Made by a program: the position numbers and the translations under genes | Shown: piece after piece, positions 1 to 64,000 of the stretch | Position numbering within the stretch: position 1 is the first letter of the stretch | Layout of the letters: every line of letters begins with the position of its first letter | Notes under the pieces: generated by a model | What the model saw: only the letters and a program-made list of their open reading frames with translations | Databases searched by the model: none | What the model was told of the DNA's origin: nothing | NCBI RefSeq assembly: GCF_038561935.1 | Contig: NZ_CP102770.1 | Span: 8,308,001 to 8,372,000, forward strand | Length of the DNA stretch: 64,000 nt | Origin: Myxococcus stipitatus | GTDB taxonomy: Bacteria; Myxococcota; Myxococcia; Myxococcales; Myxococcaceae | Direction: 5' to 3'

Positions 1-2
1 GC

Positions 3-1058
3 GCGCCGATTTCAGAGGTCCGCATCCCGCTCACCTTGCTGCCCCACCTGGCGGAGGTGCTCACGCGGCGCAAGGCGGCCTTCCATCAGGATGCGCTCCG
101 CGTCGCCCATCGCGTCCACGCGCCCGAGGTCTTCGAGGACATCCAGCGCACCTACCCCTCCGGCATCCGCGCGCTCGACGCGCCCATCTTCGTGGGGGGC
201 CAGCCCTTCGGGCTGCTCTCCGCGCAGGGGCTGGACCTCCCCCCCGCCGCCGCGAGCACGCTGGAGCTCTTCGCGCAGATGGTGGGCGGCATGCTGGAGA
301 ACGTGAGGCACCACCGCACGGCCTCGGAGCGACTGGCCGAGCTGTCCCGGCTCCAGGAGGAGCTCGTCGCGCATGAGCGCCTGACGGTGCTGGGCGAGGC
401 CGCGGGCGTGGTGGCCCACGAGGTGCGCAATCCCCTGGGCGCCATCCTCAACGCGGTGGCGGTGCTGCGACGCGAGCCGCACCTGGGCCCCACCGGGCAT
501 GCCGCGGTGGGGATGATGGAGGAGGAGGCCGTCCGGCTGGAGGACATCGTCCGGGACCTGCTGGACGTGGTGCGGCCACTGGAGCCGCGGCCCCGCCCGG
601 TGCACCTGGGAGAGCTGGTTCGCCGCGCGCTCGGCCAGCTCCATGGGCCGCCGGATGCGCCCACGCTGCGCTTCGTGGTGGACGAGGCGCCGGACACACC
701 CGAGCTGCTCGGCGACGAGACGCTGCTCCAGCTCGCCGCCACGCACCTGGTGCGCAACGCGGTGCAAGCCTCACCTCCGGGCGGGCGCGTGCGGCTGTGC
801 GTGGAGCCGGCGCCGGACGGCGTGCGGCTGGTCGTGGAGGACGAGGGCCCGGGCATTCCCGACGTGGACCCTCGCCGCGTCTTCGAGCCCTTCTTCCTCA
901 CGCGCGCCAATGGCCGGGGCCTGGGGCTGGCCATCGTCAAGCGCGTGGTGCTGGCCCACGGCGGGCAGGTGCGCGCGAGCGCCCGGCCCAAGCGCGGCGC
1001 CTGCTTCGAGGTGGTGCTCCCGCTCTCGCCTCCGCCTACCCGTACGTCTCCCGCCTGA
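3..1058 (+). CDS. Sensor histidine kinase, C-terminal part (cut by window start)
   Basis: About 351 residues are visible and the frame is open to the left edge, so the true start lies outside. The first ~110 residues look like the end of a GAF-type sensor domain. A short helical linker leads to the HisKA dimerisation helix with the H-box VAHEVRNPLGAI (phospho-His near visible residue 139), then the HATPase_c domain with N-box HLVRNAVQAS, G1 DEGPGIPD and G2 GRGLGLAIV. All catalytic boxes are intact, so it should autophosphorylate and pass phosphate to a response regulator, which is not in the window. No transmembrane segment is seen in this part. It ends convergently, overlapping the tail of the flavin reductase gene by 23 bp. 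Confidence 0.9.
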   Translation, partial: APISEVRIPLTLLPHLAEVLTRRKAAFHQDALRVAHRVHAPEVFEDIQRTYPSGIRALDAPIFVGGQPFGLLSAQGLDLPPAAASTLELFAQMVGGMLENVRHHRTASERLAELSRLQEELVAHERLTVLGEAAGVVAHEVRNPLGAILNAVAVLRREPHLGPTGHAAVGMMEEEAVRLEDIVRDLLDVVRPLEPRPRPVHLGELVRRALGQLHGPPDAPTLRFVVDEAPDTPELLGDETLLQLAATHLVRNAVQASPPGGRVRLCVEPAPDGVRLVVEDEGPGIPDVDPRRVFEPFFLTRANGRGLGLAIVKRVVLAHGGQVRASARPKRGACFEVVLPLSPPPTRTSPA

Positions 1059-1923
1059 TGCGCTTGTCCTCGATGCCGAGGGCGTGCAGGTGTCCCAGCA
1101 CCGTCTCCATGAAGCGCGGCGTCGCGGGCGTGCGTGTCTCCAGCGCCTTGCGCCGGTCCCACGGCGTAATCGCGGGGCCGCACGCGTAGACGAGGCAGGT
1201 GTCCCGGTCCGGGATGAGCTCCTCCAGGAGCGCCTGGTGGATGCGCCCCTTGCGCACCGACGCGCTGAAGCGCGACTCGTCCAGCTCCCGGGTGAGCGTG
1301 TGCACCAGGCGGACGCGGTCCGGGTGCTGGCGCTCCAGGGCCTCGAGCTCCTCGCGGTAGAGCACGTCGTTCCAGGTCTTGTTGGACATGAGGAACGTGT
1401 GCCGCGGCTTCAGGTTCCGGTGCAGCGCGTCCTTGAGGATGGCGAAGTTGGGCACCGCGCCCGAGCCCGCCACCAGGTGGACGATGTGCCCGGTGCGCTG
1501 CTCCACGTCGTCGGGCAGGACATACGGCCCCATGAAGCCCAGCACCTTGATGCGCGCGCCGGTGAGCCGGCCGTGGACGAGGAGGGGCGACAGGAGCGGC
1601 GGGTAGCGGGTGAGGCCGGGGATGAACTCCTCGTCCTTCACGGTGATGGCCACGTGCCGCTCGTGGGGCGCGGAGGCCATCGAGTACGAGCGCTGCGGCT
1701 CCTTGCGGCCCTTCTGTTCCTGGAGGAAGGCCGACAGCCGCCCGAGCGCGGGGAACTGGTGGGGGTCGATGTTGATGAACTGCCCGGCCTTGTAGTCCGG
1801 CGGGGTGTCTCCAAAGTCGAGGAAGAGGGTGGCGGTGTCGTGTGTGTCCATCCGCACACGGTCGACGGTGACCTCGTACTCCACGGGCTTCCTGCTGCGC
1901 GAGGGGGCGGCTTCGGCGCTCAT
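1036..1923 (-). CDS. FNR-type flavin/NAD(P)H oxidoreductase
   Basis: 295 residues. It has the ferredoxin-reductase fold order: an FAD-binding barrel with the flavin motif RSYSMAS near residue 100, then an NAD(P)-binding domain with GSGAVPNFAILKDAL and the C-terminal YACGPAITPWDRR, where the conserved CGP is visible. Family members move electrons from NAD(P)H to a ferredoxin, an oxygenase or a haem protein. No 2Fe-2S ferredoxin domain is fused here, so it needs a separate acceptor, which is not evident nearby. The ATG start follows a purine-rich stretch. It stands alone on the minus strand with its 3' end inside the histidine-kinase gene. The substrate partner is unknown. Confidence 0.85.
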   Translation of the reverse strand: MSAEAAPSRSRKPVEYEVTVDRVRMDTHDTATLFLDFGDTPPDYKAGQFINIDPHQFPALGRLSAFLQEQKGRKEPQRSYSMASAPHERHVAITVKDEEFIPGLTRYPPLLSPLLVHGRLTGARIKVLGFMGPYVLPDDVEQRTGHIVHLVAGSGAVPNFAILKDALHRNLKPRHTFLMSNKTWNDVLYREELEALERQHPDRVRLVHTLTRELDESRFSASVRKGRIHQALLEELIPDRDTCLVYACGPAITPWDRRKALETRTPATPRFMETVLGHLHALGIEDKRIRRETYG

Positions 1924-2206
1924 ATGCCTCCTCCCTTAGCGCAAACCCGGGGTGCGCGCCGATGGGGGTTTGGATGACGCCAAGGTGCACACCTCGTCCC
2001 CCAGTCGGTCCGGAGCGTTGGCTGCATGACGGCCCCGCGAGCGGGCACCGCGGAGCGTCATCTGGGCGCTGACCCGAGCGCGTCATGGCACTACATCTTC
2101 TGGTGGCCAGTGGTGCCGCTTGAAATCCGGGCCACAAACGGCCGGACATCCAGGCTTCCGCCGGTCCATGCTCTCGGGCCGTCCCCGAGGTGGAGGCGAC
2201 CGACGC

Positions 2207-2959
2207 GTGCTTCGGATTCTCTTTTCCCTGATGGCCCGGCTGCCGGAAGGTCCCCGGCGCCACGTGGTGCGCACGCTGATGGACAGCGTGTGGGATGTGC
2301 TGGCGGAGGAGCAGGTGGAGGGCCGGAGCTTCCTGCTGGACGAGCCCTGCCTCTACATCTGCAACCACCTGTCCAACGCGGATGGCTTCACGCTCCATCG
2401 CGCCTTCCGTCCTCGCAAGCTGTACTTCATGGCGGGCGTGAAGCTGCAGAGCACGGTGATGACGCGGCTGGCGTCGGAGACGATGGACACCATCGCCATC
2501 AAGCCCAACTCACCGGACATCGAGGCCATGCGCCGCGCGGTGGAGACGCTCAAGGGCGGTGACTCGGTGCTCATCTTCCCCGAGGGCGCGCGCAGCCGGA
2601 CGGGCGAATTGCAGCAGGCCAAGAAGGGCGTGTCGCTCATCGCGAAGCGCGCGGGGGTGCCGGTGGTGCCCATCGCGCTGATGGGGACGGAGAAGCTGAT
2701 GCCCATCGACGACGGGGACATGGGCGGGGAGCGGCTGTACCGCGCGAACGTCCGCATCCGCATCGGCCCCTCGTTCCGCGTGGAGGACCTGGAGCCGGAG
2801 ATCGCCGGCGCCGAGGACCCGAGACAGGCGCTGGTGGACGCGATGATGCGCCGGGTGGCGAGGCTCTTGACGCCCGAGTATCAGGGCTTCTACGCGGAAG
2901 CCCCGCCGCGCGTCCCGCTCACGCTGCTGCCCGACCCGCCGGCCGTGCCGTCGCCGTGA
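2207..2959 (+). CDS. 1-acyl-sn-glycerol-3-phosphate acyltransferase (PlsC family)
   Basis: About 250 residues. It carries the acyltransferase motif NHLSNAD (the H-x4-D catalytic pair), the phosphate-binding block FPEGARSRTG and the downstream block VPVVPIALMGTEKLMP, all typical of PlsC/LPLAT enzymes that acylate lysophosphatidic acid at the inner membrane. The GTG at 2207 has GGAGG ten bases upstream and is the best start. An in-frame ATG at 2168 and TTG at 2120 would add low-complexity residues without a good ribosome site. It is monocistronic in appearance, followed 41 bp later by the THUMP methyltransferase gene. The exact acyl acceptor cannot be told from sequence. Confidence 0.85.
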   Translation: MLRILFSLMARLPEGPRRHVVRTLMDSVWDVLAEEQVEGRSFLLDEPCLYICNHLSNADGFTLHRAFRPRKLYFMAGVKLQSTVMTRLASETMDTIAIKPNSPDIEAMRRAVETLKGGDSVLIFPEGARSRTGELQQAKKGVSLIAKRAGVPVVPIALMGTEKLMPIDDGDMGGERLYRANVRIRIGPSFRVEDLEPEIAGAEDPRQALVDAMMRRVARLLTPEYQGFYAEAPPRVPLTLLPDPPAVPSP

Positions 2960-3000
2960 TTCCGCAATGAGTCATTGCGGTCAGCGCCGGAGCACGGACA

Positions 3001-4143
3001 ATGGGGCCCCCCGTGATGACTCCTCGCGCTGAAGAACAGGTCTACGTCTCCACCCTCCCTGGACTGGAGATCGCGCTGGAGGCGGAGTGCTCCGCGCTGG
3101 GCCTCCGGCCCCGGTTGGTGGAGGGGGGCGTGGAGCTCTCGGGCCCCGCCGGGCTGCACCAGGAGGCGAACCTCCGGCTCCGCACCGCCAGCCGCGTGCT
3201 GCTGCGACTGGGGACGTTCCGCGCGGGAGATGAGGGGTCGCTGATTCGCGGCCTGCGCGCGCTGGACGTGTCGCGTGTCTGGGATGGACGCACGCCTCCG
3301 AGGATGGCCGTGAGCCTGAAGCGCACGGGCGTGCCGGGGCCGGACGTCGTGCTGGAGTCGGCGGCGAAGGCGTGGGGCCTGTCCTCGCTGGAGGAGGCCG
3401 GAGCGGGAGCGCTCGAGGAAGAGGGCGGCGCCGGGCTCGTGATGCTGGTCCGCGTGGAGGGAGATGCGTTCACGGTGAGCGTGGACACGAGCGGCGAGCC
3501 GCTGCACCGGCGCGGCTATCGGCAGGAGGTCAGCCGTGCACCGCTGCGCGAGACACTCGCCGCGGGCCTCCTGATGCTGGCGGGGTACGACGGCACGCAG
3601 CCGCTGGTGGACCCGATGTGCGGCTCCGGCACCTTCCTGGTGGAGGGGGCATGGATGTCCCTGCGGCGCGCGCCAGGGTTGCTGCATGGCTTCGCGTTCG
3701 AGTCCTTCCCTGGCTTCGACGCGAGCGCCTGGGCCTCGCGCAAGGCTCGCGCGGAAGCGGAGGCGCTGACGGAGCTTCGTGCTCCGGTGTATGGCTTTGA
3801 CATCAACGCGGGCTCGCTGGGGACGGCGCGGCGCAATGCCCGGCGCGCGGGGCTGACGCTGGCGCTGGAGCGCAAGGACGTGCGCACCCTGACGCCCCCG
3901 CCAGGAGGCCCGGGCTTGCTCGTGGCGAATCCTCCGTACGGCAAGCGCCTGGGTGAGGGTGAGGACCTGCCGGGGCTCTACCGGGCGCTCGGCGCGACGA
4001 TTCGCGAGCGCTTCGTGGGCTGGCGCGCGGCCCTGCTCGTCCCCGAGGAGGCACCGCTGCTCAAGGCGCTGGCGCTTCCCGGAGCGCGAAGCCTGCCGGT
4101 GCGCAATGGCGGGCTGCGTTGCAGGCTGCTGCTGGTGGGTTGA
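3001..4143 (+). CDS. THUMP-domain class I RNA methyltransferase
   Basis: 380 residues. The N-terminal ~160 residues match a ferredoxin-like plus THUMP RNA-binding region (YVSTLPGLE at the start). The C-terminal half is a Rossmann methyltransferase with SAM motif I DPMCGSGTFLVEGA near residue 205 and catalytic motif NPPYGKRLG near residue 308, as in the RlmL/RlmK and YpsC group that methylates a guanine N2 in 23S rRNA. Compared with E. coli RlmKL it lacks the second methyltransferase domain. The ATG start has GGAG nine bases upstream. Target base assignment is inferred from the family only. Confidence 0.85.
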   Translation: MGPPVMTPRAEEQVYVSTLPGLEIALEAECSALGLRPRLVEGGVELSGPAGLHQEANLRLRTASRVLLRLGTFRAGDEGSLIRGLRALDVSRVWDGRTPPRMAVSLKRTGVPGPDVVLESAAKAWGLSSLEEAGAGALEEEGGAGLVMLVRVEGDAFTVSVDTSGEPLHRRGYRQEVSRAPLRETLAAGLLMLAGYDGTQPLVDPMCGSGTFLVEGAWMSLRRAPGLLHGFAFESFPGFDASAWASRKARAEAEALTELRAPVYGFDINAGSLGTARRNARRAGLTLALERKDVRTLTPPPGGPGLLVANPPYGKRLGEGEDLPGLYRALGATIRERFVGWRAALLVPEEAPLLKALALPGARSLPVRNGGLRCRLLLVG

Positions 4144-4230
4144 CGGGGAGCGCCTGAATTCGCGGATTCATCCCGCATATGCTCCAGTGGACCTCCCTGT
4201 CAGGTCCACCCCGGACTCCCCCACCCCACC

Positions 4231-5547
4231 ATGACGACTGGTAGCGATTCGACCCCCCAAGACCTTGGAATGCGGCGCGCCGTCTCCCGATGGGAGCTGG
4301 TGGGCTTCTCCATCAACGACGTCATCGGCAGTGGCGTGTATCTGTTGCCCGCCGCGGCGGCCGCGAGCCTGGGCTCGGCGAGCACGGGCGCGGTCGTGCT
4401 CGCGGGCCTCGCGGTGCTGCTCCTGGTGCTGTGTTTCGCGGAGGCCGCCAGCTACTTCGACAAGCCGGGCAGCGCGTATCTGTATACGCGCGAGGCGTTC
4501 GGCGAGCTGGTGGGGTTCCAGGTGGGGTGGATGACGTGGCTGGCGCGCGTCGCGTCGGTGGCGTCGCTGTCCGTCGGGTTCTCTCGCGCGCTGGGCTACC
4601 TGTGGCCCTCCGCCAAGGAAGGCTTCGGGCAGAGCCTGGCCATCGCGATTCCGCTGCTGCTCCTCACCGCCATCAACATCGTCGGCGTGAAGGGCGGCGC
4701 GCGGACGGCGGTGTTCCTCGCGGTGACGAAGACGGTGCCCCTGCTCATCTTCATCGGCGTGGGCATCTTCTTCGTGTCGACTCCGCTGGCGCTGTCGGTG
4801 GAGCCACGGGCCGACGGCAACCTGGGTGAAACCGTGTTGCTGCTGCTCTTCGCCTACGCGGGGTTCGAGAACACGGCGGCCCCGGCGGGTGAGTTCAAGA
4901 ATCCCCGGCGCGACGTGCCCTTCGCGCTCGTGGTGCAGATTGGTGTCGTCACGCTCATCTACACGGCGGTGCAGTGGGTGACGCTCGGGACGCTGCCGGG
5001 GGTCATCGAGTCGAAGACTCCGCTGGCGGACGCCGCCGCGCGGTTCCTCGGTGGGTGGGGCGGGCTGTTGATGACGGTGGGTGGGGTGCTGTCCATCCTC
5101 GGCACCAACAGCAACACGGTGCTCGCGGGGCCTCGGTATCTCTACGCGCTGGCGCGGGATGGCTTTGGTCCGGCGGCGCTCGCCACGCTGCATCCGCGCT
5201 TCCGGACGCCCGCGGTGGCGATTCTGGTGCAGACGGGCATCGCGCTGCCGCTCGCGTTCTCCGGCTCGTTCGAGTTCCTCGCCACGCTCTCCGTGGTGGC
5301 GCGGCTGGCGACGTACTTCGGCACGGCCGTGGCGGTGCCCATGCTGCGGCGCAAGCTGGCGCAGCCCGCCAACGCGTTCCGGATTCCGGGCGGGCCGGTG
5401 ATTCCCGTCGCCGCCGCGGTGCTGTGTGTCGTGTTCGCGATGAGCGCGGAGCGAAAGAACCTCATCGCGGGCGCCATCGCGCTGAGCATCGGCTTCGTGC
5501 TGTACCGGTTCCAGCGCAGGCCCGACGGGAAGGTCGCGCTCGAGTAG
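4231..5547 (+). CDS. APC-family amino-acid permease
   Basis: 438 residues with about 12 hydrophobic membrane segments and the family's opening signature (VGFSINDVIGSGVYLLPA), a broken first helix that binds substrate in APC transporters. YAGFENTAAPAGE in the middle corresponds to the conserved helix-6 region. It probably imports an amino acid or polyamine across the inner membrane by proton symport or exchange; the substrate cannot be predicted. It is followed by a clear hairpin terminator at 5562-5588, so it is likely the last gene of its unit. Confidence 0.85.
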   Translation: MTTGSDSTPQDLGMRRAVSRWELVGFSINDVIGSGVYLLPAAAAASLGSASTGAVVLAGLAVLLLVLCFAEAASYFDKPGSAYLYTREAFGELVGFQVGWMTWLARVASVASLSVGFSRALGYLWPSAKEGFGQSLAIAIPLLLLTAINIVGVKGGARTAVFLAVTKTVPLLIFIGVGIFFVSTPLALSVEPRADGNLGETVLLLLFAYAGFENTAAPAGEFKNPRRDVPFALVVQIGVVTLIYTAVQWVTLGTLPGVIESKTPLADAAARFLGGWGGLLMTVGGVLSILGTNSNTVLAGPRYLYALARDGFGPAALATLHPRFRTPAVAILVQTGIALPLAFSGSFEFLATLSVVARLATYFGTAVAVPMLRRKLAQPANAFRIPGGPVIPVAAAVLCVVFAMSAERKNLIAGAIALSIGFVLYRFQRRPDGKVALE

Positions 5548-5561
5548 GACAGGGCTCGGCT

Positions 5562-5588
5562 CCCAGGCCCGCTCACCGGGGGCCTGGG
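5562..5588 (+). terminator. Intrinsic terminator after the APC permease
   Basis: Nine-base perfect stem CCCAGGCCC / GGGCCTGGG with a 9-base loop, followed by TTTCG. It lies 14 bases after the permease stop and 21 bases before the GTG of the pseudouridine synthase. Confidence 0.65.
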
Positions 5589-5609
5589 TTTCGTGCTACC
5601 GGAGAGCCC

Positions 5610-7286
5610 GTGGACGCGCGAGTCACCCGCTTCGAGCCTCGGATGAGTCCCCCCGACGAGGGAGGGGACTTCCCGAGCCCCTTCGATGAGCTGGGCCCGT
5701 CGGAGCTGGCGCGACAGGCCGCCGAGGTGCTGCAGCGCGAGCTGCGCGACGGGCTCATCGCGCCAGGGCTGCCCACGTCCCTGCTGGAGGACACCGAAGG
5801 CGGGAAGATGTTCGGCGTGCTCGTGGTGCGCTCGGGCGATGGGAGCCTGGGGTTCCTGCGGGCCTTCTCGGGGATGCTCGCGGGACAGTGGGACGTCGCG
5901 GGCTTCGTTCCTCCGGTGTTCGACCGCGAGGCGCGGGCCCGGCTCGAGCCGGAGGGCGAAGGCATGGTGAAGGCCCTGCATGCACGCGCGATGGCGATGC
6001 GGAGTGCGCCCGAGCTGCTCTCGTTGCGCGCCGAGCAGGTGGCACAGTCGGAGCGACATGCGGCGGAGCTCGCCCTGATGCGCGAGCAGCATGAGGCTCG
6101 GCGCAAGGCGCGCCATGTGCGGAGGAGCGAGCTCACCCGCCCCGCGACGGAGGCGAACAGCGCGGCGCTCCACGCCCTGGACCAGGAGAGCCGTGGCGAC
6201 AAGGCCGAGCGTCGCAAGCTGGAGGCGCTCCAGGAAGAGGAACGACAGCGAATCGAGCCGCTCCTCGCCCGCATCGAGCGGCGGTTGCGCGCCATGGACC
6301 GGCTGCGCCAGATGGGCAGCCGAGCGCTCATGCGGCGCATCCACGACACCTACGTCATCACGAGTGCGCGAGGGGAGCAGCGACTGCTGCGCCACCTCTT
6401 CGAGAAGGGACAGCCGCCCGCGGGTGCTGGCGACTGCGCCGCACCCAAGCTCTTCGCGTATGCACGGGCGCACGGGCTGCGCCCGCTCGCGCTCGCGGAG
6501 TTCTGGTGGGGGGCGCCTCCTCCGGCGGGTGGGCGCGTCAGCGGGGCGTACTACGCCTCATGCCGCGAGAAGTGCGCGCCCCTGCTCCCGTTCATGCTGG
6601 AGGGATTGTCGGTCGCGCCGCCTCGGACGTTCTCTCCTCCGGTCGCGGCCTCGGCCTCGAGCGAGCTGTCCATCCTGTTCGAGGATGCGTGGCTCGTCGT
6701 CATCAACAAGCCCGAGGGACTGCTGTCCGTGCCGGGGCGTGAAGCCTCCCTGAGCGACTCGGTGCTCACGCGGCTGCGGGCACGGTATCCCCTGGCCACG
6801 GGTCCGCTCCTCATGCATCGCCTGGACCTGGATACGTCGGGCTTGTTGGTGGCGGCGCTCGACGCGCGGACGCACTCGGCGCTGCAACACCAGTTCGTCC
6901 ACCGCGAGGTGCGCAAGCACTACGTCGCGTGGGTGGAGGGACTCGTGCAGGGGGACGAGGGCCGCATCGACTTCCCGATGCGCGTCGACCTCCATGACCG
7001 GCCTCGGCAGATTCACGACCCCGTTCACGGCAAGCCCGCCGTGACAGAGTGGCGTGTCCTCGAACGTCGTGAGGGACGGACTCGCGTGGCCTTCTTCCCG
7101 CTCACGGGAAGGACCCACCAACTCCGCGTCCATGCCTCCCATCCCCTGGGACTCGGAGCCCCCATCGTCGGAGACAGACTCTACGGACGAGAGGGAGAGC
7201 GACTCATGCTCCACGCGGAGTCACTCACCCTCCAGCATCCAGGGACAGGCGGCACCGTCACATTCCAGTGCCCCGCCCCCTTCTGA
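5610..7286 (+). CDS. RluA-family RNA pseudouridine synthase with long N-terminal extension
   Basis: 558 residues, about twice the length of a plain RluA enzyme. The C-terminal ~220 residues form the catalytic domain with HRLDLDTSGLLV (catalytic Asp) near residue 405 and the later GRTHQLRVH block. The first ~330 residues include a charged, predicted coiled-coil stretch (roughly residues 140-235) rich in E, R and Q. Such long RluA homologues exist in other proteobacteria. The GTG at 5610 is preceded by GGAG; the reading frame stays open upstream to 4974 but that part is antisense-quality sequence inside the permease gene. The RNA target (rRNA or tRNA) is unknown. Confidence 0.85.
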   Translation: MDARVTRFEPRMSPPDEGGDFPSPFDELGPSELARQAAEVLQRELRDGLIAPGLPTSLLEDTEGGKMFGVLVVRSGDGSLGFLRAFSGMLAGQWDVAGFVPPVFDREARARLEPEGEGMVKALHARAMAMRSAPELLSLRAEQVAQSERHAAELALMREQHEARRKARHVRRSELTRPATEANSAALHALDQESRGDKAERRKLEALQEEERQRIEPLLARIERRLRAMDRLRQMGSRALMRRIHDTYVITSARGEQRLLRHLFEKGQPPAGAGDCAAPKLFAYARAHGLRPLALAEFWWGAPPPAGGRVSGAYYASCREKCAPLLPFMLEGLSVAPPRTFSPPVAASASSELSILFEDAWLVVINKPEGLLSVPGREASLSDSVLTRLRARYPLATGPLLMHRLDLDTSGLLVAALDARTHSALQHQFVHREVRKHYVAWVEGLVQGDEGRIDFPMRVDLHDRPRQIHDPVHGKPAVTEWRVLERREGRTRVAFFPLTGRTHQLRVHASHPLGLGAPIVGDRLYGREGERLMLHAESLTLQHPGTGGTVTFQCPAPF

Positions 7287-7295
7287 GCGCTGGAC

Positions 7296-7880
7296 TCAGA
7301 CCTCCTCGAACTTCGCGCCCGAGACCTTCGCGCGCTCCATGGCCGTCTTGATGTCCTCCGAGACGATGAGCGCGACGGTCCATCCCCACGGGCGGAATAC
7401 CTTCGCATCGCCCACCTTCGTGCGGTCAATCCGAAGGCCGTACACGCTGCGGTATTGCCCCTCCAGGTCGGGCCGTTCGTCCTCTGGCTTCCAGCGCAGG
7501 ACTTCTTCCGAGGCTGTGTCGTCGATGCAGCGGACGAGCCGGGTCGCCACGAGAAGCAGGTACTCATCGGGGCACCCCTTGATGTCCACGGGGAGCAGCT
7601 GCACGTCGTTGGGTGCGAGCTCTACGAAGAGGGTGGCGACACGGACGTGGACGACAGGCGTCAGCGCGGCACCCGCCGTGCTGTAATCCATCCGCCGTCC
7701 TGGCTCATCGATGGGAAGCGTCAGCCGCCCGAAGGGTTGAGCAGGACGCCCCGATGTGAACTCCCTGAAGTCCTCTGGCTCGCGGCCCTGGCTGTCCAAC
7801 GGCTCCCCCAGAGACCACCTTCCATTCAACATGTCCGGCTTGAGCCTGAAGTAGCGCGCGTGCTTCTGCATGGCGGTCAT
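7296..7880 (-). CDS. Imm11-type (DUF1629) immunity protein
   Basis: 194 residues, no signal peptide, no membrane segment, so cytoplasmic. The opening (KHARYFRLKPD, then GRWSLGEP) and the C-terminal part match the Imm11/DUF1629 family, whose members sit beside AHH-nuclease and other polymorphic toxins in myxobacteria. It begins 10 bp after the stop of the toxin gene and is probably co-transcribed with it. Start choice is uncertain: ATG at 7880, or ATG at 7869 which has AGGG nine bases upstream and gives the short family-like start MQKHARYF. The role as cognate immunity protein is inferred from position and family. Confidence 0.75.
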   Translation of the reverse strand: MTAMQKHARYFRLKPDMLNGRWSLGEPLDSQGREPEDFREFTSGRPAQPFGRLTLPIDEPGRRMDYSTAGAALTPVVHVRVATLFVELAPNDVQLLPVDIKGCPDEYLLLVATRLVRCIDDTASEEVLRWKPEDERPDLEGQYRSVYGLRIDRTKVGDAKVFRPWGWTVALIVSEDIKTAMERAKVSGAKFEEV

Positions 7881-7890
7881 CCCTACGACA

Positions 7891-9228
7891 TCATGGCCCC
7901 TGGGTCACAAGCCGGTGAAGCCTGGTCCCCGGAGTCTGGACTTCGCTAGCGAGTCGACGCAGCTCCGCCGTGAGGGCCTTCCGGCAATCGACCACCTTCC
8001 GACAACTCCCCAGTGCGACCAGGATCCGGTCATGAACGTGCTCATGGTACTCCTGCGGATGCGGTCCCTTGTGGCCCGACACTCGGACGATGTTCTCGGG
8101 GTCCTTCAGCTCCATCCCCGCTCGTCGGAAGAGCCTCCGGAACGCGGGGGTCCACGGTCCTCCGCGTTTGGCCGAGACATCGTTCTTGTTCGTCGCGAGG
8201 TGGTGCTTCTCGCCCCGCCCCACCCCCTGGTTCGCCATCGCCAGGGCATTCGGCGCGAGCGCCAAAGTGAACCCCTCCGGGGTCATCGCGACAGACCGCA
8301 CACCTGCCACGCCCGCGAACCGGAAGCCCGCCTGTGACTCCACCGCGAGCGCGGCCTGGGCGGAGCCAGGAAGCCCTCCTGATTTCCCGATGAGCCCCGC
8401 CGTACTGCCAATGGCCGCCGTCGCCAGCATCACGAAAACACGTGCGGCGTTCTCCCCCAGCACCTCGCCATAGACCTCTCCCGCCGCGTGGAGCTGGGCA
8501 ATGGACGTGGCCCGGCCAACCTCTCGCACCAGCGTCAGCCACCCGTCCAACAAGCGCCACACGGTGTCCACGCCCAGGTACGCGATGGCGAAGGCGGTCA
8601 GGCTCGCCGCGACGCCCTTGGAGACGGGCTCCGGCAAGGCCCAGAGCATGAGGTACATCGCCGCGGCGGCGGTGACGCTCGCCGTGAGTGCCTGGGGATT
8701 CGCCATGTCCTCGAAGGCCTCCGACGTCTCCTCCCAGACCGAGTCCATCGCGATGGCCAGCGCCAGCGTGTACTTGCCATCGCTGCCCAACAGCGGGCCC
8801 TCGTCCAGCAGGCGCAGACAGTCCCCTGGCTGGTCCCGGTCCGCGCACCACCGGCCATACTCGCGCGTCAGCTCCTCATCCGCGTAGAGCTCCAGCAGCA
8901 CGGGGCCGTCGACGCTCCCGCCGCGCTCAGGAATGAGGTGGGGAGAGCGGCTCTCATAGCGGTACATCCCACTGCGAGAGGGGACCCCGAAGACCTCTCG
9001 CGCCTGCCGCATGGGATTGCGGAACGGGCGCACGTCGCGCCCCAGTTCCTCCAACGCGTCCTCGAACTCGTCATCGTCGAGCTCGGCCTCCTCCACCTCC
9101 GCGCCCGGCTCCTCGCGAGGCCGCACCTCGATGGCGTCGAAGCCCGTCTCCAGACGCACGACCCGCCCGGTCGTGCAGCCGATACACACACTCCACAAGA
9201 GCAGCGGCACTGCCCAGCGAATCGTCAT
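7891..9228 (-). CDS. SitA-like polymorphic toxin lipoprotein with C-terminal AHH nuclease domain
   Basis: 445 residues. The N-terminus is a lipoprotein-type signal (MTIRWAVPLLLWSVCIGC) with candidate lipidated Cys18; the -3 residue is Cys, a non-ideal lipobox. An acidic stretch follows, then a Cys-containing conserved block, two hydrophobic helical stretches (about residues 165-200 and 245-275), and a C-terminal AHH domain from about residue 345. That domain has HHLATNKN, FRRLFRRAGM, GHKGPHP and YHEHVHDRI, the His-rich nuclease signature. The layout matches myxobacterial SitA-type toxins, lipoproteins moved between kin by outer-membrane exchange; I assign it to the SitA5-like group from memory of that pattern. 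ATG at 9228 has GGGGGGA upstream. The immunity gene follows directly. Confidence 0.75.
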   Translation of the reverse strand: MTIRWAVPLLLWSVCIGCTTGRVVRLETGFDAIEVRPREEPGAEVEEAELDDDEFEDALEELGRDVRPFRNPMRQAREVFGVPSRSGMYRYESRSPHLIPERGGSVDGPVLLELYADEELTREYGRWCADRDQPGDCLRLLDEGPLLGSDGKYTLALAIAMDSVWEETSEAFEDMANPQALTASVTAAAAMYLMLWALPEPVSKGVAASLTAFAIAYLGVDTVWRLLDGWLTLVREVGRATSIAQLHAAGEVYGEVLGENAARVFVMLATAAIGSTAGLIGKSGGLPGSAQAALAVESQAGFRFAGVAGVRSVAMTPEGFTLALAPNALAMANQGVGRGEKHHLATNKNDVSAKRGGPWTPAFRRLFRRAGMELKDPENIVRVSGHKGPHPQEYHEHVHDRILVALGSCRKVVDCRKALTAELRRLASEVQTPGTRLHRLVTQGP

Positions 9229-9335
9229 GGAATCCCCCCACGCGAGGGAATTACCAGACACGCAGGGCAAGCCCCCGACCCAATGCCTCACATGGCGGGC
9301 AAGCGTTGCCAGGTTCACATGTCAGGGTTTGCGCA

Positions 9336-9367
9336 CGCGAGGGGCCTCACCACCGAAGCCCCTCGCG
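9336..9367 (-). terminator. Hairpin after the METTL25-like methyltransferase gene
   Basis: Ten-base perfect stem CGCGAGGGGC / GCCCCTCGCG with a 12-base loop, starting 7 bases past the methyltransferase stop on the minus strand. No U-rich tail, so termination is only probable. It separates the nifU-methyltransferase unit from the toxin gene. Confidence 0.45.
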
Positions 9368-9373
9368 CCGAGC

Positions 9374-10288
9374 CTACGACTCCGCGGAAGGCGTCACGTC
9401 CGGAGAGGCCTCGGCCTCTTCCGCTTCGACCGGCGGCAACACCCCCACCGACGCCGCGGGCTTCACGCCCAGCTCTCGCGTCAGCTTCGGATTCACCCCC
9501 GTCTCCGCCAGGAGCCGCTCCAGCTGCACTCGCGCGCGGCGGTTGTCCCGGTGCACCCGCCGCCCCAGGATGAGCTCGTTCTTCAGCGAGTGCTCCCACC
9601 CCGTCAGCTCCGTCACCGTCACCTGGTAGCCGAAGGACTCCAGCGTCAGCGCGCGGATGACGTTCGTCAGATGCGAGCCGAACTCGCGCCGGTGCCACGG
9701 GTGCGCGAACAGCAACCCCATGCTCCCGTGCGCCGCCTTGCGGTTCTCCTTCAGCTGCGCGGCCACCTCCGCCTGACAGCACGGCACCACCGCCACGTGG
9801 TCCGCGCCATGACGGACCGCCGCGATGAGCGCGTCGTCCGTGGCCGTGTCACACGCGTGCAGCGCCATCAGCAGGTGGATGCGCTCGGGATACTCCGCCT
9901 GGTCGATGTGCGCCGTCTGGAAGCGCATCCGCGAGAAGCCCAGCCGCTCCGCGCGCCCCTTCGCGCGCTCCGTCAGCTCCGGCCTCCCCTCCACCGACAC
10001 CAGCGAACCCGCGGCCGCGTCCTTCAAGTACAGCTCGTAGAGCACGAACCCCAGGTACGCGTTGCCGCTGCCCGCATCCACCATCACCGGCTCGGGGTGA
10101 CGCGCCTTCACGTCCTCCACCGCCGGACGCAGCAGCCCCATCAGGTGGTTCACCTGCTTGAGCTTGCGCAGCGCATCCGCGTTGAGGTTTCCCTCTCGCG
10201 TCAACAGATGCAGCTCACGCAACAGCGCCTGCGACTGGTCCGGCAGGAGCTCCCGCCGGACCTGCGATGCCTTGACGTTGCGCCTCAG
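9374..10288 (-). CDS. METTL25/RRNAD1-like class I methyltransferase (Methyltransf_32)
   Basis: About 304 residues. Motif I reads DAGSGNAYLGFVLYE, followed by HACDTATDDAL and VPCCQAEV, the combination seen in the Methyltransf_32 family (METTL25-type). These are SAM-dependent methyltransferases whose substrate is generally unknown in bacteria. The start is unclear: there is no ATG or GTG between the nifU stop and motif I. Options are a CTG at 10288 overlapping the nifU stop as CTGA, a TTG near 10211, or a GTG at 10384 that would overlap nifU by 100 bp. I chose 10288. It is translationally coupled to nifU upstream and closed by a hairpin at 9336-9367. Confidence 0.7.
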   Translation of the reverse strand: MRRNVKASQVRRELLPDQSQALLRELHLLTREGNLNADALRKLKQVNHLMGLLRPAVEDVKARHPEPVMVDAGSGNAYLGFVLYELYLKDAAAGSLVSVEGRPELTERAKGRAERLGFSRMRFQTAHIDQAEYPERIHLLMALHACDTATDDALIAAVRHGADHVAVVPCCQAEVAAQLKENRKAAHGSMGLLFAHPWHRREFGSHLTNVIRALTLESFGYQVTVTELTGWEHSLKNELILGRRVHRDNRRARVQLERLLAETGVNPKLTRELGVKPAASVGVLPPVEAEEAEASPDVTPSAES

Positions 10289-10851
10289 ACGGACACCACC
10301 TCGACGACCTCGGGGATGATCTCCCGCAGGCGCCCCTCGATGCCCATCTTCAACGTCGCCGTCGACGACGGGCAGCCCGCACACGAGCCCTTCATGTGCA
10401 GGTACACAATCCCGTCCTCGAAGCGGTCCAGCGTGATGTCGCCGCCATCCATGGCGACCGCCGGGCGGATCTCCGCGTCCAGCACCTCCCGGATGCGCGC
10501 CTCCACCGAGCCGCCCCCCTCCGCCGACGCCGCTTGACGCGCCGCGGCCACCGCCGCCTCGTCCACCACCGGCAGGTCCGCCGTCAGGTGCGTGTCCAGG
10601 GTCTCCATCACCTGGTCATTCAGCTCATCCCACTCGCCCTCGTCCCCCTTCGTCACCGTCACGAAGTTGGTCCCAATCATCACCGCCGTCACGCCGCGCA
10701 CGTCCATCAGCTTGCGCGCCAGGGGCGACTTCGCCTGGGCATCTTCCTGATTCGTGATACTCACCGCGCCGCCCGCCAGCAGCCGTCGGTCCACGACGTA
10801 CTTCAGCGTGCTCGGGTTGGGGGTCCACTCCAGCTGGATGTTCACCGACAT
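10285..10851 (-). CDS. NifU-family Fe-S cluster scaffold/carrier
   Basis: 188 residues. The N-terminal half (LEWTPNPSTLKYVV) is the Nfu_N/Scaffold domain and the C-terminal half (about residues 105-188) is the NifU C-domain with the cluster-binding pair CAGCPSS. The layout equals Nfu/NfuA-type proteins that hold a [4Fe-4S] cluster on a dimer and hand it to client enzymes in the cytoplasm. The ATG at 10851 has GAGAA upstream; a longer frame to 10947 lacks family similarity. Its stop overlaps the proposed CTG start of the methyltransferase gene. Confidence 0.9.
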   Translation of the reverse strand: MSVNIQLEWTPNPSTLKYVVDRRLLAGGAVSITNQEDAQAKSPLARKLMDVRGVTAVMIGTNFVTVTKGDEGEWDELNDQVMETLDTHLTADLPVVDEAAVAAARQAASAEGGGSVEARIREVLDAEIRPAVAMDGGDITLDRFEDGIVYLHMKGSCAGCPSSTATLKMGIEGRLREIIPEVVEVVSV

Positions 10852-11039
10852 GCAGTTCTCCTCGGTCCTCTCCTGTAAGGCGGTCGCCGCCCCTTGGCAA
10901 CCGGTCCCTCGGGGAATCAAACCCTCCGCCCCCGCCCCCTCCCTCATCCCCCAGTCGGGATTTATTGAACATCCTGGATTCGCGGCAGAGTCAGAAACTC
11001 ACTATGATACGAGCACCTCTGCTCCCGGGGGAGCCGCCC

Positions 11040-11612
11040 ATGACACCCAGCCCCTTGCGCCGCCCGCTCGAGCATTCCCAGCCCCCGCTCCCGCGCATCC
11101 CGGGGAGCGTGTTCGAGGGGCTGTTCGTGCGGGGCCTGAAGGTCTCCGGCCGGCTGGTGCAGGAGCTGGAGGCGCTGGGCTACGACATCAAGAAGCCGGA
11201 GGTCGACTACCCCATCCAGCTCTGGCAGCGCGCCGTCGCGCTCGTCCGGCAGGAGGTCTTCGGAGAGCTGACGGATGAGGAGGCCCACCGGCAGGTCGGC
11301 CGCACCCTCGTCGATGGCTTCGCCGAGACGCTGCTGGGCCGGGTCGCCGCGGTGGCGCTGCCGATGATCGGCCCCGCGCGCGCCGCCGAGCGCATCCCCC
11401 GCTACCTGGCGATGATGGGGCGGCCGGACCTGGAGGTCACCATGACGCATGTGGGGGAGCGAGGCCGGCGCCTCGTCATCCCGGACCGCTTCAACCGCCC
11501 GGAGCTCTTCGCCGGCGGCTTCGAGCGCATGCTGGAGATGGCCAACGCCCAGCCTCGAATCACGGTGGAGGAGCGCTTCAGCGACAGCTACCGTCTGCTC
11601 ATCCGCTGGTAG
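11040..11612 (+). CDS. DUF2378 family protein (myxobacterial paralogue family)
   Basis: 190 residues. The order GSVFEGLFVRGLK, a Tyr/Pro-rich middle (VDYPIQLWQRAV), GRTLVDGFAETLLGR and the C-terminal RPELFAGGFERMLE fits DUF2378, a family expanded in Myxococcales with no known biochemical activity. No signal peptide or membrane helix is visible, so it is probably cytoplasmic. The ATG at 11040 is preceded by GGGGGAG; an upstream ATG at 11004 and TTG at 10965 are less likely. It is divergent from nifU (189 bp between starts) and followed 42 bp later by an unknown gene in the same direction. Confidence 0.75.
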   Translation: MTPSPLRRPLEHSQPPLPRIPGSVFEGLFVRGLKVSGRLVQELEALGYDIKKPEVDYPIQLWQRAVALVRQEVFGELTDEEAHRQVGRTLVDGFAETLLGRVAAVALPMIGPARAAERIPRYLAMMGRPDLEVTMTHVGERGRRLVIPDRFNRPELFAGGFERMLEMANAQPRITVEERFSDSYRLLIRW

Positions 11613-11654
11613 CCCGCTCCCCGGGCGTCCCGGCGAAGGCCTGGAGCGCCGCCC

Positions 11655-12095
11655 ATGTCCTACCCTCCCCGACTCTCCCACCTCGCCACCCGCGCGGTGG
11701 TGGTCGCCAAGCTGGTCCCCACCTACGCCCAGGCGCACCGGCTGGACGAGGAGGAGGCCGCGCAGCGGCTCTCGTCCGCGCTCTCCGGGAAGCTCCTGCC
11801 CGCGCTGCTGGAGGCCGCCTGGACCGCCATGCAGGGCAAGACGAAGCGGCTCAACGAGGACGGGCTGCTGGAGAAGGTCGCCACCACCCTGTCGGAGCGC
11901 CCCCTGCGCCCCGGGCGCGTGGCGCCGATGACCCCCTCCTGGAGCGCCTTCCTGGTGCTGACGGACCTGGAGGCTGGCACCGCCAGTGACGCGGCCCGCC
12001 GGGTCATGGAGTCCGAGGAGGGACGTCGGCGAGGCAACGAGGGACTGGCCGAGGCTGGACGCTTCCTCGCCGCGGAATTGACCCGCGGAAAGTAG
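11655..12095 (+). CDS. Unknown protein, 146 residues
   Basis: I do not recognise this protein. It is a soluble, mostly helical-looking sequence with Ala, Leu and Glu bias, no signal peptide, no Cys and no metal motif. The start MSYPPRLSHLATRAVV has an ATG but only a weak ribosome site (GGAGC, spacing near 7). It sits between the DUF2378 gene and the FemAB-like acyltransferase gene, 42 bp and 71 bp away, so a shared transcript is possible. Codon usage looks like its neighbours, which supports it being real. Confidence 0.6.
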   Translation: MSYPPRLSHLATRAVVVAKLVPTYAQAHRLDEEEAAQRLSSALSGKLLPALLEAAWTAMQGKTKRLNEDGLLEKVATTLSERPLRPGRVAPMTPSWSAFLVLTDLEAGTASDAARRVMESEEGRRRGNEGLAEAGRFLAAELTRGK

Positions 12096-12166
12096 GGCCC
12101 GGCCGGCCATGGCAGCAGGGGGCCCGCGTCGTTATAGGCTGGCCCCACCTCCCTCGTGCGCCGCCG

Positions 12167-13327
12167 ATGTCGACACCGCTGCCCACCACCCTGCGCATCC
12201 TGCCCTCCATCCACGAGGTCCCCGCTCCCCTCTGGGATGCGCTCGTGGACGACACGGCCGTGCCCTTCCTGGAGTGGGCCTTCCTGGCGGCGCTCGAGGA
12301 CAGCGGCAGCGCGGTGCCCGAGCGCGGCTGGCATCCCCGCCACCTGACACTCTGGCGAGGCTCCCGGCTGGTGGCCGCCGCCCCCGCCTATCTCAAGGAC
12401 GACAGCCAGGGCGAGTTCGTCTTCGACGCCCCCTGGGCCACCGCCTCGGAGCGCGCCGGCCTGCGCTACTACCCCAAGCTGGTCCTCACCGTGCCCTTCA
12501 CCCCCGCGACGGGGCGGCGCGTGCTGGTGGCCCCGGGCGAGGAGCGCGCGGCCCGCGAGGCGGAGCTGTACGCGGGCGCGCTGGAGTTCGCCCGCGCCGA
12601 GCAGCTCTCCGGCATCCACGTCCTCTTTCCCACCGAGGAGGAGCTGCCCACGCTCGAGGCCCAGGGCTTCGCCATGCGCCTAGGCGTCCAGTACCAGTGG
12701 CGCAATGACGGCTACCACACGCTGGAGGACTTCCTCGCCCGCTTCCACTCCAAGCGGCGCAACCAGCTGCGGCGCGAGCTGCGTGCCCCCGGGGAGCAGG
12801 GCATCCTCCTGCGCACGCTGCGCGGCGACGCGCTGGGCGATGTCGACGCGGACACGCTCTACCGCATCTACACCTCCACGGTGGACAAGTACCCATGGGG
12901 CACGCGGCTGCTCACCCGGGACTTCTTCGCGCGGATGCTCGCCACGTTCCGCCACCGCTGCGAGCTCGTGGAAGCCCGGCGGGGAGGCGAGCTGGTGGCC
13001 GGCGCGCTCAACTTCCGGGGCAATCAGGTGCTCTACGGCCGCTACTGGGGATGCTTCGAGGAGCATCCCTTCCTCCACTTCAACGTCTGCCTGTATCACC
13101 CGGTGGAGGAAGGCATCGCCCAGGGGCTGACGCGTTTTGAACCGGGTGCGGGCGGGGAGCACAAGCTCACCCGGGGCTTCGAGCCTCGCCTCACGTACAG
13201 TGCCCACCTGCTCCTCCACCCGGGGCTGGAGCGCGCGGTGCGAGGCTTCCTGGAGCACGAGCGGGCGGCCGTCCGGGGTGGACTGCCGCAGTGGCGGGCG
13301 GAGACAGGTTTCAAGGGAGTGGCCTGA
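12167..13327 (+). CDS. FemAB-like / GNAT N-acyltransferase (COG3146, PF04339)
   Basis: 386 residues. The C-terminal third has the family's hallmark order GRYWGC, HFNVCLYHP, GLTRFEPGAGGEHK, TRGFEPRLTYSAH. The centre carries FHSKRRNQLRRELR. These proteins share the GNAT fold of FemX and aminoacyl-tRNA-protein transferases; annotated elsewhere as putative peptidoglycan synthesis or N-acyltransferase proteins, without a proven reaction. No signal peptide, so cytoplasmic. The ATG at 12167 follows the unknown gene, and the stop lies only 43 bp before the clpS start, raising the question of a link to N-degron processing (see findings). Confidence 0.8.
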   Translation: MSTPLPTTLRILPSIHEVPAPLWDALVDDTAVPFLEWAFLAALEDSGSAVPERGWHPRHLTLWRGSRLVAAAPAYLKDDSQGEFVFDAPWATASERAGLRYYPKLVLTVPFTPATGRRVLVAPGEERAAREAELYAGALEFARAEQLSGIHVLFPTEEELPTLEAQGFAMRLGVQYQWRNDGYHTLEDFLARFHSKRRNQLRRELRAPGEQGILLRTLRGDALGDVDADTLYRIYTSTVDKYPWGTRLLTRDFFARMLATFRHRCELVEARRGGELVAGALNFRGNQVLYGRYWGCFEEHPFLHFNVCLYHPVEEGIAQGLTRFEPGAGGEHKLTRGFEPRLTYSAHLLLHPGLERAVRGFLEHERAAVRGGLPQWRAETGFKGVA

Positions 13328-13370
13328 AACGGCGCGCTTCCCAGGTCATCGAAGGGAGTCCGTGAGACTT

Positions 13371-13694
13371 ATGGCGCAGAAGGACGAGCACGACGGCTCC
13401 GTCGCGACAGAGACCGTCCCCAAGCAGAAGCTCAAGAGGCCCACCCTCTACAAGGTGCTGCTGCACAACGACAATTACACGACGCGCGAGTTCGTGGTGG
13501 CCGTCCTCCGGGAGGTCTTCCACAAGTCGGAGTCGGATGCCGTGCAGATCATGCTGCACGTTCATTACAACGGAGTCGGAGTGGCCGGCGTCTATACGTT
13601 CGAGATTGCCGAGACGAAGCTCAAGACGGTGGAGGCCGCGGCTCGGGACAATGGGTTCCCCCTGCGACTCTCCATGGAACCCGAGGAAGGTTGA
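13371..13694 (+). CDS. clpS: ClpS, N-degron adaptor for ClpAP
   Basis: 107 residues with a ~25-residue flexible N-tail followed by the ClpS core. The core shows the ligand-pocket motif LLHNDNYTT and the later HVHYNGVGVAGVYT region with the conserved histidine. ClpS binds proteins with bulky hydrophobic N-terminal residues and delivers them to ClpA. Start: ATG at 13371, or GTG at 13362 in the same frame, which has GGGAG at better spacing; the difference is three residues. The stop is 3 bp before the clpA start, so the two are co-translated. Confidence 0.93.
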   Translation: MAQKDEHDGSVATETVPKQKLKRPTLYKVLLHNDNYTTREFVVAVLREVFHKSESDAVQIMLHVHYNGVGVAGVYTFEIAETKLKTVEAAARDNGFPLRLSMEPEEG

Positions 13695-13697
13695 ACC

Positions 13698-16007
<2,310 letters not shown>

Positions 16008-16035
16008 GTCCTCCCCCCGTCGCTCGACATGGAAA

Positions 16036-16067
16036 GGCCCCGGTTTCCCAGTGAGGGAGCCGGGGCC
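16036..16067. terminator. Bidirectional-looking hairpin between clpA and the chemoreceptor gene
   Basis: Stem GGCCCCGG / CCGGGGCC (8 bp) extended by an inner TCCC / GGGA stem. AAA precedes it and TCTTC follows, and it lies between two convergent genes 29 bp after clpA and 21 bp from the chemoreceptor stop. It probably ends the clpS-clpA transcript and may also stop the chemosensory transcript. Confidence 0.65.
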
Positions 16068-16087
16068 TCTTCACATCCGGGGGCGGG

Positions 16088-17704
16088 CTACTCGACGCGG
16101 TAGATCTTCACCGCGCTGGAGAGCTGCTCGGAGATGATTTGCAGCGTGGTGGCCGCCTCGCCCGTGGAGCCGATGCGCGACACCGTCTCGTCCATCATCT
16201 TGGACAAGTCGTTCACCGCCAGGGTGATTTGGTTGATGCCCACGTTCTGCTGACTCACCGCCGCGGCGATCTGGCGGACGGCGGCGGCGTTGTCCTGGAC
16301 GATGGAGGACAGCTCGCGCAGGTTCTGCCCGCTGGTGCGCACCTGGGCCAGGCCCGACTCCATGCGCTCGGCGCCGCGCTCCGTGATGCGCACCGCGGCC
16401 GTCACCGAGTTGGCGATGTCGTCCAGGAGCTCCCGCACCCGCGTGGTCGCCTGGATGGACTGGTCCGCCAGCGCGCGAATCTCTCGGGCCACCACGCCGA
16501 AGCCCTTGCCGTGCTCGCCCGAGCGCACCGATTCGATGGCCGCGTTGAGCGCGAGCATGTTGGACTGGTCCGCCAGGTCCTTCACCGTCTGGGTGATGCC
16601 GCCAATCTGCTGCGTGCGCTCGCCCAGCTCCAGGATCTTCTGGGCAATCTCCCCCACCTGGACGCGGATGTCGTTGAGGCCCGCCATCGTCTGTTCGATG
16701 GCCGCCTCGCCCGAGCGCGCGAGCGCGTCCGCGCGCTCCGCCACGGACAGCACGCTCTCCGCCTTCTGCGCGGCCAGCATGGAGGTCTGCTTGATTTCCT
16801 GCGCCGTCACCTGCGTCTCCTGCAGCGCGGCGGCCTGGCGGGAGATGGTCTGCGCCTGCTCGGTGGACGAGGTGTTGAGGTGCTCGGTGGACTGCGTCAG
16901 CGCCTGCGCCGCCTGCTGGAGGTTCAGCGTCACCTCGCGCAGCCGGGCCACCATCTGCGCGAAGGAGTTGGCGAGCCGGCCCACCTCGTCGCCGCTCTTC
17001 ACCTGGATGGGGCGGGTGAGGTCTCCGGACTCGACGATGTGGCTGGTGACCTCCGTCAGCTCGCGCATGGGCCGGACGATGCTCCGCCCGAAGGCCGCGG
17101 CCACGGCCACGCCCAGCGCCACCAGCAGCGCCGCGAAGCCCACCATGCGCCAGTGCAGCTCCGACACCACGGCGTCGATGTGGTCCCGGGAGATGCCCAC
17201 GTGCACCATGCCCAGCCGGCCACCGGCCACCGGGGCCGCCACGTTCATCGCGCGCAGCTGCTTGCCGCCGGACTCCACCTCCAGGACGGCGCCCCAGCCG
17301 GTCTGCTCGCTCACCTCGCCCTGGTTGGCGGTGGCCACCTTGAGCGAGTCGGGGAACGCGCCCGGCAGCGTGTGCGCCACGACGTTGCCGGAGACGTCCG
17401 TCAGGAAGACGTACGAGACGTCCTCGGTGTCGCGCATCACGTCCAGCATGGGCTGGAGCGCGGCGACCCCCGCCGTCACGCCCTGCTCCACGGCCACGGC
17501 GAGGTGACGGGAGAGCAGCTTGCCCTCGCCCATGTGGGCGTTGACCAGGTCGCTCTCCAGCCGCCGCGTGGCGATGCCGGTGAGCATGGCGGCCACCGTC
17601 GCGCTGACGAGCGTGGTGACGAGGACCAGCTTCGGCGCCAGTCCCAGCGACTGCCGGAACTGATGGCCCAGCTGCGTGGTGAAGGAAGTCTGTTCGGAGC
17701 TCAC
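16088..17704 (-). CDS. Transmembrane methyl-accepting chemoreceptor
   Basis: 538 residues. TM1 is near residues 22-45, a periplasmic sensor of ~140 residues follows, and TM2 is near 190-212. A HAMP domain ([13 protein letters not shown]) comes next, then a long cytoplasmic hairpin with the tip [17 protein letters not shown] that contacts CheA and CheW. The tail ends in KIYRVE with no CheR/CheB-tethering pentapeptide. It starts with GTG. It is the last gene of the chemosensory cluster, 85 bp after cheB. The ligand is unknown; the sensor is of single-Cache-like size. It is expected to control the CheA encoded beside it. Confidence 0.9.
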
Positions 17705-17789
17705 GGCAGCACCACCCGGAAGAAACGCGGGACGACCCCCGCGCGAGCGCGGGGCCAGGACCTACGACTCGAGACAAGCAACCGGCGAC

Positions 17790-18863
17790 TCATCGACCCA
17801 CCCCACCCTCACCGCGCCCGCCACCGGCGCGGAAGTTGAGCGGCACACAGCTCTGGAGGATGAGCTCCGGCAAGGACGACAGCGGCACGCCCTGGTCCGT
17901 GGCGCGAATCTCCAGCGCCGCGCGCGGCATGCCGTAGACGACGGAGGTGGCCTCGTCCTGGGAGAAGGTGACGCCGCCCGCCTTGCGGATGGCCAACAGG
18001 CCCCGCGCGCCGTCCTCGCCCATGCCAGTGAGCACCACGCCGCCGCTGCGTCGGCCGAACGCCTGGGCCAGCGACGCGAGCAGGATGTCGCCGTTGGGGC
18101 ACGGCCCGCCTCGGCTCGGCTGCAGCCGCGCCAGGCCCGTGGAGTCGACCAGGAGGTCCTGCCCGTCCTGCGGGAAGTACACCCGCCCGGGCTCCAGCCG
18201 CTCGCCATCCCGGGCCACATCCACCGTCAGCGTCGTCACCTGGGACAGCCACCGCACCATGCCCTGGGTGAAGCCCACGGTGATGTGCTGCGCGACGAGC
18301 AGCGGCACCGGCAGGTCCTTGGGCAGCTTGGACAGGAGCTCCGCCAGCGCGGGCGGGCCACCGGTGGAGGCCACGATGCCGAACACGTCCACCCGCGCGC
18401 CGATGGGCGGCGGCGTCACCGCCCCCGTGCGCGCGCGGCGGGAGATGACGGGCACCTCCGCCATGAGGCACACCGAGTGGGCCAGGTCCTTGCCCCACCG
18501 GCGCAGCTCCTCCACGTTGGTGACGTTGGGCTTGCCGATGAGCTCCAGCGCGCCGGCGCTCATGGCCTGGAAGCCCAGGTCCACGCCGCGCTGCTCGGCC
18601 ACCGCGCTCACCACCAGCACCCGCGCGGGGGCCTGGGACATGATGGCCGCGATGGCCGCCGGCCCGTCCAGGCCCGGCAGCAACAGGTCCATGGTGATGA
18701 CGTCGGGGCGCAACAGCCGCGCGAGCTGGACGGCGCGGTTGCCATCTCCCGCGCGACCGACGACCTCGATGCGAGGGTCCTCGGTGAGCAGGGCCGTCAA
18801 CGTGTTGGCCATGGTGGGCGAGTCATCCACCACCAGCACGCGAATGGGGCGACGGTTGTTCAC
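17790..18863 (-). CDS. cheB: CheB, chemoreceptor glutamate methylesterase/deamidase
   Basis: 357 residues. N-terminal receiver with the acidic pair D13/D14 and phospho-acceptor D59 (VITMDLLLPG), a linker, then the C-terminal methylesterase with the catalytic triad: Ser in ASTGGPP, His in AQHITVGF and Asp in GMGEDGARG. Phosphorylation by CheA would relieve receiver inhibition and remove methyl groups from receptors. The GTG at 18863 has GGGGAGGG upstream and overlaps the cheA stop as GTGA, showing translational coupling. The C-terminus has a Gly/Arg-rich tail of about 15 residues. Confidence 0.92.
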   Translation of the reverse strand: MNNRRPIRVLVVDDSPTMANTLTALLTEDPRIEVVGRAGDGNRAVQLARLLRPDVITMDLLLPGLDGPAAIAAIMSQAPARVLVVSAVAEQRGVDLGFQAMSAGALELIGKPNVTNVEELRRWGKDLAHSVCLMAEVPVISRRARTGAVTPPPIGARVDVFGIVASTGGPPALAELLSKLPKDLPVPLLVAQHITVGFTQGMVRWLSQVTTLTVDVARDGERLEPGRVYFPQDGQDLLVDSTGLARLQPSRGGPCPNGDILLASLAQAFGRRSGGVVLTGMGEDGARGLLAIRKAGGVTFSQDEATSVVYGMPRAALEIRATDQGVPLSSLPELILQSCVPLNFRAGGGRGEGGVGR

Positions 18864-21016
18864 GCGCGCCCTCCCCTGCGGCTCATCACGTCGAGCACCT
18901 CCGCGAGCAGCCGACCCGCGGCACACTCGCGCTTGCTGAGATATCCATCCGCTCCCGCCGCCATGCCCCGCTCGCGCGCCGCCGCGCTGTCATGCGCGGA
19001 GACGAGGATGACCGGCAGCGACGCCGTCTCCCGCTTCTCCCGCAGCCGGGCGATGAGCTGTGTGCCGTCCATCTCTTCCATGTCCAGGTCGCAGATGACG
19101 ACGTCGTACGTGTCCGTCTGGAGCCGGTCCAGCGCCCGCGCCCCGCTGGCCGCCAGGTGCACGCTGAAGCCACCCGCCTCCAGCATGGCCCGGTGCAGCG
19201 CGCGCGCGGTGAGCGAGTCGTCCACCACCAGCGCCCGGCGCTGCGCCGTCACCGTCGTCTGGCCCGTCTCCGTCACCAGCCAGTCCGGCCGGCAGATGAG
19301 GAGCAACTCACCTCGGCTCAGCGTCGCCGCGCCCTGCCAGGCCGGGACGTCCCGGACCTCCGAGGGCAGCGGCCGGATGACCAGGTCCCGGTCCCCCACC
19401 ACCGCGTCCACCCCCAGCGCCACGCGCTTGCCTCCGCTCTGCACGATGAGCAGCGGCTGGCCCTCCGCCGGAGGCGCCGCGGCCCGCAGGCCCAGCCGCG
19501 CGCCCAGGTCCACCACCTGCAACAGCTGCCCTTGGTATTCCAGGTGCGCCTTGCGCTTGCCGATGCGCAGCGAGTCCGCGCGCGCCAGCTGCGTGGCCTC
19601 CACCGCGAGCATCGGCAGGCCCACCAGCTGCTCCAGCGCGCGCACCACCAGCACGGGCGAGCTGCCCAGGTCCACCGGCAGCGTCATCACGAAGCGCGTG
19701 CCCTGGCCCTGCGCGCTGTTCACCTCGATGCGGCCCTGCAGCGCCTCCACCGACGCGCGCACCGCGTCCAGGCCCACGCCTCGGCCGGAGGTGTCCGTCA
19801 CGTCGCTGCGCGTGCTGAAGCCCGGCCGGAAGATGAGGTCTCGCAGCTGGTTGTCGTTGAGCCGGTCGCCCTCGTCGGCGGCGAGGAGCCCTCGCGACTC
19901 GGCCACCTTGCGCACCCGCGTCACGTCGATGCCCGCGCCGTCGTCCGCGCACTCCAGGAACAGGAGGTTGCCCTGCTGCTCCACGCGCAGCGTGAGCGCG
20001 CCCTCGTGGTGCTTGCCCGCCTTCTCGCGCGCGGCCGGCATCTCCAGCCCGTGGTCCACGGCGTTGCGCAACAGGTGCACCAGCGCGCCCTGGAGCTTCT
20101 CCAGCAGGCGCCGGTCCAGCGACAGCTCCGAGCCCACCACCGACAGCCGGGCCTCCTTGCCCAGCTGGCGCGACAGGTCGCGCACCATGCGCTGGAGCGG
20201 GTCCAATATCGTGCGCACCGGACGCGTGGTGATGGCCTTGAGGCCCTCCTCCAGCGCGTCGACGATGTCGCTTGTCTCCTCGCCGTCGGTGCGCAGGAGG
20301 CGCGCCGTGCCGGAGAGCAGCGTGCGAGCCTCCGCCGTCTCCGCCAGGAGCCCCTGCCTGGCCAGCACCGTCACCACGCGCTCCAGCTCGCGGCCTCGCT
20401 CCTCCACGCGCAGGCGCACCTCGCGCAGCCGCTCCACCTCGCGCATCAGCGCCGTCACCTGCCGCGCGCCGACGCGCCAGCCCGTGTCCGCCGACTCCGG
20501 CAGCGCGTCCGGGTTCATCGCCAGCGCGCCGTCCGGCGACGCCTCCTCCTGCGCGCCCGGCGGCGACGCCTCCTCGGAGACGACACCCACGCTCGCGCTC
20601 ACCTGGTCCGGCGCGGGCCCGTCCGCCACCAGCTGCGCGAGCGCGGCGGCGGGGTCCGGCAGCGCGTCACCGCGTCCGTCCGCGTGCGCCTGCGCGCGCA
20701 GCATGAAGAGGTCCAGGCCGTGCAGCAGCACGTCCACCACGGACCGGGGCATCTTCTGCGCGCTGGCCTTGAGGGGCGCGAGCGCGTCCTCGAGCTTGTG
20801 GGCGATGTCGCCCAGGTCCTGCAGGCCCAGGCTGGACGCGCTGCCCTTGAGGGTGTGCAGGTGGCGACCCAGCCGGACGTAGAGCTTGCCGAGCGCGGCC
20901 GCGTCCAGGCCCTCGCGCTCCAGCTCCAGCAGGTCCATGGTGACCTTCTGGATGACCTCCTGGGCCTCCACGGCGAAGCCCGTCACCAGGCCTTGCAGCA
21001 TCGGGTCAACGGGCAT
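18860..21016 (-). CDS. cheA: Hybrid CheA histidine kinase with C-terminal receiver
   Basis: 718 residues. Domains in order: Hpt with phospho-His H54 (HTLKGSA), a variable Pro/Ala-rich linker without a clear P2 domain, a dimerisation region, HATPase with HLLRNAVDHG and DDGAGID and TSGRGVGLDAV, a CheW-like coupling domain (about 465-590), and a receiver (about 597-715) with acceptor Asp in VVICDLDMEEMDG. The layout equals hybrid kinases such as FrzE of Myxococcus. The built-in receiver may act as a phosphate sink or autoinhibitor. It overlaps cheW by 11 bp upstream and cheB by 4 bp downstream. Confidence 0.93.
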   Translation of the reverse strand: MPVDPMLQGLVTGFAVEAQEVIQKVTMDLLELEREGLDAAALGKLYVRLGRHLHTLKGSASSLGLQDLGDIAHKLEDALAPLKASAQKMPRSVVDVLLHGLDLFMLRAQAHADGRGDALPDPAAALAQLVADGPAPDQVSASVGVVSEEASPPGAQEEASPDGALAMNPDALPESADTGWRVGARQVTALMREVERLREVRLRVEERGRELERVVTVLARQGLLAETAEARTLLSGTARLLRTDGEETSDIVDALEEGLKAITTRPVRTILDPLQRMVRDLSRQLGKEARLSVVGSELSLDRRLLEKLQGALVHLLRNAVDHGLEMPAAREKAGKHHEGALTLRVEQQGNLLFLECADDGAGIDVTRVRKVAESRGLLAADEGDRLNDNQLRDLIFRPGFSTRSDVTDTSGRGVGLDAVRASVEALQGRIEVNSAQGQGTRFVMTLPVDLGSSPVLVVRALEQLVGLPMLAVEATQLARADSLRIGKRKAHLEYQGQLLQVVDLGARLGLRAAAPPAEGQPLLIVQSGGKRVALGVDAVVGDRDLVIRPLPSEVRDVPAWQGAATLSRGELLLICRPDWLVTETGQTTVTAQRRALVVDDSLTARALHRAMLEAGGFSVHLAASGARALDRLQTDTYDVVICDLDMEEMDGTQLIARLREKRETASLPVILVSAHDSAAARERGMAAGADGYLSKRECAAGRLLAEVLDVMSRRGGRA

Positions 21017-21551
21017 TGCGTCCTCCCGTCGAGCGCACGGCGAACAAGCGCTTGAGGTCGATGAGGTGGATGAGCTGCCGGTCGTGCGTGAAGACCTCCG
21101 TCACGGGCCCCTCGGCCCGCACGCGCGCGGCCTCCACCGCGCTCATGGGCAGCGTGGTGGGCCGGGGGATGGCCTCGCAGTCCAGCGCGCACAGCTCGCC
21201 GTCGCCGCGGTCCACCACCAGCAGCACCGCCGGGTCCTGTCGCCAGCCGTGCCCGCCCAGCATCGACGCCAGGCTGAGCGCGGAGAGCACCTGGCCCTGG
21301 AAGCGCAGCACCCCCACGACGTGCGGCGCGGACAAGGGCACCGGCGTCACCATCCGCAGGGGCAGCGCCGCGCGCAGCATCTCCAGCGACAGCGCGTAGC
21401 GCTCCTCGCCCAGGGGGAACTCGGCAATCCAGTGCACCGCCTCCTCGACGGTCGTCTCGGCCTGCTCCCGCAGGCGCGACGCGCGGCGCTCCAGGAGCTC
21501 CGCGGCCTCCTGTGCCTGGGCCTCTTCCATGCTCCGGGGAAGGATTTTCAT
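21006..21551 (-). CDS. cheW: CheW-like coupling protein with N-terminal helical extension
   Basis: 181 residues. About 35 Glu/Ala/Arg-rich residues predicted to form a helix precede a CheW domain (about 38-178). The domain has the conserved HVVGVLRFQGQVLSALSLASML region, equivalent to the receptor- and CheA-binding core. Its ATG overlaps the cheR stop as ATGA and its end overlaps the cheA start by 11 bp. It should link the chemoreceptor to CheA. The cluster holds two CheW domains besides that in CheA, this one and the Rec-CheW protein. Confidence 0.85.
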   Translation of the reverse strand: MKILPRSMEEAQAQEAAELLERRASRLREQAETTVEEAVHWIAEFPLGEERYALSLEMLRAALPLRMVTPVPLSAPHVVGVLRFQGQVLSALSLASMLGGHGWRQDPAVLLVVDRGDGELCALDCEAIPRPTTLPMSAVEAARVRAEGPVTEVFTHDRQLIHLIDLKRLFAVRSTGGRNAR

Positions 21552-22777
21552 TCGAGCGCCCCCTGGTTGAGGTAGGCGTCGGCGGACGCCTGATAGAACC
21601 GCGCCGGCAGGGCTTCCGGCCCATCCACGAGCTGGTCCGGCGCCAGTCGCTCCGCGCGCATGCGCAGGGCGCGCATCAGCGGAACCGCCGCCTCGCGCGC
21701 GCCGGAGCGCTCACGAAGCAGCGCCAGCTCCAGCAGGCCCGGCAGGTAGTCGGGGGCCTGGCGCACCAGCGACTCCAGCACCGCCAGCGCCCCGTTCGCG
21801 TCGCCCTCCTCGATGCGCTCCAGCGCATCCAGGTGCAGCCGCGCGGGCGGCGGAGGCGGCGTCACCTGCGCGGGCACGGGCGTGGGCGCGGCCTTCGGCC
21901 TGCGCACGGGAATCACCGGCGGAGCCGCGCGCTCCATCACCCGGACCACCGGCGCGGGCGTGGCGGACTCCCCCGGCCCCAGCAGGCGGAACGCCTGGAG
22001 CTCCGGAGGCCCCTCGCGGACCATGCCCGCGGGGACCCGGTCCGCCTCCACCGCGCCCAGGAAGAGCAGCCCTCCGGGATTGAGCGTCCGCGCGAGCAGC
22101 GCGATGGCCGCGTCGCGCGCGGCCGGGGAGAAGTAGGTCAGCACGTTGCGGCAGAGGATGAAGTCGAAGCGGCCGAAGCGCTCGGGCAGCGGCGCCAGCA
22201 GGTTGGACTGCGCGAAGGTGGTGATGCGGCGCACGACGGGCAGGATCGTCACCTGCCGGTCCGCCCCATCCAGGTAGAGCGGGAACAGGCGCGGCGCGGA
22301 CTCGCGGCGGGACCAGGTGCCGTAGGAGGCCCGGCGCGCCGTCTCCAGGCTGGCCTCGTGCAGGTCCGAGCCCATCACCTCCACCGGGAAGCCCTGGGGC
22401 ACGGAGGCCAGGAGCGCCGCGGCCAGCGAGTACGCCTCTTCTCCCGTGGAGCAGCCCGCGCTCCAGCCTCGCAGCGCCAGCGCGCCTCGCCGCAGCGCCG
22501 CGGGCACGCCCTCCTGCGAGATGTAGCGGAAGTGCTCCGGCTGCCGGAAGAAGTACGTCTCCCCCACCAGCGCCGCGCGCACCAGCGTGTTGGCCAGGGG
22601 CGACTGGGGAAACAGCATCTCCCCCAGCAGGTCCGCGGACGAACGGCCTCGCGCCAGCTCACCGCGCACCACGCGCTCCATGGCCTCCGCGGCGATGGCG
22701 TCCTCGCGGAAGCCCGTGATGGATGACACCACTTCCCGCGCCCGGGACAGAAGCCGCGGGTCAAGCTCTGCGCTCAT
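21548..22777 (-). CDS. cheR: CheR methyltransferase with C-terminal TPR-like tail
   Basis: 409 residues. Residues ~1-270 form CheR: an N-terminal helical domain, then the SAM-binding WSAGCSTGEEAYSLA and the CRNVLTYFSP block. A Pro-rich linker (about 275-300) leads to a TPR-like helical tail to the end. CheR methylates glutamates on receptors using SAM; TPR-tailed CheRs can use the tail for docking. The ATG at 22777 overlaps the previous gene's stop as ATGA. Since the local chemoreceptor lacks a C-terminal pentapeptide, the TPR tail could be the targeting device; that is inference. Confidence 0.9.
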   Translation of the reverse strand: MSAELDPRLLSRAREVVSSITGFREDAIAAEAMERVVRGELARGRSSADLLGEMLFPQSPLANTLVRAALVGETYFFRQPEHFRYISQEGVPAALRRGALALRGWSAGCSTGEEAYSLAAALLASVPQGFPVEVMGSDLHEASLETARRASYGTWSRRESAPRLFPLYLDGADRQVTILPVVRRITTFAQSNLLAPLPERFGRFDFILCRNVLTYFSPAARDAAIALLARTLNPGGLLFLGAVEADRVPAGMVREGPPELQAFRLLGPGESATPAPVVRVMERAAPPVIPVRRPKAAPTPVPAQVTPPPPPARLHLDALERIEEGDANGALAVLESLVRQAPDYLPGLLELALLRERSGAREAAVPLMRALRMRAERLAPDQLVDGPEALPARFYQASADAYLNQGALE

Positions 22778-23640
22778 GCGCTCCGCCCGGCCTCCGCGGC
22801 CTCCACCATCTTGGGCAGCTCGCGCAACAGCCCACGCCCCACGAACACCTTCGGGTCCAGGATGGGCAACAGCCGCCCTCCCACGCGCAACATGCCCACC
22901 AATCCCTCGCGCAGCGGGCCATGGTCCGCGCCCCCCACGCGCTCCCTCCGGTCGATGTCCGCCGCCCCGAACTCCTCCGGGTCCTTCACCGTGTCCACCG
23001 CGAGCGCCAACGCCACGCCCTCCACCTGGATGACCACCAGCATCCGCTCCACGCGCGGCAGGTTGTGCTCCACGCCCAACCGCCGCGCCACGTCCAGCAC
23101 GCACAGCGCCTCGCCCCGGACCTCCACGTACTCGCGCAGGTACGAGGGCGCCGTGGGCAGCGGCCGCGTCGCGGGCTGCAGGAGCACCTCGCGCACCGAG
23201 TCCAGCGGGATGGCGAACTCCAGCGCGCCCACCGTCACCCGCAGCACCAGCAGCGAGCCGGTGCGCGCGCGGCGGCGGGAGCTGGCCAGGGCCTCGCCCA
23301 CCGCGAAGAGCAGCTCGTCCGCGCGGAACGGCTTGGCCAGGAACGTCTCCGCGCCCAGCCCCAGGCACGCCTCCGCGCGCGACTTCTCCGAGGAGATGAT
23401 GATGACGGGGATGTCCGCCGTGGCGGGGTCCGCCTTCATCCGTTGGAGGACCTCGTCACCATCCATCTCCGGCATGGACAGGTCCAGCAGCACCGCGGCG
23501 GGCATCAGCCGGGAGACCTTGTCCAGCGCCTCGCGGCCGTTGCTGGCCGTGTGGATGGTGTAGTGGCCGGAGAGGATGGCGCGCTCGAGCGCCAGGATGG
23601 CGTCGCTGTCGTCGACGAGCAGCAGGGACGGCAGGCTCAC
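22774..23640 (-). CDS. Rec-CheW fusion (CheV with reversed domain order)
   Basis: 288 residues. Receiver first (residues ~4-120: D10, D11, acceptor D53 in LLDLSMPEMDG, conserved Lys in FLAKPFRADE), then a short Arg-rich linker and a CheW domain (~135-285, ending DPKVFVGRGLL). Classical CheV is CheW first and receiver second, so this is the opposite order. It probably couples receptor and kinase in a phosphorylation-dependent way, for adaptation. GTG start, 4 bp after the upstream receiver gene. Confidence 0.85.
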   Translation of the reverse strand: MSLPSLLLVDDSDAILALERAILSGHYTIHTASNGREALDKVSRLMPAAVLLDLSMPEMDGDEVLQRMKADPATADIPVIIISSEKSRAEACLGLGAETFLAKPFRADELLFAVGEALASSRRRARTGSLLVLRVTVGALEFAIPLDSVREVLLQPATRPLPTAPSYLREYVEVRGEALCVLDVARRLGVEHNLPRVERMLVVIQVEGVALALAVDTVKDPEEFGAADIDRRERVGGADHGPLREGLVGMLRVGGRLLPILDPKVFVGRGLLRELPKMVEAAEAGRSA

Positions 23641-23644
23641 GGCA

Positions 23645-24040
23645 TCAGGCCTTGGACAGGAACTGACGGACGGTCTCCGTCAGCTCGTGGTGGGACACCG
23701 GCTTCTGGATGAAGGCATTGGCGCCCGCCTCCGTGCCGCGCTGGCGCAGGTCCACGCTCTTCTCCGCCGTCAGCAGCAGGATGGGCACCGAGCGCAGCTG
23801 CGCGTTGCGGCTGGCCCGCACCTCCTTCACGAAGGTGATGCCGTCCATCCCCGGCATGTTGATGTCGGCGATGACCAGGTTGACGGGAACGAGCTGGAGG
23901 ATTTTCAGGGCGCGCGCCGCATCGTCCGCCTCCAAGGCCTCGACCCGGAGGTTCATGAGGTAGATCTTGACGATGTTCCGGACGGTCGGGCTGTCGTCCA
24001 CCAGCAAGACCTTGGCGCTGTTGGTGCTGTTGGTGCTCAC
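23645..24040 (-). CDS. Single-domain response regulator (CheY-like)
   Basis: 131 residues, one receiver domain only. Acidic pair D15/D16, acceptor D59 (NLVIADINMPG), switch Thr in LLLTAEK, conserved Lys in FIQKPVSHHEL. GTG at 24040. It is the first gene of the chemosensory cluster and 4 bp before the Rec-CheW gene. It is the likely diffusible output or a sink for the hybrid CheA. It closely resembles the orphan receiver at 44964-45446, sharing a KIYLM helix and a KPVS loop. Confidence 0.9.
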   Translation of the reverse strand: MSTNSTNSAKVLLVDDSPTVRNIVKIYLMNLRVEALEADDAARALKILQLVPVNLVIADINMPGMDGITFVKEVRASRNAQLRSVPILLLTAEKSVDLRQRGTEAGANAFIQKPVSHHELTETVRQFLSKA

Positions 24041-24139
24041 GGTGCCACGGCTCCTGCGCACGGGGCCACCCAACGCGGGTCACCCCTGCGATACGTTGGA
24101 GACTCTACCGTGAGGGCTCCCACGGGAGAAAGCAGGACA

Positions 24140-24167
24140 CCCGCCCACTCGGACGAAGGTGGGCAGG
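24140..24167 (-). terminator. Hairpin downstream of fabI
   Basis: On the minus strand CCTGCCCAC pairs with GTGGGCGGG (one G-U) around a 10-base loop, starting 35 bases after the fabI stop. The following bases TGTCCTGCTTTCTCC are only moderately U-rich. It sits between fabI and the chemosensory operon, both leftward. Confidence 0.45.
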
Positions 24168-24201
24168 TGCCGAATGACCTGGGGCTGCTCGGGCCCCCGG
24201 C

Positions 24202-25032
24202 CTACGGGCTGGGCGGCTTGGTGGCCCCGGGCTGGGCGCCTTCCGCCGCCTCGGGAGGCACCGGCGGCGCGCCAATGGCGTGGTAGCCACCGTCCACGTG
24301 GATCATTTCGCCCGTGGTGGAGGGCAGCCAATCCGACAACAGGGCACACGCCGTCCGGGAGACCATGTCGTGGCTCGTCTTGGAGTTCCAGCCCAGGGGC
24401 GCCTGCTGACCCCAGTACTGCTCCAGCACCTTGAAGCCAGGGATGCCCTTGGCCGCCATGGTGGACAGCGGGCCCGCGGCCAGCGCGTTCACCCGGATGC
24501 CCTTGGGGCCCAGGTCCCGGGCCAGGTAGCGCACCGTCGCCTCCAGCGCGGCCTTGCACACCCCCATCCAGTCGTAGATGGGCCACGCCACGCGGTTGTC
24601 GAAGTCCAGCGTGACGATGGAGCCGCCCGGCTGCATCAGCGGCGCGCACGCCACGGCCAGCTCCTTCAGGGAGAACGCCGAGATGCGGAACGCCGTCTGG
24701 ACACTCTCCCAGGGCGTGTTGAGGAAGTTGCCGCCCAGGGCGTCGTCCGGGGCGTAGGCGATGCCGTGCAGCACGCCGTCCACCCGGTCCCAGCGCTTCT
24801 GGATTTCACCCGTCAGCGCGGCGAAGTGCGCGGGGTTGGTGACGTCCAGCTCCAGCACCTCGATTCCCGGCTTGAGTCGCTTGGCGCTGCGCTCGGTGAG
24901 CGACATGGCCCGGCCGAAGCCCGTCAGGAGGATGTCCGCGCCCTGCTCGAGCGCGTGCTCGGCGATGCCGAAGGCGAGGGACTGGGGCGTGAGCACCCCG
25001 GTGATGAGCAGCTTCTTGCCCTTAAGCAGCAT
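24202..25032 (-). CDS. fabI: Enoyl-ACP reductase, InhA-like FabI
   Basis: 276 residues. Short-chain-dehydrogenase fold with the FabI-type nucleotide motif ITGVLTPQSLAFGIA and catalytic Tyr/Lys in YDWMGVCKAALE (Tyr-x6-Lys). It continues with AAGPLSTMAAKGI and CALLSDWLPSTTGE, which read like mycobacterial InhA rather than E. coli FabI. It reduces the enoyl-ACP double bond with NADH as the last step of each fatty-acid elongation cycle. The C-terminal ~20 residues form a Pro/Ala/Glu tail beyond the fold. It is divergent from sucA and separated from the chemosensory operon by a hairpin. Confidence 0.92.
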   Translation of the reverse strand: MLLKGKKLLITGVLTPQSLAFGIAEHALEQGADILLTGFGRAMSLTERSAKRLKPGIEVLELDVTNPAHFAALTGEIQKRWDRVDGVLHGIAYAPDDALGGNFLNTPWESVQTAFRISAFSLKELAVACAPLMQPGGSIVTLDFDNRVAWPIYDWMGVCKAALEATVRYLARDLGPKGIRVNALAAGPLSTMAAKGIPGFKVLEQYWGQQAPLGWNSKTSHDMVSRTACALLSDWLPSTTGEMIHVDGGYHAIGAPPVPPEAAEGAQPGATKPPSP

Positions 25033-25322
25033 GTAAACCGCCTCGTGGGAGGGGATGGTTGAAGAGCGGGCTGTCTAGCACTCCTTTCGACCGGAACGGG
25101 ACGAAACGGGCGCGGGGAGTCCCCGGGTGTCCGGGTCTTCCCATCCCGGGGTGAACCCTGGCATCCCGCCCTGGGATTTCCGAGGTGAAGCTGGGCTCAA
25201 CAGGAGCATGAATCCACCTGCTCCGCTCAAACCGCTCCCGGTCCTGCTATGCCTCCGGTAGGCCACAAAGATGCCTTGAAAAACCCCCAACGGGGCGGCC
25301 TTCCAGTAAAAGACGACACGCC

Positions 25323-28188
25323 ATGGCGAACTTCCAGGACACGTTCCTTTCCGGCGCCAACATCGACTTCATCGAGGGGCTCTATGCCCGCTACCTCGAG
25401 GACCCCACCAGCGTGGATGCGAGCTGGCGGGAGGTCTTCGAGCGGAACGATGGTGCCGGCCGTCCCATCTTCAACACGAAGCTGCTGGAGGTGCCCGCGC
25501 CGGCCGTTCAGCCTGGCAAGAATGGCAAGGCCGCCGCCAAGGAGGCCCCGGCCGCCGCCGCGGCCCCGGCTCCGGCGGCGCCCGCGCCCTCCCAGGCGCT
25601 GGAGCTGCAGTCCAAGGTGGACCAGACGCTCTTCGCCTTCCGCCTGCGCGGCCACCTGCGCGCCCGGTTGGATCCGCTGGATCGCCCCCGCCCCGCGCTG
25701 GAGCACATCGCGGACGTGGGCATGGTGGATGACGGCCACTTCTCCGCGCGCGAGCGCGAGCAGGAAGTGGAGAGCAGCGGCGCCTTCGAGCAGCAGCGCG
25801 TGAAGCTGGGCGACCTGCTCAACCGCCTGCACCGCACGTACACCGGCAGCATCGGCGTGGAGGTCATGCAGATTCTCGACAGCCAGCGCCGCCGCTGGCT
25901 GATGCAGCGCATGGAGCACAGCGAGAACCGCACCGCGTTCTCCGTGGACGACCAGCGCCACATCCTCACCAAGCTCTCCTACGCGGAGGGCTTCGAGAAC
26001 TTCCTGCACACGAAGTACGTGGGCGCCAAGCGCTTCAGCCTGGACGGTGGCGAGGCGCTCATCCCCATGATGGACGCCATCGCCGAGGTCGGCGCGGGCC
26101 TGGGGCTGAAGGAAGTCGTCATCGGCATGGCCCACCGCGGCCGCCTCAACGTGCTGACGAACATCCTGGGCAAGCAGCCCAGCCAGATCTTCAGCGAGTT
26201 CGACGGGCCCAAGGACCCCAAGGCGTACCTGGGCCGCGGCGACGTGAAGTACCACATGGGCTTCTCGTCGGACCACGTCACGCGCCAGGGCAAGAACGTC
26301 CACCTGTCGCTGGCCTTCAACCCCAGCCACCTGGAGGCCGTCAATCCGGTGGTCGAGGGCCGCGTGCGCGCCAAGCAGGAGCGCTTCGGCGACACCGAGC
26401 GCGTGGGCGTCATGCCGCTGCTCATCCACGGCGACGCGGCCTTCATGGGCCAGGGCGTCGTCGCGGAGACGCTCAACCTGTCGGGCCTCAAGGGCTACAA
26501 CACGGGCGGCACCCTCCACATCGTCATCAACAACCAGGTCGGCTTCACCACCGACCCGCATGACTCCCGCTCCTCCATCTACGCCACCGCCATCGCGCAG
26601 ATGCTGGACATCCCCATCTTCCACGTGAACGGAGATGACCCGGAGGCGTGCGTGCACGTGGCGCGGCTGGCGGCGGAGTACCGCCAGACGTTCCACAGCG
26701 ACGTGGTCATCGACCTCATCTGCTACCGCCGCTACGGCCACAACGAGGGTGACGACCCGTCCTTCACCCAGCCGGCGATGTACGACCTCATCCGCAAGCA
26801 CCCGACGGTGCGCACGCTCTACGCGAAGACGCTCGCGGAGCAGTCGCGGATTCCGGCCGAGGAGTCGGAGGCCATCAAGCAGCGCTGCCTCCAGGAGTTC
26901 GACGCGGCGCTCGCCCGCGCGCGCCAGGAGAGCCAGTTCAAGGAGCCCAGCGCGCTGGAGGGCCTGTGGAAGACGTACCAGGGCGGCGCGCAGAAGAGCG
27001 CTCCCCAGGTGAAGACCGCCGTGGAGAAGGCCACGCTGCGCGACGCGCTCCAGAAGCTGTGCGCGCTGCCCGAGGGCTTCCACGTCCACCGCGACGTGGA
27101 GCGCACCGTCATCAAGAAGCGCCTGGGCATGCTGGACAGCGAGGAGCTCCAGTGGAGCGAGGGCGAGTCGCTCGCCTACGCCACGCTGCTCGCGGAGGGC
27201 TATCCGGTCCGCCTGTCCGGCCAGGACTGTGAGCGCGGCACGTTCAGCCACCGCCACGCCGTGCTGCACGACGTGCAGACGGGCACCGAGTACACGCCGC
27301 TGCAGCAGTTCTCCACCGGCCGCGCCCGCTTCCAGGTCGTCAACAGCGCCCTGTCGGAGATGGGTGTCCTGGGCTTCGAGTACGGCTACAGCCTGGACGT
27401 CCCGGACGGCCTCACCCTCTGGGAGGCCCAGTTCGGCGACTTCGCCAACGGCGCTCAAATCATCATCGACCAGTTCATCGCCGCCGGTGAGAGCAAGTGG
27501 CGCCGGCTCAGCGGCGTGACGCTGCTCCTGCCGCACTCCTACGAAGGCCAGGGCCCGGAGCACTCCAGCGCCCGCCTGGAGCGCTTCCTGGACCTGTCCG
27601 CCGAGGACAACATCCAGGTCTGCTACCCCACGACGCCCGCGCAGATCTTCCACCTCCTGCGCCGTCAGGTGCTGCGCCCCGTGCGCAAGCCCCTGGTCAT
27701 CATGTCGCCCAAGAGCCTGCTGCGCCGGCCGGAGGCAACCAGCAAGCTGGACGAGCTGGCCACGGGCTCCTTCCAGGAGGTCATCCTGGACAAGGTCGCC
27801 CCGGCGGGTGTCACGCGCCTGCTCTTGTGCAGCGGCAAGGTCTATTACGACCTCGTGAAGGCGCGCGACGAGCGCAAGGACGACAGCATCGCCATCGTCC
27901 GCCTGGAGCAGCTCTACCCGTTCCCGGGCGACGAGCTGGCCAGCCTGCTCTCCAAGCTGCCGAAGCTGACGGAGATGTACTGGGTGCAGGAAGAGCCGAG
28001 GAACGCCGGCGCGTGGCACTACATGTTCCCGCGCATGCACGACCTGGTGTCGTCGCGCTCGCAGCCGCAGGTGAAGTTGGGGTACATCGGCCGCGCGGAG
28101 GCCGCCAGCCCCGCGACAGGCTTCCCCAAGACTCACGAAATCGAGCAGCAGCTCATCATCGAGGAAGCCATCTTCCGAGGGACCAAGC

Positions 28189-28199
<11 letters not shown>
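25323..28199 (+). CDS. sucA: 2-oxoglutarate dehydrogenase E1 component
   Basis: 958 residues, full length. It starts with the conserved E1o N-terminus ([19 protein letters not shown]), has an Ala/Pro linker near 65-90, then the thiamine-diphosphate domain with [18 protein letters not shown] and [10 protein letters not shown], and the C-terminal transketolase-like halves with [10 protein letters not shown] near the end. It decarboxylates 2-oxoglutarate and passes the succinyl group to the lipoyl arm of SucB. It ends with an 11-bp overlap with sucB. ATG start. The 290 bp before it is shared with divergent fabI. Confidence 0.96.
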
Positions 28200-29403
<1,204 letters not shown>

Positions 29404-29439
29404 CACACCTGACGCGCCGCGCCGACGAGCTCCTGGGAG

Positions 29440-29463
29440 GCCCGAGCACATCGAAACTCGGGC
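29440..29463 (+). terminator. Terminator after sucA-sucB
   Basis: Stem GCCCGAG / CTCGGGC (7 bp) with a 10-base loop, followed by TTTCC, starting 37 bases after the sucB stop and before the cold-shock gene promoter. Confidence 0.6.
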
Positions 29464-29479
29464 TTTCCAGGCCGCTGGC

Positions 29480-29509
29480 TGGACTTCCGGGCAGGCGTTT
29501 CACTACAAA
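29480..29509 (+). promoter_or_regulatory. Candidate sigma-70-type promoter of the cold-shock gene
   Basis: TGGACT at 29480-29485 and TACAAA at 29504-29509 with an 18-base spacer (4/6 match each). It would give an untranslated leader of about 70 bases before the ATG at 29590. It lies just after the sucB terminator. Confidence 0.3.
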
Positions 29510-29589
29510 TGGACGTGTCTCCCGGTCGTCGGGGGGCGGGAAGAACGGGCGGCTCTCACACGTCGCCCCGCCAGATTGAAGGAAGAGCA

Positions 29590-29793
29590 ATGGCAACCGG
29601 TACCGTGAAGTGGTTCAACGACGCGAAGGGCTTCGGCTTCATCACCCAGGACGGCGGGGGCGAGGACGTTTTCTGCCACCACACCGCCATCAACATGGAT
29701 GGCTTCCGCACCCTCGCCGAGGGTCAGAAGGTGGAGTTCGAAGTGACGCGCGGCCCCAAGGGCCTTCAGGCGCAGAACGTCCGCGCGGCCTGA
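29590..29793 (+). CDS. CspA-family cold-shock protein
   Basis: 67 residues, the standard length. It shows both RNA-binding motifs, KGFGFIT (RNP1) and DVFCHH (RNP2; the usual reading is VFVHH, here with Cys), after the start [11 protein letters not shown]. It is a single-stranded nucleic-acid-binding OB fold acting as an RNA chaperone. The ATG at 29590 has GGAAGAG upstream; a longer frame to 29509 is not supported by the family. It is its own unit, with a promoter candidate before and a strong terminator after. Confidence 0.95.
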
Positions 29794-29841
29794 GTCGTCG
29801 CTAAGCCGCATCAGCCCTTCCCCGCGAAGGGTCGATGAACT

Positions 29842-29880
29842 GAGGCCCGGCCCCGCACCAGGGAACCGGGCCTCTTGCTT
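29842..29880 (+). terminator. Terminator of the cold-shock gene
   Basis: Nine-base perfect stem GAGGCCCGG / CCGGGCCTC with a 15-base loop, followed by TTGCTTTG, 48 bases after the stop. Confidence 0.7.
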
Positions 29881-29948
29881 TGCGGGGCACTGACGCTTCG
29901 AGGGAGGCCCCCAGGCCTCGTGGGCCCGGGGACCTCAGACCCGAGCGG

Positions 29949-32159
29949 CTACAGGTTCTTCTTGAAGTGGTTCATCACGGTCTCCCACTGGCGCTCCTTC
30001 ACCACCGGGTCGGGGACCATGTGCGTCAGGCCGCTGAGCGGCAGCAGCTCGTGCGGCTTGCCCGCGCGGAAGAGCGCGTCGCTGAGCTTGAGCGTGTGGA
30101 AGAAGTAGACGTTGTCGTCGGCCGTGCCGTGGATGAGCAGCAGCTTGCCGATGGGCGCGTCCTTCTTCGCGTACGTGAGCAGCGAGCTCTTCTCGTATGC
30201 CTCGGGGTTCTCCTGGGGCACGCCCAGGTAGCGCTCGGTGTAGTGCGTGTCGTAGTCCAGCCAGTCCACCACGGGGGCGCCGGCGACGGACGCCTTGAAG
30301 ACGTCCGGGCGCTTGAGGGCGGCGAGCGCGGCCATGTAGCCACCGAAGCTCCAGCCCTGGATGCCCACGCGCTTGATGTCGACCTCGGGCATCACCTTGG
30401 CCAGCTCCTGGATGGCCTCCGCCTGGTCATCCAGCGTGGCGGTGACGAAGTCGAACTTCACCGCGCGCTCCCAGTCGTGGCCGCGCAGCGGCGTGCCGCG
30501 TCCGTCGAACTTCACGACGAGGAAGCCCTGGTCCGCCATCCACTGCGCCATGAGGTGCGCCGTCATGCTGTGGTGCACGACGGTGGTGGTGGGGCCGCCG
30601 TACACCTCGACGATGACGGGCAGCTTCTTGCCGGGCTTGAAGTCGCGCGGGCGGGTGATGGAGGCCCAGAAGCCCTTGGGGCCCACCTGGCGCAGCTCGG
30701 TGTTGGGGACGAAGGGCGGCTCCTGCGCCACCTCCGGCAGCTCACCCAGGCGCGTGCCGTCCGCGCGCAGAATCTGGGTCTTGCTCATGGACTTCAGGCT
30801 GGAGGTGTTGACGACGAGCACCCCACCCTCGGTGGAGGCGTAGCCCGTCTCGATGCCCTCCGCCTTGCTGCCCGTCGCACGCTCCGGCGCGCCGCCGTCC
30901 TTCACGCGCCACAGGGCGCTCTGCGTGGGGTTGGGGCCGCCGGTGAAGTACAGCGTGTGGTCCTTCTGGACGTAGCGGGCCAGGCCGCGGAAGCCCGCGT
31001 CCGGCTTCACCAGGCTGCGCGCCAGCGAGCCGTCCGCCTTGCGCAGCTCGACTTCGGGGCCGCCGTTGCGCTCGGTGTACCAGAGGAAGCCCGTGCCATC
31101 GTCCAGCCACAGCGGGAAGTCCTGCTCCAGGTTGAGCCACGCCGAGTCCTTCTCCACCAGCAGCTCGCGCGACTTGCCGGTGGCCGGGTCGACGGCGAGC
31201 AGCTGCTGCTCGGTCTGCTGGCGGTTCTGCACCAGCACGGTGAGCGGGCCGCCCTGGGGCCACGTCACGGTGGCCAGGTACGGGTACTTCGCCACGTCCC
31301 ACTTCACCCACGTCGTCTTGCCGCCGGTGACGGGCGTGACGCCCAGGCGCACCTTCGCGTTGGCCTTGCCGGGGCGCGGATAGGCGAACACCTCACCGCC
31401 GCGCTCGGGGTGCATCACGTCGACGATGGTGAGCTTCTCCACCTCGGAGGTGTCCGACTCCGTGTACGCGACGTGCTTGCCGTCCGGGCTCCACCAGTAA
31501 CCGGTGAAGCGGCCCATCTCCTCCTGGGCGACGAACTCGGCCACGCCGTTGGACTTCGTGTCCGAGCCGCCCTTGGTGACCCGCTGCTCCTTGTTGCCGT
31601 CGACGCTGATTCGGTAGACGTCGTTGTCGCGGACGTAGGCGACCTGCTTGCCGTCCTTGGAGAAGCGCGGGTCCAGCACGCCGGCGCCCGTCTTGAGCTC
31701 CGTCACCTTGCCCGAGGCGCGCTCCACCACGTACAGGCGGCCGGACAAGGGGACGAGCAGGCGCGAGCCGTCCTCGGAAATCTGGTACGTCGTGAAGCCT
31801 CGGGCACTGACGCGCATGCGCTCGCGGCGGGCCTTCTCCTCGGGGGTGAGGGTCTCCTCGGAGCCCTTGAGGATGGCCTCGGGGGTGAGGACCTCCTTCG
31901 TCTGCCCCGTCGCCACGTCGAACGCGTAGAGCGTCTGCACGTTGGAGGTGGCGGCCGTGCGCAGGAAGAGGACCTGCTTCTCGTCGGGAGTGACCTTCAC
32001 TCCGACGGGACGGCCGCTCGAGAAGTTACGCGTCTCCGCGAGCTGGCGGAGGAAGGTGTCTTGGGTTCGCTCCGTGGGGGACATGAGAAGGGGCTTTACT
32101 TCCTGGGCGAAGGCAGGCGCGCTCACGAAGAGGAGCGCGGCGGTAAGAACCTGGCGCAT
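29949..32159 (-). CDS. Secreted S9B dipeptidyl-peptidase IV-like serine peptidase
   Basis: 736 residues. A cleavable signal peptide (MRQVLTAALLFVSAPAFA) is followed by an N-terminal propeller domain (~35-470) and an alpha/beta-hydrolase domain with catalytic Ser in GWSFGG, Asp in GTADDNV and His in SGLTHMV. The Glu pair of DPP IV that reads the peptide N-terminus may lie in VAQEEMGRFTGYWW. It would cut dipeptides from peptides in the periplasm or outside, fitting a predatory, protein-feeding lifestyle. ATG start; stands alone, convergent with the cold-shock gene. Confidence 0.9.
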   Translation of the reverse strand: MRQVLTAALLFVSAPAFAQEVKPLLMSPTERTQDTFLRQLAETRNFSSGRPVGVKVTPDEKQVLFLRTAATSNVQTLYAFDVATGQTKEVLTPEAILKGSEETLTPEEKARRERMRVSARGFTTYQISEDGSRLLVPLSGRLYVVERASGKVTELKTGAGVLDPRFSKDGKQVAYVRDNDVYRISVDGNKEQRVTKGGSDTKSNGVAEFVAQEEMGRFTGYWWSPDGKHVAYTESDTSEVEKLTIVDVMHPERGGEVFAYPRPGKANAKVRLGVTPVTGGKTTWVKWDVAKYPYLATVTWPQGGPLTVLVQNRQQTEQQLLAVDPATGKSRELLVEKDSAWLNLEQDFPLWLDDGTGFLWYTERNGGPEVELRKADGSLARSLVKPDAGFRGLARYVQKDHTLYFTGGPNPTQSALWRVKDGGAPERATGSKAEGIETGYASTEGGVLVVNTSSLKSMSKTQILRADGTRLGELPEVAQEPPFVPNTELRQVGPKGFWASITRPRDFKPGKKLPVIVEVYGGPTTTVVHHSMTAHLMAQWMADQGFLVVKFDGRGTPLRGHDWERAVKFDFVTATLDDQAEAIQELAKVMPEVDIKRVGIQGWSFGGYMAALAALKRPDVFKASVAGAPVVDWLDYDTHYTERYLGVPQENPEAYEKSSLLTYAKKDAPIGKLLLIHGTADDNVYFFHTLKLSDALFRAGKPHELLPLSGLTHMVPDPVVKERQWETVMNHFKKNL

Positions 32160-32275
32160 GCGTCTTTGAAATCCCGCGGGAAGCGGGCTCCTTTCACGGA
32201 AAGGTGCGGAGCAGCCTACACTCGGCCGCCGCGCAAGCTGAGCAAACGCGCGAGCGCCGTGAGGATTCCCGAGGG

Positions 32276-33052
32276 ATGAAGAACAACCACAACGCCCTGC
32301 GCCATCTGCGGCTCGCGGGAGTCATCCGACTCGCACTGGGGGGCGGCCGAGGCCCCACGGACGCCTACGTCTTCGACCCTCACCGACTGGCGCTCCCCGC
32401 CTGGGTGCTCGCACTGGAGGGCGCGGGAGCACCCGCCCTGCTGGTGACGCTCGACCGGCACCTGGACGTGGTGGTGCCCGAGCGTCCGGCGGCCGTGCCG
32501 GATGTCTCCGCGGGACTCAGGGCGCTGGACGAGCACGCCCGGTGGGAACTGGATGTGCGCAACTACGACCACATCCTCGCGGCGATGGAGGCGGGGGTTG
32601 TCGGGGACGCCCTGCTGATTGCACGGACGCGGCCTCGCGGCGCCTTCGCGGGAGACACGTACGTGGACACCCGAGGACGCCCTCACCGGCTGGTGGCGGT
32701 GTCCACGGTGGACCGGGCCGCGGAGGCGTGGAATCACCCCGCTCCCGGCGACGCGGTGCGCGACGTGCTGGAGAAGGCGGAGCGGGTGCTGCTCGACGTG
32801 GACCTGGACTGCTTCACGTCGCTGAGCGACGCGGACCCGACGACGGTGCTCCCCTGGCCTCGCGCCATCATCCGCGAGTTCCTGTTGCCCGAAGGCTCCG
32901 AGCCCTTCTGGGACGCCGTGCTGAGGAAGACGGTGGCGCTGACGCTCGCGCGTGAGCCGCATCACTGCGGCGGGCTGCTCGCGGGAGGAGCGCTGTTCCA
33001 GGACGCGGCGGAGGTGCTGTTCCGGGAGCTGTTGCGCGTCGAGCCCCCGTGA
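32276..33052 (+). CDS. UPF0489 family protein (arginase-like fold)
   Basis: 258 residues. The motifs LVTLDRHLDVVV, LLDVDLDCFTS and REPHHCGG match UPF0489, a family related to the arginase/deacetylase fold. The Asp and His residues in these motifs could bind metal, but no reaction is known. No signal peptide. The ATG at 32276 begins the similarity; the frame is open back to 32204. The 116-bp gap before it is shared with the divergent peptidase gene. Its stop lies 13 bp from the convergent outer-membrane protein gene. Confidence 0.7.
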   Translation: MKNNHNALRHLRLAGVIRLALGGGRGPTDAYVFDPHRLALPAWVLALEGAGAPALLVTLDRHLDVVVPERPAAVPDVSAGLRALDEHARWELDVRNYDHILAAMEAGVVGDALLIARTRPRGAFAGDTYVDTRGRPHRLVAVSTVDRAAEAWNHPAPGDAVRDVLEKAERVLLDVDLDCFTSLSDADPTTVLPWPRAIIREFLLPEGSEPFWDAVLRKTVALTLAREPHHCGGLLAGGALFQDAAEVLFRELLRVEPP

Positions 33053-33065
33053 GCCCGCGACGTGA

Positions 33066-34880
33066 CTACAGGGGCGAGTCGAGGAAGCTCGGCCGCAGGT
33101 CCGTGAGCTGACCGCCCGCGAACGAGAACCGGCTGCCGATGGGCGGGCGGTCTCCGTTGAGCACGTAGCCGAAGTCGAGGCGGAAGGGCACGACGTTGAA
33201 CTGCGGGAACAACACGCGCAGGCCCACGCCCACCGACGTCACCATGTCCGGCCGGTCGTTGAACGCGCTGCCCGAGTCGACGAAGAGCACGCCGCCCACG
33301 TGCACGGTTTTGATGACCACGGGCGCGGTGCGGTACTCCACGTTCACCAGCAGCATCCGCTTGCCGGAGTACTCATCCGCCGGCGCGCCGCGCAGCCCGT
33401 TGCCACCGCCGAGCAGGGTGACGCGGTCGAACAGGTCGTCGATGTTCACGTCCAACAGCCCACGCGCGACGAAGCGCCCGCCCAGCACCTTGGGCGACAC
33501 CTGCATCAGCTCCGCCGCCCAGTGGCGGTTGTTCCACTCCGCGCCCTCGCCCAGCTGTCGCCGGATGGCGCCCGCCGCGGACACGGTGGTGAGCGCCTCG
33601 CCCCATCGCCAGCGGTAGCGCGCGGCGAGCCCGGCCTCCGCGAAGTGGGCATCGTCCCGGAACACGGGCGGCGCGTAGCGCACCGTCGCGGAGACCCAGT
33701 GCCCCATCTGGTAGTCCTCGGAGAGGACGTACGAGTCCACGTCGCGGAGCACCTCGTACCGGGCCTCGAACGCGCGCAGGGCCAGCAGGACGTAGCCCGC
33801 GTCCTCCGCGCGCGGCAGGTAGTTGCGACGGAACCAGTCCTCCTGGGCCTCGCTCAGCCTCGACGACGAGGGCGGGTTGTAGGCGTAGTGGTACGCGCCC
33901 ACGCCACCGCTCACGTTCCATTTGTAGCGAAGCCCCAGCGAGCGCGTGTACGCGGCCGAGCCCGCCACCTCCTCCGTCCGATACACATACGGCACGGGCT
34001 CACCGTCGGGGAACGGGAGCTGCCAGATGTCCGCGCCCCGGTAGACGCGATTGGTCTCCACGTTCCACGCGACGGACGTGGACATGCTCCACGGCGTGGA
34101 GAGCGAGAAGAGCGGACGGCTGATGGAGAGGCTTCCGCGAGAGCCCTCGGCCTTGCCGCTCTCGCGTCCGATGATGACGGCGGCGGACTCCGTCAGCGCC
34201 CACCGGCTCCCCAACAGCCGAGGGTCCGTGAAGCTCTGCCCGAAGCTCAGCGTGTCCAGGCGAAGGGTGAAGTCCAGCGCCAGCTTCTTGCCCCGGCCCA
34301 GGAGGTTCTGCTCGGTGCCTTGCAGCCGCAGGTACTGCAGCAGCGAGCCCACCGCGGAGAAGTCGCTGTTGAGCCGCAGCGACCACAGGTCCTTCGTGAC
34401 GACCAGCAGCGTCACCGTCCCAGGCGTCTTCCCCTTCACCGGAACCACGCGCACGACGGAGAAGAGGCGAAGCCCCCGCAGGTTGCGCGCCGTCTCGTCG
34501 GCCAGCTGCAAGGAATAGGGCTGACCCTCGACGAGCAACACCTCGCGGCGGACGACCTCCTCGCGCGTGCGCACGTGGAAGAGGTTGAGGAAGTTCGGAT
34601 ACGGGTCGCTCTCCGCCACCACCTCCTCGGTGTCGATGAGCACCTCCGTCAGCACCTTGCCCTCGGGCGACGGCTCCAACGTGCGGCCGTGACGGGCCAG
34701 CGACTCGGCGATGAGCGCCTCCTCGTAATGCCCCTGGGAGAGCGGTGGAGCGGTCTCTTCGCCCGGTGCTTGTGAGGAAGGAGCCGCCACCACCGGGGCG
34801 GGTGTCCCGGAGGCGGGCTCCGCCTGCGCCGGCGTCAGTGCGAGAGGAACAACGATGAGGGCCAGCAGGGAGAGGGCCAC
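33066..34880 (-). CDS. BamA/TamA-family outer-membrane beta-barrel protein
   Basis: 604 residues. Signal peptide (ending PAQA), a Pro/Ala-rich stretch, one recognisable POTRA-like module (~70-160, with VRREVLLVEGQPYS and RNLRGLRLFSVVRVVP), and then a C-terminal barrel of the surface-antigen/Omp85 type (~170-604). It has fewer POTRA domains than BamA (five), so it is not the housekeeping BamA. It ends in FLDSPL rather than an aromatic residue, unusual for a barrel. It could move or insert proteins or lipids at the outer membrane. GTG start, 34 bp after the MFS gene, so possibly co-transcribed. Confidence 0.8.
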   Translation of the reverse strand: MALSLLALIVVPLALTPAQAEPASGTPAPVVAAPSSQAPGEETAPPLSQGHYEEALIAESLARHGRTLEPSPEGKVLTEVLIDTEEVVAESDPYPNFLNLFHVRTREEVVRREVLLVEGQPYSLQLADETARNLRGLRLFSVVRVVPVKGKTPGTVTLLVVTKDLWSLRLNSDFSAVGSLLQYLRLQGTEQNLLGRGKKLALDFTLRLDTLSFGQSFTDPRLLGSRWALTESAAVIIGRESGKAEGSRGSLSISRPLFSLSTPWSMSTSVAWNVETNRVYRGADIWQLPFPDGEPVPYVYRTEEVAGSAAYTRSLGLRYKWNVSGGVGAYHYAYNPPSSSRLSEAQEDWFRRNYLPRAEDAGYVLLALRAFEARYEVLRDVDSYVLSEDYQMGHWVSATVRYAPPVFRDDAHFAEAGLAARYRWRWGEALTTVSAAGAIRRQLGEGAEWNNRHWAAELMQVSPKVLGGRFVARGLLDVNIDDLFDRVTLLGGGNGLRGAPADEYSGKRMLLVNVEYRTAPVVIKTVHVGGVLFVDSGSAFNDRPDMVTSVGVGLRVLFPQFNVVPFRLDFGYVLNGDRPPIGSRFSFAGGQLTDLRPSFLDSPL

Positions 34881-34914
34881 GCCGCCATCCTGGCATGCGC
34901 GGCCTTCCCGGTAA

Positions 34915-36108
34915 TCATCTTCTCCGCGAGAAGGCCCAGAACCCCAGGGCCACCGCTGACAAGGCCGCGCCCTGAAGGCTCACCCCCGTCCAGCCCCACT
35001 TCGAGAAGACCACCGTCGAGGCGAGCGAGCCCGCGCCGCTGCCCAGCGAGTAGAACATCATGTAGCCCGCGACCAGACGGCTGCGCGCCTCGGGGCGCAC
35101 CGCGTACAGCTCGCTCTGCCCCGTGACATGCAGGGCCTGGATGGCCAGGTCCAGCGTGATGATGCCCAGCCCCAGCGCCCACAGGGAGGGCACCGCCCAG
35201 CCGATGGGCACCCACGACACCAGCAGCAGGACGAGCGCGGCGGTGGTCGTCGCGTTCCCCAGCCCTCGGTCCGCGAGCCTCCCCGCACGCGAGGCCGCCA
35301 GCGCGCCCGCAACCCCCGCGAGGCCGAACAGCCCGACCTCCGAATGCGACAGCGAATGCGGCGGAGCCCCGAGCAACAACACCAGCGGCGTCCACAGCGT
35401 GGTGAGCGAAGCGAACGTCAGCAGCGCGAGCACCGCGCGCACCCGCAGCTCGCGCTCCTCCACGAACAACGTGAGCACCGAGCGCAGGAGCTGGGGATAG
35501 GACAGCCCGCGCTGCACCTGCTCTCGTGGCAGGACGCGGAAGAGGGTCACGGCCACCGCCAGCGTCGCCACCGCGGAGACGCCGTACACCGCGCGCCACC
35601 CCGCGAAGTCCGACACGAAGCCCGCCACCGTGCGCGCGGAGAGGATGCCCAGCACCACGCCGCTCGTCACCGTGCCGACCACCCTGCCCCGCTCCGCGGG
35701 CGTCGCGAGCGTCGCGGAGAACGCCACCAGCACCTGCGTCACGACGGCGAACAACCCCACCGCCGCCATGCCCGTCAGCAGCACCGCCACCGTGGGCGCC
35801 AGCGCCACCACCCCGAGCGCCACCACCGACAGCGACATCTGCAAAGTGACCAGCCGCCGCCGCTCCACCAGGTCTCCGAGCGGCACCACCAGCAGCAACC
35901 CCAGGCCGTACCCCACCTGCGTCACCGTCACGACGACGCCCACCGTGGCCTCGCGCAGCCCCAGCTCCGCCGCCATCGCGTCCAGCAGCGGCTGCGCGTA
36001 GTACACGTTGGCCACCGCCAGCCCGCACGCCACCGCGAGCAGGAAGGTGACGGCCCGCGACAACCCGCCCACCTGCTCTCCCACCGCCTGCTCCGCTCGC
36101 ACGTCCAC
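34915..36108 (-). CDS. MFS transporter, probable drug or metabolite exporter
   Basis: About 397 residues with 12 hydrophobic segments; VPLGDLVERRRLV after TM2 is the MFS loop motif. Close in style to DHA1-type multidrug exporters of ~400 residues. I favour the GTG at 36108, which has GAAGGG upstream; a TTG at 36129 would start inside the palindrome. It is divergent from the HxlR regulator gene, with a perfect inverted repeat between them, so the regulator probably represses it. The substrate is unknown. Confidence 0.85.
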   Translation of the reverse strand: MDVRAEQAVGEQVGGLSRAVTFLLAVACGLAVANVYYAQPLLDAMAAELGLREATVGVVVTVTQVGYGLGLLLVVPLGDLVERRRLVTLQMSLSVVALGVVALAPTVAVLLTGMAAVGLFAVVTQVLVAFSATLATPAERGRVVGTVTSGVVLGILSARTVAGFVSDFAGWRAVYGVSAVATLAVAVTLFRVLPREQVQRGLSYPQLLRSVLTLFVEERELRVRAVLALLTFASLTTLWTPLVLLLGAPPHSLSHSEVGLFGLAGVAGALAASRAGRLADRGLGNATTTAALVLLLVSWVPIGWAVPSLWALGLGIITLDLAIQALHVTGQSELYAVRPEARSRLVAGYMMFYSLGSGAGSLASTVVFSKWGWTGVSLQGAALSAVALGFWAFSRRR

Positions 36109-36120
36109 CCGCCCTTCATC

Positions 36121-36139
36121 TGGTTTCAAAATGAAACCA
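36121..36139. promoter_or_regulatory. Perfect inverted repeat, probable operator between MFS and HxlR genes
   Basis: TGGTTTCA-AAA-TGAAACCA, 8-base arms with a 3-base spacer, AT-rich in a GC-rich region. It lies 12 bases upstream of the MFS GTG and about 57 bases upstream of the HxlR ATG, the expected place for autoregulatory control of both genes. Confidence 0.55.
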
Positions 36140-36196
36140 ACGCGAGCGAACTAACGAGGGAGGTTTAAGATTGCAACCAGAGTCATGGAGGACGGC

Positions 36197-36661
36197 ATGG
36201 GGAAGAAGGCGAGCCAGGGCGAGTGCCCCGTGGGGCGGGCGGTGGACGTGTTCGGGGATGAGTGGTCGCTGCTCATCGTCCGTGACGTCTTCGACGGCCT
36301 GCGCCGCTTCGGCGAGCTCCAGAAGAACCTGGGCATGGCCAAGAACATCCTCGCGTCGCGGCTGCGCAAGCTCGTGGAGCACGGCATCCTGGAGGTGGTG
36401 CCCGCCTCCGACGGGAGCGCGTTCCACGAGTACGCCCTGACGCCCAAGGGCCGGGACCTGTTCCAGGTCATCGTCGCGATGAGGCAGTGGGGAGAGGAGC
36501 ACTGCTTCGAGCCTCACGAGCCCCACTCCGTCCTCGTGGACACCGAGAGCGGACGCCCCGTCCCCCGGATGGAGCTGCGCGCGAAGGACGGTCGGCGCAT
36601 CGACTCCACGGAGGCCGTGGTGAAGAAGGTCTCCGAGCAGAAGCCCCGTGCGAAGCGGTGA
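36197..36661 (+). CDS. HxlR-family winged-helix transcriptional regulator
   Basis: 154 residues. The HxlR signature CPVGRAVDVFGDEWSLLIVRD (Cys near residue 9) opens the winged helix. The recognition part KNILASRLRKLVEHGILE and the wing EYALTPKGRDL follow. HxlR proteins often sense electrophiles or quinones through that Cys. The ATG at 36197 has GGAGG six bases upstream and is preferred over the ATG at 36185, which lacks a site. It is divergent from the MFS exporter, its likely target. Confidence 0.88.
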   Translation: MGKKASQGECPVGRAVDVFGDEWSLLIVRDVFDGLRRFGELQKNLGMAKNILASRLRKLVEHGILEVVPASDGSAFHEYALTPKGRDLFQVIVAMRQWGEEHCFEPHEPHSVLVDTESGRPVPRMELRAKDGRRIDSTEAVVKKVSEQKPRAKR

Positions 36662-36834
36662 ACACCCACTCACGACACCATCCGTTGTCCACTCAACCCC
36701 GCGCGCGGCGCGGCTCACCTTTCCCCCTTGGCCTCGGGTGCCATGCCCGAGAGCGCGGGTCCGGGAGGTGATCTCATCTCGGGTCCCCGGATGGACCTCC
36801 ACGTCCTCGGAGGTCTCCGCACGAGAGGGAAGCC

Positions 36835-37764
36835 ATGGCCCGCGCAGAAGCCCTTCGCAATCCGCCGTCACCTCGCCTGCCCGACTCCATCCAGAAGATC
36901 CTGGCCCTGCCCGCGCAAGACGGACGCGTCTTCGCCCCCGCCGATATCCGCGTGGAGCCGAGCGACGTCTTCGTCGCGTCGTTCCCCAAGTGCGGCACGA
37001 CGTGGATGCAGCAGATCGTCCACGGGCTGCGCACGGGCGGCTCCATGGACTTCGAGGAAATCTCCCTCGTCATCCCGTGGCTGGAGTTTCCGCGGCTCTC
37101 GGGCGTCGACCTGGGAGGCCCCCAGGTCGCGAGTCCCCGCGCCTTCAAGTCCCACCTGCGCTGGGAGGTGATTCCCAAGGGCGGCCGGTATCTCTACATC
37201 ACGCGCGCGCCGGCGGATGCGCTCGTGTCCTTCTACCACTTCCTCGAGGGCTGGATGTTCGAGCCCGGCGCATGCAGCGTGCAGGACATCTACGAGGGCG
37301 TCTTCTTGAACGACCTGCTCTTCGGAAACTACTGGGCGCACCTGCGCTCCTGGTGGCAGGTGCGCGAGCGCGACGACGTGCTGCTCATGACGTACGAGGA
37401 CCTGATCGAGGACCTGGCGGGCTCCGTCCGCCGCATCGGCGCATTCATGGGGCTGGACGTGGATGACGCCCTGGCCGCGAAGGTGACGCATCAGGCCTCC
37501 TTCGCGTTCATGCACGCGCACCAGGGCCAGTTCGATGACCACCCCACGACGGTGGCCCTCAACGCGCTCGCCGGACTGCCCCTCGAGGTCCGCACCACCA
37601 AGGTCCGCACCGGCCGCGTCGGTGATTCGGCGCGCCTGCCCGCCTCCATCCACGCGGCGCTCGATGCCGCGTGGAAAGAGGACATCGAAGGTCCGCTCGG
37701 CATCCCCAGCTATGACCGGCTGAGGCAGCTGCTGAACGAGTCCCTCGACTGTGCCAGCGACTAG
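36835..37764 (+). CDS. PAPS-dependent sulfotransferase domain protein
   Basis: 309 residues. The 5'-phosphosulfate loop FPKCGTTWMQQIV is near residue 50. The catalytic-region His may be in FKSHLRWEVIP, and YLYITRAPADALVSFYHF matches the 3'-phosphate-binding strand. LLMTYEDLIEDL follows later. This is the eukaryote-like Sulfotransfer_1 family; it would sulfate a small molecule or lipid using PAPS in the cytoplasm. The acceptor is unknown. ATG with GAGAGGGAAG upstream. It ends with a 4-bp overlap with the convergent OsmC-family gene. Confidence 0.85.
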   Translation: MARAEALRNPPSPRLPDSIQKILALPAQDGRVFAPADIRVEPSDVFVASFPKCGTTWMQQIVHGLRTGGSMDFEEISLVIPWLEFPRLSGVDLGGPQVASPRAFKSHLRWEVIPKGGRYLYITRAPADALVSFYHFLEGWMFEPGACSVQDIYEGVFLNDLLFGNYWAHLRSWWQVRERDDVLLMTYEDLIEDLAGSVRRIGAFMGLDVDDALAAKVTHQASFAFMHAHQGQFDDHPTTVALNALAGLPLEVRTTKVRTGRVGDSARLPASIHAALDAAWKEDIEGPLGIPSYDRLRQLLNESLDCASD

Positions 37765-38207
37765 GCCGGCAGCACTTCGATGGTCGGCTCCATCACCACT
37801 TCGGCGGTGATGCTCTGCCCGATGAAGCAGTACTTGTGCGCCTTGAAGAACATCTCGCGCACCTTCTCCACCTCCGTCCCCGGCGCCACGCGGATGACGG
37901 GCGCCAGGCGGACCTTCGTCACCCGCTTCACCTTGTCCACCGCCTCGAGAATCACCGTCACCGAGTCGTCGTAGTCACGCACGTCCAGCCGCAGCTTCTT
38001 CGCCAGCGCCAGGAACGTCAGCAGGTGGCACTGCGCCAGCGAGGCGCCCAGCAGGTCCTCCGGATTCCAGCGCGCGCCATCCCCGCCGTACCCCGTCCCC
38101 GCGCTCAACAGCAGGTCCGGCTTGCCGTCCGCGCCCGCCGCCGCGTCGCGGCTGTACTCGCCCGCGGTGGAGCCTCGCCACTTGAGCCGCAATGGAAACC
38201 CTTCCAC
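37761..38207 (-). CDS. OsmC-family peroxidase-like protein
   Basis: 148 residues. The two family Cys are in LAQCHLLTFL (about residue 57) and HKYCFIGQS (about residue 131), as in Ohr/OsmC thiol peroxidases that reduce organic peroxides. It belongs to the YhfA/OsmC subgroup more than to Ohr, judging by length and the ARWNPEDLLGASLAQC region. The GTG at 38207 has GGGAGG seven bases upstream; the frame extends to 38246 without support. It converges with the sulfotransferase gene. Confidence 0.88.
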   Translation of the reverse strand: MEGFPLRLKWRGSTAGEYSRDAAAGADGKPDLLLSAGTGYGGDGARWNPEDLLGASLAQCHLLTFLALAKKLRLDVRDYDDSVTVILEAVDKVKRVTKVRLAPVIRVAPGTEVEKVREMFFKAHKYCFIGQSITAEVVMEPTIEVLPA

Positions 38208-38279
38208 GTCACACCTCCCGACGACGCTTGTGAAAGCACCCGGCATGGGTGCCCCGCGCTTCGATAGCCATCCGCGCCC

Positions 38280-39143
38280 TCAGGCGCCACGCAAGTCGGC
38301 GCCCTTGGGCACCGGCAGCTTCTCGCCTCGCGCAATCGCCGCGACGATGCGCGCCAGCTTCTCCACGCCGTCGGACAGCGCCGCGGGCCCCGGCTGGAGG
38401 ATGAGGCTGCTCTTCACCTCGTAGAGCTGGTCGTCCACCACCGCCCGCACCTGGGCCCAGCCCGGCCTCGACGCAATCTTGTCCCGCTTCGCCTTGCGCC
38501 CACACCAGCTCGCGATGACGCCCTCCGGGTCCCGGCGCGCGACCTCCTCCGGCTCGAAGATGCGGCCCTTGGCCCCCTGCGAGGCGCGCGACTCCCGGCA
38601 GATGTCCTCGCCGCCCACCACCTCCACCAGCTCCGAGCACCAGCGGATGCCGGAGATGAGCGGCTCATGCCACTCCTCGAAGAAGATGCGCGGCCTGCGC
38701 GGCAGCGACTGCGCCGCGTCCGAGTGCCGCTCCAGGTTCGCCGTCAGCTCGTCGGCCAGCGTCTCCGCCGCCTCCGCGCGCCCCACCAGCGCCCCAATCA
38801 ACCGCACCGTCTGGAGGATTTCCGCCAGCGAGCGCTGGTTGAACAGGTACACGGGCACGCCCCGCTTGCACAGCTCGCGGCCCAGGTCCGCCTGCAGGTC
38901 GGAGAAGCCCAGGACCAGATCCGGCTTCAGCTCCAGGATGCGCTCGAAGTTCGCGTCCAGGAACGATGACACGCGAGGCTTCTTGCGCGCTTCGGGCGGC
39001 CGCACCGTGAAGCCCGACACCCCCACCACCAGCTCCCCCGCCCCGATGCGGTAGAGCACCTCCGTCGTCTCCTCCGTCATGCACACCACCCGGCGGGGGT
39101 ACGGTGGCGCGGAGGAAAGCAACTCGGTCAGGTGGACGTTCAT
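38280..39143 (-). CDS. BtuF-like cobalamin/siderophore-binding protein without signal peptide
   Basis: 287 residues. Type III periplasmic-binding fold: RVVCMTEETTEVLYRIGAGELVVGVS at the front, KPDLVLGFSDLQ, and the C-terminal half with EEWHEPLISGIRW and VEVVGGEDI. Similar to BtuF and Fe-siderophore binding proteins. There is no signal peptide in the called protein nor in the upstream open frame to 39359, so it looks cytoplasmic. No ABC permease or ATPase is adjacent. ATG at 39143. It may be a stand-alone cobalamin or corrinoid binder; ligand not shown. Confidence 0.75.
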   Translation of the reverse strand: MNVHLTELLSSAPPYPRRVVCMTEETTEVLYRIGAGELVVGVSGFTVRPPEARKKPRVSSFLDANFERILELKPDLVLGFSDLQADLGRELCKRGVPVYLFNQRSLAEILQTVRLIGALVGRAEAAETLADELTANLERHSDAAQSLPRRPRIFFEEWHEPLISGIRWCSELVEVVGGEDICRESRASQGAKGRIFEPEEVARRDPEGVIASWCGRKAKRDKIASRPGWAQVRAVVDDQLYEVKSSLILQPGPAALSDGVEKLARIVAAIARGEKLPVPKGADLRGA

Positions 39144-39457
39144 GCCGCGCACCCTAACCCGCGCCCCCCACCTCAGGCCCGACTCATGAGGTGCTCCGCG
39201 CGCCCATGTTCTCCCTCGGGCGAAGGCCCGCTCACACTCCGAGTCGCTCACTCCCGAGGCCCCCCGTCCGCGTCGTCGCGGGCCCCGCCTGCTCGCCTGT
39301 CCACTGTTCGACTTTGGGCCTCCCAGGCCGGATTGTCGGCCTTTGATGCACTGCGCCAACCCGGCGGGTTGCTTGGGAGGTGGACGAATCGAGTGTTAGC
39401 ATCCGGGCGCATGTACGACCGGAGTGTCATGTGCCTTCCCGGTCGGCGGGGGCAGAC
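39144..39457. other. 314-bp intergenic region between divergent genes
   Basis: It should hold the promoters for the leftward BtuF-like gene and the rightward kinase operon. I see no convincing hexamer pair, repeat or RNA gene. A frame open from 39380 runs into the kinase but lacks a good start. Confidence 0.5.
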
Positions 39458-41074
39458 ATGATCGAAAGCAACGCCCCGACGAATGGCGCCCCACCCGAGA
39501 TGGTGGACCCGCTCTTGGGCCGGGTCCTCAACGAACGCTTCCGCATCCTGGAGACCCTGGGTGCCGGAGGCATGGGCCGCGTCTACAAGGCCGTGCAGGC
39601 ACCGCTGGACCGTCTCGTCGCGCTGAAGGTCCTCAACCCCCACTACAACGACGAGGGCAAGGACCCGGGCTTCCAGAAGCGCTTCTTCCTGGAGGCCAGC
39701 GTCACCGCGAAGCTGCGCCACCCCAACACCGTCACCGTCATCGACTACGGCAAGACGGAGGACGGCATCTACTACATCGCGATGGAGTACCTGGACGGGC
39801 TCACGCTCAGCCAGCTGCTCACGCAGGTGGGGCCGCTGCCGTGGGCGCGCGCGCTCAACATCACGCAGCAGGTGGCGCGCTCCCTGCGCGAGGCGCACAA
39901 GGTCGGCCTCATCCACCGCGACCTCAAGCCCGCCAACGTCATGGTCCTCAACCAGGAGACGGACCACGACATCGTCAAGGTGCTCGACTTCGGCCTGGTG
40001 AAGTCCTTCATCGGCGAAGCCGACATGCAGGACACGTCGCTCACCCAGGCCGGCATCATCCTGGGCTCGCCGCAGTACATGGCGCCGGAGCAGGCGCGCA
40101 ACATCGCCGACCCGCGCAGCGACGTGTACAGCATGGGCGTGGTGCTCTATCAGATGCTGATGGGCCAGCCGCCCTTCCTCGCCGCGCAGAGCATCGACGT
40201 CATCGTCAAGCACATCAACGAGCCGCCCCCCGCCTTCGGCGCCATCTGGCCCGAGCACGGCTGCCCCGCGGAAGTCGAAGCGCTGGTGATGAAGTGCCTG
40301 GCGAAGCAGCCCGCCGACCGCTACCAGTCCATGGACCATGTGCTGGAGGCCATGCGCCGCATCGCGCATGCCGTGGGCGTCAGCGGCGTCTTCAGCGGTC
40401 CGCGCCTGACGGGCACCGGCAGTGGCCCGCGCAGCGGCCCCATCAACGGCCCCATGGCCTCTGGCGCGCGCTCCGGCCCCAGCACCATGGCGCTGGACAT
40501 CGCCGTCGAGGAGCCCGCCCCGAAGCCCGCGCGCCGCGTCTGGCCGCTGGCCCTCGTCGGTGGCGTGCTGCTCGTGGGGGGCGGTGGAGCGGCGCTGCTC
40601 GCCACCCGGTCCTCCGAGCCCCCGCCCGTGGCCACGGCCCCGGCGGCCTCCGCGCAGAACCCGGCGCGGCCCGCGCCCGCGGACTCCGAAGCCCCCGAGG
40701 CCCCCACCAAGGCCCCGCCGCCCGCGACCGCGCTGGGCTCCGATGGCGACGAGCTGGCGCTGGCGCCGCTCGTGCCGACCAGCGGCCCCACCGTGCGGTT
40801 CGTCATCGACAGCGAGCCGGGTGGCGCGCGCGTGCGCTATCGCGGCAAGGACCTGGGCACCACGCCCGTGAACCTCAAGGTGCCGCAGGAGGAGGATGGC
40901 ACCGCTCGCGCGGAGCTGACCTTCACGCTGGAGGGCTACCAGCCCGCCACGGTGACGGCGGTCGGCTCCGGCAGCGAGAAGTCCTTCCTCCAGAAGCTCA
41001 AGAAGAAGTCGAGTCCTCGGCCCACGCGGCCTGCTTCTGACTCGAACGACAAATTCAAGGACAACCCCTACTAG
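39458..41074 (+). CDS. Transmembrane Ser/Thr protein kinase with C-terminal PEGA domain
   Basis: 538 residues. Kinase domain ~25-300 with all key motifs: Gly loop GAGGMGRVYKAV, VALKVL (Lys), HRDLKPANVM, DFGLVK and APEQ. A Ser/Gly/Pro-rich linker follows, then one membrane helix (WPLALVGGVLLVGGGGAALL, ~355-375), a Pro/Ala spacer, and a PEGA-type domain (VRFVIDSEPGGARVRYRG, ~435-515). A basic tail ends the protein. Kinase is cytoplasmic and PEGA periplasmic. Start ATG at 39458 with GGCGGGGG upstream. The stop TAG shares its last base with the GTG of the next gene, so the two are translationally coupled. Confidence 0.9.
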   Translation: MIESNAPTNGAPPEMVDPLLGRVLNERFRILETLGAGGMGRVYKAVQAPLDRLVALKVLNPHYNDEGKDPGFQKRFFLEASVTAKLRHPNTVTVIDYGKTEDGIYYIAMEYLDGLTLSQLLTQVGPLPWARALNITQQVARSLREAHKVGLIHRDLKPANVMVLNQETDHDIVKVLDFGLVKSFIGEADMQDTSLTQAGIILGSPQYMAPEQARNIADPRSDVYSMGVVLYQMLMGQPPFLAAQSIDVIVKHINEPPPAFGAIWPEHGCPAEVEALVMKCLAKQPADRYQSMDHVLEAMRRIAHAVGVSGVFSGPRLTGTGSGPRSGPINGPMASGARSGPSTMALDIAVEEPAPKPARRVWPLALVGGVLLVGGGGAALLATRSSEPPPVATAPAASAQNPARPAPADSEAPEAPTKAPPPATALGSDGDELALAPLVPTSGPTVRFVIDSEPGGARVRYRGKDLGTTPVNLKVPQEEDGTARAELTFTLEGYQPATVTAVGSGSEKSFLQKLKKKSSPRPTRPASDSNDKFKDNPY

Positions 41075-43584
41075 TGAAACACTCCAAAGCCCTTCATCGA
41101 GTGGGCCTGCTGGCGCTGTGTCTGTGCGCATCGCAGGCCCTGGCGGACGCGCGTCTCGAAGCCCGTCGTCACTTCCGCAACGGCATGAGCCTCATCGCGA
41201 AGAAGGAATACGATGAGGGCGTCGCCGAGCTGGAACAGGCCTACGCCATCAAGCCGCACCCCAACGTCCTCTACAACATCGCCCGCGCCTACCAGGACGC
41301 GGGGCGGACGGAGAAGGCGCTGGATGCGTACCGGCGCTACATGGCCAGCAGCCCCGCGGACGCGGCCTCCGTCGAGGCCACCGTCGCGGCGCTGGAGGAG
41401 AAGCAGCGCGCGCTGGAGGCCGCCGCCGCTCCCGACGACAAGTCCTCGCTGCCCATGCCGCCCCCGCCGGCCAGCGTCCAGTCGCAGCAGCAGCTGGCCA
41501 CGCTCCTGGAGCGGCTGGAGAAGGCCATCGAGCGCGCGGAGTCCGTGCCCGCCTCGGGCAGCGCCGCGCCCTCCACGTACGTGCCCAGCGCGCTGCCCCA
41601 GCTCGGCGAGTCCGCCAGCGCCGACGAGGGCCTGGTGCCCTACGAAGAGCGCGTCGTGACGGCGAGCCGTCGCGCCCAGTCCTCGCTGGAAGCGCCCAAC
41701 GCCACCACCGTCATCACCGCAGAAGACATCCGCCTGTCGGGCGCGCAGACGCTGCCGGAGCTGCTGCGGCGCGTGCCTGGCGCGGACGTCATGTCGCTGG
41801 GTGTCGGCAGCGCCAACGTGTCGCTGCGCGGCTTCAACCAGCGCATCGCCAACAAGGTGCTCGTGCTGGTGGACGGCCGCACCGAGTACCAGGACTTCCT
41901 CGGCCTGACGCTGTGGTCCGCCATCCCCATCGGGCTGGATGAAATCGAGCGCATCGAGGTCATCCGCGGCCCGGGCAGCGCGCTGTACGGCGCCAACGCC
42001 ATGCTGGGCGTCATCAACATCATCACCCAGGCTCCGGGCTCCGGCCCCCGCGCGCGCTTCAACGTCACCGGTGGCACCGGCAACAGCGTGGCGGGCTCGT
42101 TCCTCAGCCACGGCAACGCGGGCGCGCTGCGCTACCGCGCGTCGGTGGCGTACTCGCAGGCGGACAAGTTCAGCCGCGACTACGGCAGCAACCGCCCGGA
42201 CATCGTGCTCAGGGACCCGGACCCGGACATCGGCGTGCGCGGCGCGCGCGGCACGCTGTCCGCCGTCTACACCTTCTCCGAGGACAAGCAGGTGGGCCTG
42301 TCCGGCGGGGCGTACCGCTTCAACACGGAAATCTATCCGCTGGGCCTGCTGCGCAACTACTACATGGACGGCCTCACCGCGTACGCCAAGGGCGACGTGG
42401 AGCTGGGCCCCCTCAAGCTGAAGACGTTCTGGAACCACATCTCCGGCAACGCCGGGCCGCAGTACGAGCCCATCGGTCAGCGCTCGCTGGCGCTGGAGTT
42501 GAGCTCCAACCTCTTCAACGCGGAGCTGCTCTTCGCGCGCTCGTTCCAGCTGGCGGGTGAGCACCAGCTCAACGTGGGCGTGGAGGGCCGCCTCAAGCGC
42601 GTGGCCTGGAACTACCTGGGCGCGCTGCGCGAGGAGATTCACGCCGCCGCCTTCGTGCAGGACGAGTGGCGTCTGGCCGAGCCCCTCAGCCTGGTGGCCA
42701 GCTACCGCGTGGACCGGCACCCGCTGCTCGACAACGGCACGCCGGGCCTGGCGCACTCGCCTCGCGTGTCCGCGCTGTTCCGTCCGTGGGAAGGCCACGC
42801 GTTCCGCATCAGCGCGGCCTCCGCCTTCCGCGAGCCCACCTTCCTGGAGAGCTACACGCGCCTGCTCGTCCCCGTGCAGGGCGTCCCCGGCGCCAGCGGA
42901 TTGACCACCGGCAACACGTCGCTGCGCCCCGAGCGCCTCACCGCCTTCGAGCTCGGCTGGCGCGGCGAATTCGCCGAGGTCGGCATGGACTGGGATGTGG
43001 CCCTCTACCAGAACCGGGTGAAGGACCTCATCGCCCTGTCCAACTTCGAGCGCCTGCCGCCGGGTGAGTCGTACGACCCGGCCACCGGCAACTACCTCAT
43101 CGGCCGCTCGCGCTTCGTGAACGAGGACTCCATCTACACCGCGCGCGGCGCGGAGGCCGGCATCACCCTGGCCCCCATCGACGGCCTGGGCGTCAAGGCC
43201 AGCTTCGCCTTCCAGACCATCTCCTCCGACCTGGAGGACAAGGAGGAGTGCGGCCCGTGCAGCCAGGCGCCGCAGCTCAAGCTCTTCGGCGGCGTCACCT
43301 ACCGCACGCAGACCGACCTGGAGTTCGGCGTGGACGTGGCCTTCACCTCCTCCACCACGTGGATCGAGCGTGAGCCCACGGCCTCGGACCCCACCCGCAT
43401 CGAGCTCAACTCCAACCCGCTGGGCGCCTACACCATCATCAACGCGCGCGTGGGCTACACGGCCGTGAAGGACGTGGTGGAGGTCGCGCTGACGGGCAGC
43501 CAGCTGGGCGGTGCCCACTCTCAACATCCCTTTGGCAACCGCATCGAGCGGCGCGTCTACGCGACGCTGACGGTGACTCCATGA
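41074..43584 (+). CDS. TonB-dependent receptor with N-terminal TPR module
   Basis: 836 residues. Signal peptide (ALCLCASQALA), then a TPR-like region (~30-115; YDEGVAELEQAYAIKP, NVLYNIARAYQDAGR), a Pro/Gln-rich linker, a plug domain (~190-325; EERVVTASRR as TonB box region, LPELLRRVPG, IERIEVIRGPGSALYG) and a beta-barrel to the end. TonB receptors import iron complexes, vitamins or sugars using inner-membrane energy; the TPR front is unusual. It ends in LTVTP rather than an aromatic residue. GTG start overlapping the kinase stop by one base; stop overlaps the next ATG as ATGA. Confidence 0.9.
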   Translation: MKHSKALHRVGLLALCLCASQALADARLEARRHFRNGMSLIAKKEYDEGVAELEQAYAIKPHPNVLYNIARAYQDAGRTEKALDAYRRYMASSPADAASVEATVAALEEKQRALEAAAAPDDKSSLPMPPPPASVQSQQQLATLLERLEKAIERAESVPASGSAAPSTYVPSALPQLGESASADEGLVPYEERVVTASRRAQSSLEAPNATTVITAEDIRLSGAQTLPELLRRVPGADVMSLGVGSANVSLRGFNQRIANKVLVLVDGRTEYQDFLGLTLWSAIPIGLDEIERIEVIRGPGSALYGANAMLGVINIITQAPGSGPRARFNVTGGTGNSVAGSFLSHGNAGALRYRASVAYSQADKFSRDYGSNRPDIVLRDPDPDIGVRGARGTLSAVYTFSEDKQVGLSGGAYRFNTEIYPLGLLRNYYMDGLTAYAKGDVELGPLKLKTFWNHISGNAGPQYEPIGQRSLALELSSNLFNAELLFARSFQLAGEHQLNVGVEGRLKRVAWNYLGALREEIHAAAFVQDEWRLAEPLSLVASYRVDRHPLLDNGTPGLAHSPRVSALFRPWEGHAFRISAASAFREPTFLESYTRLLVPVQGVPGASGLTTGNTSLRPERLTAFELGWRGEFAEVGMDWDVALYQNRVKDLIALSNFERLPPGESYDPATGNYLIGRSRFVNEDSIYTARGAEAGITLAPIDGLGVKASFAFQTISSDLEDKEECGPCSQAPQLKLFGGVTYRTQTDLEFGVDVAFTSSTTWIEREPTASDPTRIELNSNPLGAYTIINARVGYTAVKDVVEVALTGSQLGGAHSQHPFGNRIERRVYATLTVTP

Positions 43585-44822
43585 GCCTCTCCTCGTCCTC
43601 ATCCTGGAAGAAGTCGCTGGGAGGCGCCCTCGCCGCGTCCCTGCTCGTCGCCACCGGCTGCGAGTCCCCCGAGGTGGTCCCCACCGCGGACAAGCAGCAG
43701 GGCATCCAGACCTCTCGCATCGAGGGCACCCTCGTGGTGCAGGCGCGCACGCGCGGCAACGCGGTGGTGTTCCTCTACGATGCGGACCGGCCTCCGCCGC
43801 CGCAGGGCACCGGCCGCCCCATCGCCTTCACCATCGTCCCCGCCGAGCAGCTCTTCGGCCCGGCGCTCGCCTCCGACTCGCCCGGTCCGTTCACCGCGCC
43901 CTTCGCGTTCAGCCTCGTGGCCAAGGGGCGCTACACGATTCGCGGCTTCATCGACGTGGACACCTGCCGCAACAGCGGCGCGCAGCCCTGCCACTTCTCG
44001 GACTTCAACCCCTGGTACGGCGTCACCAGTGAGCCCAACCTGGGTGACATCGGCGGTGCCGCGGTGGACCTCGGCGCCACGCCGCCCCGGCCCCTCACGC
44101 TGGAGGTCGCCGAGGACAAGGAGGGGCGCCTCCACGCCCTCACCAACGTCACGGTGAGCTTCTCCCAGGCCACCTCGCAGGTCCCCTTCGACCGGCCCTC
44201 GTTCCAGGTCTCGGTCCAAGGAGGCGGCGACGCCACCATCACCCCGGGCTCGCAGGGCAAGGTGCTCCGGCTGACGCCCCAGCAGTTCGAGAACGTGGGC
44301 CCCGTGGACCAGCGCGGCAAGGCGTTCCTGGTCAGCTACGTGGACCCGGCCCGCGCCGCGCAGCAGGAGGAGAAGCAGCGCGAGGTGTGGCCCCGCGTCG
44401 TCGTGCGCAAGCTGGCCGAGCCCACCGGGCTCCTGGAGGACAACGACCTGGACCGCAACGGCGTGCTCGACGCCAACGGCACCGACTACACGGGCGATGG
44501 CCGCCCGGACCTGGTCGTGCTCCGCGCGGGCATCATCACGGACGCGCTCATCCCCCTGCTCACCGACACCGACGGCAAGCCGCGCACGACGCCCGTGCCC
44601 GTGGCGGAGCTGACGGTCGGCGTGACGCCCATGGCCCTGGACGCCAGCAATCCCGCCGCGCCTGTCCCGCTGGCGGAGCTGCCCAAGGGGCGCTACTCGG
44701 TGGTGTTGATCCAATCCACCGGGCAGACCTGGCGCGTCCCCAACGAGCTGTCACCCACGATTGCACCGGTCCTGGGCACGCAGGGCGTGGAGAGCCAGGC
44801 CTTCGTGCTCGAGGTGCCCTGA
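43581..44822 (+). CDS. Putative lipoprotein, partner of the TPR-TonB receptor
   Basis: 413 residues. Lipoprotein signal with lipobox ending VATGC (Cys27). The rest looks beta-rich, with Ig/transthyretin-like features: KGRYTIRGFIDVDTC and a Ca-binding-like DLDRNGVLDANG segment near residue 295. Two Cys near 132-139 may form a disulfide. I do not recognise the family. It may sit on the outer membrane as a surface or periplasmic partner of the receptor, as SusD-like or other accessory lipoproteins do. The ATG overlaps the receptor stop by 4 bp. Confidence 0.75.
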   Translation: MSLSSSSSWKKSLGGALAASLLVATGCESPEVVPTADKQQGIQTSRIEGTLVVQARTRGNAVVFLYDADRPPPPQGTGRPIAFTIVPAEQLFGPALASDSPGPFTAPFAFSLVAKGRYTIRGFIDVDTCRNSGAQPCHFSDFNPWYGVTSEPNLGDIGGAAVDLGATPPRPLTLEVAEDKEGRLHALTNVTVSFSQATSQVPFDRPSFQVSVQGGGDATITPGSQGKVLRLTPQQFENVGPVDQRGKAFLVSYVDPARAAQQEEKQREVWPRVVVRKLAEPTGLLEDNDLDRNGVLDANGTDYTGDGRPDLVVLRAGIITDALIPLLTDTDGKPRTTPVPVAELTVGVTPMALDASNPAAPVPLAELPKGRYSVVLIQSTGQTWRVPNELSPTIAPVLGTQGVESQAFVLEVP

Positions 44823-44888
44823 GGCACTTCACGTCGGGTGGGGTGTGAGGCGCCCCACACTCGGAAAAACGAGAGGAAGGACGGTGCT

Positions 44889-44917
44889 TTGACTTCGGCA
44901 TGTCCTTCCGTCAACAT
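44889..44917 (+). promoter_or_regulatory. Candidate sigma-70-type promoter for the orphan receiver gene
   Basis: TTGACT (5/6) at 44889-44894 and CAACAT (3/6) at 44912-44917 with a 17-base spacer. Transcription would begin near 44924, at the start of the palindrome. Confidence 0.4.
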
Positions 44918-44923
44918 GCCCAG

Positions 44924-44939
44924 GTCTCCCCGGGGAGAC
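44924..44939. promoter_or_regulatory. 16-bp perfect palindrome before the receiver gene
   Basis: GTCTCCCC-GGGGAGAC has no spacer and lies at the predicted transcription start, 24 bases before the ATG at 44964. It could be a repressor operator or a leader element. GGCATG (44897) and CATGCC (44915) flank the spacer as a second inverted repeat. Confidence 0.4.
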
Positions 44940-44963
44940 AGCCCCACAGAGGTTGATGATCCG

Positions 44964-45446
44964 ATGAAGGCCGGCACCCTTCCCTCCCCAGAGCCCGTCC
45001 CCAACCGCACCACGACGGACCCGGCGCGCCCTGTGGGAAGCCGGCCGGCGGCGGGCACCGCGGGTCAGCGGGTCCTGCTGGTGGACGACAGCCGCTCCAT
45101 CCGGACGCTGCTGAAAATCTACCTCATGGCTCGCAACTTCGAGTTCCTCGAGGCGGAATCCGCCGAGGAGGGCCTGAAGGTGGCCGAGGCGGAGAGCATC
45201 GACCTCATTCTCACCGACTTCCACATGGACGGGATGAACGGGGCCGACTTCGCCGCGCAGATTCGGGCCAACACCAACCCGAAGCTGGCCAAGGTCCCCA
45301 TCCTCATGATGACGGGTGACCCGAACGTGGCGGAGGTCCGCGCCCTGGGTCAGAAGGCCGGCATCAGCGCCTTCGTCCGCAAGCCGGTGAGCTGCGCGCA
45401 GCTCATGACGCTCGTGGACACCATCCTCCCGCTGCCGCGTAAGTAG
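44964..45446 (+). CDS. Single-domain response regulator with disordered N-tail
   Basis: 160 residues. A ~34-residue Pro/Thr-rich tail precedes a receiver with D41/D42, acceptor D85 (LILTDFHMDGMNG), Thr in MMTGD, and Lys in FVRKPVSCAQL. No output domain. It resembles the CheY-like receiver at 23645-24040 (shared KIYLM helix and KPVS loop), so the two may be paralogues. Start ATG at 44964 with AGAGG upstream; an ATG at 44916 lies before the palindrome and lacks a ribosome site. It has its own promoter candidate, separate from the preceding lipoprotein gene. Confidence 0.88.
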   Translation: MKAGTLPSPEPVPNRTTTDPARPVGSRPAAGTAGQRVLLVDDSRSIRTLLKIYLMARNFEFLEAESAEEGLKVAEAESIDLILTDFHMDGMNGADFAAQIRANTNPKLAKVPILMMTGDPNVAEVRALGQKAGISAFVRKPVSCAQLMTLVDTILPLPRK

Positions 45447-45468
45447 TTCCCAGCGGGTCTGCTTCCCC

Positions 45469-46095
45469 TCACGCCGGGTTCCGGGCCGCCGCAGCGGCGC
45501 GGGCCCGGCGTTTTCGCATCGCCTCCCCCACCCGCAAGGCGAACAGCACGGCCAGCACCGCGCCGTAGAGCATGGGCTCGGTGAGGTCCTTCTTCACGCG
45601 CCACGCGAAGTGCACCACGCCCAGCACCCCGGCCACGTAGGCCAGCCGGTGCAGGCGCTGCCAGCGGGGAAAGCCCAGGCGCCGCACCCACGCGTTCGTC
45701 GAGGTGACGGCCAGCGGCACCATCGCCATCAGCGCGGCGAAGCCCACGAAGATGAACGGCCGCTCGCCCAGCGACTCCAGCAGCGCGGACCCGGAGAGGC
45801 CCTGGTCCAGCACGACATACGTGAGGGCGTGCGCGGACGCATACGTGAAGGCGAGCAGTCCCAGCGTGCGCCGCACGCGCGCGGGCCACGTCCACCCGGT
45901 GACGAAGCGCAGCGGCGTACACGCCAGCGACGCCACCAGCAGCACCAGCGCGCTGAGGCCCGTGTAGTTGAGCGCGGCCTCGATGGCGTTGGAGCCCAGC
46001 CCGCCGAGAGGCCCCTGCACGGCCAAGGACACCAGCGGCACGAGGCCGCCCACGGTGACAGCGGGATTGAGCCAGGGGTGGGGAGCGGAGGCCAT
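45469..46095 (-). CDS. msrQ: MsrQ, haem-binding membrane subunit of methionine-sulfoxide reductase
   Basis: 208 residues with about six membrane helices and the ferric-reductase-like core: YASAHALTYVVLDQ and HRLAYVAGVLGVVHFAW hold the haem-ligand histidines. MsrQ passes electrons from the quinone pool or flavin to MsrP in the periplasm. It starts 3 bp after the msrP stop, the usual msrPQ pairing. A basic Arg/Ala-rich tail ends the protein. Confidence 0.92.
   Translation of the reverse strand: MASAPHPWLNPAVTVGGLVPLVSLAVQGPLGGLGSNAIEAALNYTGLSALVLLVASLACTPLRFVTGWTWPARVRRTLGLLAFTYASAHALTYVVLDQGLSGSALLESLGERPFIFVGFAALMAMVPLAVTSTNAWVRRLGFPRWQRLHRLAYVAGVLGVVHFAWRVKKDLTEPMLYGAVLAVLFALRVGEAMRKRRARAAAAARNPA
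45472..45514 (+). terminator. Hairpin terminator for the receiver gene, inside msrQ 3' end
   Basis: Outer stem CGCCGGG (45472-45478) / CCCGGCG (45504-45510) with an inner GCCGC/GCGGC stem, followed by TTTTCG, 26 bases after the receiver stop on the plus strand. It overlaps the end of the convergent msrQ coding region. Confidence 0.45.
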
Positions 46096-46098
46096 GGG

Positions 46099-47079
<981 letters not shown>

Positions 47080-47111
47080 GCCCCATCATAACGGCCGGGG
47101 CCTCGCCGGCG

Positions 47112-47888
47112 TCACATCGCGTCGCGGGCCGACACCGCGCGCGCCGCCTGCTCGGTGCGCGAGTCCTTGAGCCGCCACAGCCGCCACCAGGGCGTGCCTG
47201 GGGACTGGTGGTGCTCCCAGTGGTAGCCGAAGAAGAAGCACGACAGCATCGCCCACAGGTGGTTGCGCGGCAGGGTGCGCGCGTGGTGGGGCGCCATGTC
47301 CGGCGTGTCCGGGCGCCGGTGCGGCAGGTACGTGCCGAAGTAGAAGAGCTGCAGCGTGCCGAGCACCGCGGGCAGCACCCAGAACAGCAGCACGCGCGGC
47401 TGGGACACGCCCAGGTAGACGAGGATGTTGAACTTGGCCGCCATCACCCCCAGCTGCGGCAGCGTGGTGTAGCGGACCATGAAGGTGCCCAGCCACGGCC
47501 AGAACGACTGGGTGCGCGAGGAGAAGTCCGGGTCCGTCTCCCCCGTGGGGTGCTCATGGTGGGCACGGTGGTTGAGCACCAGCCGGCGGTACGACAGGCC
47601 CGCGAAGAGGAAGCAGGCGATGGTGCCCACCACCTCGTTCACCCAGGCCGGGCGGGCCACCGTGCCGTGCATGGCGTCGTGGCCGGTGATGAAGAGCCCC
47701 GTGCACAGCCAGGCTTGGAAGACGACGTGCAGCCAGGTGAGCGGAGCGTCCCAGGCCCACCCGGGCGAGGTCAGCAGCCACGCCAGATGACCGCCCCACG
47801 CGCCCACGATGACGAGCGCGACGAGGACACCCCAAGGCCCCAGCGGGGCCGCGCGGTATGGCACCGGAGTCTCCATCTCTCCTGACAC
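47112..47888 (-). CDS. Fatty-acid desaturase fold, CrtW-like carotene ketolase
   Basis: 258 residues with about four to six hydrophobic segments and three His boxes: HDAMHG, HRAHHEH and HWEHH, which ligate a di-iron centre. The context GLFITGHDAMHGTV and YHWEHHQSPGTPWWRLW resembles beta-carotene ketolase CrtW more than fatty-acid desaturases, but both share this fold. It would add a keto group to a carotenoid ring, or desaturate or hydroxylate a lipid. GTG start. It may be the first gene of a unit with msrP-msrQ (32-bp gap). Confidence 0.7.
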   Translation of the reverse strand: MSGEMETPVPYRAAPLGPWGVLVALVIVGAWGGHLAWLLTSPGWAWDAPLTWLHVVFQAWLCTGLFITGHDAMHGTVARPAWVNEVVGTIACFLFAGLSYRRLVLNHRAHHEHPTGETDPDFSSRTQSFWPWLGTFMVRYTTLPQLGVMAAKFNILVYLGVSQPRVLLFWVLPAVLGTLQLFYFGTYLPHRRPDTPDMAPHHARTLPRNHLWAMLSCFFFGYHWEHHQSPGTPWWRLWRLKDSRTEQAARAVSARDAM

Positions 47889-47961
47889 ATGCTACCGCGC
47901 CGCCCGCCGCGCACGGGAAGCCTTCCCTGGCGCGGGGGCGGACTGGCGGACGTGGCGTGGG

Positions 47962-49671
47962 CTACTTGCGCGCGCCCGGGGACGCGGCGGCCTCGCGGAC
48001 CAGCGCCTCCGCGGTGACGTAGTGGGGCTCGATGTCCACCGGCACGTCCTTGAGGCGCTCGAGCACCTTGCGCACCGAGGGCCGCACCACGCCCATCTTC
48101 GCCAGCAGGGCCTCGGCGGCCTTGCGGTCACCCTTCCCCTGGATCTCCATCAGCTGCTTCGTCAGCGCGGTGACGGACTGCTGGATCTTCTCCGGCACCA
48201 CGGAGAAGGTGCCGTCCGCGTTGACCTTCACCGCGCCCGTGTCCAGGAAGTGGTTGAGCTGCAGCGCCACGCCCTTGCCGTGCGCCTCGTCGATGCCGAA
48301 GCGGATGGAGCGGAACGCGGAGGCCAGGAACGTCGTGTACATGGTGCGCGCCATCCCCTTGTCGATGACGCCCGTGTCCATCAGCCGCTGCAGCGCCCAC
48401 AGGCCGGAGATGTCCGCCTTGGCCTCCTCGAGCGCGCTGGACGCCACCTGGAGGGCCTGACGCACCGTCGTCGCCTTGCCGTCCACGGTGATGTTGTGCG
48501 GCCCCAGGCCGTGCATCAGCTCGTGCATGAGGATGTGCGTGAAGAACGCATCGAAGGCCACGTCCTGCTGGTCCTTCGCCGTCAGCGCCACCTTGGCGAT
48601 GGGCAGCAGCACGCGCTGGAACTTGGCCTCCTGCACGTTCTTCAGCATCACGCGCTTGGAGCCCATGGCCTCCGTGACGCGCTCGTCGTTGGGCAGGTTG
48701 TAGGCCGCCGTCTGCACGCCGCGGTTCGCGTCGCCCGAGGAGAACAGGCTGTTGACGACGCGGATGGGGGCCAGCGCGCCCAGCTTCGGGCTGCGCATCT
48801 TCGGGTCGATGGGGAGGTTGTTCTCCAGGTCCTGGAGGTGGTCGCTGAACTTCGCCAGCTTCGTCGTCTCCGCGTCGTCGCGCAGGCCGACGAAGGCCTC
48901 GAAGGCGGCCTTGTAGTTGAACCAGCCGTCCTCGTAGACCTCGTAGGGTCCGACGGTGGGCTCGATGCTGGCGTCCAGCTTCATCCACGCCACCTCGCTG
49001 GCGTAGTAGTCGTTGGACAGGAACGCGTCCGCGCGCGCGTTGAGGAACGCCTTGAGCGTGGGCTGCTTCGTCAGGCTCGCCGCCTCACGGAAGAGCGCGG
49101 CGGCCTGCGCCAGCTCGCCCTGGTACTCCACGCTGTACGGCACGGAGATGAACTTGCCGTCGGTGCCCCGACGGATGGTCGTGTAGAAGCCGGTGGCCTC
49201 CTTCGCCTGCGCCTCGGGCAGCGACTTCACCCACGCCTCCACCTCCGCCTTGGTGGCGCCGGCCGGGTAGAAGTTGCCGGCCTCCGGCTTCGCGGGCACG
49301 CCGGGCAGGAACGGACGCCCCTCGTCCAGGCTGTTCCACGGGCCCTTGTCCAGGACGAACGCGTGCAGCCGCGCGCGGCCCAGCGGCGTCTCGTCCCGCA
49401 CCAGCCCGAGCAGCACCGTCTCGCTCCCCGCCCAGCGCTGGCGCAGGAAGAGCGCGTCCATCAGCTGCGAGGCCTGGACGATGCGCGCCAGGGCGCGGCG
49501 CTCGTTGTCGGGAAGGGGCTTCAGGTCCACGCTCAGCTCCACCGGGGCGAAGCGCGCGGTGAGGCGCTGGAGCTCGGCGGCGTCGGGCAGCGCGGCGGGG
49601 GCTTTCTGCTCGGCCAGGGCGGGGCCGGACAGCAACATCGCCCCCAACAGGGAGAAGAGGGTTCGGTTCAT
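47962..49671 (-). CDS. Secreted M49-like (dipeptidyl-peptidase III family) zinc metallopeptidase
   Basis: 569 residues. Signal peptide (FSLLGAMLLSGPALA). The zinc motif HELMHGLG gives HExxH, with the third ligand likely in ALEEAKADISGLW, which parallels the EECRAD of DPP III. M49 enzymes remove dipeptides from short peptides; bacterial members can lack the extra residue in the classic HExxGH, as here. ATG start. It lies 73 bp from the desaturase-like gene and is divergent from the CBM21 gene. Periplasmic or secreted. Confidence 0.78.
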   Translation of the reverse strand: MNRTLFSLLGAMLLSGPALAEQKAPAALPDAAELQRLTARFAPVELSVDLKPLPDNERRALARIVQASQLMDALFLRQRWAGSETVLLGLVRDETPLGRARLHAFVLDKGPWNSLDEGRPFLPGVPAKPEAGNFYPAGATKAEVEAWVKSLPEAQAKEATGFYTTIRRGTDGKFISVPYSVEYQGELAQAAALFREAASLTKQPTLKAFLNARADAFLSNDYYASEVAWMKLDASIEPTVGPYEVYEDGWFNYKAAFEAFVGLRDDAETTKLAKFSDHLQDLENNLPIDPKMRSPKLGALAPIRVVNSLFSSGDANRGVQTAAYNLPNDERVTEAMGSKRVMLKNVQEAKFQRVLLPIAKVALTAKDQQDVAFDAFFTHILMHELMHGLGPHNITVDGKATTVRQALQVASSALEEAKADISGLWALQRLMDTGVIDKGMARTMYTTFLASAFRSIRFGIDEAHGKGVALQLNHFLDTGAVKVNADGTFSVVPEKIQQSVTALTKQLMEIQGKGDRKAAEALLAKMGVVRPSVRKVLERLKDVPVDIEPHYVTAEALVREAAASPGARK

Positions 49672-49820
49672 GCCCCTTCCCTACTCCAACCTCGCGCGTC
49701 CTCCCAGCGCCCGTGCTCGTGCGGACATCGGAACATTCCAACCGGGACGGTTTGGCGGCGCGCGGCACGGCTCGCTGACAACATGCGGCGGCCTGGATTT
49801 CCCAGGGAACGAAGGCTCAG

Positions 49821-49839
49821 GTGCCCTGTGACAGGGCAC
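49821..49839 (+). promoter_or_regulatory. Hairpin just before the CBM21 gene start
   Basis: GTGCCCTG-TGA-CAGGGCAC, 8-base perfect arms with a 3-base loop, ending 14 bases upstream of the ATG at 49854 and touching the ribosome-site region. It could be a protein-binding operator or an mRNA hairpin affecting translation. Confidence 0.4.
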
Positions 49840-49853
49840 GCGGGGGGCAACCC

Positions 49854-50642
49854 ATGACGACTCGAACCGGTACTCCAGCCCGATGGAGCGTGCTGCTGGT
49901 GGCGCTGACGGCGGTGCTCACCTCCACCTCCGCGCTCGCCGCGGACGAGGTGCGCCTGCTCAAGGCGGTGAGCACGGTGTCCAGCTACCGCGGCAACACG
50001 TGGCAGGACGTCACCTACCTGCTGGTGGTGAAGAACCTGGCCTACGAGAAGCAGGTCGTCATCCATGACAAGCAGCCGGATGGCTCATGGCTGGACTTGT
50101 CCGCCAGCTACGCGGGCGGCGCGGGCCCGGGCCAGGAGCTGTGGAAGGTGACGCGGCAGTACCAGAGCTGGGGCACGGCGCCTCAGCCGACGCGCGACCT
50201 GGAGTTCGTCGCGCGGCTCACGGTGAATGGGCAGACGTATTGGGACAACAACGCGGGCGCCAACTACCACCTGGGCCGCGCGGACGGGCCGCTCCTGCCT
50301 CGGGTGAACGTGCTGGTGGCGACCAGCGTCTGGCAGTCCAACGGCGACGTGGACATCGGTATCGACGTGAAGAACCTCGCCTATTCCAAGAGCGTCACTG
50401 TCGTCTACAGCACGGACGACTGGGCGACGTCGCACGAGGTCGCCGCCTCCTTCGTCCCGGGCTACTCCGCAGGTTATGCGTATGTCGCGAGTCCCAACGC
50501 GCAGAACGTGGAGCGGTGGCAGGCCCGCATCCCGCCCGGGTCCGGCACACCTCGCTACTACATCCGCTACCAGGTGGGCGGCCAGACGTACTGGGACAGC
50601 CACTTCGGCCAGAACTACCCACCCATCTACCCTCCCCTGTAA
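49854..50642 (+). CDS. Secreted protein with two CBM21-type carbohydrate-binding modules
   Basis: 262 residues. Signal peptide (VLLVALTAVLTSTSALAA) then two tandem modules. Module 1 (~30-145) has VVKNLAYEKQV and the terminal YWDNNAGANYHL; module 2 (~150-260) has DVKNLAYSKSV and YWDSHFGQNYPP. NLAYEK and YWDNN-x-G-x-NY are the signatures of CBM21, known from PP1 glycogen-targeting subunits and fungal glucoamylase, and binding alpha-glucans such as starch or glycogen. No catalytic domain is present. ATG at 49854 with GGGGGG upstream. Confidence 0.82.
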   Translation: MTTRTGTPARWSVLLVALTAVLTSTSALAADEVRLLKAVSTVSSYRGNTWQDVTYLLVVKNLAYEKQVVIHDKQPDGSWLDLSASYAGGAGPGQELWKVTRQYQSWGTAPQPTRDLEFVARLTVNGQTYWDNNAGANYHLGRADGPLLPRVNVLVATSVWQSNGDVDIGIDVKNLAYSKSVTVVYSTDDWATSHEVAASFVPGYSAGYAYVASPNAQNVERWQARIPPGSGTPRYYIRYQVGGQTYWDSHFGQNYPPIYPPL

Positions 50643-50734
50643 CCCCAACGCAGGAAGGTCCTCGACAAGCCCGCTGGCATGGTTATGGGGAGACGACGCT
50701 TGCGCCCACCCGGGCGCCGGAGGCCTGAATACCC

Positions 50735-52681
50735 ATGACCGTCGAAGCCGCCCCCCAGAGGGAAACCCATGCCTTCCAGGCGGAGATCAACCAGCTCCTG
50801 AGCCTGGTCATCAACTCGCTCTACAGCCACAAGGAGATCTTCCTGAGGGAGCTGGTGTCCAACGCCTCGGACGCGTTGGACAAGCTCCGCTTCCGGGCCA
50901 TCACGGAGCCCGAGCTGCTCGCGGACGCCCCCGAGCTGGAGCTGCGCATCATCCCCGACGCCGACAAGGGCACCCTCACCATCGAGGACAGCGGCATCGG
51001 CATGTCGCACGACGAGCTGGTGAAGAACCTGGGCACCATCGCCCACTCCGGCTCGCGCGAGTTCATCCAGGCGATGACGCAGCGAGGGCAGAAGGACATG
51101 CAGCTCATCGGCCAGTTCGGCGTGGGCTTCTACAGCGCGTACCTCGTCGCGGACCGGGTGGAGGTCATCAGCCGCGCGGCGGGCAAGGACACCGCCGCGT
51201 GGAAGTGGACCTCGGAGGCCCACGGCACCTTCACCGTGGAGCCCGCCGAGCGCGCCACCCGAGGCACCTCCGTCATCCTCCACGTGAAGGAGGACCAGAA
51301 GGAGTTCCTGGACGAGTGGCGGCTGCGCTCGCTCATCACCCAGTACTCCGACTACGTCGGCCACCCCATCAAGCTCCAGGTGAAGAAGACCACCGGGACG
51401 GGCGACGACGCGAAGACGGAGACCGCGCTGGAGGTCGTGAACAAGGCCAGCGCGCTGTGGCAGCGCGCCAAGTCGGACATCACCGACGAGCAGTACCAGG
51501 AGTTCTACAAGCACCTGACGCACGACTGGGAAGCGCCGCTGGCGTGGACGCACTTCAAGGCGGACGGCCACCAGCAGTTCACCGGCCTGCTCTTCGTGCC
51601 CAAGCACCCGCCGTTCGACTTGAACGCGCAGCAGCAGCGCGGGGTGCGCCTGTTCGTCAAGCGCGTGTTCATCATGGACCGCTGCGAGGAGCTGGTGCCG
51701 CAGTGGCTGCGCTTCGTGCGCGGCGTCATCGACTCGGATGACCTGCCGCTCAACGTCTCGCGCGAGCTGCTCCAGGACTCGCAGGTGGTGCGCGCCATCC
51801 GCAAGCACGTGGTGAAGAAGTCCCTGGACCTCCTGGAGAAGATGTCCAAGGACAAGCCGGAGGACTACAAGGAGTTCTGGAAGTCTTTCGGCACGGTGCT
51901 CAAGGAAGGTCTCGCCACGGAGGCCGAGCACAAGGACAAGCTGGGCGGCCTCTTGCGCTACGAGAGCTCTCGCGAAGAGGGCCTCACCTCGCTCGCCGAC
52001 TACGTGTCGCGCATGAAGGAGGGCCAGGAGGCGCTCTATTACATGTACGGCGAGTCCCGGAAGGCGGTGGAGGACAGCCCGCACCTGGAGGCGCTGAAGC
52101 AGCGCGGCTACGAGGTCCTCTTCATGACGGACCCGGTGGACGAGTGGGCCGCGCAGGGCCTGCGTGAGTTCCAGGGCAAGCCCCTGGTGTCCGCGCTCCA
52201 GGCGGACCTGAAGCTCCAGGCCACCGACGAGCAGAAGAAGGAGCAGGAGCAGAGCGCGGAGGGACTCAAGGGCCTCACGTCGAGGATGAAGGACGTGCTC
52301 CAGGACTCCGTGCGCGAGGTGCGCGTGACGGACCGGCTCACGGACTCGCCGGTGTGCCTCGTCGTCCCGGAGGGCGGCTCTCCCGCGTACCTGGAGCGGC
52401 TGCTCCAGCAGCGCGGCAAGGGCATGCCGCGCGTCAAGCGCATCCTGGAGGTCAATCCCAAGCACCCGGTCATCGAGCACCTCAAGGCGCTCCACGAGAA
52501 GGACCCGGCCCAGGCGCAGGTGGCCGAGTGGATTGAGCTCCTCCACGACCAGGCGCTGCTCACCGAGGGCAGCACCATCTCCGACCCGAACCGCTTCGCG
52601 CGCCGGCTGACGACGCTGCTGACGCAGGTGGCGGGCATGGCGGCGAGCGCGCCGGGGGCCTCCGCGCGGCCCACGAGCTGA
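50735..52681 (+). CDS. htpG: HtpG, Hsp90-family chaperone
   Basis: 648 residues, full length. N-terminal ATPase with [21 protein letters not shown] and [14 protein letters not shown], then the middle domain with the ATP-contacting Arg region ([12 protein letters not shown]), and the C-terminal dimerisation domain. It lacks the eukaryotic charged linker and MEEVD tail. A cytosolic ATP-dependent folding factor. The ATG at 50735 is its start. No CIRCE element is seen. A strong terminator follows at 52701. Confidence 0.96.
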
Positions 52682-52700
52682 GCGGCACCGCGCGCCTCAC

Positions 52701-52732
52701 GGCCTCCACCCCACCGGTTCGGGGTGGAGGCC
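52701..52732 (+). terminator. Strong hairpin after htpG
   Basis: Twelve-base perfect stem GGCCTCCACCCC / GGGGTGGAGGCC with an 8-base loop, 20 bases after the stop, followed by TCAGTGACCTTTCTC. Confidence 0.7.
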
Positions 52733-52803
52733 TCAGTGACCTTTCTCGCAAATCCTCGGTCCGCGATTAGACAGCCTTGTGAGTGATAGGGAATGATGGC
52801 CGG

Positions 52804-53748
52804 ATGCCCCAGACCTCCTTCGCGGTCTTCACTTGCGACATCCTTCCGGCGGCGGCCCCCTTGGTGCGAGCAGCCATCCAGGGAGTGGTCCGAGCCGAGC
52901 TCAGCAAGCCCCACCGGCGAGTCCGACAGCCCCTCGGCAACCAATGGTTGGTGCGCTTCGATGATGGGGGCTTCAATTCCTTCGTCCTGGTGATGAGCAC
53001 GCTGCGCGCGCGCCATCCCGATGCGTTCCGCTATCTCGTCGTCGGCTGGAACGACATGGGCTCGGTGGCGCTGTATCCGCTGGGTGGCGCGGCCCCCAAC
53101 ACGCTCAGCCTGGTCACCGCGATGGCCGCCGTCGCGTCCGGCGCGGATGCGCTCGCCGCGCCGCTGCTGCTGGGCTCGGGACCTCGGACGGGCACGGACT
53201 TCCCCTTCCAGTGGGCGGAGGAGGCGGGCGCGGACGAGGACATCCTCGGGGCTCCCGCCGCGAAGGCCCGGCGCGCGGGCCCCAGGAAGACGGTGACGCG
53301 TGCCCGCGCGGTGGCCGTCGTCGCCGCGCCGAAAGAGACGCCGCCGGCCCCCCTCGTCGAGGCCCCCGTGGCCCCGCCTCCGGTGGAAGCGGTGAGCCCG
53401 GCCCCCGCGAGTGAGGACGCGCAGCCGGAAGCCGCGGAGCCGCGCGCGCGCAAGACGGCGCGTCGCAAGCAGGCGCGCGGCAAGCGGGCCGCGGGGAGCG
53501 GTGCGGCCAAGGCGAAGAACAAGCGGGGGGCACGGAAGCCTCGCGCGAAGCTGGAGGCCGAGGCCACCCAGCGCCGCAGCCCCAAGGCGAAGAGCAAGCG
53601 CGCCGGTGGCGCCATCAGCCGCAAGCGCACCCGCGCGACGGTCAGCGCCAAGCGCTCCACGTCGAGCAAGGGCGCGCGAGGCTCCGCCGCCAAGGCGAAG
53701 TCGACGAAGGGCGCCACCAAGCGCAAGGGCAAGGGCCGCGCTCGCTGA
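52804..53748 (+). CDS. Unknown N-terminal domain fused to a histone-H1-like basic tail
   Basis: 314 residues. Residues ~1-145 form a compact-looking domain I do not recognise (start MPQTSFAVFTCDIL; later YLVVGWNDMGSVALYPLGG). A Pro/Ala/Glu-rich linker (~165-220) follows, then ~95 residues made mainly of Lys, Arg and Ala with KAK, RKR and SKR repeats, resembling bacterial histone H1-like or AlgP-type tails that bind DNA. It may be a nucleoid- or RNA-binding protein; the front domain's job is unknown. The ATG at 52804 is preferred; a GTG at 52783 would add seven residues. Confidence 0.7.
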   Translation: MPQTSFAVFTCDILPAAAPLVRAAIQGVVRAELSKPHRRVRQPLGNQWLVRFDDGGFNSFVLVMSTLRARHPDAFRYLVVGWNDMGSVALYPLGGAAPNTLSLVTAMAAVASGADALAAPLLLGSGPRTGTDFPFQWAEEAGADEDILGAPAAKARRAGPRKTVTRARAVAVVAAPKETPPAPLVEAPVAPPPVEAVSPAPASEDAQPEAAEPRARKTARRKQARGKRAAGSGAAKAKNKRGARKPRAKLEAEATQRRSPKAKSKRAGGAISRKRTRATVSAKRSTSSKGARGSAAKAKSTKGATKRKGKGRAR

Positions 53749-53796
53749 GGGCCTTCCCGGCGCACCGCGCGGACTCCCCCGCGCGGTGCCTCGCCG

Positions 53797-55047
53797 TCAC
53801 AGCCCCAGGTCGAGGAGCACGGCCTCGGCCGCGCGCCTCCCGGAGACGAGCGCACCGTGAATGGAGGCGCTGTCGCGGTGGTCACCACAGACATACAGCC
53901 CGGGAGACAGGCGCACCGGACGATGTGGCGACTCGAGCGCCTCCAGCGTCTGTGAGGGCAGCGCGAAGGGCAGCGAATACGTGCGCAGGTGCCGCCACGC
54001 ACTCACGCCCTTGCCGAACCATCCCGTCAGCTCGTCGAGGACCCGCGCTCGCAGCGCCGCCTCATCCGTGGACACGCCCGGCACGGACACGGAGATGAGG
54101 GACTGGCCCGAGGGCGCATACCCGGCGGACACCTCGCTCATCACCGCCACGGTGTTCACCACGCCGCGCCCCTCGCCATTGAGCAGCAACCACGGCCCTT
54201 CCGCGGGCGGCTCGGGCGCGGCGAAATACAGACACGTCACCGCGTTCATCCGCGGCGCCGGCAGTCCAGGCAACAACCTCGCCGCCGCCAGCGGGTCGGT
54301 GGCCACCACCACCGCCTTCGCCTGCAGCTGCTCTCCGCCCTCCAGTCGCACGCGATGTCCCCACACCTCGAGCACGGGGACCCTGCGGCGCAAGACGCCA
54401 GTGGGGAGCTTCGCCGCGAGCTGCTCGGCAATGGCGCCCATGCCCTGCTCCGGCACCGCCGCGTCCCCCGAGGAGAACATGCGAATGACAAACTCGAGGA
54501 GCCGGCTGGACGTCGTCAGCGAAGGGTCCAGGAACACGCCGGACAGGAAGGGCCGCAGGAACCCTTCCACCATCTCCTCCGTGAAGCCCAGCTCATCCAG
54601 GTAGCGCCGCGTGGTGCGCTGGGGACGGAGCCAGACGTCCTCGTCCTCGCCGGAGCGCGCGAGCTGCCGCAGCTCGAGCACCCGGAGTTTGTCCCCAAAC
54701 GTTCCCACCGAGCCCAACAAATGTGACAGCGCCGTCACCGGCTGACGAAACGGGTCCACCACCGTCCGCAGCCGCCCGCCCCTCCACACCTTCGCGCCTG
54801 GAAGAAAGCGATGCAGCTTCAAGGACTCCAGGTCCAGCACCTGCCGGCCCTCGGGATATGCCGTGAGGTACACCTGGAAGCCTCGGTCCAGGCGGAAGCC
54901 CTCTTCATGCACATCCGTGCGGACGCGACCTCCTGGCGCATCCCCGGCTTCCAGGAGCATTACTTTCAAGCGGGATTGCACGAGCGCTCTCGCGCACGCC
55001 AGTCCCGAGAGTCCCGCGCCCACGACGATGACGTCCGGGTTCGACAC
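53797..55047 (-). CDS. FAD-dependent amine-oxidase/phytoene-desaturase-like oxidoreductase
   Basis: 416 residues. N-terminal Rossmann FAD site [17 protein letters not shown], then [13 protein letters not shown] (the second flavin motif of the amine-oxidase/CrtI family), and the C-terminal [26 protein letters not shown] flavin block. The closest pattern is the NAD(P)-binding FAD protein group related to phytoene desaturase and protoporphyrinogen oxidase. The substrate is unknown. The GTG at 55047 has GGGAG upstream; the frame continues to 55176. It is divergent from aroF, 191 bp apart. Confidence 0.83.
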
Positions 55048-55189
55048 GTGCTCTCCCACATCCCCGCTGGGTCCCCTCCATGCTGAGCCAGCGGGCGCAC
55101 GAGCCGCAAGTGGCACCGTCGTCTGGGTTGCCCGGGAACAAACAGTTGTGCAGAACTGGGAGCCTGGGTTCGACACGTCGAGCCCTGAC

Positions 55190-55210
55190 GGCGCCGGACT
55201 TGCCGGTGCC
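55190..55210 (+). promoter_or_regulatory. Leader hairpin upstream of aroF
   Basis: GGCGCCGG-ACTTG-CCGGTGCC, 8-base stem with one G-U pair and a 5-base loop, 29 bases before the aroF ATG. No U-run follows and no Trp-rich leader peptide is seen, so an attenuator cannot be claimed. Confidence 0.3.
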
Positions 55211-55238
55211 CATTCGTGGAGAGAGAGCGGGTATTCCC

Positions 55239-56264
55239 ATGTTGATCGTGATGCGACCAGACGCGACGGCCCAGGACATCGAGCGTGTGAACGACGAGAT
55301 CCGCCGTCGTGGCTGGCAACCGCACGCGATTCCAGGGGGCACTCGCACGGCCATCGGCATCACCGGAAACCCCGGTGCGGTGGAGCCCGAACCCTTCCGG
55401 GTGCTGCCTGGCGTCGCGGACGCGGTCGCCGTCTCCCAGCCGTTCAAGCTCGTCAGCCGCGAGGTGAAGCCGGACGACACGCAGCTGCGCGTGGGCGACC
55501 TCACCATCGGCGGCGCGGCCTTCCACGTCATCGCGGGGCCGTGTTCGGTGGAGTCGCGTGAGCAGATTCTCTCCACCGCGCACGCGGTGAAGAAGTCGGG
55601 CGCCACCATGTTGCGGGGTGGCGCGTTCAAGCCGCGCACCAGTCCCTATGAGTTCCAGGGCCTCAAGGGCGACGGCCTGGCGCTGCTCGCCGAGGCACGC
55701 AAGGAGACGGGCCTGCTCGTCACCACCGAGGTGAAGGACACCGCGACGTTGGACGCGGTGGCCGAGTCCACGGACATCCTCCAGATTGGCGCGCGCAACA
55801 TGCAGAACTTCAGCTTGCTGGAGGCCGTGGGCGAGCGCCGCAAGCCCGTGCTCCTCAAGCGAGGCATGAGCGCCACCATCAAGGAGCTGTTGATGGCGGC
55901 CGAGTACATCGTCGCCCGAGGCAACACCCAGGTCATCCTCTGCGAGCGTGGCATCCGCACGTTCGAGACGATGACGCGCAACACGCTGGACCTGAACGCG
56001 GTGCCCATGCTCAAGGCGCTGTCGCACCTGCCCGTCTTCGTGGACCCCTCGCACGGCATCGGCGTGCGCAAGGCGGTGCCGGCGATGATGCGGGCGGCGG
56101 TGGCGGTGGGGGCCGACGGCATCATCGTCGAGGTGCACCCGGATCCCCCGCGCGCGAAGTCGGATGGAGCCCAGTCGTTGGACTTCCCCGAGTTCGACAA
56201 GTCCATGCACGAAGTGCGGGCGATTGCGCGAGCCATGGGTCGCGAAGTCGTGCAACTGGGCTAG
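55239..56264 (+). CDS. aroF: DAHP synthase (3-deoxy-7-phosphoheptulonate synthase), AroF/type I-beta
   Basis: 341 residues. An N-terminal ferredoxin-like/ACT-like domain (~1-75), as in Thermotoga DAHPS, precedes the TIM barrel with [36 protein letters not shown] and [11 protein letters not shown]. It condenses PEP and erythrose-4-phosphate, the first step to aromatic amino acids. The ATG at 55239 follows GGAGAGAG. It leads the trp genes and ends 3 bp before trpD, so flux into the pathway may be tied to Trp synthesis. Confidence 0.93.
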
Positions 56265-56267
56265 GCG

Positions 56268-57284
56268 ATGACCCTCAAGGAAGCGCTGGGCAAGGTGGTC
56301 AGCCGGCGCGACCTCACCCGCGAGGAGATGGCCCGCATCATGGGCCTGATGCTCGCGGGAGAGGCATCGCCTGCTCAAGTGGGAGCGCTGGCGACGGCGC
56401 TCAAGATGAAGGGAGAGACCGAGGACGAAATCCTCGGCGCGGCGGAGGCCATGCGGGCCTGCGCGGCGAAGCTCTCTCCCCGCGCGGAGGTGGTGCTCGA
56501 CACCTGCGGTACGGGGGGTGATGGGGCGCACACCTTCAACATCTCCACCGCGGTGGCCTTCGTGGCCGCCGGGGCGGGGGTGACGGTGGCCAAGCATGGC
56601 AACCGGGCCGTCTCCAGTCGGTGCGGCAGCGCGGACGTGTTGGCCGCGCTGGGGGTCGCCATGGAGCGTCCGCACGAGCGCGTCGCGTTGGACATCGACG
56701 AGCATGGGGTGGGCTTTCTCTTCGCGCCCTCGCATCACAGCGCCATGAAGCACGTGGCGCAGGCGCGGCGGGACATGGGCTTTCACAGCATGTTCAACCT
56801 GCTGGGTCCGCTGACGAACCCGGCGGGGGCTCGCTATCAGCTCCTGGGGACCTTCGATGGGACTCGGGTGGAGCAGACGGCGCGGGTGCTGGGGAGGCTC
56901 GGCAGCCGGCGTGCGTGGGTGGTGCATGGGCACGACGGGCTGGATGAAGTCTCGCCCTGCGCGCCAACGGAGGTGGCGGAGCTTCGCGCGGACGGCACGG
57001 TGCACACCTTCACGGTGAGGCCCGAGGACGCGGGGCTGGACGTGGTGTCGCGCGAGGACATCGCGGGCGGTGACGCGGAGGAGAACGCGAAGCGGCTGCG
57101 TTCGCTGCTCGATGGGGAGCGCTCTGGCCTGCGCACGGCGGTGCTGCTCAACGCGGCGGCGGCGCTCGTGGTGGTGGGCCAGTCGCCGGACCTGCGGGAT
57201 GGCGTGAAGAAGGCGGAGCGCGCCATCGACTCGGGGGCGGCGGCGAGGAAGCTCTCGGCGCTCATTCACGGGGCCGTGTCGTGA
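56268..57284 (+). CDS. trpD: Anthranilate phosphoribosyltransferase
   Basis: 338 residues. The PRPP-binding CGTGGDGAHTFNIST is near residue 81, followed by KHGNRAVSSRCGSADVL and GFLFAPSHHSAMK. All are invariant in TrpD. It attaches phosphoribose to anthranilate. ATG start 3 bp after aroF; the stop overlaps the trpC GTG as GTGA. Confidence 0.96.
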   Translation: MTLKEALGKVVSRRDLTREEMARIMGLMLAGEASPAQVGALATALKMKGETEDEILGAAEAMRACAAKLSPRAEVVLDTCGTGGDGAHTFNISTAVAFVAAGAGVTVAKHGNRAVSSRCGSADVLAALGVAMERPHERVALDIDEHGVGFLFAPSHHSAMKHVAQARRDMGFHSMFNLLGPLTNPAGARYQLLGTFDGTRVEQTARVLGRLGSRRAWVVHGHDGLDEVSPCAPTEVAELRADGTVHTFTVRPEDAGLDVVSREDIAGGDAEENAKRLRSLLDGERSGLRTAVLLNAAAALVVVGQSPDLRDGVKKAERAIDSGAAARKLSALIHGAVS

Positions 57285-58102
57285 GCGGGGCACAGCGTGG
57301 AGGCCCCCCGTCTCCGGCCGCGCCGGGGACGCTGGACATCATCATGGCGCGCAAGCGTCGGGAGCTGGCCGAGCGGCCTGTCATGGCGCCGCGTCCTCGT
57401 CCCGAGCCGCGTGACTTCGCGGGGGCCCTGCTGCGTCGACCAGCGGTCCGTCCCGTGACGGTCATCGCGGAGGTGAAGCGCAAGAGTCCGTCGGGAGGAG
57501 CGTTTCCACATGCGGACGTGGTGGCGGTGGCTCGGGCCTATGAGGCCGCGGGGGCCAGCGCCATCAGTGTGCTCACGGATGGGCCGGACTTCGGCGGGGC
57601 GCTGGAGGACCTGGTCGCGGTGCGTGCGGCGGTGTCGATTCCGGTGTTGCGCAAGGACTTCCTGGTCGCGGCGCGCGAGGTGGAGGAGAGCGCGCTGTGG
57701 GGCGCGGACGCGATTTTGCTCATCGCGGATGCGCTGGAGGATGGCGAGCTGAGGGAGATGCTGGCCACGGCGCAGCAGGTGAAGGTGGCCGCGTTGGTGG
57801 AGGCGCACACGGAGGCGCACGCCGAGCGGGCGCTGGCGGCGGGGGCCCGACTGGTGGGCATCAACAACCGCGACCTGGCCACGTTGAAGACAGACGTGGG
57901 CACGGCGTTGCGGGTGATGCCGAAGCTGCGCTCCCGCGCGCACGTGCTGGTGGCCGAGAGCGGGCTCAAGTCGGTGACGGAGCTGCGTGCCGCGAGGGAT
58001 GCGGGCGCCGACGCGGTGCTGGTGGGCGAGTCGCTCCTGCGAGACGCGGAGCCCGGCCGAGCACTGCGGCGACTCCTGAGCGAGGAAGGTGGCTCGCCAT
58101 GA
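57281..58102 (+). CDS. trpC: Indole-3-glycerol-phosphate synthase
   Basis: 273 residues, TIM barrel. [13 protein letters not shown] holds the catalytic Lys, VPVLRKDF-like [10 protein letters not shown] and [13 protein letters not shown] follow, and the last strands show [12 protein letters not shown] and VGESLL. It closes the pyrrole ring from CdRP to indole-glycerol phosphate. The N-terminus has ~18 extra residues. GTG start overlapping trpD by 4 bp; the stop overlaps the trpF ATG by 4 bp. Confidence 0.95.
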
Positions 58103-58737
58103 GCGTCCGCGTGAAGGTGTGTGGCGTCACTCGACTGGAGGATGCACGGGCCGCGTGGGAGGCGGGCGCGGATGCGCTCGGCCTCAACTTCTACCCGCGC
58201 TCTCCTCGATACGTGACGCTGGAGACGGCCCGGGCGCTCGCGCGCACGCGGCCACCGCTGGGCGCGGTGATTGGCGTGTTCGTCAACGCCTCGCCGGACG
58301 ACATCCGCGCGGCCGTGAAGGAGTGTGGTCTCACGGCCGTGCAGCTCCACGGAGACGAGCCACCCGAAGCCTGCTCCGGCTACGGCGTGCCCGTCATCAA
58401 GGCGCTGCGGGTGCAGGGTGCGGAGGACGTGACTCGCGCACGGGCCTACCTGGGAGTCGGCGACGTGGCGGGGCTGCTGCTCGATGGGGCCGCCCCCGGC
58501 TACGGCGGCGGCGGCGTGGGCTTCGACTGGTCGCTGGTCGCGGGACTGTCGGGCAGCGGGGTGCCGGTGTTGGTGGCCGGAGGGCTCAAGCCCTCGAACG
58601 TGGCGGAAGCAGTGCGCGCGACGCGGCCGTATGGAGTGGACGTGGCCAGCGGGGTGGAGTCGGCCCCCGGCATCAAAGACATGGATGCGGTGCGCGCCTT
58701 CGTGCGAGCCGCGAAGTCCATCAACCTCTGGGAGTGA
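58099..58737 (+). CDS. trpF: Phosphoribosylanthranilate isomerase
   Basis: 212 residues. The start [14 protein letters not shown] carries the catalytic Cys, and [19 protein letters not shown] the catalytic Asp and phosphate loop, ending with [12 protein letters not shown]. It converts PRA to CdRP, the step before TrpC. It is a separate gene here, not fused to trpC as in E. coli. ATG overlaps the trpC stop as ATGA. Confidence 0.95.
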
Positions 58738-58742
58738 CAGGG

Positions 58743-59948
58743 ATGAACACGCAGACCGCCGTCGGACGCTTCGGGCGTTTCGGCGGACGCTACGTGCCGG
58801 AGACGCTCGTCCCGGCACTGATGGAACTGGAAGAAGCCTACGCGGCTGCCCGCGCGGACCCGACGTTCGACGCGGAAGTGGCCCAGGTGCTCCGCGAGTT
58901 CGTGGGGCGCCCCACCACGCTGACCCCCGCCCGTCGTCTCACCGAGGCGTGGGGCGGCGCACACGTCTGGCTCAAGCGCGAGGACCTCGCGCACACGGGC
59001 GCGCACAAAATCAACAACACCGTGGGCCAGGTGCTGCTCGCGCGGCGCATGGGAAAGAAGCGCATCATCGCGGAGACGGGCGCGGGCCAGCACGGCGTCG
59101 CCACGGCGACCGCGTGCGCGCTCTTCGGCCTGCCCTGTGAAGTCTTCATGGGCGCGCTGGACGTCGAGCGGCAGGCCCTCAACGTCTTCCGCATGCGAGC
59201 CCTCGGCGCCGTCGTGCGGCCGGTGGAGTCCGGCTCGAGGACGCTGAAGGACGCGATGAACGAGGCCATGCGGACCTGGGTCTCGCAGGTCTCCGACACG
59301 CACTACGTCATCGGCAGCGCGGCGGGTCCGCATCCGTACCCGACGGTGGTGCGCGACTTCCAGGCCATCATCGGCCGCGAGCTGCGCACGCAAGCCCAGG
59401 CCGCGTTCGGCAAGCTGCCGGATGCGATTGTCGCGTGTGTCGGTGGCGGCTCCAACGCCATCGGTGTCCTGCACCCCTTCATCGGAGACCCGAGCGTGCG
59501 GCTCATCGGTGTCGAAGCCGGTGGGCACGGCCTGGACTCGGGCCAGCATGGCGCGTCACTGACGCTGGGCACCGAGGGCGTGCTGCACGGCTCTCGTTCA
59601 CTCGTGCTCCAGGATGCGGATGGCCAGATTCAGGAGGCGCACAGCATCTCGGCCGGCCTGGACTACCCGGGTGTCGGCCCCGAGCTGGCGCACCTGGCGA
59701 AGACGGGACGCATGGAGGTCCGCACCGCCACGGACGACGAGGCGTTGGCCTCGTTCTACGAGGTGGCGCGACTGGAAGGCATCCTCCCCGCGCTCGAGAC
59801 GTCACATGCCTTCGCGCGTGGACGGGAGCTGGCGCGAGAGCTGGGCGCGGGCAAGTACCTGGTCATCAACTGCTCGGGCCGGGGCGACAAGGACGTCGCG
59901 ACGATTTCCGCGCGAGGCGTCCCTCCCGCGGTGGGGGTGAAGCCATGA
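58743..59948 (+). CDS. trpB: Tryptophan synthase beta chain
   Basis: 401 residues. [16 protein letters not shown] opens the standard TrpB1 form. The PLP Lys lies in [13 protein letters not shown] (about residue 88), the cofactor phosphate loop is GGGSNAIG, and the active-site Glu is in ETGAGQHG. It joins indole with serine to make Trp in a complex with TrpA. ATG at 58743, 5 bp after trpF; its stop overlaps the trpA ATG. Confidence 0.97.
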
Positions 59949-60736
59949 GCGGAGCGATTGCGAAGGCCTTCGCCCGGGCCAAGGCGCGCGGAGAGGGAGC
60001 ACTGGTCGCCTACGGCATGGCGGGAGACCCGGACCTGCCGCGCTCGGTGGATGTGTTCACCGCGATGGTGGAGGGCGGCGCGGACATCGTGGAGGTGGGC
60101 GTGGCGTTCAGCGACCCCATCGCCGATGGCCCCGTCATCCAAGGCGCCGCCGAGCGTGCACTGAAGGCGGGCTCCACGCTGAAGCGCGTGTTGGACGAAG
60201 TGGTGCCGGAGCTTCATCGGCGCTGCCCGGAGACGCCGCTGGTCATCATGACGTACGTCAACGTCATCATGGCGATGGGTGAGGAGCGCTTCGCGAAGCT
60301 GGCGCGCGAGCGCGGGGTCTCGGGAGTCATCCTTCCGGACCTTCCTCCCGAGGAGAGCGGAAGCCTCCGCGCGACGTTCGACGCGTCGGGCGTGGACCTG
60401 ATTCCGCTCTGTGCCCCCACGACGCCCCCGGCTCGCGCGGAGGCCATCGCCAAGGACGCGCGCGGCTTCGTCTATTGCGTGGCCGTTTCGGGAGTCACCG
60501 GCATGCGCGCGGAGCTGCCCGCGGACCTGTCCCAGCGATTGGAGCTGGTGCGGAAGGCGTCACCGATGCCCGTGGTGGCGGGATTCGGCATCTCCACCGC
60601 CGAGCAGGCCCACACGTTGTCGGCGCATGCGGACGGCGTCGTGGTGGGAAGCGCGCTCGTGCGAGCCGCACACGCGGAAGGCCCCCAAGCCGCCCGAGCC
60701 CTCTGCGCTGAAATCAAGCGTGGGTTGAAGCGCTAA
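59945..60736 (+). CDS. trpA: Tryptophan synthase alpha chain
   Basis: 263 residues, TIM barrel. The catalytic Glu and Asp are in [19 protein letters not shown], with [10 protein letters not shown]-like [12 protein letters not shown] and [10 protein letters not shown] further on. It cleaves indole-glycerol phosphate and channels indole to TrpB. ATG overlaps the trpB stop as ATGA. It is the last gene of the rightward trp unit, with a hairpin 31 bases downstream. Confidence 0.96.
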
Positions 60737-60766
60737 GCCCCACGCGAACCGGAGCACTTGGAGAGC

Positions 60767-60791
60767 GGCGCGAGGCACCTCCCCTCGCGCC
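60767..60791 (+). terminator. Terminator candidate after trpA
   Basis: Nine-base perfect stem GGCGCGAGG / CCTCGCGCC with a 7-base loop, followed by CTCTCG. It sits 30 bases after the trpA stop in a 224-bp gap that otherwise shows nothing recognisable. Confidence 0.5.
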
Positions 60792-60960
60792 CTCTCGAGC
60801 GCGAAGGACTCATCTTGGAGCTTCACGCAGAGGGACCCGCCCGCCGTGGACATCCACTACGCCATCCACCTCGCCCGCCGTTGGCCAGCGGACCCGGAAC
60901 GACTCCGACTGTCCACTCCGCGGCACGTGTAAACGCACCTCCGCGCCGAGCCCGCAGGGC

Positions 60961-61575
60961 ATGCGCACACTCCCGACAATGAAAACGCAGGGCCCTCGAG
61001 TGGTGCTCGTCCGGCATGGAGAGACGGCCTGGAGTCGGAGTGGACAGCACACGGGCCGCACGGACGTCCCGCTGCTGGAGGACGGGCGGAAGATGGCGGC
61101 GATGCTCTCCGCGCCGCTGCGCGCCTGGAAGTTCTCCCAGGTGTGGACCAGCCCGCTCAGCCGCGCGTTCGAGACCTGTGCCCTCGCGGGCTACGGCGAC
61201 GTCGCGCAGCGGAGCGACGACCTCATGGAGTGGGACTACGGCGACTATGAGGGCCGGACGCGCGCGGAGATCCAGGTGGAGAACCCCGGCTGGACGCTCT
61301 GGAGGGACGGCGTTCCCCACGGCGAGACAGCGGCGCAGGTGGGCGCTCGCGCGGACCACATCATCACTCGCGCGCGAGCGGAGACGGGGGACCTCCTCAT
61401 CTTCTCTCACGGCCACTTCCTCAGGGTGCTGGCGTCACGGTGGCTGGGGCTGCCTCCCACCGATGGGCGCTTGTTCCTGCTGAGCACCGGCTCCATCAGC
61501 GTGCTGAGCTTCGACGGAGATGCCGCCCAGCCAGCCCTCGCCGGCTGGAACGACACCACGCACCTGAAGGACTGA
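60961..61575 (+). CDS. Histidine phosphatase superfamily protein
   Basis: 204 residues. VVLVRHGETAW contains the phospho-accepting His of the RHG motif, and FSHGHFLRVL the second active-site His. The size fits the phosphoglycerate-mutase-like/CobC group. It may dephosphorylate a sugar phosphate or a nucleotide; nothing shows which. ATG at 60961 with AGGG upstream; an ATG at 60979 is also possible. It lies between the two convergent trp units. Confidence 0.88.
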   Translation: MRTLPTMKTQGPRVVLVRHGETAWSRSGQHTGRTDVPLLEDGRKMAAMLSAPLRAWKFSQVWTSPLSRAFETCALAGYGDVAQRSDDLMEWDYGDYEGRTRAEIQVENPGWTLWRDGVPHGETAAQVGARADHIITRARAETGDLLIFSHGHFLRVLASRWLGLPPTDGRLFLLSTGSISVLSFDGDAAQPALAGWNDTTHLKD

Positions 61576-61590
61576 GACCGAGCCGCGGAC

Positions 61591-62067
61591 TCAGCAGCCG
61601 CAGCTCACCGCGGCGCCACTGGTCTGCTCATAGTCGGTGCACGACGCGCCCTGCGGATTGAAGCAGACGCGGTAGCGCTCCTGCGTCCCGAGCGTCGCGG
61701 GATTGCCCTCCCGATAGAGGATTCCGCAGCACGGTGGGACCAGCGCCTCGCCTTCCTTCGCGGGAGGCGCCTCGGGGGCAACGCCGCCCGGGCAGCCCCA
61801 GGGGTCCTCCTCACAAACCCAGTGCCAGCCGCACATCCCCATGTGCTCACCGCAGTAGGTCGAGCCTGGAACGGCGTACCAGGGCGACCAGTTGGCGCAC
61901 GAGTCGTAGCCGGGACAAGACCCCAGCGACGAGTCCACCGTCGTCAGCGCCAGCTCATCCACCGGGATTTCCGCGCCCGCTTCCGCCGCCGGACCTCCAC
62001 AGGCCCCCAGCAGCAGGGCGCCCATCACCACGGCCAGACCGCGCAACACAGCGCTTCGTGCACTCAT
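61591..62067 (-). CDS. Small Cys-rich putative lipoprotein
   Basis: 158 residues. The lipoprotein signal ends in LLLGAC (lipobox; lipid Cys near residue 23). The mature part has 12 further Cys in pairs (SCPGYDSC, YCGEHMGMC, PPCCG, VCFNPQGASC and terminal CGC) and Trp/Gly-rich segments, so a disulfide-stabilised surface domain is likely. I do not recognise the family. The ATG at 62067 has GGAG seven bases upstream. It lies tail-to-tail with the histidine phosphatase (15 bp apart). Confidence 0.68.
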   Translation of the reverse strand: MSARSAVLRGLAVVMGALLLGACGGPAAEAGAEIPVDELALTTVDSSLGSCPGYDSCANWSPWYAVPGSTYCGEHMGMCGWHWVCEEDPWGCPGGVAPEAPPAKEGEALVPPCCGILYREGNPATLGTQERYRVCFNPQGASCTDYEQTSGAAVSCGC

Positions 62068-62233
62068 CGTGGGCTCCATCCGGCGGGGGCTCCGGGATGA
62101 AGCCCGAGCACCGGCAGGGGCGCACTATCCGTGAACAATCCGACCACTCAGGGGCCAGAACCGTCGGGAATCCCACAGTGTCCACTTCCCGACGACTCCC
62201 CTGCCCCCAAGGGCATGTTCTCCTCTCAGGACC

Positions 62234-62797
62234 TCAGAGCCTTCCCTCCAGGAAGTTCCGGACCAGCGTCGGTCCCTCGGGAGTCAGCACGCTCTCAGGG
62301 TGAAACTGAAACCCCACAACGGGCCGCTCGCGGTGGCGCAGCGCCATGATGAGCCCGTCCTGGCTCCACGCCGTGGCCTCCAGCTCTGGAGGCAGCGACG
62401 ACGCCTCCACCACCAGCGAGTGGTAGCGCGCCGCCTGGAACCCCGGGCTCGCCCCGGTGAACACCCCCGAGCCACCATGCTGGATGTGCGCGGACTTGCC
62501 ATGCACGGGTACGGGCGCACGCACCACCTTGCCCCCGAACGCCGCGCCAATGGACTGATGTCCCAGACACACGCCCAGCACCGGCACGCGGGAGCGCGTG
62601 ATGGCGGCCACGCTCACGCCCGCCTCATGCGGCGTACACGGCCCGGGCGAAATCACCAGGTGCGAGGCGCCCTGGGCTTCGACTCCCGCCACGTCGAGCG
62701 CGTCATTGCGCACCACCTTCACCTCGGCGCCCAGCGTGTAGAAGAGCTGGACGAGGTTGAAGGTGAACGAGTCGTAGTTGTCGATGACGAGAATCAC
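62234..62797 (-). CDS. trpG: Anthranilate synthase glutaminase subunit (TrpG/PabA)
   Basis: 187 residues, a class I glutamine amidotransferase. It opens with ILVIDNYDSFTFNLVQ, has the nucleophile Cys in VLGVCLGHQSIG, and the His-Glu pair in FQFHPESVLTPEG. It supplies ammonia from glutamine to TrpE. GTG start overlapping the trpE stop as GTGA. TrpG and PabA cannot be separated by sequence alone, but pairing with TrpE supports TrpG; it may serve both. Confidence 0.93.
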   Translation of the reverse strand: MILVIDNYDSFTFNLVQLFYTLGAEVKVVRNDALDVAGVEAQGASHLVISPGPCTPHEAGVSVAAITRSRVPVLGVCLGHQSIGAAFGGKVVRAPVPVHGKSAHIQHGGSGVFTGASPGFQAARYHSLVVEASSLPPELEATAWSQDGLIMALRHRERPVVGFQFHPESVLTPEGPTLVRNFLEGRL

Positions 62798-64000
62798 CGG
62801 CCACCTCCCTCGCGAGCCAACCGCAGCGCGGCGGCCATGGCGCCCGCCTTGGCCTCCGTCTCATCCGCTTCCTTCGACGGCACCGAGTCCGCCACCAGGC
62901 CCGCGCCCGCGGTCCACATGGTCCGGTCTCCGTCGACGAAGAACGTGCGCAGGGCGATGGCCACATCCAACGTGCCGCAGAAGGACAGGTAGCCCACCGC
63001 GCCCGAGTACGGCCCGCGCCGCTGCACCTCCAGCTCGTCGATGATCTGCATCGCGCGAATCTTCGGAGCCCCGGACACGGTGCCCGCGGGGAAGGTGCTG
63101 GCCAGCGCGTCGAGCGCATCGAACTTCGAGTCCAGCTTCCCGCGCACCTGCGAGACGATGTGCATCACGTGGCTGTAGCGCTCGATGACCATCAGGTCCT
63201 CCACGCGCACCGAGCCCGGCGCCGTCACGCGCCCCACGTCATTGCGGCCCAGGTCCACCAACATGATGTGCTCGGCGCGCTCCTTCTCGTCGGCGAGCAG
63301 CTCCTTCTCCAGCGCCAGGTCCTCCGCCTCGGAGGCGCCGCGCCGCCGCGTTCCGGCGATGGGCCGCACCACCACGTCGCCGTCGCGCACCTGCACCAGC
63401 AGCTCAGGGGATGCGCCCACCAGCGCACGCGCCTCCCCCAGCTCCACCAGGAACAGGTAGGGCGAGGGATTCACCCGCCGCAGCGCGCGATAGAGCGACA
63501 GCGGAGGCGGCGCGCCCCGCGACTCGAAGCGTCGCGCGAGCACCACCTGGAAGATGTCACCCGCACGGATGTACTCCTGCGCGCGCTCCACCGCGGCCTC
63601 GTAACCGGCTCGGTCCCAGCAGGCCACCGGGTCCCCGGTGCCCTTCATGCGGGGCGAGGGGGTGTAGGCCTCCGGGGGCAGCGGCTGCAGGAGCCGGTCC
63701 GCCATGGCCCGCGCCCGCTCCTCCGCGTCCTTCAACGAGGCCGCCACGCTCGCGTGCAGCGAGGGCCTGGCGATGGCGGTGACCTTCAGCGTGCCGGTGC
63801 GGGAGTCGTGGGTGACGAAGTCCTCGCACACCAGCCATTCGGAGTCGGGGAACGACGTGTCACGCGGATGACGGTCCGGGACGGTGGGCTCCACCCAGGA
63901 GACACAGTTGTAATCCATGTACCCGACCAGCCCGCCCAGGAACGGGGCCTCGCCCGGCAGCCGCGCCACGGCGAGCTCGCGCCACAAGCCCCGCAGGACC
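62794..64000 (-). CDS. trpE: Anthranilate synthase component I (cut by window end)
   Basis: About 402 residues seen; the 5' end lies beyond the right edge. The N-terminal PFLGGLVGYMDYNCVSW region is followed by the chorismate-binding core. Core motifs include QEYIRAGDIFQVVLARRF, PIAGTRRRG and the metal-binding region with EHIMLVDLGRNDVGRV, IERYSHVMHIVS and AGTVSGAPKIRAM. It forms anthranilate from chorismate with TrpG, and is usually feedback-inhibited by Trp; the Trp-site motif (LLES near the N-terminus) is not in the window. Its stop overlaps the trpG start. Confidence 0.95.
   Translation of the reverse strand, partial: VLRGLWRELAVARLPGEAPFLGGLVGYMDYNCVSWVEPTVPDRHPRDTSFPDSEWLVCEDFVTHDSRTGTLKVTAIARPSLHASVAASLKDAEERARAMADRLLQPLPPEAYTPSPRMKGTGDPVACWDRAGYEAAVERAQEYIRAGDIFQVVLARRFESRGAPPPLSLYRALRRVNPSPYLFLVELGEARALVGASPELLVQVRDGDVVVRPIAGTRRRGASEAEDLALEKELLADEKERAEHIMLVDLGRNDVGRVTAPGSVRVEDLMVIERYSHVMHIVSQVRGKLDSKFDALDALASTFPAGTVSGAPKIRAMQIIDELEVQRRGPYSGAVGYLSFCGTLDVAIALRTFFVDGDRTMWTAGAGLVADSVPSKEADETEAKAGAMAAALRLAREGGGR

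Follow-up and report, generated by a model that had tools for sequence, protein, structure and literature searches.

Among the described bacterial proteins that join a folded domain to a basic tail, CarD of Myxococcus xanthus is also myxobacterial. CarD has been described as a folded CarD_CdnL_TRCF N-terminal domain followed by an acidic segment and an intrinsically unfolded, DNA-binding HMGA-like tail, and four RGRP AT-hook repeats are reported in it. In Pseudomonas, AlgP and PhaF are reported to consist of an N-terminal domain and a long Lys/Ala-rich, histone H1-like tail implicated in DNA binding. The C-terminal fragment of AlgP is reported to bind DNA, 25 perfect KPAA repeats are described for this protein, and its N-terminal domain is predicted to be alpha-helical. 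CarD is thus far one well-studied myxobacterial protein of mixed, eukaryote-like layout. The HupS-type HU proteins of Streptomyces likewise combine a folded domain with a Lys-rich tail, and Hc1 has a Lys-rich, histone H1-like composition. A composition of this kind is also reported for chlamydial Hc2.

We analyzed a 64,000-nucleotide stretch of the Myxococcus stipitatus genome (10.17 Mb), referred to here as the window, which encodes a 314-aa protein from an ATG to a TGA codon (Table 1). GC contents by codon position were 0.71/0.53/0.86 for residues 1–143 and 0.71/0.71/0.92 from residue 151. These values match the expectation for coding sequence at 70% GC, and the gene is therefore real in both halves. 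The 314-aa protein is a real, conserved protein, so far found in one Myxococcus branch only. Its two-part layout is of a known kind, and its N-terminal domain is new to the libraries searched.

Table 1. Positions, within the window, of the gene, its parts and the flanking signals.
Feature	Position	Strand	Observation
Whole gene, 314 aa and stop	52804..53748	+	Present in 11 of 27 Myxococcus genomes
N-terminal domain, residues 1–137	52804..53214	+	Invariant columns, dN/dS, AlphaFold model
Linker, residues 138–217, Pro/Ala-rich	53215..53454	+	Length, sequence and charge vary among homologues
Lys/Arg/Ala-rich tail, residues 218–314	53455..53745	+	Composition
Conserved tail segment, residues 257–285	53572..53658	+	14 invariant residues in 11 homologues
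Strong hairpin between htpG stop and gene, without T run	52701..52732	+	-29.4 kcal/mol, z -5.34
Strong hairpin just past stop codon, between convergent genes	53758..53796	+	-31.3 kcal/mol, z -5.84
Promoter-like pair TAGACA-18-AATGAT, ending 6 nt before ATG	52768..52797	+	Conserved in homologues

The earlier note on this DNA had described a compact domain of about 145 residues, an acidic and Pro-containing linker, and a basic tail. The layout of a compact domain with a basic tail was borne out: 79 of the last 95 residues are Lys, Arg, Ala, Ser or Gly, including 37 Lys or Arg, and 2 are Asp or Glu. The domain itself stood, but its proposed size did not, with strong conservation stopping near residue 137. 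The linker was acidic and proline-containing in the 314-aa protein, where residues 144–214 include 14 Pro and 10 acidic residues and have a pI of 5.3. Across the 11 homologues, however, the same stretch had a pI below 7 in five and between 8.8 and 11.6 in the other six. Because the linker is basic in six of the 11, acidity is not a feature of the family.

The 314-aa protein was compared to each of the described systems. It resembles CarD in its myxobacterial origin and in the order of a folded N-terminal domain and a basic tail. However, searches of Pfam and NCBIfam found no CarD_CdnL_TRCF domain, and the RGRP motif does not occur in the 314-aa protein; it appears once in each of two of the 11 homologues, without a repeat series. 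Looser GRPR or GKPK cores are present in four more homologues, again with no repeat series. The acidic segment reported before the basic region of CarD also differs from the linker here, which is acidic in a minority of the homologues only. With AlgP and PhaF, the 314-aa protein shares an N-terminal domain and a long Lys/Ala-rich, histone H1-like tail. In contrast to the repeat series of AlgP, KPAA is absent from all 11 homologues, and the N-terminal domain is modeled as alpha/beta instead of alpha-helical. The 314-aa protein thus has neither of the repeats known to bind DNA in CarD (RGRP) and AlgP (KPAA). As it also lacks the CarD domain, it belongs to neither the CarD nor the AlgP/PhaF family. 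Unlike HupS, it matched no HU or other family domain in Pfam or NCBIfam at E up to 1. The lack of any family match in these searches also sets it apart from Hc1 and Hc2, and the basic part here is a tail on an unrelated compact domain.

The net charge over the last 164 residues of the 314-aa protein is +39. In all 11 homologues, the last 95 residues contain 34–39 Lys plus Arg and 1–4 Asp plus Glu, and Phe, Trp, Tyr and His are absent from the last 100 residues. This is the composition of a histone H1-like tail, a long C-terminal region dominated by Lys, Ala, Ser, Gly and Arg without aromatic residues. The tail was compared to a sample of 284 genes, which were called by a crude GC-based predictor in the window and in 20 evenly spaced 20-kb stretches (400 kb) of the same genome. 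Its Lys plus Arg fraction of 0.39 was the highest of the sample (mean 0.12, sd 0.04), and the runner-up, at 0.28, was offset by 0.24 acidic residues. Its Lys fraction of 0.20 was also the highest, followed by 0.16. A search for related tails elsewhere in the same genome returned three weak matches (E 0.1–0.7), none of which was upheld: one lay opposite a 611-aa frame with a normal coding pattern, and the other two each contained a stop codon.

In the best reading, which is drawn by analogy, the 314-aa protein would be specific to its lineage and bind the nucleoid or a polyanion, with the architecture of CarD, AlgP or PhaF but an unrelated N-terminal domain; we infer DNA binding from this likeness. 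In its full form, which we regard as evenly poised between right and wrong, the reading describes a clade-specific Myxococcus protein with a ferredoxin-like N-terminal domain, a flexible linker and a cationic, polyanion-binding tail. The gene carries its own promoter-like signal. The N-terminal domain would recognize a partner or ligand, would possibly dimerize, and by analogy would give the protein its specificity. A flexible Pro/Ala-rich linker would tether this domain to a strongly cationic, probably disordered tail, which would bind a polyanion, most likely chromosomal DNA, with little sequence specificity. The sequences establish the underlying elements, namely the gene, its parts, the selection regimes, the clade restriction among the genomes searched and the conserved upstream block.

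This reading is favored by the retention of charge in all 11 homologues despite tail identity that is low in four of seven pairs, by the roughly balanced turnover of Lys and Arg, by the absence of aromatic residues and His from the last 100 residues, by the documented layout of CarD and AlgP, and by an N-terminal domain that is far more constrained. Several observations weigh against it. The N-terminal domain is not basic (pI 4.9–8.0 in the 11 homologues) and offers no clue to function, the DNA-binding repeats of CarD and AlgP are absent, the neighboring htpG, amine-oxidase-family, DAHP synthase and trp genes do not point to the nucleoid, and the sequence constraint on the tail is weak. The proposal of the earlier note, a tail that binds and condenses nucleic acid under the guidance of the N-terminal domain, fits the retained tail charge and the CarD and AlgP precedents. 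A polyphosphate- or RNA-directed tail fits too. In the titles and opening parts of abstracts covered by the literature searches, nothing on the 314-aa protein, including binding data, was recognized among the matches listed.

Among the alternatives, the tail could, though this is unlikely, bind polyphosphate or tether a storage granule to the nucleoid, in line with proposals for AlgP and PhaF, and the N-terminal domain would then mark the granule. AlgP is reported on polyphosphate granules, with a histone H1-like tail and closely spaced lysines, and the quoted net charges are +55 for AlgP and +35 for PhaF, against +39 for the last 164 residues here. However, no polyphosphate or PHA gene was present among the eight neighboring frames tested, the 314-aa protein has no KPAA repeat, and its alpha/beta N-terminal model does not match the alpha-helical prediction reported for AlgP.

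Returning to the preferred reading, its N-terminal domain could not be placed by sequence, as the earlier note had also found. That note had proposed a profile search of the domain alone. When this was performed with HMMER filters on, none of the 11 N-terminal domains had any Pfam family at E up to 10, SatD (PF16264) included. A genome search for SatD gave no matches, in its controls either. Neither Pfam nor NCBIfam had a family for the whole 314-aa protein at E up to 1; the sole NCBIfam match among the 11 members, at E 0.13 in one of them, was at chance level. The N-terminal domain matched no family in PHROGs or PADLOC, and a profile search of PDB sequences at E up to 10 returned none.

AlphaFold models, based on 11 close sequences, had mean pLDDT values of 56 (141-residue model) and 68 (126-residue model). 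In the second model, residues 11–80 reached block means of 72–89, with the order strand, helix, strand, strand, helix, strand. The predicted core is a ferredoxin-like beta-alpha-beta-beta-alpha-beta arrangement of residues 5–83; past residue 107, structural matches were few and pLDDT was low. A ferredoxin-like core is thus a plausible fold class for the N-terminal domain, held with moderate confidence on the basis of the model. With a structural aligner, a designed ferredoxin fold gave Z 8.3 (rmsd 3.0, 87 residues) and Cas2 gave Z 7.5, values at the level that the tool calls common. No family stood clearly apart in its list, from which a missing family is not thereby excluded. In a viral structure library, the top matches were phage proteins of unknown function. 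With no sequence family and a very common predicted fold, the N-terminal domain offers no clue to function.

Ribosomal and RNA-binding proteins often combine a ferredoxin-like fold with a basic tail. The 314-aa protein might accordingly be RNA- or ribosome-associated, with a ferredoxin-like domain and a basic tail that binds rRNA or mRNA, which we consider possible though unlikely. Ribosomal protein S6 and aIF2/eIF2 alpha were among the structural matches, at Z of about 6–7.5, and eIF2-containing entries headed the Foldseek list of the first, poorer model, in which nothing fell below E 0.027. However, these Z values belong to the common arrangement just mentioned, and the Pfam and NCBIfam searches showed no sequence relation to an RNA-binding family.

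More doubtfully, the N-terminal domain could be a degenerate cyclase domain of class III, or a palm of GGDEF type, whose sensing or binding of a nucleotide would control where the tail binds. A resemblance to class III cyclases, or to SatD, was seen from topology and motif before the structural results. The three best PDB matches of the better model in Foldseek were then class III nucleotidyl cyclases (E 1.0e-3, 2.5e-3 and 6.7e-3), with one protein accounting for two of the three. Visual comparison puts D12 and G45-N46 at what we take to be the sites of the cyclase metal-binding Asp and the GD turn. However, the query TM of these matches was just 0.39–0.40 with an rmsd near 11, the first model had a cyclase at rank 7 only, and the second catalytic Asp would be Asn. 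In the aligner, designed ferredoxin folds and Cas2 outranked the top-scoring cyclase (Z 6.5, rmsd 5.0, 99 residues). Profile scores were also no better than shuffles against 18 cyclase and 11 GGDEF domains, taken from 30 and 16 loci, respectively, with the rest missed by the motif pattern. Local values were reached by 50 and 56 of 100 shuffles and global values by 95 and 82 for cyclase and GGDEF, although these tests were low-powered (query Neff 1.2; the cyclase-versus-GGDEF positive control gave 11% probability and E 0.0027). A relationship of the N-terminal domain to cyclase, GGDEF or SatD proteins thus finds no support in the sequence. An extended version, to which we give hardly any weight, would make the domain an unrecognized, catalytically dead cyclase or palm member that senses a nucleotide signal and links it, by way of the histone H1-like tail, to compaction of the nucleoid or silencing of genes within a single Myxococcus clade.

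The nucleoid- or polyanion-binding reading was further compared to the selection acting on each part of the protein. In the N-terminal domain, 101 of 138 alignment columns were invariant among the 11 homologues. Against seven homologues, dN/dS was 0.09–0.21 for this domain and 0.30–0.81 for the tail. In four of the seven pairs, tail dN/dS was 0.64–0.81, which indicates weak sequence constraint on the tail; tail identity to the 314-aa protein was 49–55% in four of the seven pairs. Lys and Arg residues were exchanged in both comparisons made, with 12 lost and 12 gained against L006 and 10 lost and 13 gained against L011, counts that are approximate in a gappy alignment. Losses about equal to gains are expected if selection sees the total charge. 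The conserved segment of the tail has the pattern RRxPxAxxKRxGGxxxxKRxxxxxSxKRS in the 314-aa protein, and two homologues are without the four residues after its GG. Its 14 invariant residues argue against selection on tail composition alone. The alignments therefore describe a precise N-terminal domain under strong purifying selection and a drifting, charge-selected tail with one conserved segment. A functionless tail, left behind as a low-complexity by-product of GC-rich drift while the N-terminal domain alone matters, is very improbable: the high dN/dS and gappy alignment would suit this view, but the charge is kept in every homologue, the invariant segment persists, and Lys makes up 20% of the last 95 residues, a residue that exceeds 11% in just two of the other 283 sampled genes.

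Distribution was analyzed in 100 genomes with the N-terminal domain. Matches were found in 11 of 27 Myxococcus genomes, host included, and in none of 73 genomes from other genera. A profile search of the 27 genus genomes recovered the same 11 carriers at E below 1e-86, and the remaining matches had E 0.01–3.3. Carriers named by a peptide pattern were M. llanfairpwllgwyngyllgogerychwyrndrobwllllantysiliogogogochensis, M. qinghaiensis, M. eversor and M. dinghuensis. Among 195 genomes of the phylum, with at most 20 candidates scored per genome, no convincing further match appeared. The weak matches below the 11 carriers, at E 0.005–0.1 in the phylum and at the genus values above, were taken as chance; G148, the best non-carrier match (E 0.005) and the one inspected, was antisense to a 451-aa frame with a normal coding pattern. 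The peptide pattern, whose reach is close relatives, gave no convincing relative outside carrier genomes in a collection of 84,980 species, and the N-terminal domain had no match in phages, plasmids or viral contigs.

Hidden orthologues were sought at the corresponding loci of non-carriers. In 15 non-carriers, no related gene was seen among the longest frames of the roughly 1.5 kb that follow htpG, and 1.5 kb beyond the amine-oxidase gene at 16 non-carrier loci gave one 13-residue chance match and nothing else. The whole-genome profile search of the 27 genus genomes was a wider test than these flanks. A tree of htpG took in 26 of the 27 Myxococcus genomes; the non-carrier G015 yielded no htpG match at the cut-off. 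Rooted at the midpoint, this tree separated the 11 carriers from the 15 non-carriers with support 1.0. Given the lack of matches in other genera, the simplest history would be one gain at the base of the carrier clade, and a single loss is possible.

The main interest of the 314-aa protein is a second, independent myxobacterial basic tail of DNA-binding-like character on an unrelated domain. A second unrelated, clade-confined case would suggest that a histone H1-like tail and a new domain were joined more than once in myxobacteria. Furthermore, the clade restriction offers a clean presence/absence comparison between close species. If nucleoid binding is true, the 314-aa protein would be a lineage-specific chromosome organizer.

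Judged by position and strand, all 11 carriers have the gene flanked by htpG and by a convergent gene of the flavin amine-oxidase family. DAHP synthase follows in the longer carrier loci, and then trpD and trpC where the locus extends that far. The gene is close to htpG in ten carriers; in G005, about 2.5 kb with a long minus-strand frame separates the two (L083:2461-4935), so that co-transcription with htpG is not required. In the non-carriers G006, G020, G011 and G002, the distance from htpG to the amine-oxidase gene was about 11, 12, 17 and 25 kb, respectively, and a related gene was not seen next to either of the two.

The promoter-like pair was the sole one found in 1.3 kb, against a mean of 0.0 in 50 shuffles. 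Its second hexamer and spacing were kept in all 11 homologues, and its first hexamer was TAGACA in nine and TCGACA in two. The pair lies in a 37-nt block (52767-52803) directly before the ATG, which had four variable positions among nine homologues; its last 26 nt had three variable positions among all eleven. This block was far better conserved than the sequence 5' of it. The 21-nt core of the leader occurred once in the genome, allowing up to 3 mismatches. Because the pair ends so close before the ATG, transcription would be expected to begin at the start codon or right beside it, and the conserved block may serve as promoter for an mRNA that is leaderless or almost so. No leader RNA was matched in Rfam across 52600-53900 at E up to 1, and the predicted folding of 52763-52830 did not exceed that of shuffled sequences (z 0.37). 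An upstream frame of five codons (GTG AGT GAT AGG GAA TGA) was set aside because its start codon was not kept in one of the 11 sequences.

Other frames were observed in the window. A candidate plus-strand frame of 682 aa at 47809-49857 has counterparts with 76–79% identity in three further Myxococcus species and matched no family in Pfam at E 0.001; the crude predictor had chosen an overlapping minus-strand frame, 47962-49680. Just before htpG, a 273-aa frame (49821-50642, plus strand) carries a C-terminal starch-binding CBM21 domain. Downstream of trpC, a 619-aa frame (58089-59948, plus strand) contains a PLP-dependent PALP domain at residues 273–595, and with trpD and trpC upstream, it is possibly a fused tryptophan-synthesis protein.
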